Below are positions 1 through 41,198 of a DNA stretch of 41,198 nt, piece by piece; position 1 is the stretch's first letter, and every line of letters begins with the position of its first letter. The DNA is from an uncultured Flavobacteriales bacterium (GTDB lineage: Bacteria; Bacteroidota; Bacteroidia; Flavobacteriales_D; Sanyastnellaceae). Made by a program: the position numbers and the translations under genes. Under the pieces are notes generated by a model that worked only from the letters and a program-made list of their open reading frames with translations, was not told the origin of the DNA and did not search any database. The stretch lies in assembly GCA_943787435.1 (NCBI GenBank), contig CALSMK010000032.1:1-41198 (forward strand). Reading direction: 5' to 3'.

Positions 1-6
1 GGGTCG

Positions 7-777
7 TCAACTGAGTATTCCTCGACGCTCATACCAATCTGACAAAATGCGGTTAAAAGGCTCGGGGTGTTCCATCATGGGGGCATGACCACACTCGTCG
101 ATCCAATACAAATCAGCGTCCGGCAAGAGCGCTTTGAATTCATCGGCCACCTCAGGCGGCGTGATGGTGTCGTTCCTGCCCCAAATCAAGCAGGTGGGCT
201 GCTTCATGTTTGGCAGGTCCTTCCCCATGTTGTGGCGAATGGCACTCTTGGCAATGGCCAAGATCCGCAGGACCCTGTGGCGGTCATTGACAATGGCAAA
301 GCATTCGTCCACCAATTCATCGGTGGCATGGCGGGAATCGAAGAACGTCTCCCCCACTTTGTCTCGGATGAACCCCTTGTCTTCTCGCCGGGGGAATGAG
401 CTGCCAAAGGCATTCTCATACAAGCCACTGCTCGCTGTCAAGGTCAACGATGCCACACGCTCAGGATGGCGTTTGGTGTAAATCAATCCAACGTGCCCCC
501 CCAACGAGTTGCCCAAGAGGTGCACCTTGTCCAGGCCCATGTGGTCCAAAAAGCCCGCAACATGCTTGCTCAAAGACTTGGCCCCCGTGGCGGCCAAGGG
601 CATATCGTACAGGGGCAACATGGGAATGATGACCCGCATCTTTCCCGCGAAATGCGCAAAGAGGTGCTCAAAATTGCTCAGCGCACCAAACAAACCATGC
701 AGCAGCACAAGAGGGGTTCCCTCCTCTGCACTCTGCACATATCGGTAGTCACCATCGGTGATCAGCTCCTGTGTCAT
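7..777 (-). CDS. alpha/beta hydrolase fold protein
   Basis: A 256-aa alpha/beta hydrolase; substrate unknown. Seen: oxyanion-type HGLFG near the N-terminus, nucleophile elbow GNSLGG, an acid-bearing WGRNDTITPP segment and the catalytic-histidine segment ECGHAPMMEHPE near the end, in the canonical order Ser, Asp, His. The frame is open further upstream (to 921), but I chose the ATG at 777 (MTQELITDG) because the added N-terminus is basic and non-conserved in character, and a TTTCTTTG element resembling the Bacteroidota -7 box lies 21 bases upstream. No signal peptide is visible, so it is probably cytoplasmic. It is divergent from mraZ, and nothing links it functionally to the dcw cluster. It could be an esterase, a lipase-like enzyme or a C-C hydrolase; the sequence does not decide. 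Confidence 0.9.
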   Translation of the reverse strand: MTQELITDGDYRYVQSAEEGTPLVLLHGLFGALSNFEHLFAHFAGKMRVIIPMLPLYDMPLAATGAKSLSKHVAGFLDHMGLDKVHLLGNSLGGHVGLIYTKRHPERVASLTLTASSGLYENAFGSSFPRREDKGFIRDKVGETFFDSRHATDELVDECFAIVNDRHRVLRILAIAKSAIRHNMGKDLPNMKQPTCLIWGRNDTITPPEVADEFKALLPDADLYWIDECGHAPMMEHPEPFNRILSDWYERRGILS

Positions 778-797
778 TCCACTTGATGTCAATCGTT

Positions 798-805
798 CAA
801 AGAAA
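798..805 (-). promoter_or_regulatory. candidate -7 promoter element of the alpha/beta hydrolase gene
   Basis: On the minus strand this reads TTTCTTTG, one mismatch from the Bacteroidota -7 consensus TAnnTTTG, and it lies about 21 bases before the chosen ATG. No convincing -33 TTG element was seen. This is a weak call made mainly to support the start site. Confidence 0.35.
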
Positions 806-1023
806 AGGACACTTGAAGGCCCTCTTGGGTTCTCAAACAGCCTGAATGAAGGCCAGTATGTGAACAACCCGGGCCTGCCAAGGCGGCGATTCACCAACAT
901 CCCCCACGATTCCCCACCCATTCAGGTCGAGAACAACTCTGCCACAGCACATTGTTTAACAGATACTTAAGTCGCTTTTCAACAGAACGCACCATCCACA
1001 GGTGTGCGTAAATTTTCCACATT

Positions 1024-1059
1024 GTGTCAGATTGTGGGACTCAGTGGCAAATAGTGGGA
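1024..1059 (+). promoter_or_regulatory. MraZ operator: four GTGnnA repeats with 10-bp period
   Basis: Four hexamers start exactly 10 bases apart at 1024, 1034, 1044 and 1054: GTGTCA, GTGGGA, GTGGCA, GTGGGA. This matches the known MraZ box, TGGGN repeats separated by 5-nt spacers, which MraZ binds to repress its own operon. The block ends 9 bases before the -7 element at 1069 and 39 bases before the mraZ ATG, so autoregulation of the whole dcw cluster is the natural reading. The first unit is the most degenerate. Confidence 0.82.
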
Positions 1060-1068
1060 TAAACCGGC

Positions 1069-1076
1069 TACTTTTG
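1069..1076 (+). promoter_or_regulatory. -7 promoter element for the dcw operon
   Basis: TACTTTTG matches the Bacteroidota -7 consensus TAnnTTTG at all fixed positions. It lies just downstream of the MraZ repeats and 22 bases before the mraZ ATG at 1099. Its position rules out the in-frame ATG at 1078 as the likely start, because that would sit at or before the transcription start. Confidence 0.7.
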
Positions 1077-1098
1077 GATGGGCCATCGCCCACCCATT

Positions 1099-1602
1099 AT
1101 GCTCAACCTCCTCGGAGAATATCACTGTCGAATCGACGCCAAAGGCCGCGTCAGCTTCCCCGCCAAACTGCGAAAGCAGTTGGACCGGGTGTTGCACGAT
1201 GGGTTGGTGGTGAACCGAGACATTTTTGAAGGTTGTCTTGTGGTGTACCCCAAGCCCGAATGGGACAAGGTGAATGCCGAGATGGCTCAATTGAGCCGCT
1301 ATGACCGCAGCCATCAGTTGTTTCAGAGGAAGTTCATGAAAGGGGCCACCCTCATTGAACTTGACGGCTCCGGCCGCCTCCTTCTTCCTGGGGCATTGCT
1401 TCCCCACGCTGGCATTCAGGCCGGCAAAGGAGGAGACTGCGTGGTCACCGGTTTGGGAGAAAAGATTGAAGTCTGGTCCAAAGCCAGGTTCGAGAAGCAC
1501 GTCCTCGGAGGGGATGAAGACTTCGATTTCGGCTCTCTGGCCGAGCAAGTGCGCAAGGACATCGAGCCTTCGCGAACCCCCAACGGATCCAACCGAGACT
1601 GA
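1099..1602 (+). CDS. mraZ: division/cell wall cluster transcriptional regulator MraZ
   Basis: A 167-aa MraZ, the AbrB-fold DNA-binding protein that heads dcw clusters and represses them by binding repeated TGGGN boxes. Seen: N-terminal LLGEYHCRIDAKGRVSFPAK, the family signature of the first half-domain, and a second copy around FIELDGSGRLLLPG (here LIELDGSGRLLLP). The reading frame extends to an ATG at 1078, but 1099 (MLNLLGEYH) aligns with the usual MraZ start and lies downstream of the -7 element. The predicted operator sits directly upstream. The stop overlaps the rsmH start by one base (TGATG), implying translational coupling. Identity is secure; regulation is inferred from the operator. 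Confidence 0.96.
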   Translation: MLNLLGEYHCRIDAKGRVSFPAKLRKQLDRVLHDGLVVNRDIFEGCLVVYPKPEWDKVNAEMAQLSRYDRSHQLFQRKFMKGATLIELDGSGRLLLPGALLPHAGIQAGKGGDCVVTGLGEKIEVWSKARFEKHVLGGDEDFDFGSLAEQVRKDIEPSRTPNGSNRD

Positions 1603-2525
1603 TGAGTGCCGCTTACCACGTTCCCGTGCTGTTTGACGCTGCCCTCGATGGGCTCGCCCTGCAGCCCGGCGGAACGTATGTGGACTGCACATTTGGCGGC
1701 GGCGGTCACAGCCGTGGCATTCTCGATCGACTGGGTCCAGAAGGCCGCCTTTTCGGGTTTGACTGCGACCCGGATGCCGCAGGCAACGCCCCGAATGATG
1801 ACCGCTTTCAGCTCATCCCCGAGAATTTTCGATTCGCATCCAACTTCCTGCGCATCCAAGGCGTCAAAAAGGTGGACGGCATCCTCGCCGACCTCGGCGT
1901 GAGTTCCCATCAGTTCGATGCGGAAGACCGCGGATTCAGCACCCGTGGCAGCGGAGACCTGGACATGCGCATGGACCCCCGCCTTCCAGAGGGGGCCGAA
2001 GAACTCATCAAGAGGATGGGCCCAGATGAACTCACCTCATTGTTTCGGCAATACGGTGAATTGCAACAGGCCCACAAAGCAACGCGGGCCATCCAACAGG
2101 CCTTGAAAGAGGCCGATGCCCCCGCCATTTCAACCCAATGGCTGCAGACTGTTTTGGCGCCGTTGGCCCCTTACAACAAGCGCAATCAATACCTCGCCCA
2201 AGCCTTTCAAGCGCTGCGCATTGCGGTCAATGATGAAATGGGCGCACTGGAAGACCTCCTCAAAGGCAGCCTCCAATTGCTCGATGCCGACGGGCGGCTC
2301 GTCGTGATCAGCTACCACAGCTTGGAAGACCGGATGGTGAAACGATTCATGCGCGCCGGAAACCTGGAGGGCGACATCCAAAAAGACTTTCACGGCCGTG
2401 CCTTGGTCCCCTTCGACAAGGTCACCGGCAAGGCCATCGTGGCCGACGCAGAAGAAATGGAACGCAATCCCCGATCCCGCAGCGCGCGATTGAGGGTGGC
2501 CTCCCGCAACACCCTCGCGGCATGA
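1602..2525 (+). CDS. rsmH: 16S rRNA (cytosine(1402)-N(4))-methyltransferase RsmH
   Basis: A 307-aa SAM-dependent methyltransferase (MraW) that N4-methylates C1402 in the 16S rRNA decoding centre. Seen: SAM-binding segment DCTFGGGGHSRGIL at residues 28-41, the downstream ADLGVSSHQFD segment, and the C-terminal ISYHSLEDRMVKRFM signature. Length is normal for the family. It starts on the base where mraZ stops and overlaps the next gene by four bases (ATGA at 2522). Its place between mraZ and ftsL is the standard dcw order. Confidence 0.97.
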   Translation: MSAAYHVPVLFDAALDGLALQPGGTYVDCTFGGGGHSRGILDRLGPEGRLFGFDCDPDAAGNAPNDDRFQLIPENFRFASNFLRIQGVKKVDGILADLGVSSHQFDAEDRGFSTRGSGDLDMRMDPRLPEGAEELIKRMGPDELTSLFRQYGELQQAHKATRAIQQALKEADAPAISTQWLQTVLAPLAPYNKRNQYLAQAFQALRIAVNDEMGALEDLLKGSLQLLDADGRLVVISYHSLEDRMVKRFMRAGNLEGDIQKDFHGRALVPFDKVTGKAIVADAEEMERNPRSRSARLRVASRNTLAA

Positions 2526-3073
2526 TTTGGGGCAAGAAGGGATCCAAAAAGAAAGCCGCGAAGGGAAACCGCCGGTTGACTGCCCAAGAACAATTGGTGC
2601 GCAACATGGCCCATGACGCCCCCCGCAAGCGGAAGGCATCCAAAAGCCGGGGACACGCAAAATCCTTGGCCCCCAATGCTGCGGGGCCCGAAAAAAACGA
2701 AAGGAAAGCCAACCCTGGAGTCCACCGCCTCAGGCAGTCCATCGCACGTGTTTTCGCCCCTGTTCGGCGCTCCCTCACTGGAGAATGGCTGGGTGGCCCG
2801 GAGGCCATCCGTCATCTGCCGTTCGCTGCGTTTTTGGGCCTTCTGTTCATCGGTTACATCTACCTGCAATACCAGTACGAATACGACGAACGGGCCATCA
2901 AAGAAGGACGGAAAGAACTCCGGAACCTGAGGCACCACGAGCAAGCCCTTCGGGGTCGGTTTGAATCCCAATTGCAAAGAAGTCGGCTCGATGAAGCCAT
3001 GGCCGATGTGGACCTCACCGCGCCCAGTACGCCACCTGTCCTTCTTCCTGACGCCACATCACCGAATCCATGA
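2522..3073 (+). CDS. ftsL: FtsL-like cell division protein
   Basis: A 183-aa bitopic membrane protein in the ftsL position, between rsmH and ftsI. Seen: a long, strongly basic cytoplasmic N-terminus (about 100 residues rich in Lys and Arg), one membrane span at about residues 101-117 (FAAFLGLLFIGYIYLQY), then a charged, coiled-coil-like periplasmic stretch to about 165 and a Pro-rich tail. FtsL proteins are recognised more by topology and position than by sequence; they form a complex with FtsQ and FtsB that activates FtsWI. The unusually long basic cytoplasmic extension is worth noting. It overlaps rsmH and ftsI by ATGA at each end. The name rests on topology and synteny. Confidence 0.82.
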   Translation: MIWGKKGSKKKAAKGNRRLTAQEQLVRNMAHDAPRKRKASKSRGHAKSLAPNAAGPEKNERKANPGVHRLRQSIARVFAPVRRSLTGEWLGGPEAIRHLPFAAFLGLLFIGYIYLQYQYEYDERAIKEGRKELRNLRHHEQALRGRFESQLQRSRLDEAMADVDLTAPSTPPVLLPDATSPNP

Positions 3074-5208
3074 ACCGCACCCAACATATCGCCACGCGCG
3101 CATGGGTGCTCTTCGCCACATTCAGCGTATTCGGCTTGGCCATCATCGTCAGAATCCTGATGGTGCAGCTCGACCCTGCCCATGCCGCTGGCAATGCCAT
3201 GTTGCCCCAGTTGCAGACCATCGAGCCCGAGCGCGGTCGCATCCTTTCTGCACGAGGCCACCTGCTCGCTGCCAGCGTGCCTCGCTTTGACTTGCACTGG
3301 GACCCCACCGTCATCAATACACAGGCAGAACGGACGGACTTTTTGGGACTCTTGCCTCAACTCGCAGGGGCCTGTGCGCAAGAATTTGGACGCCGCTCTG
3401 CCGCCGAGTGGCGGGATTTTTTGCTGGACGCCCACCAAGAAGGGACCAGCCGTTACGTGCCCATTGCACGCAACATCGCATGGGACCGGCGCCAAGCCGT
3501 CGAGGCCTTTCCTTGGATTTCAGGCCGCAGCAGAAACCGGTCGGGCTTCATGTTCACCGAAAAGCCAAGGCGGGACAAACCGTTCAGCCCACTGGCCAAC
3601 CGCACCATCGGACTTCACAGACCCGAAGGCAACAGCGTGGGGATTGAAGCCGCATTTGACTCCGCCCTTTCCGGACAATCGGGAGAGCGATGGATGAGAC
3701 GCATTCACGGGAATTATTGGATTCCGGCCACCGATGACTTCGTGCGCACGCCGGAACCAGGCCTGGACGTGAGAACCACGCTTGAATTGAGAACCCAAGA
3801 CGTGGCATCCGACGCACTTCAGGCCCAAATGAACCACCACGAAGCCCAATGGGGATGTGCAGTGGTTTTGGAAGTGGCCACAGGCAATGTTGTCGCCATA
3901 GCCAACTTGGAACGGAACCCAGAGACCGGTCAGTGCAGTGAATCTTACAATCACGCACTTGGATCGGCCGTAGAGCCAGGATCCACCTTCAAGTTGGCCA
4001 GCATCATGGCCATGCTCGAATCAGGCCGCATCAGCCCCACAGACACACTCGATACAGGCAACGGTGAATTGAAACCTGCCAAAGGGTGTTCCCGCATGAC
4101 CGACACCAGCCATCCCCAAGGGGGCTATGGCCCATTGCGGTTGGAGGAGGTATTTGAGCGCAGCTCCAATGTGGGCACCGCCCTGGCCGTGCAACAAACT
4201 TTTGGGGCCGACCCTCAAGACTGGCTGACCGCCTTGGCCAAAATCGGCATTGGCAACAAACTCGGGATGTCCCTGGCCGGCGAAGGCAAGCCCAAAATGC
4301 ACGCCTCCATTTCGGAACGGGATTGGAGCGCCTGCTCTCTCACCTCCATGTCCATCGGATACGAGGTCACCATGACGCCCCTCCAAACTGCGGCGTTCTA
4401 CAACTCCATCGCCGCCGACGGCCGGTTGATTCGCCCGCGTTTCGCCGACGCCCTTCTCGACGGAGAGAAGGTGGCTGAAGCCCTCCCGGTGCACATCATT
4501 CGAGACCGCGTGGCCAGCCGCACGACCATTTCTGCGCTTCAAAGCATGATGAAGCTGGTTTGCGCCCCCGGCGGACATGGCACAGCAGAAGACATCTTTA
4601 GAGACCGTCCATACCGCGTGGCCGGAAAAACGGGAACCGCTCGCGCCGTGAAGCCTGGGGGTGGCTATGAAGGTCACCGAGGTTCATTCGTGGGGTACTT
4701 CCCCGCTGAACAGCCGGCATACACCATTGCCGTTGTGGTGCAACGGCCCACCAAAAACGGGTATTACGGTGGCGTCGTGGCGGCACCTGTGTTCCGCGCC
4801 ATCGCAGATCACCTCTACGGAACCAACCCAGAATTGGCCACCGATCGGGGCACCCAGCTGGCCGAAAGCCCTCGCCTTCCGGTGACCATGAATGGTGAAC
4901 TGAACACCATTCAAGCCCTCTACACAGCCTTCGACATTCCCTTTTTGATCGACACCACAGGGAGCCAAGACATGCCCACGCATGTGGCCGCCAAAACCAA
5001 TGAGCGAACCGTCACCCTCACCCCAAGGACCATTCCAGAAACCGCCATGCCAGATGTGCGGGGCATGTCCCTGAGGGATGCGCTTCAACTCCTCGAACGC
5101 CGTGGCGTCCGGGTCGACATACAGGGCCGAGGAACAGTGCGCCGACAAAGCATCGCACCGGGAACCGCACATCGGAACGGACAAACCATTCTGCTCGAAT
5201 TGTCATGA
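3070..5208 (+). CDS. ftsI: penicillin-binding protein, FtsI/PBP3-type septal transpeptidase with PASTA domain
   Basis: A 712-aa class B penicillin-binding protein that crosslinks septal peptidoglycan with FtsW. Seen: an N-terminal membrane anchor at about residues 12-32, a dimerisation/pedestal domain, then the transpeptidase motifs S305-T-F-K308 (SxxK), S365-S366-N367 (SxN) and K520-T-G (KTG). A single PASTA-like domain closes the protein (MPDVRGMSLRDALQLLERRG onward), as in many Bacteroidota FtsI and in Spo-type PBPs. It overlaps ftsL and murE by ATGA. The active-site motifs are complete, so the enzyme should be functional and beta-lactam sensitive. Confidence 0.96.
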   Translation: MNRTQHIATRAWVLFATFSVFGLAIIVRILMVQLDPAHAAGNAMLPQLQTIEPERGRILSARGHLLAASVPRFDLHWDPTVINTQAERTDFLGLLPQLAGACAQEFGRRSAAEWRDFLLDAHQEGTSRYVPIARNIAWDRRQAVEAFPWISGRSRNRSGFMFTEKPRRDKPFSPLANRTIGLHRPEGNSVGIEAAFDSALSGQSGERWMRRIHGNYWIPATDDFVRTPEPGLDVRTTLELRTQDVASDALQAQMNHHEAQWGCAVVLEVATGNVVAIANLERNPETGQCSESYNHALGSAVEPGSTFKLASIMAMLESGRISPTDTLDTGNGELKPAKGCSRMTDTSHPQGGYGPLRLEEVFERSSNVGTALAVQQTFGADPQDWLTALAKIGIGNKLGMSLAGEGKPKMHASISERDWSACSLTSMSIGYEVTMTPLQTAAFYNSIAADGRLIRPRFADALLDGEKVAEALPVHIIRDRVASRTTISALQSMMKLVCAPGGHGTAEDIFRDRPYRVAGKTGTARAVKPGGGYEGHRGSFVGYFPAEQPAYTIAVVVQRPTKNGYYGGVVAAPVFRAIADHLYGTNPELATDRGTQLAESPRLPVTMNGELNTIQALYTAFDIPFLIDTTGSQDMPTHVAAKTNERTVTLTPRTIPETAMPDVRGMSLRDALQLLERRGVRVDIQGRGTVRRQSIAPGTAHRNGQTILLELS

Positions 5209-6701
5209 AGCTCCTGAAAGACATCTTGTACGGTGCGCGCATCACCAAGGTCATCGGATCCACCCACATCGCGGTGGAATCCGTGGTTGCAGACAGCCGT
5301 CAGGTCAAACCATTTGGCTGCTTTGTGGCCATCAGCGGAACCACAGTGGACGGGCATGAGCACATTCCATCTGCCATCCGATCCGGTGCCGCAGCCGTGG
5401 TCTGCGAAACCCTACCCAACCCCGACGACATCTCCGACCAAGTGGTTTACATCCAAGTGGAGAGCGCCCGGTCGGCCTTGGGACATCTGGCCGCCAACTA
5501 CCACAACAACCCCAGTGAACGGCTCAAAATCGTCGCCGTTACAGGAACGAACGGAAAGACCACCGTGGCCACCCTGTTGCACCGTTTGGCACGGCTGTTT
5601 GATCGGAAAGCAGGCTTGGTCAGCACGGTCGAGAATCGCGTCGTAGATCGGGTCGTTCCCGCCACACACACCACTCCAGACCCCGTGGGACTGCAGAAAC
5701 TGTTCGCCGACATGCTGGACGCTGGCTGCACGCACTGCTTCATCGAGGCCAGTTCACACGCTTTGGATCAGCACCGTTTGGCAGGAACCGCACTCACTGG
5801 GGCGGTCTTCACCAACATCACCCACGACCACCTGGACTATCACGGTGATTTCAACGCCTACATCGGCGCCAAAAAATCCCTGTTCGACAACCTTCCAGCA
5901 GGCGCATTTGCCCTCACCAATTCAGACGCGAGGCACGCCGAGACCATGGTCCAAAACACCAAAGCGAAAGCCGTGACCTATGGAACGCAGCAAGTGGCAG
6001 ACCACAAGACTCGGATTGTAGAAAACGGATTGGGTGGATTGCAACTGCACATCGATGGTCAGGACCTCTACTCGCGCCTCATTGGAGACTTCAACGCCTC
6101 CAACCTGACCGCAGTTTACGCTGTGGCGCGCGAGCTGGGCTGGAATTCGATGGACACCCTCACCCACCTCTCTTTGCTGGACGCACCTGAAGGGCGAATG
6201 CAGCAGGTGCGAGCAGGGAAAGGCGACGTTCACGCGATTGTGGACTACGCCCACACGCCCGACGCATTGGCCAAAGTTCTGGAGACCCTCCAGGCCATTC
6301 GAACGGCTGGACCGGCATTGGCCACGGGGGGAGAAGCCCGCATCCTCTGCGTGGTCGGCTGCGGCGGCGATCGAGACCGCACCAAGCGACCCATCATGGC
6401 GCAAACGGCAGCCAACCTAGCCGACTTGGTCATCCTCACCTCGGACAACCCCCGCAGCGAAGACCCCTCCGCCATCATCGCCGAAATGACGGCCGGTTTG
6501 GACCCCATCCAAAAGCGCAAGGTGACCTCCAATGTGGACCGCAGTGAGGCCATTCGTTCTGCCTGCATTCAAGCCCGTCCAGGCGATGTCATTCTGGTCG
6601 CTGGCAAGGGCCACGAGAAATATCAAGATGTCGCCGGTGAGCGGCTTCCATTCGATGACGTGGCTGTCTTGGCCGAGTCCCTGTCTACCCCAACGCGCTG
6701 A
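5205..6701 (+). CDS. murE: UDP-N-acetylmuramoyl-L-alanyl-D-glutamate ligase MurE, probably meso-diaminopimelate-adding
   Basis: A 498-aa Mur ligase that adds the third residue to the peptidoglycan stem peptide, in the cytoplasm with ATP. Seen: P-loop GTNGKTT at residues 114-120, central-domain segment ITHDHLDYHGDF, and the DNPR tetrapeptide at 414-417 (TSDNPRSEDP), which in characterised MurE enzymes marks specificity for meso-diaminopimelate rather than lysine. The C-terminal GKGHEKYQ segment is also typical. It overlaps ftsI by ATGA, and mraY follows after three bases. Substrate specificity is inferred from the DNPR motif. Confidence 0.96.
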   Translation: MKLLKDILYGARITKVIGSTHIAVESVVADSRQVKPFGCFVAISGTTVDGHEHIPSAIRSGAAAVVCETLPNPDDISDQVVYIQVESARSALGHLAANYHNNPSERLKIVAVTGTNGKTTVATLLHRLARLFDRKAGLVSTVENRVVDRVVPATHTTPDPVGLQKLFADMLDAGCTHCFIEASSHALDQHRLAGTALTGAVFTNITHDHLDYHGDFNAYIGAKKSLFDNLPAGAFALTNSDARHAETMVQNTKAKAVTYGTQQVADHKTRIVENGLGGLQLHIDGQDLYSRLIGDFNASNLTAVYAVARELGWNSMDTLTHLSLLDAPEGRMQQVRAGKGDVHAIVDYAHTPDALAKVLETLQAIRTAGPALATGGEARILCVVGCGGDRDRTKRPIMAQTAANLADLVILTSDNPRSEDPSAIIAEMTAGLDPIQKRKVTSNVDRSEAIRSACIQARPGDVILVAGKGHEKYQDVAGERLPFDDVAVLAESLSTPTR

Positions 6702-6704
6702 TTG

Positions 6705-7943
6705 ATGCTCTATCACCTCTTCGACCATCTACAGCAGATTTCTGACGTTCCCGGTGCAGGCCTGTTCCAGTACATCTCCTTCCGGGCTGCTGCTGCTGCA
6801 CTGCTTTCTCTCCTGGTGTCGATTGGGATTGGGCGGCGCATCATCCAATGGCTGCAACTGAAGCAAGTCGGAGAGGTCGTTCGCGATCTCGGTCTTGAAG
6901 GTCAAATGCAAAAGCAAGGGACGCCCACCATGGGTGGCATCATCATCCTGAGCGCCATCCTCATCCCCACTCTGTTGTTGGCCGATTTGACCAACATCTA
7001 CATCCAATGCATGCTGTTGGTCACCGTCCTTTTGGGCGGAATCGGCTTCATCGACGACTACATCAAGGTCTTCAAAAACAACAAGGAAGGCTTGGCCGGA
7101 CGGTTCAAAATTGTGGGCCAAGTCGCGGCGAGTTTGATCGTGGCCACCATGCTCTTCTGGAGCCCCCAGGTTCAAGTCAAAGAGGCCGTTCCCGCCACTT
7201 CCGTGGAAGCCCTCGAACTAGGCCTCGAAGACACCGACGGAGACGGCTGGGTGAGGGTAGAAAGGAGGTCCTTGAAGACCACCATCCCCTTTGTCAAGAA
7301 CAATGAATTCGATTACGCCCGCCTCACCGAATGGGCCACCGATTCACCCTGGGCACAGTTTGCTGTTTTCGCGCTGATCGTCGTGTTCATTGTAACGGCA
7401 GTCTCCAATGGCGCCAACCTGACCGACGGCATGGACGGCTTGGCCACAGGCACCAGTGCCATCATCGGCATGACCTTGGCCATCCTCGCTTATGTCTCCG
7501 GCAATGCGGTTTTCAGTGACTACCTGAACGTCCTCTTCATTCCCAATTCAGGAGAATTGGTGGTGTTCATTTCTGCCTTTGTGGGCGCTTGCATTGGCTT
7601 CCTGTGGTACAACGCCTATCCGGCGCAAGTCTTCATGGGCGACACGGGCAGCCTTGCCCTTGGGGGCATCATCGCCACATTCGCCATCGCCATTCGCAAA
7701 GAGCTTTTGATCCCTGTCCTCTGCGGGATTTTCCTGATCGAAAACCTCAGTGTGGTCATTCAAGTGGCGTGGTTCCGCCACACCAAGAAAAAATATGGTG
7801 AGGGCCGCCGGGTGTTCCGGATGTCTCCGCTCCATCACCACTACCAGAAAGGAGGAATGCCGGAGAGCAAAATCACCGCGCGTTTCTGGATTGTCGGCAT
7901 CCTGCTGGCCGTCATCACCATTGTGACCCTCAAGGTTCGCTGA
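6705..7943 (+). CDS. mraY: phospho-N-acetylmuramoyl-pentapeptide-transferase MraY
   Basis: A 412-aa polytopic membrane enzyme that transfers phospho-MurNAc-pentapeptide to undecaprenyl phosphate, making lipid I. Seen: [11 protein letters not shown], the catalytic aspartates in [29 protein letters not shown], and the C-terminal HHHYQKGG. As in other Bacteroidota, it is longer than the E. coli enzyme because of a soluble insert at about residues 150-215. The insert contains DTDGDGW, which resembles a calcium-binding loop. I start at ATG 6705; the TTG at 6702 is in frame but less likely. The stop overlaps murD (TGATG). Confidence 0.97.
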
Positions 7944-9303
7944 TGTCGGGCATGGTGACCATACTCGGTGCCGGCGAAAGCGGTGAAGGGGCAGCCAAGC
8001 TGTGCCATCAGTTGGGCATGCCATGTCGCGTCACCGACTCCGGCTCCATTGATGCTGAGCGCAAAGCGCGCCTGGAAGCCTTGGGCGTGGTCACCGAAGA
8101 AGGCGGGCACGACAAAGGGTTGTTGACCGATTCAGACCTGTTGATCAAGTCTCCAGGGGTTCCATCCAAGGCCGCTCCCGTTCAGTGGGCCCAAGACGCT
8201 GGCGTTGAGGTGATCGGTGAATTGGAATTCGCCTCTCGCCACACCAACGCCAAAATCGCAGCCATCACCGGCACCAATGGCAAGACCACAACGACAGGAC
8301 TCTTGAACCACCTCCTGAACCAAGGCGGGCTGGATTCCGGTTGCGCTGGAAACATCGGATCCAGTTTTGCGGGCGCCATCGCCGACGCCCAGCAACGGCC
8401 CGAAGGCGACCGTGACATCTGGGTGGTGGAAGCCTCGAGTTTCCAACTCGAAGATGCAGTGGCCTTCAAACCCGATGTGGCCCTGCTGCTGAACCTCACT
8501 CCAGACCACCTCGACCGCCATGGCGATGTCCAAGGGTATGGAGACGCCAAATGGAACATCACGTCGAGCCAATCGGCCGACGACCACCTCATCATCAACG
8601 CAGATGATCCGGGGCTTCAACAGCTCCGCAAGAGAAAAAAAACTGCCGCGCAGGTCCACGCCTTCACAAGCGAGACCCACGCAAACAGCCACGAAAACAT
8701 CGCGGCACACACCCTCGATTCACAACGATTTACCTACCTCAACCCCAACCTGATTATGAGCATCCAGGAACTCGCCTTGCAAGGCAAACACAACCTTTAC
8801 AACTCCATGGCAGCTGGTGTCGCTGCACGCCTATTCGACCTCAACGATGTCGACATGCGCGAAGGCCTCCAGCACTTCCGCAATGTGGAACACCGTTTGG
8901 AGCGCGTGGCCAACGTCAACGACATCCGGTTCATCAACGACAGCAAAGCCACCAATGTGAATGCCGCATGGTACGCCCTCGACAGCATGACCCGTCCCAC
9001 CATTTGGATTGCCGGCGGCGTGGACAAGGGAAATGACTACACCGATTTGATCCCACTCGTGGGCGAGAAGGTCCACACTTTGATTTGCTTGGGCACAGAC
9101 AACGCCAAACTCAAGAAGGCCTTTGGGACTGCGTTTCGCGCATCCTTGAAGTGGAGAGCGCTGAAGAGGCTGCGGTCTTGGGCTACAACGTGGCCCAGCC
9201 AGGTGATGCCGTTTTGCTTTCACCCGCCTGCGCCAGCTTCGACCTGTTCTCTTCCTACGAGGAGCGTGGAATTCGCTTCAAGAGAGGTGTTCGCTCCATC
9301 TGA
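7943..9303 (+). CDS. murD: UDP-N-acetylmuramoylalanine-D-glutamate ligase MurD (one-base frameshift near 9126)
   Basis: A Mur ligase adding D-glutamate to UDP-MurNAc-L-Ala. Seen: P-loop GTNGKTT at residues 110-116, [10 protein letters not shown], and the ADP-side segment [22 protein letters not shown]. The start frame runs on to 9310 with a non-family C-terminus (many Arg, Trp, Pro). The proper C-terminus, containing [19 protein letters not shown], is in another frame and ends at 9303, just before ftsW at 9307. Adding one G to the GGG at about 9125-9127 (TTTGGGACT to TTTGGGGACT) joins both parts into a 453-aa protein of normal length. As murD is essential, a sequencing or assembly deletion is the likeliest cause. 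Confidence 0.93.
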
Positions 9304-9306
9304 GGC

Positions 9307-10524
9307 ATGACCGGACGAATCGCCGACTTCCTTTCTGAACACCTCAAAGGGGACCGCGTCATTTGGGTCGTGGTCTTCCTCTTGGTGCTGATCTCTTCGG
9401 TCAGCGTGTATTCTGCCAGCGCCACCCTCGCGTGGAAAGCCGGTGGAGATTCGGTGCGGATTTTGCTCCGACATCTGGCATTGCTGAGCATAGGGTTGGG
9501 CACCATGTGGATGGTTCACCGCTGGAAGTTTGCGTATTTCTCTCGCCTGAGTCAATTGGGCATCCACATCTCACTCGTGCTTTTGCTCATGGCACTGCTT
9601 GTGGGATCTGAACTCAATGACGCCAAAAGGTGGGTGGACATCGCCGGTGTCCGATTTCAACCATCGGACATGGCCAAAGTGGCATTGGTGGCTTTTGTCG
9701 CCAGAATGCTGGACCGGAATCGGCTCATCTTACACGACTTCAAAAACGGAGTTCGGCCCATTGTGGCCTATATCGCCGCAACCTGCGTCCTCATCCTCCC
9801 CGCCGACTTTTCTACCGCCGCCCTTCTCGGGGTGGTGTGCTTTTTACTCATGATCATTGGTGGGGTGCCCTTTCGTTCTCTGGCCATCACAGCGGGCTAT
9901 GGCGTCGGAGGCATTCTGACGTTGGTCGGGCTCGGGGTAGCGGCCCCCAGCATCTTCCCGAGATTCAGCACCTGGGTGGCCCGGGCCACCGGTTTTTTCG
10001 GCGGTGAAGGTGGATCAGACTCCACACAAATCGACTTCGCCCTACAAGCCATACACGAAGGTGGCATGTTTCCCCAAGGGCCTGGATCCGGGGTCAGCCG
10101 CAATGCCATGCCCGTGGCCTATGCCGACATGATCTACGCCTTCATCATCGAAGAGTGGGGCATGATCCTTGGCGGGATTGGATTGATCTTGTTGTACTTG
10201 ATCCTGTTCAGCCGCGCCATCAGGATTGGAACCAAATGCCAACGGCCCTTTGGCAGCTTGCTTTCCATTGGCTTGGGCCTCATGCTCACATTCCAAGCCA
10301 TGGTCAACATGGGGGTTGCGGTCAAACTGCTCCCCATGACAGGCCAACCCCTTCCCTTGGTCTCCATGGGCGGAACGTCCATCCTGTTTACCTGTGCCGC
10401 ACTTGGAATGATCTTGTCGGTGAGTCGGTCCTTGACCGAACCTGAAGCTGCAGGCCCCGTGGAATCCTCAGGACATCGACACGCCCAACGGTCCAGCCCC
10501 AAAAACCAACACGCCCATGCCTGA
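9307..10524 (+). CDS. ftsW: peptidoglycan polymerase FtsW (SEDS family)
   Basis: A 405-aa polytopic membrane protein of the SEDS family, the septal peptidoglycan glycosyltransferase that works with FtsI. Seen: about nine to ten hydrophobic spans, the loop segment LNDAKRWVDIAGVRFQPSD, the GPGSGVSRNAMPVAYADMIY periplasmic-loop segment, and the C-terminal QPLPLVSMGGTSILF with the conserved PLPLVSxGG core. The last 35 or so residues are hydrophilic and cytoplasmic. It starts three bases after the corrected murD stop and overlaps murG by eight bases. Confidence 0.95.
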   Translation: MTGRIADFLSEHLKGDRVIWVVVFLLVLISSVSVYSASATLAWKAGGDSVRILLRHLALLSIGLGTMWMVHRWKFAYFSRLSQLGIHISLVLLLMALLVGSELNDAKRWVDIAGVRFQPSDMAKVALVAFVARMLDRNRLILHDFKNGVRPIVAYIAATCVLILPADFSTAALLGVVCFLLMIIGGVPFRSLAITAGYGVGGILTLVGLGVAAPSIFPRFSTWVARATGFFGGEGGSDSTQIDFALQAIHEGGMFPQGPGSGVSRNAMPVAYADMIYAFIIEEWGMILGGIGLILLYLILFSRAIRIGTKCQRPFGSLLSIGLGLMLTFQAMVNMGVAVKLLPMTGQPLPLVSMGGTSILFTCAALGMILSVSRSLTEPEAAGPVESSGHRHAQRSSPKNQHAHA

Positions 10525-11662
10525 ATCACCCATGCGGGTTCTGATTTCAGGCGGCGGCACCGGAGGGCACATTCATCCTGCATTGGCCATTGCCGAAGCT
10601 TTGCTCGAGAGGGCCCCCGACGCCCACATTGAATTTGTGGGGGCATTGGGCCGAATGGAGATGGAGCGCATTCCCGCAGCTGGCCATGTCATCACCGGCC
10701 TGCCCATCACAGGGTTTGACCGAAAACTCAGCGCACGCAATCTGCTGTTTCCTTTCCGCCTGCTCAAATCCCTTTGGATCTCCAAGAACCTCATCAAAAG
10801 GTTCAAGCCCGATGTCGTGGTGGGCGTGGGCGGCTTTGCCAGCGGTCCCCTTTTGTGGATGGCCGCCAAAGCCGGCATTCCCACATTGATCCAGGAACAA
10901 AACGGATTTCCTGGCATCACCAACCGCCTGCTCGCAGGGCGGGTCAATCGAGTCTGTGCCGGGTTTCCAGGCTTGGAGCGCTGGTTTCCGAGCGAGAAAA
11001 TCACAGAAACCGGAAACCCATTGCGCCAAGGGATTCTCACACGATTGGGCGCACCCTCCGCATCGGCGCAAAATGCAAGCGATGCCCGAAATCACTTTGG
11101 ACTGGGCCTCAACAAACCGGTTTTGCTCGTCCTTGGAGGAAGTCTCGGAGCAGCAAGCATGAACCGAGCTGTTCGCTCGCTCATGACCTCTGGTGCACTC
11201 CAAGACAAGGGTTTCCAGATTCTCTGGCAATGCGGAGGTCGATATGAATCCGAGCAGGTCGCTTGGGCCAAAGACCACAATGACCCCAACCTCATTGTGA
11301 CGGGTTTCATCGACAGGATGGACCTTGCTTACGACGCTGCTTCCATCATCGCAAGCCGCGCAGGGGCCATGTCCATTGCAGAACTGGCGCTGGTGGGCAA
11401 GCCCACGCTTTTGGTCCCCTCTCCCCATGTCGCAGAAGACCATCAAACCAAAAACGCACGTTCTGTGGTCGACCGACATGGCGCTTTGTTGATCCCCGAT
11501 TCTCAAGTTGAAAGCGAGTTGGAAAATGAAGTCCGCATGTTGTTGGATGACCCTGTAAAATGTGCCGACATGTCCACCGCATTGCAAGCCACCGCCAAGC
11601 CTGATGCAGCCCAACGCGTGGTGGACGAACTGCTCAAACTGGTCCCAGCAACCCGCCAATGA
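10517..11662 (+). CDS. murG: UDP-N-acetylglucosamine-lipid I N-acetylglucosaminyltransferase MurG
   Basis: A 381-aa GT28-family enzyme converting lipid I to lipid II at the inner face of the membrane. Seen: N-terminal ISGGGTGGHIHPALAIAEAL (G-loop 1), VGVGGFASGP, IQEQNGFPGITNRLLA, the second-domain G-loop LVLGGSLGAASMN, and the nucleotide-sugar binding ASRAGAMSIAELALVGKP. I chose ATG 10517, which overlaps the ftsW stop (ATGCCTGA); ATG 10532 (MRVLISGGG) is an equally plausible start. It overlaps murC by ATGA. Confidence 0.96.
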   Translation: MPESPMRVLISGGGTGGHIHPALAIAEALLERAPDAHIEFVGALGRMEMERIPAAGHVITGLPITGFDRKLSARNLLFPFRLLKSLWISKNLIKRFKPDVVVGVGGFASGPLLWMAAKAGIPTLIQEQNGFPGITNRLLAGRVNRVCAGFPGLERWFPSEKITETGNPLRQGILTRLGAPSASAQNASDARNHFGLGLNKPVLLVLGGSLGAASMNRAVRSLMTSGALQDKGFQILWQCGGRYESEQVAWAKDHNDPNLIVTGFIDRMDLAYDAASIIASRAGAMSIAELALVGKPTLLVPSPHVAEDHQTKNARSVVDRHGALLIPDSQVESELENEVRMLLDDPVKCADMSTALQATAKPDAAQRVVDELLKLVPATRQ

Positions 11663-13125
11663 TGGACCAGAAACAGGTGTTCTTTCTGGGAATAGGTGGC
11701 ATTGGAATGAGTGCACTTGCCCGTTGGTATCATGCGCACGGTTCATTGGTGGCGGGTTATGACCGCACAGCATCGGCATTGACCCAGCAACTGGAGGAAG
11801 AAGGCATTCAGGTCGACACTTCCGGCCTCAAAGAGGCCCTGCCCGCCAGCTTGACCTCCGATCTGGCCAAAGGCCAAACCGAACATTGGACCGTGGTCTC
11901 CACACCTGCTGTCCCTTCAGATTTCCCCTTGCTGACTCTCCTGCAGAAGGCCGGCTTCAAAATTTGGAAACGGGCCGAAATTCTTGGTCAACTCACAGCC
12001 AATCAACCCTTGATGGCCATTGCCGGGACCCACGGCAAAACCACCACATCTTCCCTGCTCTCTCACCTCTTGCACGCTGGAGGATTGCCCGTAGAAGCCT
12101 TCTTGGGCGGCATTTCAAAATCCTCTGGATCCAACCTATTGTTGGCAGGCCAAAACCACGATTCGCCTTGGATGGTCGCCGAAGCCGACGAATTTGACCG
12201 CAGCTTCCTCACCCTTCACCCCACCCATGCCGTCATCACCTCTACCGAGCCCGACCATTTGGACATTTACGGACATGCAGAAGCACTGAATCAAACCTTC
12301 GGAGAGTTTGGCCGACAGGTCCAAACAGGGGGGCTGTTGATTCACCGCGACGCCGCTCAATCCTGGTCCGCTTCTGCGGGTGAAAACCAATGGCCGACCT
12401 ACCGGATTTATGGAGAAGTCCAGGAGGGCAAATCTTTGGACCAACTTGGATGGGAGGCTGGGTACTCCGGAGTTTCCGGGGTCCATGGCCACTCACAATT
12501 CAAGCTTCATTTGGAAGGATTCGAACCCCTGAACATCGTGTGGCCATTGCCCGGAAAACACAATGCCGCCAATGCCACCGCAGCAGCCGCCATGGCCCTG
12601 CGGGCGGGACTTTCCATAGAAAAAATACCCGCACTTCTGGCCAGTTTTCAGGGTGTGTCACGTCGTTTTGAAGTCCGACTGGACACCGATGAATTGACCG
12701 TCATCGACGACTATGCGCATCACCCGAGCGAAGTGGCCGGAACCATTGATGCGGCAAGGCTGGTCTACCCCAACCGCAAGGTCACGGGGGTGTTTCAACC
12801 TCACCTCTACAGCCGAACCCAAGACTTCTTGGCTGACTTTGCCGCAGCCCTCTCCAAACTGGACCAATGCATCCTCCTTCCCATCTATGCAGCCAGGGAA
12901 AAACCCATCCCAGGTGTGGATGCACAAGCCATTGGGGAAAAGATGACTGCATGCCCAGTCAAATGCCCGGAAGAAATCCGGTTTTTGGATGTTCTGGAAG
13001 AATGTGATCCAGACGTTTTGCTGTTCATGGGCGCTGGGGACCTCCACCATTGGATTTCCCCGAGCATTGAACGGCTCAATGGCAGCCATCAGAGCACGCA
13101 AAACAAGTCGAATCACCCCACGTGA
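11659..13125 (+). CDS. murC: UDP-N-acetylmuramate-L-alanine ligase MurC
   Basis: A 488-aa ATP-dependent ligase adding L-alanine to UDP-MurNAc. Seen: N-terminal Rossmann-type FFLGIGGIGMSALARW, P-loop GTHGKTT at residues 123-129, EADEFDRSFLTLHPTHAVIT, and the C-terminal-domain segments DDYAHHPSEV and FQPHLYSRT. The GTHGKTT form of the P-loop with DDYAHHP distinguishes MurC from MurD and MurE. It overlaps murG (ATGA) and ftsQ (GTGA). Confidence 0.97.
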   Translation: MMDQKQVFFLGIGGIGMSALARWYHAHGSLVAGYDRTASALTQQLEEEGIQVDTSGLKEALPASLTSDLAKGQTEHWTVVSTPAVPSDFPLLTLLQKAGFKIWKRAEILGQLTANQPLMAIAGTHGKTTTSSLLSHLLHAGGLPVEAFLGGISKSSGSNLLLAGQNHDSPWMVAEADEFDRSFLTLHPTHAVITSTEPDHLDIYGHAEALNQTFGEFGRQVQTGGLLIHRDAAQSWSASAGENQWPTYRIYGEVQEGKSLDQLGWEAGYSGVSGVHGHSQFKLHLEGFEPLNIVWPLPGKHNAANATAAAAMALRAGLSIEKIPALLASFQGVSRRFEVRLDTDELTVIDDYAHHPSEVAGTIDAARLVYPNRKVTGVFQPHLYSRTQDFLADFAAALSKLDQCILLPIYAAREKPIPGVDAQAIGEKMTACPVKCPEEIRFLDVLEECDPDVLLFMGAGDLHHWISPSIERLNGSHQSTQNKSNHPT

Positions 13126-13883
13126 AATCAAAAACGCCATCTTCTGATTCGCCCCAGACCAAGCGCTGGGTGATTTGGCGCACCCTTCCGCTGCTGATTT
13201 TGGCTGGAGTGGTCTTCACCGCTGCAAAAAATGAGTCCAGCGTTACGCCATGCCGGGCTTTGGAAATTGAGGTGGATCAGTTGAACGGAATGTATTTCGT
13301 GGATGCACCCTCTCTCAGAACAGCGGTCACCCGCCGTTTTCAGCTGCTGGACCAGCCCATGGACGCCTTGCCCTACGGTGAAATCCATCAAACTGTCCTG
13401 GATCAACATGGCGTAGCCAACTGCTCGGTTCAACCCACGTTGGGAGGTGCACTTCGGATTTCAGTGCAGCAACAGCGGCCCATTGCACGCGTCTGGACGC
13501 CCGACAGCGCCTTGTATCTGGATGATGCTGGCCGGTGGTTGCCTTTGTCTGATCGATACGCTGCCGAAGTGCCAGTGGTCCATGCTTCAAGCCAACAATC
13601 CGCCCAGCTGGCCATGCCCATTTTAAGGAAAATGGACACCGATCCATTTTGGAACCGCTTCATTGATCAAATCGCGGTGGACGACCAAGGTCTGGTTCAA
13701 CTGCACCCTCGGTTGGGCGACCTGACCGTTCAACTTGGCCCCGCTGCCGACCTCGAAGACCAACTCGACGCTCAGCTTTCACACCTCAAGACGTTCTACG
13801 GCGCCTTGATCGAAAGTGGTGACTTGCGACAATATTCTGAACTCGACCTGCGCTACGACGGACAACTCGTCGCGCGGAAATGA
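13122..13883 (+). CDS. ftsQ: cell division protein FtsQ
   Basis: A 253-aa bitopic division protein in the ftsQ position between murC and ftsA. Seen: a short basic cytoplasmic N-terminus, one membrane span at about residues 17-36 (ending LLILAGVVFTAA), then a periplasmic region whose first part fits a POTRA domain and whose later part is FtsQ-like (VRISVQQQRPIARVW; here LRISVQQQRPIARVW). It starts at GTG, with the GTGA overlap to murC supporting that choice, and overlaps ftsA by ATGA. FtsQ bridges early and late divisome proteins by binding the FtsL/FtsB pair. Identification rests on topology, that segment and synteny. Confidence 0.9.
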   Translation: MKSKTPSSDSPQTKRWVIWRTLPLLILAGVVFTAAKNESSVTPCRALEIEVDQLNGMYFVDAPSLRTAVTRRFQLLDQPMDALPYGEIHQTVLDQHGVANCSVQPTLGGALRISVQQQRPIARVWTPDSALYLDDAGRWLPLSDRYAAEVPVVHASSQQSAQLAMPILRKMDTDPFWNRFIDQIAVDDQGLVQLHPRLGDLTVQLGPAADLEDQLDAQLSHLKTFYGALIESGDLRQYSELDLRYDGQLVARK

Positions 13884-15193
13884 ACCCACCCTCCAGCCCC
13901 AACTCCATGGATTCACCTACCACCCACCAAGACATCGTCGTCGGACTCGACATTGGAACCACCAAAATCGCTTGCATTGTCGGCCAGCGAAATTCCCACG
14001 GCAAGCTCGAGGTCATCGGATATGGAAAAAGTGAATCCATCGGTGTAACACGTGGTGTTGTCGCCAACATCGAGCAAACCGTTCAATCCATCCGCACCGC
14101 AGTCGAGGCCGCCGAAAAATCAGCCAATGTCAAGATTGAGGTTGTGAACGTCGGAATTGCTGGACAGCACATCAAAAGCTTGCAACATCGCGGGCAAATC
14201 ATCCGGACTGAAACGGAGGACGAAATCAGCCGTGATGATGTCCAACAGCTGATTGATGACATGAAAAAGCTGAAGGTCCTTCCAGGCGAAGAAATCCTTC
14301 ACGTGCTTCCCCAAGAGTTTACCGTCGATGGCGAACCCGGAATCAAAGAACCCGTGGGGCACACAGGGGTGCGTCTTGAAGCCAACTTTCACATCATCAC
14401 CGGACAGACCTCTGCGGCCAAGAACATCTACCGCTGCATCAAACGCGCTGGTCTTCAAGTGGACCAATTGATTCTCGAACCCATCGCCTCCAGCAGTTCC
14501 GTGCTGAGCGAAGAGGAAAAGGAAGCTGGCGTAGCCTTGGTCGACATTGGTGGCGGAACCACCGACATCGCCATTTTCCAAGAGGGCATCATCCGGCACA
14601 CGGCCGTGATTCCGTTTGGAGGCAATGCCATCACAGATGACATCAAACAAGGGTGCGGGGTGCTCAAAAAGCACGCCGAGGCTTTGAAGAACAAATTTGG
14701 ATCCGCCCTCGAGCAAGAAATGGCTCAGGACGAAATCGTGGTCATTCCCGGCCTGCCTGGGCGTGCTCCCAAAGAAGTCTCCCGTCGCAACATCGCTGGC
14801 ATCATTCAGGCCCGCATGTCCGAAATCATTGAGCACGTCCACTACGAAATCAAAAACAGCGGACTTGAAGGTGAACTCATCGGCGGCATCGTTGTCACCG
14901 GTGGCGGAAGCCAGCTTCGTCATGTGCGACAGCTGTTCGAATATCTCACCACGTTGGACTGCCGCATTGGATTCCCAAATACGCACTTGGCGCAGGCCCC
15001 AGACCGCAGCCTCACCGCTCCAACCTATGCCACAGGAATCGGTTTGGTTTTGCTCGGATTCGAGGATGAAAACAAGTCAAATGGTGACCATTCCAACGAT
15101 TCGATTCAAGACGAAACCCGAGAAATGCGCATTGGTCCGCGCAAGTTCCTCCAGAAAATCAAGGACTTCTTCGAAGACGAGCTTCCGGAATAA
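13880..15193 (+). CDS. ftsA: cell division protein FtsA
   Basis: A 437-aa actin-like ATPase that tethers FtsZ filaments to the membrane. Seen: phosphate-1 motif VGLDIGTTKIACIVG at about residues 21-35, the phosphate-2 motif VDIGGGTTDIAIFQ near residue 220, and the adenosine motif VVTGGGSQL near 340. The C-terminus (FLQKIKDFFEDELPE) is consistent with the amphipathic membrane-targeting helix of the family. It overlaps ftsQ by ATGA. A 166-base gap with regulatory-looking sequence separates it from ftsZ. Confidence 0.96.
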   Translation: MNPPSSPNSMDSPTTHQDIVVGLDIGTTKIACIVGQRNSHGKLEVIGYGKSESIGVTRGVVANIEQTVQSIRTAVEAAEKSANVKIEVVNVGIAGQHIKSLQHRGQIIRTETEDEISRDDVQQLIDDMKKLKVLPGEEILHVLPQEFTVDGEPGIKEPVGHTGVRLEANFHIITGQTSAAKNIYRCIKRAGLQVDQLILEPIASSSSVLSEEEKEAGVALVDIGGGTTDIAIFQEGIIRHTAVIPFGGNAITDDIKQGCGVLKKHAEALKNKFGSALEQEMAQDEIVVIPGLPGRAPKEVSRRNIAGIIQARMSEIIEHVHYEIKNSGLEGELIGGIVVTGGGSQLRHVRQLFEYLTTLDCRIGFPNTHLAQAPDRSLTAPTYATGIGLVLLGFEDENKSNGDHSNDSIQDETREMRIGPRKFLQKIKDFFEDELPE

Positions 15194-15309
15194 ACACCGG
15201 AGGCCCCACATCCAAATTCCGTTTTCCACGAAGCGATGGTGAATGGAAATCCAAATGGCCGGCTCAAACTTGAATTCCGTCGCTTTTCTTGTCATGTACC
15301 CGTGATGTG

Positions 15310-15330
15310 CGGGAATGCCAGTAATTCCCG
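15310..15330. promoter_or_regulatory. perfect inverted repeat upstream of ftsZ (candidate operator)
   Basis: CGGGAAT, a 7-base spacer, then ATTCCCG: perfect 7-bp arms at 15310-15316 and 15324-15330. It lies in the ftsA-ftsZ gap, 13 bases before the candidate -7 element. No T-run follows, so it is not a standard terminator. Position and symmetry suggest a dimeric regulator site or a short mRNA hairpin; the binding protein is unknown. Confidence 0.45.
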
Positions 15331-15343
15331 AACAACACCTCTC

Positions 15344-15351
15344 ACCTTTTG
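15344..15351 (+). promoter_or_regulatory. candidate -7 promoter element for ftsZ
   Basis: ACCTTTTG matches the TTTG half and one flanking position of the Bacteroidota TAnnTTTG consensus only partly, but it is placed 8 bases before the chosen ftsZ ATG and downstream of the inverted repeat. It would give ftsZ an internal promoter with an almost leaderless transcript, in addition to read-through from the dcw operon. Confidence 0.35.
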
Positions 15352-15359
15352 ATTGTGAA

Positions 15360-17156
15360 ATGATGCGATTTGATGTAACCCAAAACCAAGGATCTCCAAT
15401 CAAGGTCATCGGTGTCGGTGGCGGCGGCTCCAATGCCGTCAATTACATGCACCGCCAAGGCATCAACGGTGTGGACTTCATAGTCTGCAATACCGACAAC
15501 CAAGCCTTGGAAGCCTCCACAGTTCCTTCGAAAATTCAACTGGGCATCACCTTGACCGCTGGTCAAGGAGCAGGCAGCATTCCGGAAACCGGAAAAAACG
15601 CGGCCATTGAAAATCTCGATGATGTGCTGGCCCACCTGAATGACAACACCACCATGGTGTTTGTGACTGCGGGAATGGGCGGTGGAACAGGGACGGGAGC
15701 CGCCCCTGTGATTGCCAAAGCTTGCAAGGACCTCGGCATCCTCACTGTGGGCATTGTCACAGTCCCCTTCAACTTTGAAGGCCGCCGGAGGGCCAATCAA
15801 GCCAGCCAAGGTTTGGAAGAAATGCGCGCCGCAGTAGACACCCTTTTGGTGATCCGCAACGACAAGTTGCGCGAGCTCTTTGGCAACCTCGCGTTGAAGC
15901 AAGCCTTCTCCAACGCCGACGAAGTGCTCTGCACAGCCGCCAAAGGCATCGCGGAAGTGATCACCTTGACAGGAGACATCAACGTGGACATGAACGATGT
16001 GAAAACCGTCATGTCCGATTCCGGTGCTGCCATCATGGGAGCCGGCGCTGCCAGCGGCGAGGGTCGAGCCATGACGGCTGTTTCGGAAGCTTTGGAATCC
16101 CCATTGCTCAACGACAGCGACATCACAGGTGCCAATTTCGTTTTGCTCAACATCACCTATGGCACGGATGAAGTGCTGATGGACGAGATTTCCGAAATCA
16201 CCGACTACATCCAAGATCAGGCGGGTGCCACCGCCGAAGTCATCTGGGGATATGGCCACGATGAAAGTCTCGCAGACAAAATATGCGTCACCGTCATCGC
16301 CACAGGCTTTGAAACCAATGGCGAACTTCCAGAAGGGCCTGTTGTGAGAAACGTACTCCAACAAAATGCCCGCGAAATCACGCAGCCGTTGAATGGACCG
16401 ATTTCTCAAGAAGAGTGGTCCACCCAACCTGCAACCTCCACCGAGGAGCCCCAATTGAAGTCAGAACAAGGCAGCCTCCCAGAGAACGCCACTGAAATCA
16501 CTGAACCTTTGGGAAACACTTGGGTGGCAGCCGACATTACCTCTGACGTCCACTCTGGTGCCCCCAACCTTTTTGGAGAGGTGGACCAAGACCAAGCTGA
16601 AGAAGTCACCTTGATTCACAAAGAAACTGCGGAGGTCAAGTTGGACACTGAGGCAGAAATTCAACAGCCAGCTGCCCCAACCAAAGTCGGTGACTACACC
16701 GTCTTGGACTTGGATGACGATCAAGACGAAAACTTGATTCCCGAAGCCATGGAAGGGGTCTCTTTCACCAATGAACAGGTCGATGCAGTCGATCCTGCTT
16801 CAACCACGGAAGAGCCAAGCCAACCATTGCCTGCCGCTCCTGTAGCCAACGCCCAACCCGTTCCGGCACCTCGTCCTCAACCCAGGCCATCGCCCATGGC
16901 TGAGCCCAACGCGGGTTCTTCTGCATTGGCTGAAAGAAATGCCAAACGTCAAGCCAGCATTGAGGAGTACACCAAAAGGCTGCGCACTCCCAGCGGCTTA
17001 ACCGATTTGGAAAATGAGCCCGCTTACAAGCGACGCAACATTCAGCTGGCTCCCACCCCTGCCAGCGACGAGTCTCAAGCCACCCGCCTCAGCATTGATG
17101 AGGAAACCGGCAGTTTGAAGACCGACAACCCTTACCTGCACGACAACGTCGACTGA
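15360..17156 (+). CDS. ftsZ: cell division protein FtsZ
   Basis: A 598-aa tubulin-like GTPase that forms the Z-ring. Seen: N-terminal IKVIGVGGGGSNAVNYM, the tubulin signature GMGGGTGTGAAP at about residues 107-118, and the synergy-loop region around NVDMNDVKTVMSDSGAA. The globular domain ends near residue 330. An unusually long acidic, Pro/Gln/Glu-rich linker of about 250 residues follows, and the protein ends in PYLHDNVD, the C-terminal peptide type seen in Flavobacteriia. The frame opens at 15315, but ATG 15360 (MMRFDVTQ) is preferred because it aligns with the FtsZ core and follows the putative -7 element. Confidence 0.96.
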   Translation: MMRFDVTQNQGSPIKVIGVGGGGSNAVNYMHRQGINGVDFIVCNTDNQALEASTVPSKIQLGITLTAGQGAGSIPETGKNAAIENLDDVLAHLNDNTTMVFVTAGMGGGTGTGAAPVIAKACKDLGILTVGIVTVPFNFEGRRRANQASQGLEEMRAAVDTLLVIRNDKLRELFGNLALKQAFSNADEVLCTAAKGIAEVITLTGDINVDMNDVKTVMSDSGAAIMGAGAASGEGRAMTAVSEALESPLLNDSDITGANFVLLNITYGTDEVLMDEISEITDYIQDQAGATAEVIWGYGHDESLADKICVTVIATGFETNGELPEGPVVRNVLQQNAREITQPLNGPISQEEWSTQPATSTEEPQLKSEQGSLPENATEITEPLGNTWVAADITSDVHSGAPNLFGEVDQDQAEEVTLIHKETAEVKLDTEAEIQQPAAPTKVGDYTVLDLDDDQDENLIPEAMEGVSFTNEQVDAVDPASTTEEPSQPLPAAPVANAQPVPAPRPQPRPSPMAEPNAGSSALAERNAKRQASIEEYTKRLRTPSGLTDLENEPAYKRRNIQLAPTPASDESQATRLSIDEETGSLKTDNPYLHDNVD

Positions 17157-17166
17157 TCCATCCAAC

Positions 17167-17616
17167 GTGACGCTACAAGACCGCATCAGCCATGACATGA
17201 AGGAGGCCATGAAGGCCAAAGACAAGGTCCGCCTTGCCTCCCTTCGTGACATCAAAAGCAAAATCACACTGGCTCTTTCTGAGCCTGGAAGTGGCGACTC
17301 ACTCGACGATGCCTCAGTGACCAAAATCCTGTCCAAACAGCTCAAGCAAAGGGAGGACACCCTAGCCATCTATCGCGAACAAGGACGCGAAGACTTGGTG
17401 GAGGAAGAACAGGCCCAAGCCGAAGTACTCAAAGCCTATCTGCCCCAACCTATGAGCCAAGAAGAATTGGCCACCGCAGTTCACGCCTTGATCGAAGAAT
17501 TGGGCGCGAGCTCCATGGCGGACATGGGCCGTGTCATGGGCACCGCTTCCGCCAGATTTGCTGGTAAAGCAGACGGAAAAGCGATTTCTGCATTGGTCCG
17601 ATCTCATCTGTCCTGA
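17167..17616 (+). CDS. GatB/YqeY domain-containing protein
   Basis: A 149-aa protein of the YqeY family, related to the tail domain of the GatB subunit of tRNA amidotransferase; its cellular role is unsettled. Seen: LQDRISHDMKEAMKAKDKVR, LRDIKSKI, YLPQPMSQEEL and the C-terminal GKADGKAISALVRSHLS (family form: G..dg..vs..Vk..L). Translation most likely starts at GTG 17167, ten bases after the ftsZ stop, so it can be the last gene of the dcw transcript. A strong terminator follows. In many Bacteroidota this gene directly follows ftsZ. Confidence 0.93.
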   Translation: MTLQDRISHDMKEAMKAKDKVRLASLRDIKSKITLALSEPGSGDSLDDASVTKILSKQLKQREDTLAIYREQGREDLVEEEQAQAEVLKAYLPQPMSQEELATAVHALIEELGASSMADMGRVMGTASARFAGKADGKAISALVRSHLS

Positions 17617-17638
17617 ATCAGAACAAACCAACTCCTGA

Positions 17639-17666
17639 GGCCCGCTGTGAGATGCGGGCCTTTTTT
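17639..17666 (+). terminator. Rho-independent terminator after yqeY
   Basis: GGCCCGC, 8-nt loop, GCGGGCC, followed by six T. The 7-bp GC-rich stem is perfect. It ends the dcw-yqeY transcript and separates it from the marR-yceI unit. Confidence 0.88.
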
Positions 17667-17684
17667 GATTCTTTTGCAATACAG

Positions 17685-17721
17685 TGTACCTACATTTAAT
17701 GTACCTACATACATTTGATGT
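17685..17721. promoter_or_regulatory. repeat/palindrome cluster over the marR promoter (candidate autorepressor operator)
   Basis: TGTACCTACAT occurs twice, at 17685-17695 and 17700-17710. TACATT-T-AATGTA at 17691-17703 is a perfect 6-bp-arm palindrome, and a degenerate second copy (TACATTTGATGTG) begins at 17710. The second copy contains TACATTTG (17710-17717), an exact TAnnTTTG -7 element, so a protein bound here would block the promoter. MarR-family dimers typically bind such palindromes over their own promoter; that this MarR binds it is inferred. Confidence 0.6.
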
Positions 17722-18228
17722 GTGAAACTTGAGGCCCATCTCCACCAAGACCGCTTTCAGTCCGAATACAATCGGTTGCACTTCCACATTCTGGTGGTTG
17801 CTCGTCAACTCGAACTCGTGGGAAGAAGGGTGCTCAAGCACCACGGGATTTCCCCAGCGCAATACAACGTACTCAGGATCCTCAGGGGCCAGAAAGGCCA
17901 ACCCCTTGCTGTCCAGTCCTTGGCTGAACGCATGATTGATCCTTCCAGCAATGCATCACGAATCATAGACAAGCTGGAACAAAAGGGCTGGGCCAAACGT
18001 TCCATCAGTCGGCATGACCGCAGAAAGTCTGACGTTCTCATCCTGCCTGCAGGGCTCCAATTGCTCTCAGGTCTCGATGAGCCCATGTCCTCCATGTTTG
18101 GCCGGTGCATGTCCGAATTGGATTCGGATGTGGCTCTGGACATGAACAACCAACTCGCCTTGGTGCTCAATGCCACGGACGAACTCTTACAAGAACAAAA
18201 CATAAACCACCAAAACAAACCCACATGA
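17722..18228 (+). CDS. MarR family transcriptional regulator
   Basis: A 168-aa winged-helix regulator. Seen: helix-rich N-terminus, ISPAQYNVLRILRGQKGQPL, the recognition-helix region SLAERMIDPSSNASRIIDKL and the wing KGWAKRSISRHDRRKSDVLI, all in the MarR pattern (D-x-R-x4 wing). It starts at GTG 17722, since the nearby ATG at 17719 is out of frame. With the -7 element at 17710-17717 the mRNA would be nearly leaderless. It overlaps the yceI gene by ATGA, so the two form an operon. The ligand is unknown; it probably represses its own operon through the palindromes upstream. Confidence 0.93.
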   Translation: MKLEAHLHQDRFQSEYNRLHFHILVVARQLELVGRRVLKHHGISPAQYNVLRILRGQKGQPLAVQSLAERMIDPSSNASRIIDKLEQKGWAKRSISRHDRRKSDVLILPAGLQLLSGLDEPMSSMFGRCMSELDSDVALDMNNQLALVLNATDELLQEQNINHQNKPT

Positions 18229-18839
18229 AGATGATCCTTCTCTCTGGAGCCCTGCTCCTCGCCCCTCTCTTTTCCTTCGCTGGAGGACACGACGCAGAAC
18301 CTACACGTTACCCCGTAGACGCCAACGCCAGCTCAGTGACATGGGAGGGCAAAAATGTCACCCGCTCACACAACGGAGACATCCAAATCAACAACGGCAT
18401 GCTGACGGTTGAAAATGGCCTCATCAGCGCTGCAACCGTCATCATTGATATGTCCAGCATCAACACTTTGGACCTCGAAGGCGGGAGCAAAAAAAGCTTG
18501 GATGGCCACCTGAAAAGCGACGATTTCTTTGGTGTCGACCAATTTCCCACCGCTCAATTTGAACTCACACAATTGAACCCCATTCGCGGGGGAGAGAATG
18601 AAGCCAATTTCATCGCCAAGGGAAAAATCACGATCAAAGGCAGGTCTGAAGATGTCTCTTTTCCTGTCATCGTCAACATGGGTGCCGAAGGCGCAAGCCT
18701 CAGCGGTACCATGACTTTGGACCGCTCTAAATTCGACGTTCAGTTCCGCAGCAAATCTTTCTTTGATGCCAATGCATTGGGGGACAAACTCATCTATGAC
18801 GAGTTCACCATTGGCTTTGAACTTGTGGCCGGCAAGTGA
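18225..18839 (+). CDS. YceI family protein, secreted lipid-binding
   Basis: A 204-aa YceI-family lipocalin-like protein, expected to bind an isoprenoid or amphiphile in the periplasm. Seen: signal peptide MKMILLSGALLLAPLFSFAGG with likely cleavage near residue 20, then the YceI pattern: YPVDANASSVTWEGKNV, GMLTVENGLISAATVIIDM, SLDGHLKSDDFFGVDQFPTA and the C-terminal RSKFDVQFRSKSFFD with IYDEFTIGFELVA. The ATGA overlap with marR fixes the start at 18225. MarR-YceI pairing recurs in Bacteroidota; the physiological role is not known. Confidence 0.94.
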   Translation: MKMILLSGALLLAPLFSFAGGHDAEPTRYPVDANASSVTWEGKNVTRSHNGDIQINNGMLTVENGLISAATVIIDMSSINTLDLEGGSKKSLDGHLKSDDFFGVDQFPTAQFELTQLNPIRGGENEANFIAKGKITIKGRSEDVSFPVIVNMGAEGASLSGTMTLDRSKFDVQFRSKSFFDANALGDKLIYDEFTIGFELVAGK

Positions 18840-18855
18840 TTCAAGGCACCATTAC

Positions 18856-18894
18856 AAAAAGCCTCTGTTGCCGTGTGCAGCGGGGGCTTTTTTT
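18856..18894. terminator. bidirectional Rho-independent terminator between convergent operons
   Basis: A 16-bp stem including G-T wobbles, a 5-nt CGTGT loop, five A on the left and seven T on the right. It lies between the yceI stop (18839, plus strand) and the end of the minus-strand gene at 18910, so it can terminate both convergent transcripts. Confidence 0.85.
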
Positions 18895-18909
18895 ATGCTC
18901 CTGTGCGCA

Positions 18910-19674
18910 TCAATGCAAAATCAAACGCACATCGAGGCCCCACCAACTGCCATCCAATACGCGTTGGATTTGTCGCAAATCAGAATCGCCTTGGCCCACA
19001 TTCCATCTGGCAACCAAATCGCCTTGGATCAATGGCTGAATCAAAGGCCGAAGCACACCTCCTATGTGCAAGTCTGCATCCTCTCCTTCCTTGACGATGC
19101 CCAATTCCAACGCCATACCCAAGCGGTTCCAACCGTAGCGCAACGAAGAGTGCTCCAAGACCAGAACATTCCCATCAGAATCCACATTGGTCGAGGAGAA
19201 CGCATTGGTCGGCAACACCTCCAAAACCAACCCTCCACCGGCACCCAAACGCCAACCTGGAGTCAATGTCACCTCAGTCCGGTACAACAGGGGGAAAGAA
19301 TAAGAAGCCAAGATCCACTCCATCTGTCCCACAGCTTCAGGAGATGATGACAATTCAGGCATCCAATCGCATTCCAAATTCCAAATTCTTCGGGTTTGCT
19401 CCAGTCCAAATGCCAACTGGCCGAATTCACCCAACCTTCTGCGAATGGACACACCATAACTGCGGGTCCCGCTGAGGCCCCACCGCGCAAACAACGGGCC
19501 CTCCGAAGCCAACATGGCCTGGCCATTCCATCCCGTGCCCTCTCCTATATCAGGTCGACCAATCGACAAGGAAGTCAACAGCCGCGCATCCAGTGTCCAA
19601 TCAGGTGAGCCTTGAGACAGGCCCTGAACCCATGGCACCAAACACAACCACCCAATGATGATGAGCCTCTTCAT
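18910..19674 (-). CDS. exported hypothetical protein, possible outer-membrane beta-barrel
   Basis: A 254-aa protein of unknown function. Seen: a signal peptide (MKRLIIIGWLCLVPWVQGLSQG, cleavage near residue 22-24), then a body rich in alternating hydrophobic residues, Gly and aromatics, with stretches such as GLGAGGGLVLEV-like (RLGAGGGLVLEVLP) and SLRYGWNRLGMALELGI that suggest membrane-spanning beta strands; it ends in DVRLILH. Not matched to a named family. The start is set at ATG 19674 by the ATGA overlap with the preceding 57-aa gene; the ATG at 19686 is an in-frame alternative. It is the last gene of the SDR-headed operon. Confidence 0.75.
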   Translation of the reverse strand: MKRLIIIGWLCLVPWVQGLSQGSPDWTLDARLLTSLSIGRPDIGEGTGWNGQAMLASEGPLFARWGLSGTRSYGVSIRRRLGEFGQLAFGLEQTRRIWNLECDWMPELSSSPEAVGQMEWILASYSFPLLYRTEVTLTPGWRLGAGGGLVLEVLPTNAFSSTNVDSDGNVLVLEHSSLRYGWNRLGMALELGIVKEGEDADLHIGGVLRPLIQPLIQGDLVARWNVGQGDSDLRQIQRVLDGSWWGLDVRLILH

Positions 19675-19844
19675 GATTTCATCCATCCAACCCAGGCCAC
19701 CAAAATGACAAGCCCTGTGATGATGAGCATTCCCCAGCGCAACAGCGCATTGGGAATGAAGGGGGACCGCATTTTCCCGTACACCAAATGATTGACCTTC
19801 AAAGCCTGCTTAAACGCGGAACGATGAACCCCAAATAAGATCAC
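19671..19844 (-). CDS. small membrane protein, 57 aa, hypothetical
   Basis: A very short gene. It begins at GTG 19844, overlapping the previous stop as GTGA, and ends TGA inside the next gene's start (ATGA at 19674). These tight couplings at both ends are the main evidence that it is translated. The N-terminal half is basic (HRSAFKQALKVNHLVYGKMR); the C-terminal half is one clear membrane span (WGMLIITGLVILVAWVGW). No family recognised. It probably sits in the inner membrane with the basic end inside. An ATG at codon 24 is a less likely start. Confidence 0.6.
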   Translation of the reverse strand: MILFGVHRSAFKQALKVNHLVYGKMRSPFIPNALLRWGMLIITGLVILVAWVGWMKS

Positions 19845-19996
19845 TTTGAGGTCTTGCTCTCTCTCTCGCCCTTCTCTGACTCAATCCCTTCCGCCTTCAA
19901 GCCAGCTTCAAATTCCGCCGCCATATCGAAGTCTCGAAATTCAAAAACATGATAGCGATTGTCCGCTGGGTGGGTGTACCAATTGGTCCAACGCAT
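19841..19996 (-). CDS. small soluble protein, 51 aa, hypothetical
   Basis: A short gene starting at ATG 19996, one base after the corrected nitroreductase stop (TGA at 20000-19998), and overlapping the next gene by GTGA. Seen: MRWTNWYTHPADNRYHVFEF and then an acidic/basic helix-like segment (DFDMAAEFEAGLKAEGIESE). The order beta-like YHVFEF then amphipathic helix resembles half of a small alpha/beta fold (a DUF-type single-domain protein), but I cannot name a family. In the raw sequence it is fused in frame to the frameshifted nitroreductase, which is an artefact of that frameshift. Confidence 0.6.
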   Translation of the reverse strand: MRWTNWYTHPADNRYHVFEFRDFDMAAEFEAGLKAEGIESEKGERESKTSK

Positions 19997-19997
19997 C

Positions 19998-20587
19998 TCA
20001 ATCGGTGTTCCAATTCGTGACATATTCCAAGGGCTTCCGATGGCCCTTGGCCGGCCATTCTCCTTCGGGATAGCCCAAATAAAACAGGCCCATGCCTTGG
20101 ACACCCTCTGGGTGGCCCAATGCGGCGATGGCCTGCGGATGAGACAAAAACCCTGGCGTGGACCAATAGCCACCAATGCCATGCGCCGTACACATGAGGT
20201 GCATGTTTTGGACGCCAGCCGCCAAGGCTGCTTGATCTTCCCACAAGGGAAACCTGCCGTCGGGGGGTCATGTGCCAAACCCAATGCGACAATGGCATTG
20301 CAACGTTCACCGCGCGCCTTGATTTTTTCGGCCTTGCTCGCCATCGCTTTGTCACCAGCATTTAAGCGATAAGCCTCCGACAAAGCGCCCATCAACCGGG
20401 TGGCGGATGCGTCCATAAACACCTGGAACCTCCAAGGTTGCGTCAATCCATGATTGGGAGCCCAAGTGGCATGCAAAAGCACCTGCTCCACAATTTCTCG
20501 GTGCACTTTCCGCCCGGAAAATCGTTCAGGAGAAATGCTCCTTCTGTCCAGAATCAAGGCACTCGTATCGCTAATGCTGTGTCTCAT
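19998..20587 (-). CDS. nitroreductase family protein (one-base frameshift near 20262)
   Basis: A small FMN-dependent nitroreductase of the YdjA/putative NAD(P)H type, 196 aa once corrected. Seen in the first frame: ILDRRSISPERF and HATWAPNHGLTQPWRFQVF, the family FMN-binding start. In the second frame: LMCTAHGIGGYWSTPGFLSH and GLFYLGYPEG, the usual C-terminal half. The frames join if the C run (six on the minus strand; 20261-20266 on the plus strand) is lengthened by one. The corrected length then places the stop one base before the next gene. It overlaps the peptidase gene by ATGA. The raw reading frame instead runs on to 19841 with no nitroreductase C-terminus. Confidence 0.85.
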
Positions 20588-22047
20588 CGGTCTTCTCCGT
20601 CCAAGTTGTCATGGTCCAACTGATCCAGCAAATACACCATGGACGTCAATGCTGCAGCCCCCAACTTCAGCTCGCGAGGGTGTACGTTTTCGTAAACATC
20701 CCGGTTGCTGTGGTGGTAGTCAAAATACCGCTGCGAGTTGGGCCGAAGGCCCACCATCAATGGACGTTTTCCCGCTGGCATTTCCTTTTTGAGGGGACCA
20801 ATGTCCACCCCAGCTCCTCCCCTTCGCAAGTCCCCCACACCATAGTCATCCAATGAAGAACGCCAAGCGCGCACCTGATCAGTGGCATCGTCAGTCGCAT
20901 CGATGGACCAACCCCGAGGCGCATCACCGCCTGCATCACTCTCAAGGGCGGCCACATGCCATTCGCCCTTCTCTCTGGCGCGCTGGGCATAGGTCTTGCC
21001 TCCGTTGTTTCCATTTTCTTCATTGATGAAAAGCACCACACGCAGCGTGTGCCGTGGTTGATAGCCCATCGCAACCAAGGTTCTCATGACCTCGATGCTG
21101 TGAACAATGCCCGCGCCATCATCGTGGGCCCCTTCTCCGATGTCCCAACTGTCAAGGTGACCGCCGACCACGATGTATCGATCGGGAAACTCACTGCCCT
21201 TCCATTCTGCAATCACATTGGCCTGTGCCTTGTCTTCATGCAAAACACATTCAAGCTCCAAGCCAACGCGAACGGCATTTCCCGCTTGCAGCAGTCCAGC
21301 GATTCGACGTGAGTCAACTGTGCTTAACGCCACTGCTGGAACTTGATTCACTTCATCGTCATACCGCATTCCGCCCGTGTGTGGAAACGTATCCAAAGCA
21401 TGGGTCAATGAACGAACCAAAGCCGCACTGCCCCCATGCTCTGCTGCTTTCACTGCACCTTTTGACCTCTGCTCATACGCCCCACCATACGCCCCGCCTG
21501 CATTGATCATTAAGGGATCCATCGCACGGTTGAAAAATGCGATTTTCCCCTCCAACGCGTTTGGCCCCATTTCATCCAAGGGAGCAAACTCTTTGAACAT
21601 CACCACCTCGCCCTCCAAAATGGAGTCGGTGCCTACACTGCCACCCAAAGCAGATACGCGCAAAGTTTCTGGTTCTCCATCATTCACCCTTAGCCAAGCC
21701 CGTTCCACCGAACCTCGCTCCCAGTGGGGAACGATGACCGTTTGCATTCTCACCTCAGGAGAACCTGCGTCGCGCAGCGTTTTGGCTCCCCACAAAATCG
21801 CGTCATCTGCTTCCGGCGAACCACTTAACCGGGCTCCAATGTCCTTGCACAAGACACGCAGGTCTTCATAACACTGTCCCTGTCCCAATATGTGCCCATG
21901 AATGTCAGCCACCATGGCACTGTCCTTCACCGACCACATGCGATGCTCAGCGACAACCTCCTGGGCTTCCACATTCACAAGGTTAATGAGCCCAATGAAT
22001 GCCCCACAACCCGTCCGCAAAACCCACCTTTCCATCTGATTCTTCAT
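20584..22047 (-). CDS. secreted M28 family zinc peptidase with PA-domain-like insert
   Basis: A 487-aa exported aminopeptidase/carboxypeptidase of the M28 family (plasma glutamate carboxypeptidase-like architecture). Seen: signal-like N-terminus (GCGAFIGLINLVNVEAQ), a PA-like region around EGKIAFFNRAMDP, then the zinc-site motifs: GGHLDSWDIGEGAHDDGAG (His and bridging Asp), INEENGNNGG (catalytic Glu pair), ALESDAGG (Asp) and DYHHSNRDVYENVH (His). All ligands are present. The ATGA overlap with the SDR gene fixes ATG 22047; it also overlaps the nitroreductase gene by ATGA. Its role in the operon is unknown, but it acts outside the cytoplasm. Confidence 0.93.
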   Translation of the reverse strand: MKNQMERWVLRTGCGAFIGLINLVNVEAQEVVAEHRMWSVKDSAMVADIHGHILGQGQCYEDLRVLCKDIGARLSGSPEADDAILWGAKTLRDAGSPEVRMQTVIVPHWERGSVERAWLRVNDGEPETLRVSALGGSVGTDSILEGEVVMFKEFAPLDEMGPNALEGKIAFFNRAMDPLMINAGGAYGGAYEQRSKGAVKAAEHGGSAALVRSLTHALDTFPHTGGMRYDDEVNQVPAVALSTVDSRRIAGLLQAGNAVRVGLELECVLHEDKAQANVIAEWKGSEFPDRYIVVGGHLDSWDIGEGAHDDGAGIVHSIEVMRTLVAMGYQPRHTLRVVLFINEENGNNGGKTYAQRAREKGEWHVAALESDAGGDAPRGWSIDATDDATDQVRAWRSSLDDYGVGDLRRGGAGVDIGPLKKEMPAGKRPLMVGLRPNSQRYFDYHHSNRDVYENVHPRELKLGAAALTSMVYLLDQLDHDNLDGEDR

Positions 22048-22826
22048 GACATCCAACTTCCATTGTTTACATCAACTCCTTGACCTGTCATTCCCTTTTG
22101 ACCTGCAGACATGAGCCAAAACACCGCGTCTGCCATGTCTTCCGGCAAACTCATGCGACCTGTTGGCAAGACCGCACATTGCTGTGCATGGCATTCCTCG
22201 TAGGACATGCCTTGGGCATCTGCCATCCGCTGAATGCTGTCTTTCGCCATCGCTGTCTCCACCCAGCCTGGACACAGGGCATTCACCAGTATTCCATCGG
22301 CTCCCCATTCCACAGCCAAGCTTCTCACCAATCCCAAAACGGCCGCCTTTGAGGTCACATAAGCAGATTGCTGAGGCACTCCAAATCTGGCCAAAACACT
22401 CGATGTGGCCACAGCATGGGTGATGTCTTGCCCACTGGCCACCAGATAACGCTTGGCCTCTTGCAAGGTCACATAAACACCGGTCACATTGATCCGCATG
22501 ATGTCCTCCCATCTGTCCATGGACTCATCATGATCATACACATTCGAACCACCAACTCCAGCATTGGCAAACACCGCGACCAATGGAGACCTGGATAGCC
22601 CAGGGTTGCCCAACGCCTTTTGAAGGGATTGTCTCATGGCAAACCGGTCCGTCACATCACACGGCAACACCAAGTGACCTTCCCCCTGAAGAAAAACTTG
22701 AGTTTCTTCAAGGGCTTGTGCCCTTCTTCCCATCAGCAACACAGTATATCCTTCCACCGCGAAACGAATCGCTGTTGCACGCCCGATCCCCGACCCTGCG
22801 CCTGTGACCAATATCGATTTACCCAT
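22044..22826 (-). CDS. SDR family NAD(P)-dependent oxidoreductase
   Basis: A 260-aa classical short-chain dehydrogenase/reductase. Seen: cofactor motif TGAGSGIG at residues 8-15, NAG (FANAGVGG), catalytic Ser in SSVLARFG and YVTSK (Tyr and Lys of YxxxK), followed by the PGWVETAMA region. Substrate unknown. The frame extends to 22844, but ATG 22826 (MGKSILVTG) fits the family. A CATCTTCG element, a possible weak -7 box, lies 5 bases upstream and a terminator hairpin immediately before it, so the transcript would be almost leaderless. It is the first gene of a six-gene minus-strand operon with four-base overlaps. Confidence 0.93.
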   Translation of the reverse strand: MGKSILVTGAGSGIGRATAIRFAVEGYTVLLMGRRAQALEETQVFLQGEGHLVLPCDVTDRFAMRQSLQKALGNPGLSRSPLVAVFANAGVGGSNVYDHDESMDRWEDIMRINVTGVYVTLQEAKRYLVASGQDITHAVATSSVLARFGVPQQSAYVTSKAAVLGLVRSLAVEWGADGILVNALCPGWVETAMAKDSIQRMADAQGMSYEECHAQQCAVLPTGRMSLPEDMADAVFWLMSAGQKGMTGQGVDVNNGSWMS

Positions 22827-22855
22827 GTTGCGAAGATGGCACATACAGAAAAGAG

Positions 22856-22881
22856 AAAGGCCCGACTTGCGTCGGGCCTTT
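22856..22881 (-). terminator. Rho-independent terminator after the first giant gene
   Basis: AAAGGCCCGAC, loop TTGC, GTCGGGCCTTT: a perfect 11-bp stem. Read on the minus strand it is followed by a T-rich tract (TTTCTCTTTTC). It lies about 37 bases past the stop of the giant gene at 22918 and just before the SDR gene. Confidence 0.88.
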
Positions 22882-22917
22882 CCAATCTTTTTAGAACGTG
22901 AGTTCTATCTGAGAAGA

Positions 22918-25900
22918 TTACTCTTCACACTCCGTACCGAAGGCACCGAGGAAGATCAACAAGTCAGATGTGGTGGTCTGTCCGTCGTCGTTCAAGTCCG
23001 TAGGACAAGGGTTGGCGATATCGAACATACATGAACCATCGTCGTTTGTCGCTCCCTCATCGTAGTTCGAAGCATCCGCGTAGGTACATCCCATCACGTA
23101 GTTTGCGAAGTCACAGAGGTCGTTGTTCACGACGTCAACACTGTCTGGATCCACATAGTTTGGAGCAAATGGCAAGCCACATCCTTCCGTACAAGCAGAA
23201 CCGAGACCCACTTGGTAGGTACCAGGACCTCCACTTGTGTTGTTGAATGCATCACCAGTGATGCTCCAAGAAACCTCACCTGGGAATGATCCGTCAGTCA
23301 CGATCAAAGTGTAGCAACCTGCTTCAGGTGCACAAACCGCATCCGTATCGAAATCACCGTTGTTCTCCGAAGACAGCAAGTCTCCAGAAGCGACCAAGTC
23401 ACCAGCTGCATTGTAGAAGCTGTAAGTGGCACCGTTCCATCCGTCGCCGAAGCTGTCGAACATGTTGAATTCGATGAATGCACCGAAGCAGCATGAACCG
23501 TCATCCACAGAAGCGAATGGGTTGTAGTTCACAGCATCGCTGTTGGTGCAACCCAAGCAACCGTAGTCACAGAGTGTGTTGTCAGCGAAATCAACTGGTC
23601 CATCGTAGTTACATGCCGTAGAGTCAGCACAACCCGTTGAAGGAGCTGGAGCACATGTAATCGCCATAGAGATGAAGTAAGGCGAACCGCTCACGCAGCT
23701 CACAGAGCCATCAGAAACGAAGGACACCGTCACTGAATCTGTACCAATCACGAGGCCATCATCGGCGTCAACATCACTGTTGTAGAGGTTGGCACCAGTG
23801 GCAGCATCGTCAATAACGAACTCATCCCAACCTTGCTCGATGGCCGTTCCAGCCAAGTCGATCACGATGGTTCCACCGTTGGGGTTCACCAACGTGAAGT
23901 CCCATGTCTCGTTGCTGTCATAGCAGTACTCCCAAGTCTCAGTATCACAATCCAAGCAGCTTGTGAAGTCACATGGGTCATTCACATCGTCCACGTTAGC
24001 AAGCTCGTTGTAGTTGCAAGCCTGAGCATCCTGACAACCGTAAACCACTTCTTCACAAGTGATGCTGAGGTCGAATGGTCCACCCAGTGAACCAGAACCG
24101 GCAGACACCAAGATGGCGTAGTTGTTCGCGTTTCCATCAGAGATGAACTGGAAGGTCTCACCTTCGTCGCAAGCCTCGTTGCTGATGAGGGTGTTGTCAC
24201 CTTCATTCCAGCACAGCAAGCTGGAGCAAGTACCCGTTCCACCGAAGATGGAGAAGGACTGCTCAATCGTAGCACCAGCTGGCAAGTTGAATGGACTGGC
24301 ATCCAAAGTCACTGTCGTGCTCTCTGAAGCTCCGAATTCTCCACCGGTAGCCAATTCTCCGTCAGGACCAGACAAGGTGTAGGATCCGTTTCCATAAGTG
24401 CAGCACATGCCGTCACCGAATGAGTCAAGCATTGTGAAGGTGTAAGTGCCTGGAGGCACACAAGTGCTGAGTGAGTTTGGACCAAAGTCAATGCCACCTG
24501 CCCAAACAATTTCATTTGCAGCGTTGGTCAGCTGATAGCTGTTCTCACCTGGGTAGTTGTCAGAGTTGATCTGAAGGTCCAAGCATACTGTTGGGTCGGT
24601 TGAGCAACCACCGCTGCACAAATCAGATGTGCTGCCGTCTGTGGAAATCACATTGGCTGTGATGCCATCCAACTCAGAGCCTTCGTTGGTGAAGTAAACG
24701 GTGTAATCTCCACCGTCCAAACCGTAGTAGTAATCATTGAATACCGTTGGGAACAATTCACCAGCTGGGATGCTCACCACTGTGTCTCCGTTGTATACAA
24801 TCACAGCACTGATGTTCTGGTAGTTGTCAACGTTCAAGCTGTTCACCTCAAGGGTGGCATCTGGAGCGTCCACTTCTTGGAACACCTCAAACTCAGTGTT
24901 CACTGTTGAACCACATGTGCTGATGGTCACCAATTGCTCGGTAGCCGCATTGTCGAAGGTGTACCAAACACCTGCACCACTGCCGCCACAAGCGTTGTCA
25001 CCACCCACAGATGTTGCTCCACCTGTGTTGCCCATCGCAGTCTCACCACAAGCAATCGCGACTGCATTGCTGCAGCTGTCGTTGGGCTGAACCACACCGA
25101 TATAGAGGCAACCAGAGTTGACGGTAGCATCCTCGTTGTAGTTAGAAGCCGTTGCATCTGTACATCCTTGAACTTCAGCTGCAACACTGATGCTGTAAGT
25201 ACCGCAATCCTCTGTTTGGGTGGTCCAAATGAACACGTAGTAGTTCAGGTCATCAGCAGGCTGAGACACTGAAGCCACAACTGGACCTTCGTCTTCGGTC
25301 GAGAACCATTGGTTCATCTCCTCTTGGACAGCACCAGCAACAACACCTGAAGAAAGGTCATTCAAATCTGTGCAGTCCTCTCCGCTGTATACAGCGTAAC
25401 CAACAGCACCGTCACCAGTGGCATCGATTGTCAAGTTGTAGAGGTTGTAAGCTGAATCAACCTCCAACTGGTACCAAACACCATATGCCGTAGCAAATGT
25501 GCTCAAGCCACCCATACCGAAGTCCTCATCAGGACCACTGCAGCAGAGGCTTCCGTCATAGTTACCTCCATCAACCAATGGCAAAGTCACGTCACAAAGG
25601 TTGTCGTTGATTGGGAAGCCAGCTGGGCAAGATGCACAAGTGGCCTCGATGACGATGCCCGTTTGTGTCGTCGTGCTGCTGTATGTACCCACACGCACCA
25701 AGTAGTTGTTTCCTTGCTCAGCGTTGATGCTCACAATCGAGTTGAACGTACCTGTTGTACCAAATCCACAACCTGCGACACCTGAGTCATCGTTGGTCGC
25801 AATGGCCGTGAGTGATCCGTCTGTGTTCACAGCGAAAACAATCACATCTGTATCGGTCACACCATTGTCTGCATCTGCAGACGCGCATGTGCTGAAGGTC

Positions 25901-28206
25901 ACTTGGTAATCCTGGTCAGCGTTGAACTCATACCAAATGGCACCATTGTTCGAAATGGCATTGCCAAGGACCGATGTTCCATTGTACTCGTCTCCGTTTG
26001 AATTCTCCAGTGAACCTGTCAAAATCAAGTCACAAGCAATCGCCTGCGCTGTCTCTGGAGTGTCGTTGGCTGGTGGGAACTCACATGTACCATCGTTCAC
26101 AGAAGCTGAGATGTTGTAGTTGTTCGCCAGAGGGTCGTCACAACCAGCAAACGCGCAATCCGTAAACTCGAGGCCACCGAAAGCAACTGGATAACCATCG
26201 GTTGGTCCGTATGTCAGAGGCGCATAGATGTTGCCTTGGTTGTCAGCGATGCCCCAACCTTCAGTGGTGAAGATTGCGCCTGTGCTGAATGTGTAACAAC
26301 CAATGTCCAAACAATTCACCAAGGTCTCGGTGGTTGCACCGGGATCCATGGTTCCTGTGTAGGTGGTATCGCCGGTCTCTTCATTGACCAAGTACCAATC
26401 GTTGCCTGGGCTCCAACCTGAACCGAAGTCATCTTGAAGGGTGATGTAAAGGCCGAGTTGACCGTTGTCACAAACCACACATGAGTTGTCGTCAATGGTA
26501 GCGTCAGCATTGTAGTTGATCGCAGCAGGGAGAGTACAACCGCTAATGCAATCGCCCTCTGATGCTCCAAAACCGATATCGTAAGCACCCAAACCGCCGG
26601 TGTGAAGAACGTTTCCAGAGAAGTCCATAATGGTCCAAGTCGGAATTCCATTAGGTGAACCACCCGCACCAGAGAAGCTCAAGCAAGCATCGTTGGCAAC
26701 GCAGAACTCGTAATATCCATCCACTGGGCTGGTCTCATAGTCCGGAGTGTAGCTGCCGTCTTCGAGCAAACCTGCAGCCAACACAACTTCACCTGTTGCC
26801 AAGTCCGTGATGGTGGCAGCATTGTTGCCCCAGAACAGGAAAATGTCATGGTTCAGGTAAAGGATGTAAGATGTGCTGTCCGCAGACCCAACACAACCAG
26901 GCAAAAAGCATGAACCATCGTCAGCAGTGGCGTCAGCGTCGTAGTTGAAAGCTGTTGCATCCATGCAACCGCAGGCTACGCCAGGTCCAGCCACACCGAA
27001 CACACCAAAACCGTCATTGTTGGTTTGATCATAAAGGATCTCACCTGTGTTGTAGTCGAGGATTTGCCACTCCTTCTCGCCTGGGAAACTTCCACCAGCA
27101 ACGTCCAAGGTGTAGCAATCTGTCGTGGACAAGCAGAAGAAGTCATATCCCTGCTCGTCTTCAGTCACGGTGAATTGTGAATTGTCGAGGCTACCGGAAG
27201 CCACAACCGTTCCCGTCGCATCAGAGAGGGTGTAGGTTGTTCCATCCCAGCCGTCACCAAAAGTGTCGTACATCATGAACTGCACCAAGGTTTGTCCATC
27301 AGGACAGCTTGGGAAGACACAGCTTCCATCGTCCACAGTGGCCGCGCCATCGTAGTTCAAAGCCGTGTTGTCTGTACAACCGCATGTTTCAGCAGTCTCG
27401 CCGTAGTAAAAGCTAACAGATCCTCCGTCGGCATCCGCCGCGATCAAAGTCCCGTCATAAGCACTCACCAATGAGACAGCAATCTCACCAACAAAGCTTC
27501 CGCCTCCAGACGTGAGCTCGTAGCAACCGCCCAAAGGCATACAAATGGTGTCGATACCCAGAGCAGGTCCACCTACAGCTCCACCGTTGCCGGCGAAAGA
27601 GTCGTCCAAGTTTCCTGTAGCCACCAATTCACCATTGTTAAACAAGGAATAAGTGTTGCCGTTCCATCCGTCTCCATATGTGTCCGTCATCTCGACAAAC
27701 ACCATGGTCTCACCCGCGTCTGGGCAAGTGTCATAGAAACAAGAGCCATCGTCTTCAGTGGCTGCGTCATTGTAGTTCAACGCGGCAGAGTCCGTGCAAC
27801 CAGGGGTCGCCGAAGTGAGTGAGAACGACCATGTCTCCACACATTCGTTACCGAAGCCACAACCTGCAACCGCACCAGAACAAGTTCCTGTGCAATTCAA
27901 GCTTCCGCCATCGACTGAGAAGCCATTTCCACCATCGCCGAAGGTGTCGTTCATGGATACGGTGTAGTCACCGGCGCCATACGTGGACACGTCGAATGGT
28001 GTAGAAGAGTTAGCGCCTCCAGGGAAAACCACCGTGTTGTCGGTCGACTCGAAGATGGTGTCTCCGTTAAAGGTGACGATACATAAGGACAGTTCGTCGG
28101 GATAAGCATCCGATTCGAACGAAATGGTCTGTGCTTGCACAGACGAAAAGAGGGCAAGGGCGAACACGCCAAGTGCACCTCGGAGAATGGTAGTTCTCAG
28201 GTTCAT
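22918..28206 (-). CDS. giant secreted Cys-rich repeat protein (1762 aa) with dockerin-like C-terminal tail
   Basis: Signal peptide MNLRTTILRGALGVFALALF ending at SSVQAQ. The rest is a mosaic of eleven short Cys repeats of form GCxDxxAxNYxxxAxxDDGSC (at about residues 133, 273, 412, 553, 686, 1012, 1388, 1523, 1550, 1672, 1705), separated by beta-rich modules. One module type carries FGDGWNGxxY followed by GCYxLxxxxGxFPGE; another carries CGxxxxGxTGGAT...WYTF...STCGS. The C-terminus, CPTDLNDDGQTTTSDLLIFL plus GAFG, is a single EF-hand/dockerin-like unit. Start is ATG 28206, directly at the signal peptide; the frame opens at 28272. Function unknown: likely surface structure, adhesin or matrix protein. 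Paralogue of the next gene upstream, with its own promoter and terminator. Confidence 0.88.
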   Translation of the reverse strand: MNLRTTILRGALGVFALALFSSVQAQTISFESDAYPDELSLCIVTFNGDTIFESTDNTVVFPGGANSSTPFDVSTYGAGDYTVSMNDTFGDGGNGFSVDGGSLNCTGTCSGAVAGCGFGNECVETWSFSLTSATPGCTDSAALNYNDAATEDDGSCFYDTCPDAGETMVFVEMTDTYGDGWNGNTYSLFNNGELVATGNLDDSFAGNGGAVGGPALGIDTICMPLGGCYELTSGGGSFVGEIAVSLVSAYDGTLIAADADGGSVSFYYGETAETCGCTDNTALNYDGAATVDDGSCVFPSCPDGQTLVQFMMYDTFGDGWDGTTYTLSDATGTVVASGSLDNSQFTVTEDEQGYDFFCLSTTDCYTLDVAGGSFPGEKEWQILDYNTGEILYDQTNNDGFGVFGVAGPGVACGCMDATAFNYDADATADDGSCFLPGCVGSADSTSYILYLNHDIFLFWGNNAATITDLATGEVVLAAGLLEDGSYTPDYETSPVDGYYEFCVANDACLSFSGAGGSPNGIPTWTIMDFSGNVLHTGGLGAYDIGFGASEGDCISGCTLPAAINYNADATIDDNSCVVCDNGQLGLYITLQDDFGSGWSPGNDWYLVNEETGDTTYTGTMDPGATTETLVNCLDIGCYTFSTGAIFTTEGWGIADNQGNIYAPLTYGPTDGYPVAFGGLEFTDCAFAGCDDPLANNYNISASVNDGTCEFPPANDTPETAQAIACDLILTGSLENSNGDEYNGTSVLGNAISNNGAIWYEFNADQDYQVTFSTCASADADNGVTDTDVIVFAVNTDGSLTAIATNDDSGVAGCGFGTTGTFNSIVSINAEQGNNYLVRVGTYSSTTTQTGIVIEATCASCPAGFPINDNLCDVTLPLVDGGNYDGSLCCSGPDEDFGMGGLSTFATAYGVWYQLEVDSAYNLYNLTIDATGDGAVGYAVYSGEDCTDLNDLSSGVVAGAVQEEMNQWFSTEDEGPVVASVSQPADDLNYYVFIWTTQTEDCGTYSISVAAEVQGCTDATASNYNEDATVNSGCLYIGVVQPNDSCSNAVAIACGETAMGNTGGATSVGGDNACGGSGAGVWYTFDNAATEQLVTISTCGSTVNTEFEVFQEVDAPDATLEVNSLNVDNYQNISAVIVYNGDTVVSIPAGELFPTVFNDYYYGLDGGDYTVYFTNEGSELDGITANVISTDGSTSDLCSGGCSTDPTVCLDLQINSDNYPGENSYQLTNAANEIVWAGGIDFGPNSLSTCVPPGTYTFTMLDSFGDGMCCTYGNGSYTLSGPDGELATGGEFGASESTTVTLDASPFNLPAGATIEQSFSIFGGTGTCSSLLCWNEGDNTLISNEACDEGETFQFISDGNANNYAILVSAGSGSLGGPFDLSITCEEVVYGCQDAQACNYNELANVDDVNDPCDFTSCLDCDTETWEYCYDSNETWDFTLVNPNGGTIVIDLAGTAIEQGWDEFVIDDAATGANLYNSDVDADDGLVIGTDSVTVSFVSDGSVSCVSGSPYFISMAITCAPAPSTGCADSTACNYDGPVDFADNTLCDYGCLGCTNSDAVNYNPFASVDDGSCCFGAFIEFNMFDSFGDGWNGATYSFYNAAGDLVASGDLLSSENNGDFDTDAVCAPEAGCYTLIVTDGSFPGEVSWSITGDAFNNTSGGPGTYQVGLGSACTEGCGLPFAPNYVDPDSVDVVNNDLCDFANYVMGCTYADASNYDEGATNDDGSCMFDIANPCPTDLNDDGQTTTSDLLIFLGAFGTECEE
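23040..27825 (-). repeat. eleven protein-level GCTDxxAxNYxxxAxxDDGSC repeats
   Basis: The encoded Cys repeats lie near nucleotides 27800, 27380, 26965, 26545, 26145, 25165, 24040, 23635, 23555, 23190 and 23090. At the DNA level they are divergent, with recurring blocks such as GTAGTT followed by a Cys/Ala-rich codon set, so this is an old amplification maintained at protein level. Each repeat holds a first Cys and a last Cys about 18-20 residues apart, suggesting a disulphide-closed loop with acidic, possibly metal-binding residues (DDGS). Confidence 0.8.
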
Positions 28207-28232
28207 GATTAAGGTTTTTTCCAATTGCTCGA

Positions 28233-28240
28233 CCAATATA
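28233..28240 (-). promoter_or_regulatory. candidate -7 promoter element of the first giant gene
   Basis: On the minus strand this reads TATATTGG, one mismatch from TAnnTTTG, 27 bases before the ATG at 28206. It follows the terminator of the upstream giant gene (28353-28388), so a promoter is expected in this interval. Confidence 0.45.
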
Positions 28241-28352
28241 GCGGAAACCATGTCGAATCTGTGTGGTCCCACCCTTAGAAATGCCCGAAAAAAAAAAGGG
28301 CGGCCCTGATTTACAAGGGACTCATGTCTATGATTATCGTGGGCTAAAATCT

Positions 28353-28388
28353 AAAAAGGCCCCAGATTCTATCATCTGGAGCCTTTTT
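28353..28388 (-). terminator. Rho-independent terminator after the second giant gene
   Basis: AAAAAGGC.CCAGAT, loop, ATCTGG.GCCTTTTT: about 15 base pairs with one mismatch, flanked by A and T runs. Located about 55 bases past the minus-strand stop at 28444. The symmetric A/T runs mean it could act in both directions. Confidence 0.85.
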
Positions 28389-28443
28389 AAGCTTCGGCAA
28401 TCGCCGGAAAGTAATTTGTAGACGTGCTTCTGATCCTCTGGAA

Positions 28444-31400
28444 TCACTCGTCACAAGGGTCACCAAAGCTGATCAAGAACTCCAAAAGGTCCGCAGTTGT
28501 GGTCGCACCATCCTGATTCAAGTCTGTCGGACAAGGGCTTTGAAGCGTAAACTCGCAAGTGCCGTTGTCTTGAACTGCGTCTATGCTGTAGTTCTCAGCA
28601 ATGTCATAGGTGCAGCCCCCACAACCTTCAAATACACACTCTTCCAATACTGTGATGTTCGCTTCTGGATTGAAGTTACACGCCACGGCAACGGTACATC
28701 CTGAGACACAATTCGACTCCCCCACCTCGAAGTACACCGCATTGCTCGGAGCTCCGCCGGAAGTGATTCCACTGGAGGCGCCCAGCAAAGTCCACCCCAC
28801 TTCAACCGGAATGACACCACTGCTGACTTCAATGTAGTAGCACCCATCAGCGAGACAGAACTCATCGGTAGCGCTGGTTCCCTCCGGCGTCACCGTAAAT
28901 CCAACGCTGGGCAAACCTCCCTGCTGAATCAAAAGTCCATCCACAGTATACAAGCTGTATTGTGCACCATTCCAACCATCACCAAAATCGTCGGTCATGA
29001 GCAAATTCACGCAATTCGCATAGCAACATGTGCCATCTGAAATCACCGCAGTCTCGTCATAATTGCAAGCCTCGCTGTCTGTACATCCCGCGCAGCTCAA
29101 GTAATCACAAGATCCGTTGTCCGCGGTGGCTGTCGCATCGTAGTTGCACGCCCCAGCATCCACACATCCGCAGACCACACCACCCAATGAGAAGTTGACT
29201 GACCCAATGGCGCCACTGCTCACTTCACCATCAGGGGTTGACAATGACCAGCTGATTTCCTCATCGAAATCACCTCCACCCACGGCCAAGCTATAACAGC
29301 CTTCTACCAGGCAGAACGTATCGAAGCCTTCATCACCACCGAGGAAATTGTCGACGTCCAGAATGAACAGCGCACTGTCCAGGCTGCCACTGAGAAGGGT
29401 GTCCCCAGAAGCATCCATCAAAAAGTACTCCGCCCCATTCCAACCGTCACCAAAGCTGTCAAACATGTCCAGCTTCAGAGGAATTCCATCTTCAAACCCA
29501 ACTGGGCAGGCACAACCAAAGAAGTCACATGAGCCATCCTCAATGTTCGCCGAAGGGTCAAAGTTGCAGGCCACATCATTGGTACACCCCTCCACAGCGG
29601 GAGCGCAGGAAAGTGAAATCTCCACCGTTCCATTGTCATCGGTGATGGGGTCTCCATCGGTGTCTTCTGCTGACACGTATGCGTAATAATGACGACCTGG
29701 CTCAGAAATGAACTGGACCCAAGCGTCATTCTGATCGAAGAAACCACAGTTGATGAAGTCAGACTCTTCAGAAGCGTACACCCCGTCTTCCACAGTCAGA
29801 ACACATTCAAACAAGGCGGGAATTCCTCCAGCGCACACCGCATCACTGACATACAGGTTCAGTTTCGAATCAATGTTGGAGCCGCACAGGCTCAACGTGT
29901 GCAAGTCCCCTGTTCCTTCAAATGTGTACCAGATTCCAGGTCCAGGAACAGGATCACAACCGTTGATCAAGTTGGGGGCGCCCAAGTTGGTGGAACCACC
30001 CGTTGAGCCCGTAGCCGGAATTCCACACTCCAGATCCATAGCGGATCCGCAGGTATTGTTCACAGGAACCACATCCATGTAGTTGCAGGTTCCATCGTCC
30101 ATGGTGGCCGTTGGATCATAGTTTGGTGCCACAGGGTCCATGCAACCGAGGTAAACTCCGTTGGTCAGGAACTGGTACTGCCCACATTCCTCTGGATCGG
30201 TAGTGAAGACATAGAACAGGTAGTCCGTGTTGGATTGCAGCACTGTGAATTGGCTGATCTCTCCCGCACATTGCTCAGACACCAAACATCCCACTTGGGC
30301 TTCAAGGTCTCCACATTCGCCCACATCGAAAATGGCCAGACCAATGTTGGCCGCACTGAGGTTCAACAGGTCAAAGAAGAAGGTCTCGTAATCACCGCTA
30401 TTAAATGTATACCAGACCCCGTAGCTGGTTTGGAATCCTGCCAAAAAGCTCACGTCGACGTTGTCCGGGCTGGAGCAACAAACAGAACCCACGTCAGGCA
30501 CTCCATTTTGCAGACCCAAGGCATTGGAGCAATCGTCGTTGATTGGCGCTCCACTGCTGCAATCCACACATTCCACAGAAAGCAAGAACTCATCACCGCT
30601 GGTGAATTGGCTGAAACGCGTCACATGGATGTAGTAATCTACTCCTTGCTCCACATTAAAAGCGACTTCACTCATGAAGCCTTCTGAGCAACCGTCGTCA
30701 TTGCCGCCCAAGCATTCTAAGTCGTCGAGGTTGCCATCGACAGCCTTGAAGACAAACACCTGAGAGTCAAACAATGGGTTGCCTGCTGGATTGAAAGCGT
30801 CCGTTCCACAAGTGCTGACCACCATCTGCTGGTCGGACTGGGAATTGAACACGTACCAAACCCCAGCCGCATTGATGTCTTGGCCGGAGCACGTCGTGCC
30901 CACCAGGCCCTCTCCATCCACTGCATAAGTCAGTGAACCTGCAATCTGAGCACCACACTGAACTGCTTGAGCGCTGTAAGCGTAGTTGTTGGCTGGGGGA
31001 CACTCACATGAACCATCATCCAGTGTTGCACTGGGGTTGTAGTTCAAGCAGAAGGGGTCCGTACAACCCTGGAAGGTGCATTGCTCTGTTTCACCCACAT
31101 CCAGTCCGTAACTGGACACTTCGTCAGAACCCGTTCCATAGAAGTTGCCGACCACATCCTCGAGGTACCAACCGATGTCATCTGAGTCGTCTCCTGGGGT
31201 GATGTCAAAAAAGTAACATCCCGGCTCAAGGCAGACCAAGTCTGTTCCTGCGGTTTGACCATCGCCGATGCTGGCATTGTCCAACGTTCCCGTCGCAGCA
31301 ATGTCTCCGTCGGTTTCAGAGATGTAGTACACGCCGCCATTCCAACCGTCGCCAAACGAATCGGTCATGCGCACCTCCAAAATCAACTCTCCCGCTGAGC

Positions 31401-32899
31401 AGTAGACGCAGGTTCCATCGTCGATGGAGGCCGAGGGTTGGAAGTTGGTTGCGTTAAAGTCGGTACATCCGTAACAAGAGAAGTTGCAGAACCCACTGTC
31501 GTAGACTGCGTTGGGGCTGAAGTTACAGGCCGTTGGGTCCGTACATCCCACGGGGCAACTCACGTCGCCCAACGTGATTCGGTCGGCTCCACTGATCAGC
31601 TGATCTCCAAATTCCGCCTCATCCAATGAACCGGAATAGACCACGGTTCCATCAAAAGTGGAGAACACATAAATGCCGTTGTTCCATCCATCCTGGAAGC
31701 TGTCGAACATTTCAAAGTTGTAACAACCTTCAGGAAGGCAGACCGCATGCGTGCCGGCACCACCGAAGTCGACCACCGTATTGGTCTCCATGTTTCGGAT
31801 GTTCCAACTGATCTCTCCATCCCAACTTCCGCCGCCCACTTCGAGGAAGAAGAAGTACTCCTCATAACAACATGTCCCGTCGTCATAGATGGCATCACCA
31901 TCGTAATTCACGGCTCCACTCTCGGTGCATCCATAGCAATCGAAGTCACAAATGCCGTTAGAGATCGTGGCTGTTTGATCGTAGTTGCAGGCCGTTGGGT
32001 CCGTGCAACCTTGACAAGACAGGTACTCGCAGCTTCCGTCATTGAAGTTGGCCGTGGGGTCATAGTTACATGCACCCTCAGTGGTGCAACCTGTGTTGAG
32101 ACACTCGGGGTCACCCACGAAAAAGAACTCCTCGATGATGCCTCCAGGGATGCCCGGGCCACCCTCCAGAATCACTTGTCCATTTCGGATGATTTCCCAA
32201 GAAGCCTCCACAGCCAAGTTGTCGAACTCCAATTGAAGGACGTAGCAGTCTTCTGCAAGGCAGACGTCCAAATCCACAGAAGCTCCGTCCGTGAACTCAA
32301 CACTGCCATATTCCAATCCTGACAAATTCCCTACCGTTGCGCTTCCGATGTTCCCTTGACCATCGACCCACCCATTGGAGAACGCGTCGTACAAACGAAT
32401 GGTCACGCAAGCGTCAAAACAGCAACTCCCGTCATCAAAACCAGCTTCAGAATCATAGTTGCACGCGCTTTCGTCCATGCAACCCGGAATGCCGTCGAGT
32501 TCTGTGAGGGTAAAGTTGAACGCCGCAGCTGGCCCCAGCGGTCAGTTCTCCAGAACAGTTGCCTCCACAGATGAAGGGCAAGCTTGTGGTGTTGACCTCA
32601 AAGCTCACGCCACCGTCTCCACCCCCATCCAGTAGAATGATGGTGTAGTTGCCCTGACCGTATTCGCTCAAGTCAATGGTGTAGGTCTGGTTGAATCCGT
32701 TCGTTGGCCAAATGCCACCTTCACTGATGTTGACGATTTGACCATCGGTCAAGCTCGTTACAGCCACACCATACTGGGGTGGCATAGAAGTCTGAGAAGA
32801 GGGGTAATGGACTGCGCCCTCACGCCAAAGGAGAGGAAGAGAGCAGCAGAAAGGAACGACCACGCCAAGGGTGGCGCGACAAGGAAAGCGGAGCATCAT
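28444..32899 (-). CDS. second giant Cys-rich repeat protein (about 1484 aa), frameshifted near 32533
   Basis: Paralogue of the neighbouring giant protein. Frame one (32899 onward) has an export-signal-like start (ATLGVVVPFCCSLPLL) and a first domain ending ICGGNCSGELTAG. The remainder, from about FNFTLTELDGIPGCMDESAC, is in another frame to 28444. Removing one G from the GGGG at 32533-32536 (minus-strand sense) joins them and gives a whole number of codons. Thirteen GCTDxxAxNYxxxAxxDDGSC repeats follow, with FGDGWNGxxY modules and CGxxxxGSTGGST...WYTF modules collinear with the first giant. The end, CPTDLNQDGATTTADLLEFL plus ISFG, matches the other protein's dockerin-like tail. A sequence error is likelier than a true pseudogene because the rest is intact. 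Confidence 0.82.
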
Positions 32900-33068
32900 G
32901 GAGTCAGCGGTTGCTAATTCGGTTCGACATCAGGAAGCAACGTTGGTCGCTACTTTACACCTTTTTGCCTTCTCGGAAAGATAAGCACAAACATCAGGAT
33001 GGACAAACTTCTCTTCCGAAGGAGAAAAGTCGCTCAATGGCACAATAAACCATATCAAGCGATTCTAT

Positions 33069-33602
33069 TCACTGCTGAAGCCCAAATTGAGCGAATCGAA
33101 ATTCAGTCAAGACCCACATGGCAGAATGCCAACTTTCGTCGAAAGACTTCACCAACCACCCCGCTTCAGATTCTGCATCCCCTACCGTAGCAGCCAAGGG
33201 GTCCACCACTTCCGTTTGGTCGGTCACCAGTCCAGCCTTCCTCATGGCCCAGAATTCCGATGTACGCGTGGCTTCCCAGCCTTCGGCCTTGGGCTGCCGC
33301 CAAAGCACTTGATGGCGGTCAAACCAATCGATTCCCCGCGACTCGCCTTGTCGCCTCACAAAGGCCACCAATTTGTCGATGCTGCACCCCGTTGCCCCGG
33401 CTTGCCGCTCATCCATGCCGACAACCAGAACTCGATTGTACAGCACTGTGCCCGCCGCATGCAATGCTGATCCATGCGCAGACCAATTGGACAAAAAGGC
33501 CTTCAAGTCTTCCATGAGCAACTCCTGCTCTTGAGGAAGCAAATCGCGATCCGCTGTGTGCACCCACAAGCGTGAATGCCCGGGTAGGTCATCGAACTTC
33601 AT
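33069..33602 (-). CDS. conserved Bacteroidota protein, commonly mislabelled 'ABC transporter ATPase'
   Basis: A 177-aa soluble protein. Seen: N-terminal DLPGHSRLWVHTADRDLLPQ, WSAHGSALHAAGTVLYNRVL, GATGCSIDKLVAF and GIDWFDRHQVL. From memory this matches a small Bacteroidota family (pattern: SRvWvYqadR, W.aHG, SGCSID, g.d.FDR) that databases often call ABC transporter ATPase. No Walker A (GxxxxGKS/T), Walker B or LSGGQ motif is present, so that name is unsupported. Function unknown. It stands alone on the minus strand between the giant gene and the decayed region. Confidence 0.85.
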   Translation of the reverse strand: MKFDDLPGHSRLWVHTADRDLLPQEQELLMEDLKAFLSNWSAHGSALHAAGTVLYNRVLVVGMDERQAGATGCSIDKLVAFVRRQGESRGIDWFDRHQVLWRQPKAEGWEATRTSEFWAMRKAGLVTDQTEVVDPLAATVGDAESEAGWLVKSFDESWHSAMWVLTEFRFAQFGLQQ

Positions 33603-33810
33603 GCCTGAAAATTAACGCCGGGCGCCCAACCGCTCGCACATGGATACCGCCTCTGCCTTTCAACCTGGAGCCCATGTGCTCCGCATCATGCCATCAGCCA
33701 GAAGCCGTGCTGCTTGCCCAATGCGTCAGGTGCCACGTGGTGGCAGCGTCTCCCAAAGCTGTCAGCTCTAAAGTAGGATAGCGAGGATGGGTCGCCTTTT
33801 GGCGCCTGCC

Positions 33811-34283
33811 CTAGGGCGCAGCTTCGCCCACTGACTGTCCAGCCAAAGCGCGCTCGCGCAACCACGGCAGAAGAACCAGCAGCAAAGAAGGCAACGGCGA
33901 TTGCAAAAAGCCCAAGACTTCCCTGGCCACACTGTACCCGGCGTCTGTTTCACCGGCCTGACCGTCAACCAGCCAGAAACAACGCCGTCACCAGCTCCGG
34001 AGGCCGCATAAATGACCATGAGCAGCTTCCATCGCCCTCCCACGCCTGCCGCCCTCAAAAACAAAGCGCATCCAACACAAAAAAGCCCAAGCACTATCGA
34101 CCGCCATCAGCCCCCACTTCGCTCGCACCCATCTCCGTCCGGCCCCAGCCCATGGAACACCTCGTACGTATCGCGGGTAGCATAAAAATTGCGCTGTTGG
34201 TCCGGCATTACGGCGCATATCCGATCCCACCACTCCTTCCGCGTTTCAGTCCATGCATTCAACCTGCGTCTCCCGTTGCACAT
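33811..34283 (-). pseudogene. decayed membrane-protein gene downstream of the exosortase remnant
   Basis: No intact frame, but three successive minus-strand frames read as parts of one protein. First, a soluble part (WTETRKEWWDRI, NFYATRDTYEVFHGLGPDGD). Second, two hydrophobic stretches (LGLFCVGCALFLRAAG and GRWKLLMVIYAAS). Third, a C-terminal part (TALFLAG, then AGYSVAREVLG and FLQSPLPSLLLVLLPWLRER) ending at a TAG at 33811-33813. The frames connect by at least two shifts. Hydrophobic layout and place beside the exosortase remnant recall the small membrane protein that accompanies XrtF in Flavobacteriia, but this identity is only a guess. The 5' limit is uncertain. Confidence 0.5.
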
Positions 34284-34416
34284 CGGCTACGTTGACCGTA
34301 GCTCGTAGAAATCCAGAATAGCGGTTGCACCACATTTTGCCAGATAGTGGTTCAGCTTGACCTTCAGCGTCCTCCTGGACGTAGCCAAAGCCCGACCATG
34401 CATCGCCAACACCGCA

Positions 34417-35050
34417 TTAGCCACCATGGCCGATGCCCAATGGCAGACACTCCTTGCCTTGATCCCTTTGCATGCCTCTGAACTGGCTCTCGGAGGCTGC
34501 CTTCGGACCGCTAAAGCGCACGGACCATAGGTACCACAGCCAGAAGATGAAACCCATAAATCAGCACGGTCCAGGTGTAGTCATGGTTGAATTTGAGCCA
34601 TTGCACCAGGTCGGTTGATATTGGATGATCGCCAAACTCACCACCCTGACCATAGATTGGCCGTATGAATGGCAAGAGAATGCCCGCAAGGGATATACCA
34701 CATTTTCCGGACGCCACGTCCCTGGAAATGCCACTACATGAAAATCGCGAACAAGGCGAACAACACCAGCCCGTCACAAGGGGCCCCGATCTGCAACAGC
34801 CCAACACTCGCTCATTGGCGATCCCTATTTGCCACCTGCAATCCGCACTAGAGCTCACCTCGTAAAGACCGGAACCCAGTAATCGCAGAACGACCTCTGC
34901 AGTACACCATTCACAGGTGAGTGACCATCCCAGGAATCAAATACTCATCTCAGGAGTGTTTGGTCCTTTAAGCCAGTATTGATACAGGACGTACCACAAC
35001 AGGTACCCCACGAAACCAAAACTGAGAAACCGCGTAACGCTGTCGTTCAC
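34417..35050 (-). pseudogene. decayed exosortase-family gene
   Basis: Read across frames on the minus strand, it begins at GTG 35050 with a basic start and first membrane span (RFLSFGFVGYLLWYVLYQYW) and hits a TGA after about 37 codons. A later frame gives LLQIGAPCDGLVLFALFAIF (Cys codon at 34776-34778), the exosortase catalytic-Cys helix, followed by an in-frame TAG, then a degenerate RKMWYIPCGHSLAIHTANL where intact enzymes have RKLWFIP..I..IH..N..R. Another frame gives LKFNHDYTWTVLIYGF (catalytic His region), and a last frame GFIFWLWYLWSVRFSG. The motifs are in the right order over about 200 codons, the normal size. Several stops and shifts, and loss of the Arg region, show a dead gene. 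Confidence 0.75.
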
Positions 35051-35060
35051 CTTGCTGCGC

Positions 35061-35456
35061 TTAGGCGCACTCTATCGCCAATCCTTCACGACGCCTGCGA
35101 ATTCCCAAAACACCTATGCCCATTCCCCTGCAATCAGAAAACCCAATCCTCCATCAATGGGAATACATCCATTTGGGTCACTCGGCTGAACACCATTTGA
35201 AGAAACCCCTTGGGTGTTGTTTTCCCAGAATTCCGTGCAAGGCGTTTGTCCTGCGCCAGCATTATTCCACAAACATTCGCACCAGCCAAATTGCAATCAG
35301 AAGGCTGCAAGATTGGCCTCCACAAGTGGCCAAGTCACCACAAAAAGCACAAGTACAATCGAAACAACAATCAGCAGGTTGACCCTGGGCCATGAGAACT
35401 TCTCCCATTGGAAGGAAAAAACACAAAAAGCAGAGACGAAGAAGGTTCGTACGCAT
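35061..35456 (-). pseudogene. decayed small Cys-rich secreted protein with PID-type C-terminal sorting signal
   Basis: ATG 35456 opens a signal peptide (MRTNLLRLCFLCFFLPMGEV, then LMAQGQP), followed by a Cys-rich stretch (CCFDCTCAFCGDLATCGG). After a frame change comes SDPNGCIPIDGGLGFLIAGG, and after a second one, at the GGGG near 35129, MGIGVLGIRRRREG and a stop at 35061. Put together this is signal peptide, Cys-rich body, then PIDGGLGFLIAGGMGIGVLG plus RRRR: a PID-motif, one hydrophobic span and a basic tail, the tripartite layout of exosortase substrates (I recall the Bacteroidota type being named PID-CTERM). It lies immediately upstream of the exosortase remnant, as a likely substrate. 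Confidence 0.65.
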
Positions 35457-35508
35457 GCTCTAAAAGTACGCCATGGTCAGCAAAACGACGATTCCCCCGA
35501 AGAAGAAA

Positions 35509-35516
35509 TATCTTTG
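35509..35516 (+). promoter_or_regulatory. -7 promoter element for the exopolysaccharide locus
   Basis: TATCTTTG matches TAnnTTTG at all fixed positions and lies 17 bases before the ATG at 35533. It sits just past the divergent start of the decayed PID-signal gene (35456). It supports ATG 35533 over the in-frame ATG at 35473, which would be upstream of transcription start. Confidence 0.65.
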
Positions 35517-35532
35517 TAACAACGCACAGCAG

Positions 35533-37963
35533 ATGTCATCACCGAGAGAAGCAACGACCAACAACAGCATCAAGCAACTGAGGCTGGCCTTGAAGGTGGC
35601 GGCGAAAAACTGGCTGCTTCTGTTGTTGTTGCCCGCCATGGCATACGGTTACGCGCGGTTTGTCACCCACCAACAGCTCGACCAATATGGCGCTCGGGCA
35701 GAGGTGTTGCTGGAGCAAAAGGACGAATACGACAAGGCCCGTGAGCTGATGGAGGGCATGGTCAGCCGTCGATTTCAAAGGCAAGGCCCCGACATCGCCA
35801 ACCAAGTCCGGATTCTCAAAAGCCGCGATTTGGTCGAGCAAAGCTGTTTCCGACCTCAATCACAACGTCACTTATTTCCTTGTTGGACGTGTGAGGGCGC
35901 TTCCAGTGGGGGGACTCAGCGGGGTCACAGTTGAAGCTTTTCCCGAGCAATTCAGCGCTGCTGCTCTTGGGGCAGACTTTGACCTAGAGGTGATCGACGA
36001 CAAAAAATTCGTCCTTTCGGCCCTCTTCAAAGACGGTCGCACCTACAGCCAAGAGCATGTATTTGGATCCCCTCTTCAAACGAGAGACTTCAAGGTCACC
36101 ATCCAAAAAGCCGAAGACGGAAAAGGCACCATTGGCCAGGCCATTGCTCAAGGGCAAAGGTTTCAAGTCCGCACAGACGATCAAATCATCAGCTCCTACC
36201 GAAGCGCTCTCAGCGTGACTGGCGTTGGACAGACCAGCATCTTGAAGATGCAGATCAACAACATTCGGCAAGAGCGGGCCACCGAATTCCTTGACGCGTT
36301 GTCCACCCGGTACATCGAATACTCGACTGCTGCGCGAAAGGAAATCAACGCAAAAACAGACGAGTTCATTGAGCTTCAACTGCTCAAAATCGAAGCCAAC
36401 GTCGACAGCCTTCAAGACATCATTGATCAGCAACGTCAGGAAGCCGAAGTGCTGGACCTGTCTCGAAACGAACAAGCCTATTTCCAGGAGTTGATTCAAC
36501 TGGAAACCCAGCAAGAGGAGCTGCGGCTGAGTCTGCGAAGCCTGAGCGCTCTGGAAGGCTACCTCGCCCGCGGTGTCGAGAACACCAGCATTCCACCGAG
36601 TACATTTTTAACCTCAGACGCCGTCGCTTCAGAGCAGGTCGGACAACTTTATGACTTGCAACTGCAACGGACACAAATGCTGCTCGATGTCACGCCAAGC
36701 AGCTTTCAAGTCAAACGGTTGGACTCTTTGATTTCCACCACGCGGTTCAGTTTGTTTGACTACATCGCATCCACACGTGTGGCGTTGGAAGAAGAAGAGT
36801 CCACACTTGCCGGAAGGATTCAAACCATTGAATCCAAATTGTTTCGGTTGCCCAAGAGCGAGCGAGAAATCCTGGCCATTGAGAGAAGGTTGACCATCAG
36901 CGACAAATTCTATGGCTACCTGCTGGAGCAACGTGCAACCAACCTCATCGCCAGGGCAGCCATCACATCGAACGCCAGCATCATTGAAGCTGCGCGAGGG
37001 ATTGGCATCACAGGACCAGACAAGCCCAAGACCATTCGCAACTATACACTTTTTGGTTTGGCCGTGGCCATAGGCCTGGCCGTTCTCCGGCTTCTTTTGT
37101 TTGAACGCATTGAAAGCGTCAACGAACTCAAAGAGGCGACCTCCCTTCCCGTGAGTGGTGGCGTCCCCCGTTACGAAGACATCAGCGACAAGGAATACGT
37201 ACTGGTGGCCAGCAAGAGTCCTAGGCACCCCACCACAGAAGCATTCAGGGGGTTGAGAACCAACCTTCAATACTTGCTCAACCGAGAAGGTCAGAACACC
37301 ATATTGGTGAGCAGCATGCACCCTGGTGAAGGAAAAACCTTCACGGCCACCAACATGGCAGCCCTTCTGGCCCAAGCCGGGAAACGCACCCTTTTGATTG
37401 ACTTCGACCTGCACAAACCACGGGTACACAAAGCCGTCAACCTGGAGCGCGGAGTGGGACTGAGTGGCTACTTGATCGGAAAAATGCCGTGGATGATGGC
37501 CAAGCAAGAGACCGACATCCCAGGGTTAGACGTCCTCACTTCTGGCCCTGTTCCGCCGAATGCTTCGGAACTGGTGCTCTCCGAACGCACGGATGAGATG
37601 ATTGCTGAGGCCAGAAAGCACTACGACTATGTGGTCATCGACACCCCTCCCATTCTGCTCATCACGGACGCCTTGGTCTTGATGAAGCATGTCGACCGGG
37701 CACTGCTTGTGACCAATGTAAAGCGAGCCAACGTCCGAGGCATGCGTCAACTGGAAGACCTTTTGGGGCAGAACAACATTGAGCACGTGAGCATGGTGCT
37801 CAACGGCATCGTCCCCACACGCTGGCGCTATTATGCTTCCAAGTATGCTTACCAGTACCTCTATGGCTATGGCTACGGAGGCTATGGAAGCTACACCGGG
37901 TATGGCGGCTACGGATATGGCGACAATGCCTACGGCGACGGCGAGGACGACCTATCCACCTGA
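35533..37963 (+). CDS. Wzc-like polysaccharide co-polymerase / BY-kinase (one-base frameshift near 35841)
   Basis: An exopolysaccharide chain-length regulator fused to a bacterial tyrosine kinase, about 809 aa when corrected. Seen: N-terminal membrane span (NWLLLLLLPAMAYGYARFV), a long periplasmic coiled-coil region, a second span near residue 520 (YTLFGLAVAIGLAVLRLLLF), then the kinase: Walker A SSMHPGEGKTFTATN, A' LLIDFDLHKP, B YVVIDTPPILL, and a Tyr/Gly-rich tail with about a dozen tyrosines. The two frames join if one A is removed from CAAAG near 35839-35841 (restoring VSDLNHNVTYFLVGRVRALP). The downstream part alone would start at 35891. Heads the EPS operon; asnB follows after three bases. 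Confidence 0.9.
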
Positions 37964-37966
37964 ACC

Positions 37967-39844
37967 ATGTGCGGCATCACTGGCTCCCACGGAAAAGCAG
38001 ATGGGGCTGCATGGGCCCAAACCCAGCGCATGACAGCTGCCCTAGCTCACCGCGGGCCTGATGCAGAAGGACATTGGACAGATGACAACCACGTCGTTCT
38101 TGGCCACCGTCGGCTGAGCATCCTCGACACATCACAAGGGGCCAACCAGCCCATGACCAGCTGCTGCGGGCGTTACATTTTGGCCTTCAACGGAGAAGTC
38201 TACAACTACCAAGAACTCAAGCAAGAGCTCGACTACCCCTTCCAAACCACGGGCGACAGTGAAGTTGTGCTCGCCGCATTCAAATCTTGGGGGAAGGCCG
38301 CACTGCAGCGTTTTAACGGCATGTTTGCCATCGCCCTTTGGGACACCCAAGAAGAAACGCTTTTGCTCGCTCGCGACCGCATGGGCATCAAGCCCCTCTA
38401 CGTGCACCAAGATTCAACAGGGCTGCTTTGGGCGAGTGAAATTCGGGCTCTGCTTGCCTCCGGGCGGGTCAAGAGACAGCTCAACAGGTCCGGGCTGGTC
38501 GATTTCCTAAGGTACCAAACCGTCCATGGCCCTGACACCTTGATTGAAGGGGTGCGCATGTTGCCAGCAGGACACTTGCTCATGGCCGACGACAGCGAAG
38601 TGGTGACCGAATGCTGGTGGGACGCTGCATCTGCATCCCATTCGATCGCGGAACTGGGGGAGCCTTGGACCTATCGCAAGGGACCCGCTTCGGAACGCGT
38701 GCGCTCCATTCTGATGGACAGTGTGGATTTGAGGATGCGATCAGACGTTCCTTTTGGTGCTTTTTTGTCTGGCGGCATTGACTCCAGCGCTGTGGTCGCC
38801 CTGATGTCGGAGGTGGGACAGCAACCAGTCTCTACGTTCAACATTGCCTTTCATGAAGACGAGTTTGACGAGAGCCAATATGCCCGCCTCATCGCCAAGA
38901 AATACGGCACGGACCATCACGAAATCCGGCTCTCAGCCGATGACTTTTTAGCCGCCGTCCCCGATGCCCTGGCCGGAACAGATCACCCCAGCGGTGACGG
39001 ACCCAACACCTTTGTGGTTTCTCAAGCCACCAAGAATGCGGGCATCACGGTGGCATTGAGTGGCCTGGGAGGTGATGAGCTCTTTGCGGGGTACCCCGTG
39101 TTTCGGAGGACACTGAACCTCATGGAAAAACAGTGGGCCATGTCCTGGCCCCGAGGCTTGCGTCGGTTGGCAGGTCAAGCTTACCGCTCCATCAAACCCG
39201 GGGTGGCCTCTGACAAATTCGCGACCCTCCTCACTGGAGCAGCTTTGGACCCTGCCTCGACCTATCCCATTTCCCGTCGGGTCTTGCTCGAACCTGACGT
39301 TCGGGACCTGACCAACATTTCCCACACCAGCGACAGTGTGGCCCGCTGGTGCCGCGAGAATTTGGACACCTCTCCCGCACTGGACCTGCCGGTGTTGAGT
39401 CGAATCGGACTGGCTGAGATGCACACCTACATGCAGCATGTGCTCCTGAGAGACACCGACCAAATGTCCATGGCCCATGCCTTGGAGGTCCGCGTGCCCT
39501 TTTTGGACCATCGATTGGTGGAAACAGCCTTGGCCATTCAGGATTCCGTCAAGTACCCGCACACCCCGAAAGCCCTGTTGACCGCGGCCTTGGGTGACCT
39601 TTTACCCTCGGAAATCGTAAACCGCCCCAAAATGGGATTCACCCTTCCTTGGGAAATGTGGATGAGGGGACCATTGAAAGCCATTTGCCGCGAAGGGCTG
39701 GACACATTGATCGAAAGAGAGGCATTGAACGAGGATGCGGTCAATCGCCTTTGGGATGGTTTTGAGAATGGCACCGTGACGTGGTCGCGCATTTGGACCT
39801 TGGTTTCGTTGGGACAGTGGATCAGAAGACATGACCTCCACTAA
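37967..39844 (+). CDS. asnB: asparagine synthase (glutamine-hydrolyzing), EPS-locus type
   Basis: A 625-aa class-II glutamine amidotransferase/asparagine synthetase. Seen: catalytic Cys2 (MCGITG), glutaminase motifs ALAHRGPDAEGHW, LGHRRLSILD and FNGEVYNY, and the synthetase PP-loop SGGIDSSAV at about residue 268, plus ALSGLGGDELFAGY and LEVRVPFLDHRLVE. Both domains are complete, so it should be active. Proteins of this type are common inside polysaccharide loci of Bacteroidota, where they probably amidate sugar carboxylates or related groups rather than feed general asparagine supply; that is inference from context. It overlaps the next glycosyltransferase by 14 bases. Confidence 0.92.
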   Translation: MCGITGSHGKADGAAWAQTQRMTAALAHRGPDAEGHWTDDNHVVLGHRRLSILDTSQGANQPMTSCCGRYILAFNGEVYNYQELKQELDYPFQTTGDSEVVLAAFKSWGKAALQRFNGMFAIALWDTQEETLLLARDRMGIKPLYVHQDSTGLLWASEIRALLASGRVKRQLNRSGLVDFLRYQTVHGPDTLIEGVRMLPAGHLLMADDSEVVTECWWDAASASHSIAELGEPWTYRKGPASERVRSILMDSVDLRMRSDVPFGAFLSGGIDSSAVVALMSEVGQQPVSTFNIAFHEDEFDESQYARLIAKKYGTDHHEIRLSADDFLAAVPDALAGTDHPSGDGPNTFVVSQATKNAGITVALSGLGGDELFAGYPVFRRTLNLMEKQWAMSWPRGLRRLAGQAYRSIKPGVASDKFATLLTGAALDPASTYPISRRVLLEPDVRDLTNISHTSDSVARWCRENLDTSPALDLPVLSRIGLAEMHTYMQHVLLRDTDQMSMAHALEVRVPFLDHRLVETALAIQDSVKYPHTPKALLTAALGDLLPSEIVNRPKMGFTLPWEMWMRGPLKAICREGLDTLIEREALNEDAVNRLWDGFENGTVTWSRIWTLVSLGQWIRRHDLH

Positions 39845-40967
39845 AGCAAAAGACCGCCATCGCCCACGCATTTTGGTGGCCTTGGACTGGTACCTCCCAG
39901 CCTATCGCGCTGGCGGCCCCATTCGCAGCATTTCCAATTTGATCGCCACCCTGGGCGACGAATTCGATTTTAGGGTGATCTGCGGAAACCAAGATTTGGG
40001 CCAAAAAGAACCCCTTCCTGTGGAGACCAGCATCTGGCACACGGTTGGCAAGGCCCAAGTCATGTACTGGCCTCAGTCCCATTGGACAGCAACCCATTGG
40101 CAAACGTTGCTTTTGGACCTGCAGCCCGATAGGCTGTACATCAACAGTTTGTACAGCGGACCTTTTGCCCGGCTCCCTTTGAAAGTGGCCAAAACCTTGG
40201 CCATTCCCACAACGCTTGCCCCTCGCGGAATGTTGGGCGCAGGAGCCTTGTCCATCAAGCCTCTGCGCAAAAAAGCATGGCTTTGGCTCCAAAGGGCCAC
40301 TGGCCACCTCGAGCACATCACTTGGCACGCCAGCACCCAACAAGAGGCCCAAGAAATTCAACGCTGGTTTCCCAGGGCGAACATCCACATCGCACTCAAC
40401 CTCCCTGTCCCCTTTTCCCCTCTTCAACCCTCAGAGACAGGCGGTGGGATTCATTTGTTGAGCGTTGGCCGGGTGCACCCCATCAAGAACTATCGATTCG
40501 GTCTCGAATTGGCCCAAAAACTATCCGATCAAGGCCATGACGTGACGTACCGCATTGTAGGCCCAATTGAAGATGAAGCCGAAGCCCACCATCTCAACGC
40601 CCACAGCCAAGGAGTGAAACTGGAATGGATGGGGGCCACCCCACCCCAAGAGATTCAACCCCATTTCGGCTGGTCTGATTTGGTCTTGGTGCCCAGTTTC
40701 AATGAAAATTTTGGCCATGCCGTGGCTGAAGGCGTGGCCCATGGCAAACCCGTTTTGGTCTCAGATCAAACCGCTTGGTCCGACATGAACCCAGGCGCAA
40801 CCGTCCAATGTTTGCCCTTGGACATCCACACTTGGCTATACGCAGCGGCCACATTGCTTGCCATGTCCCCTGAAGAATGCATCCAAAGTTCCAAGGCCAC
40901 GTATGAAAATTGCTTGCTCGATGCGCGCCATCTTGCAGCCCAACGCGCCCTGTTCAACCAGCGGTGA
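39831..40967 (+). CDS. glycosyltransferase, GT4-like (GT-B fold)
   Basis: A 378-aa glycosyltransferase. Seen: N-terminal LDWYLPAYRAGGPIRSISNL, a typical acceptor-domain start with the Gly-rich loop after a YxPxxxxGG pattern; the linker LLSVGRVHPIKNYRFGLELA; and the donor-binding SFNENFGHAVAEGVAHGKPV with the E-x7-E signature (here NENFGHAVAE). No signal peptide or membrane span, so it acts at the cytoplasmic face. Donor and acceptor sugars cannot be read from sequence. It overlaps the asnB end and is followed after seven bases by a second glycosyltransferase. Confidence 0.9.
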   Translation: MTSTKAKDRHRPRILVALDWYLPAYRAGGPIRSISNLIATLGDEFDFRVICGNQDLGQKEPLPVETSIWHTVGKAQVMYWPQSHWTATHWQTLLLDLQPDRLYINSLYSGPFARLPLKVAKTLAIPTTLAPRGMLGAGALSIKPLRKKAWLWLQRATGHLEHITWHASTQQEAQEIQRWFPRANIHIALNLPVPFSPLQPSETGGGIHLLSVGRVHPIKNYRFGLELAQKLSDQGHDVTYRIVGPIEDEAEAHHLNAHSQGVKLEWMGATPPQEIQPHFGWSDLVLVPSFNENFGHAVAEGVAHGKPVLVSDQTAWSDMNPGATVQCLPLDIHTWLYAAATLLAMSPEECIQSSKATYENCLLDARHLAAQRALFNQR

Positions 40968-40974
40968 TTGAGCC

Positions 40975-41198
40975 ATGACTGTATCTGTGATCACTGTGAC
41001 ATACAATGCTGGAGCCACCGTTGAGGAGGCCGCACAGAGCGTCGTGTCACAACGGGGGGATTTCGCCTTGGACTACCATGTTGTGGATGGCGGTTCCACC
41101 GACGACACCTTGGCTCGACTGGAGCGGTTCAACGGTCAAATCGCACAGCTCACCAGTGAGCCTGACAATGGACTCTACGATGCCATGAACCGCGGCGT
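40975..41198 (+). CDS. glycosyltransferase family 2, partial (cut by window end)
   Basis: The first 74 codons of a GT2 (GT-A fold) enzyme, starting at ATG 40975. Seen: SVITVTYNAGATVEEAAQSV at the N-terminus, VVDGGSTDDTLARL (nucleotide-binding region with the conserved DGGSTDDT), and the SEPDNGLYDAMNRG segment typical of WcaA-like family members. The 3' end lies outside the window. It is part of the exopolysaccharide operon beginning at 35533. Confidence 0.88.
   Translation, partial: MTVSVITVTYNAGATVEEAAQSVVSQRGDFALDYHVVDGGSTDDTLARLERFNGQIAQLTSEPDNGLYDAMNRG

Follow-up and report, generated by a model that had tools for sequence, protein, structure and literature searches.

Broken reading frames in a flavobacterial exosortase X/PID-CTERM operon: most likely sequencing errors in a metagenome-assembled genome

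Exosortase systems of Bacteroidota

The exosortase family carries out processing on the outer side of the inner membrane. The closest described system to the locus analyzed here is exosortase X/PID-CTERM, represented by the NCBIfam models NF046081 (exosortase X, XrtX), NF046080 (PID_CTERM) and NF046082 (XrtX-associated membrane protein), and sequence comparison places the operon in this system: the window (the whole stretch of DNA analyzed, contig C32 at its full length of 41,198 bases) has the same three genes in the same order on one strand, with the substrate gene directly upstream of the exosortase gene and a wzc-type gene of an EPS cluster beside them. The locus differs from the described system in that all three frames are broken in the window's assembly, and in that the associated protein (47.2 bits, cut-off 75) and the PID signal (20.4 bits, cut-off 26) of its relative G012 fall under the curated cut-offs. 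Another Bacteroidota exosortase with an adjacent system-associated protein is found in the XrtF system of Flavobacterium johnsoniae (Fjoh_1448/1449), where deletion of xrtF or of its neighbor led to less surface colonization and biofilm, as stated in an excerpt of the study (PMC10936215). The G012 XrtX scores 74.9 bits against the XrtF model, under the cut-off of 90, and, unlike the XrtF system, XrtX has a single adjacent substrate in genomes with a match to the PID model. Among the papers searched, none uses the term 'PID-CTERM', and the three in which 'XrtX' occurs are unrelated.

Among 60 genomes (that of the window included), XrtX was matched at E ≤ 0.001 in 43, with 26 over the cut-off, and PID_CTERM was matched in 32, once in each. 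Each of the 32 PID matches shares the strand of XrtX and precedes it by 30-110 nt, a clean result in that, where the PID_CTERM model matches, a single substrate stands directly upstream of XrtX; the pairing of exosortase and PID substrate that had been proposed from the window's sequence is thus borne out. The model gives no PID match in eleven genomes that have XrtX, including G012 and that of the window, and since G012 does have the gene, the model misses some substrates. With start codons chosen mechanically, the substrates outside the genus (taken from L002-L042) are 67-80 aa long, with a signal peptide and two Cys before PIDGG (except that of L019, 185 aa as cut), and those within the genus are enlarged and Cys-rich (about 100-140 aa, 8-14 Cys).

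From its family, the small Cys-rich substrate is predicted to be exported through its signal peptide and kept in the membrane by the PID signal at its C-terminus (motif, hydrophobic helix, and basic tail). By family and position, XrtX would be expected to act on the PID signal of the single substrate next to it; it would cleave the signal, presumably transferring the substrate to a cell-surface anchor. The associated membrane protein may help XrtX, and the EPS neighbors suggest an anchor or a link to the matrix.

The operon in the window and the extent of its damage

The window is part of a 2.12-Mb draft genome (34 contigs, 78.5% complete). Relatives of its wzc gene are encoded on nine named contigs, all carrying the label of Flavobacteriales metagenome-assembled genomes (MAGs), and the closest relative among the genomes compared is G012 (94% in the wzc protein). 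The window was compared with G012 over its first 20 kb and over 28.7-38.15 kb; loose local alignments (about 70-85% for nearly all genes, in every genome except G012) were left out. The features of the locus are as follows.

28444..32899, minus strand: large Cys-rich repeat protein gene, as ORFs 32453-32899 (N-terminal part) and 28444-32478 (main)
33069..33602, minus strand: downstream gene without a family match, its frame interrupted only by a single-base insertion near the 3' end
33811..34467, minus strand: XrtX-associated membrane protein gene (assoc_w_XrtX), from the G012 homologue compared with NF046082 and from alignment
34465..35050, minus strand: exosortase X (xrtX) gene, from the NF046081 match, G012 alignment and motif codons
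35061..35456, minus strand: PID-CTERM substrate gene, Cys-rich, with a signal-peptide start at 35456, from sequence, an NF046080 read-through peptide and G012 alignment
35473..37963, plus strand: wzc-type tyrosine kinase/chain-length gene of the EPS cluster, divergent, as two overlapping ORFs
33571..35558, no strand: core of the putative error-rich patch, the window's only run of at least 600 bases that is non-coding by the codon-usage model

The PID-CTERM gene carries the PID motif PIDGGLGFLIAG and a basic tail near 35150-35060 on the minus strand, with the PIDGG signal near the C-terminus. Its frame is broken many times in the assembly, and alignment to the G012 gene gives 20 indel events without an excess of insertions (9 insertions versus 11 deletions). 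A peptide read by eye across a frameshift scores 25 bits against PID_CTERM (cut-off 26); the profile gave no match in the raw sequence of the own genome, where the model found no other substrate either. The exosortase pieces APCDGLVLFALFAIF and FNHDYTWTVLIYGF lie on the same strand, and NF046081 matches at 34653-34796 (E=7.1e-9, one stop inside) with 36 bits, under the curated cut-off of 170, while the intact G012 orthologue is over it (175.6). Codons for the motifs APCDG (Cys), RVVSL (Arg) and FNHDY (His), which we take to form the catalytic Cys-Arg-His active site, stand at the aligned places, although not all in one frame, and the gene differs from that of G012 by 29 indel events (22 insertions and 7 deletions). 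The third gene shows 31 or 33 indel events relative to G012, depending on the alignment (24 insertions and 9 deletions over 618 bases); like the G012 homologue, that of G001 (44.3 bits) misses the NF046082 cut-off, and position and order fit.

A sequence-only reading had recognized at 34417-35456 a PID-signal protein and an exosortase, both frameshifted and near EPS genes. Minus-strand reading, the exosortase-family match and alignment to G012 confirm the pair at ~34465-35456, and the wzc-type gene does adjoin the operon; the interval proposed contains the pair but is too narrow, as the third gene and the flanks are damaged too. Searches of the own genome with NF046081, PF09721 and PID_CTERM gave no other exosortase or PID protein above cut-off. 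PF09721 is a weak test here, its best score being 20.4 bits (cut-off 25.7) inside a 498-aa ORF on C1: none of the 17 genus genomes exceeds the cut-off, those with an intact XrtX included, and the draft is 78.5% complete.

Outside the operon, damage becomes sparser in both directions. The downstream gene is 92.5% identical to that of G012. In the large repeat protein gene, single-base insertions relative to G012 put the N-terminal ORF and the main ORF in different frames. Sparser insertions span about 32.5 to 33.7 kb, and all 10 indel events at 31.96-33.66 kb are insertions relative to G012. The large repeat protein has some of these in its N-terminal part, and the downstream gene has one at its end. 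On the other side, wzc is split by a frameshifting single-base insertion near 35.83 kb, and several gap events lie around its start at about 35.5 kb. Farther out, 6 indel events were seen in the window's first 20 kb and none at 35.90-38.15 kb. The EPS neighbors comprise wzc, an asparagine-synthase-like amidotransferase and a glycosyltransferase (67 bits to the XrtY-associated family, cut-off 400). The large repeat protein adjoins the operon in G012, G001 and G008, whose homologues contain repeated Cys-rich GCTD..ACNY units; its main ORF in the window has no Pfam or NCBIfam match. An Rfam search of the window gave no match, and a second broken gene guessed from the ORF list at 17.2-19.3 kb was rejected, the interval consisting of small ordinary genes aligned to G012 over their full length.

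Broken genes elsewhere in the draft genome and the origin of the indels

The broken frames are very probably sequencing errors in a metagenome-assembled genome, an origin that we infer from the comparisons below, and the operon is most likely intact and working. A patch of uncorrected long-read sequence would be centered on xrtX and fade outward over the neighboring genes, and the organism most likely carries an intact operon, as do many relatives. In G012, the PID, XrtX and associated-protein genes all have open frames (the first codons of the PID gene are missing, its 5' end lying at a contig end) and are followed by the same downstream gene and large repeat protein. Uncorrected long-read indels can imitate pseudogenes (PMC12007338), and in lake MAGs from long reads, fragmented ORFs from uncorrected indels were described as common in most of the genomes that had <10x short-read coverage (PMC9426551), as far as the excerpts of these two sources go. 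The indels of the window's draft resemble the errors described there in breaking genes that are intact in relatives, essential ones included, but they are patchy rather than evenly spread. Such patches may have been left where short reads failed to map.

Other parts of the draft served as the deciding control. A frame-tracking codon model, applied to 18 stretches of 20 kb from the own genome and to the window, gave 11 non-coding runs of at least 600 bases, the longest of which is the window's. Seven of the other ten were inspected: one is dnaA, at least two (in L076 and L071) have one open frame and are therefore false alarms of the model, and the rest were judged by eye only. Many single frame switches are ordinary gene borders. 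Three clusters from the model (dnaA, typA, and mutS2) were followed by family search across the 17 genus genomes. The regions with clustered frame switches or no readable frame are listed below.

L074:1-1685: dnaA, confirmed by family search
L082:11300-12600: mutS2, confirmed by family search
L067:15600-16130: typA, confirmed by family search
L071:11300-12500: Cys-rich repeat protein, by eye
L082:1-1594: by eye
L072:4608-5767: by eye

A dnaA match over the cut-off is present in 10 of the 17 genomes; in the own genome, the gene survives as three matches where contig C10 ends (73.6 bits for the best), compared with 525.3-528.5 bits for the ten full-length matches in nine relatives. Against G011, the one relative used for dnaA (G001, G008 and G006 were left out because of an antisense longest ORF), there are 39 insertion and 4 deletion events, one deletion probably being the contig end, with mismatches of 34/14/151 by codon position and 30 indels per kb of the whole dnaA reference. 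The position of this patch at a contig end and the contig breaks at xrtX/wzc would fit patches left where short reads failed to map. One genus genome, G004, has two full-length dnaA matches (C186 and C188), perhaps from mixed strains. Both typA and mutS2 exceed the cut-off in 13 of the 17 genomes, with three matches (C3) and six matches (C18), respectively, in the own genome; no indel count is given for typA, whose alignment begins upstream of the gene. The own mutS2 differs from that of G012 by 9 single-base insertions and 2 single-base deletions (5 indels per kb), at 95.3% identity and with mismatches of 14/2/85. EF-Tu was recognized through matches of the TypA profile as two EF-Tu-like pieces, both on C21. 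Against two relatives, it shows 7-8 indel events; 6-8 of these have a length not divisible by three, and insertions are not in excess (4 to 4, or 4 to 3). In EF-G, there are three indel events, one of them of a length not divisible by three. Disruption is thus not confined to dispensable genes (dnaA, typA, mutS2, EF-Tu, and wzc are all broken). A cell cannot dispense with dnaA and EF-Tu, and because both are nevertheless broken, the draft must contain indel errors.

The substitutions in xrtX also resemble those of living genes. Away from gaps, when the own xrtX is compared with six intact relatives, third positions account for 0.56-0.63 of the mismatches (mean 0.60), on average slightly below the intact pairs (0.55-0.73, mean 0.65, n=15), and the codon-position bias is nearly retained; of eight relatives tried, G003 and G005 drop out, having no xrtX by the motif used. 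Under neutral decay, the third-position share would tend to 0.33. In the third gene, mismatches relative to G012 are distributed 19/15/55 over the codon positions. Indels in the operon reach ~53 per kb and are mostly insertions; genes long freed from selection and carrying this many indels should have lost their codon-position bias. Bacterial genomes are described as deletion-biased in an excerpt of one source (PMC2916853). Both dnaA and mutS2 share the signature of xrtX, namely an excess of insertions together with substitutions as in living genes. What the locus most likely shows is that uncorrected indel patches in long-read MAGs imitate pseudogenized operons, and that a check of essential genes (dnaA and EF-Tu) combined with codon-position bias separates error patches from pseudogenes.

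Several observations stand against sequencing errors. The indel density of the operon is above that of dnaA and mutS2, PID and EF-Tu lack the insertion excess, and the third-position share of xrtX is on average slightly below that of intact pairs. Elsewhere in the draft, several of the stretches to which the codon model pointed are false alarms. Additionally, base divergence from G012 is higher at the operon than in its flanks, which errors do not explain.

Divergence, contig breaks and alternative explanations

Of the third positions, 57/123 in xrtX and 42/69 in PID diverge from G012, compared with 25/163 in the downstream gene and 224/1303 in the large repeat protein. In the first 150-base blocks of the associated gene, this divergence runs 13/27, 11/31, 12/40 and then 8/48; the wzc blocks give 27/98 and 36/100 (about 35.65-36.25 kb), 14-16/100 in the next five and 16/72 in the last, with first and second positions also raised in the second block (10/100 and 11/100). 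The first two wzc blocks together hold a single indel, and their divergence is therefore a real sequence difference rather than error. The peak at 34100-36250 takes in PID, xrtX, the 5' part of the associated gene and a 5' stretch of wzc; per block, about 27-78% of third positions differ there, whereas either side shows about 15-17%. On these alignments, the simplest reading would be that a divergent allele was exchanged in one of the two lineages (the window's or that of G012), and it is conceivable, if tentative, that the sorting operon and its Cys-rich substrate are exchanged between lineages as divergent alleles. If so, pressure from phages or predators on a surface structure would lead one to expect such exchange, and strain diversity may be the reason why assemblies break and polishing fails here.

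Contigs of 10 of the 15 genus genomes counted (G002, G004, G006, G007, G009, and G012-G016) break within 3.3 kb at xrtX/wzc, where 3.1 would be expected (P=4.5e-5, for a stretch picked post hoc). The count excludes G010, where searches recovered no wzc and no downstream gene; it rests on manual assignment of the breaks and on rounded genome sizes and contig numbers. Neither these breaks nor the divergence peak is explained by errors. Both would also accord with a chimeric or misjoined fill, in which a long read derived from a different strain or species spans the patch, so that the allele would be foreign to this organism, an account that is compatible with sequencing errors and is itself unlikely: it draws on the contrast between xrtX and PID and the next gene or 3' wzc, and on the breaks, but gene order is the same as in the genus, and the divergence steps into both flanks, the error-poor wzc included, which recombination explains equally well.

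A true co-decay, in which selection for PID/XrtX was lost and the three operon genes became pseudogenes, the other errors of the draft being unrelated, is highly improbable. It corresponds to the dead system of the sequence-only reading, whose enzyme and only substrate would have been lost together, and it can point to three of three operon genes broken where indels are densest, to the lack of a second exosortase or PID_CTERM substrate above cut-off, and to the 6 of 16 other genus genomes without an XrtX match; the locus in those six is cut by contig ends or not found, and they therefore demonstrate no loss. Against it stand the nearly retained codon-position bias, the insertions outnumbering deletions in xrtX and the third gene, the frameshifts that also affect wzc, the large repeat protein and the downstream gene, the damage fading into unrelated genes on both sides, and the breakage of genes that the cell needs (dnaA, typA, mutS2, and EF-Tu).
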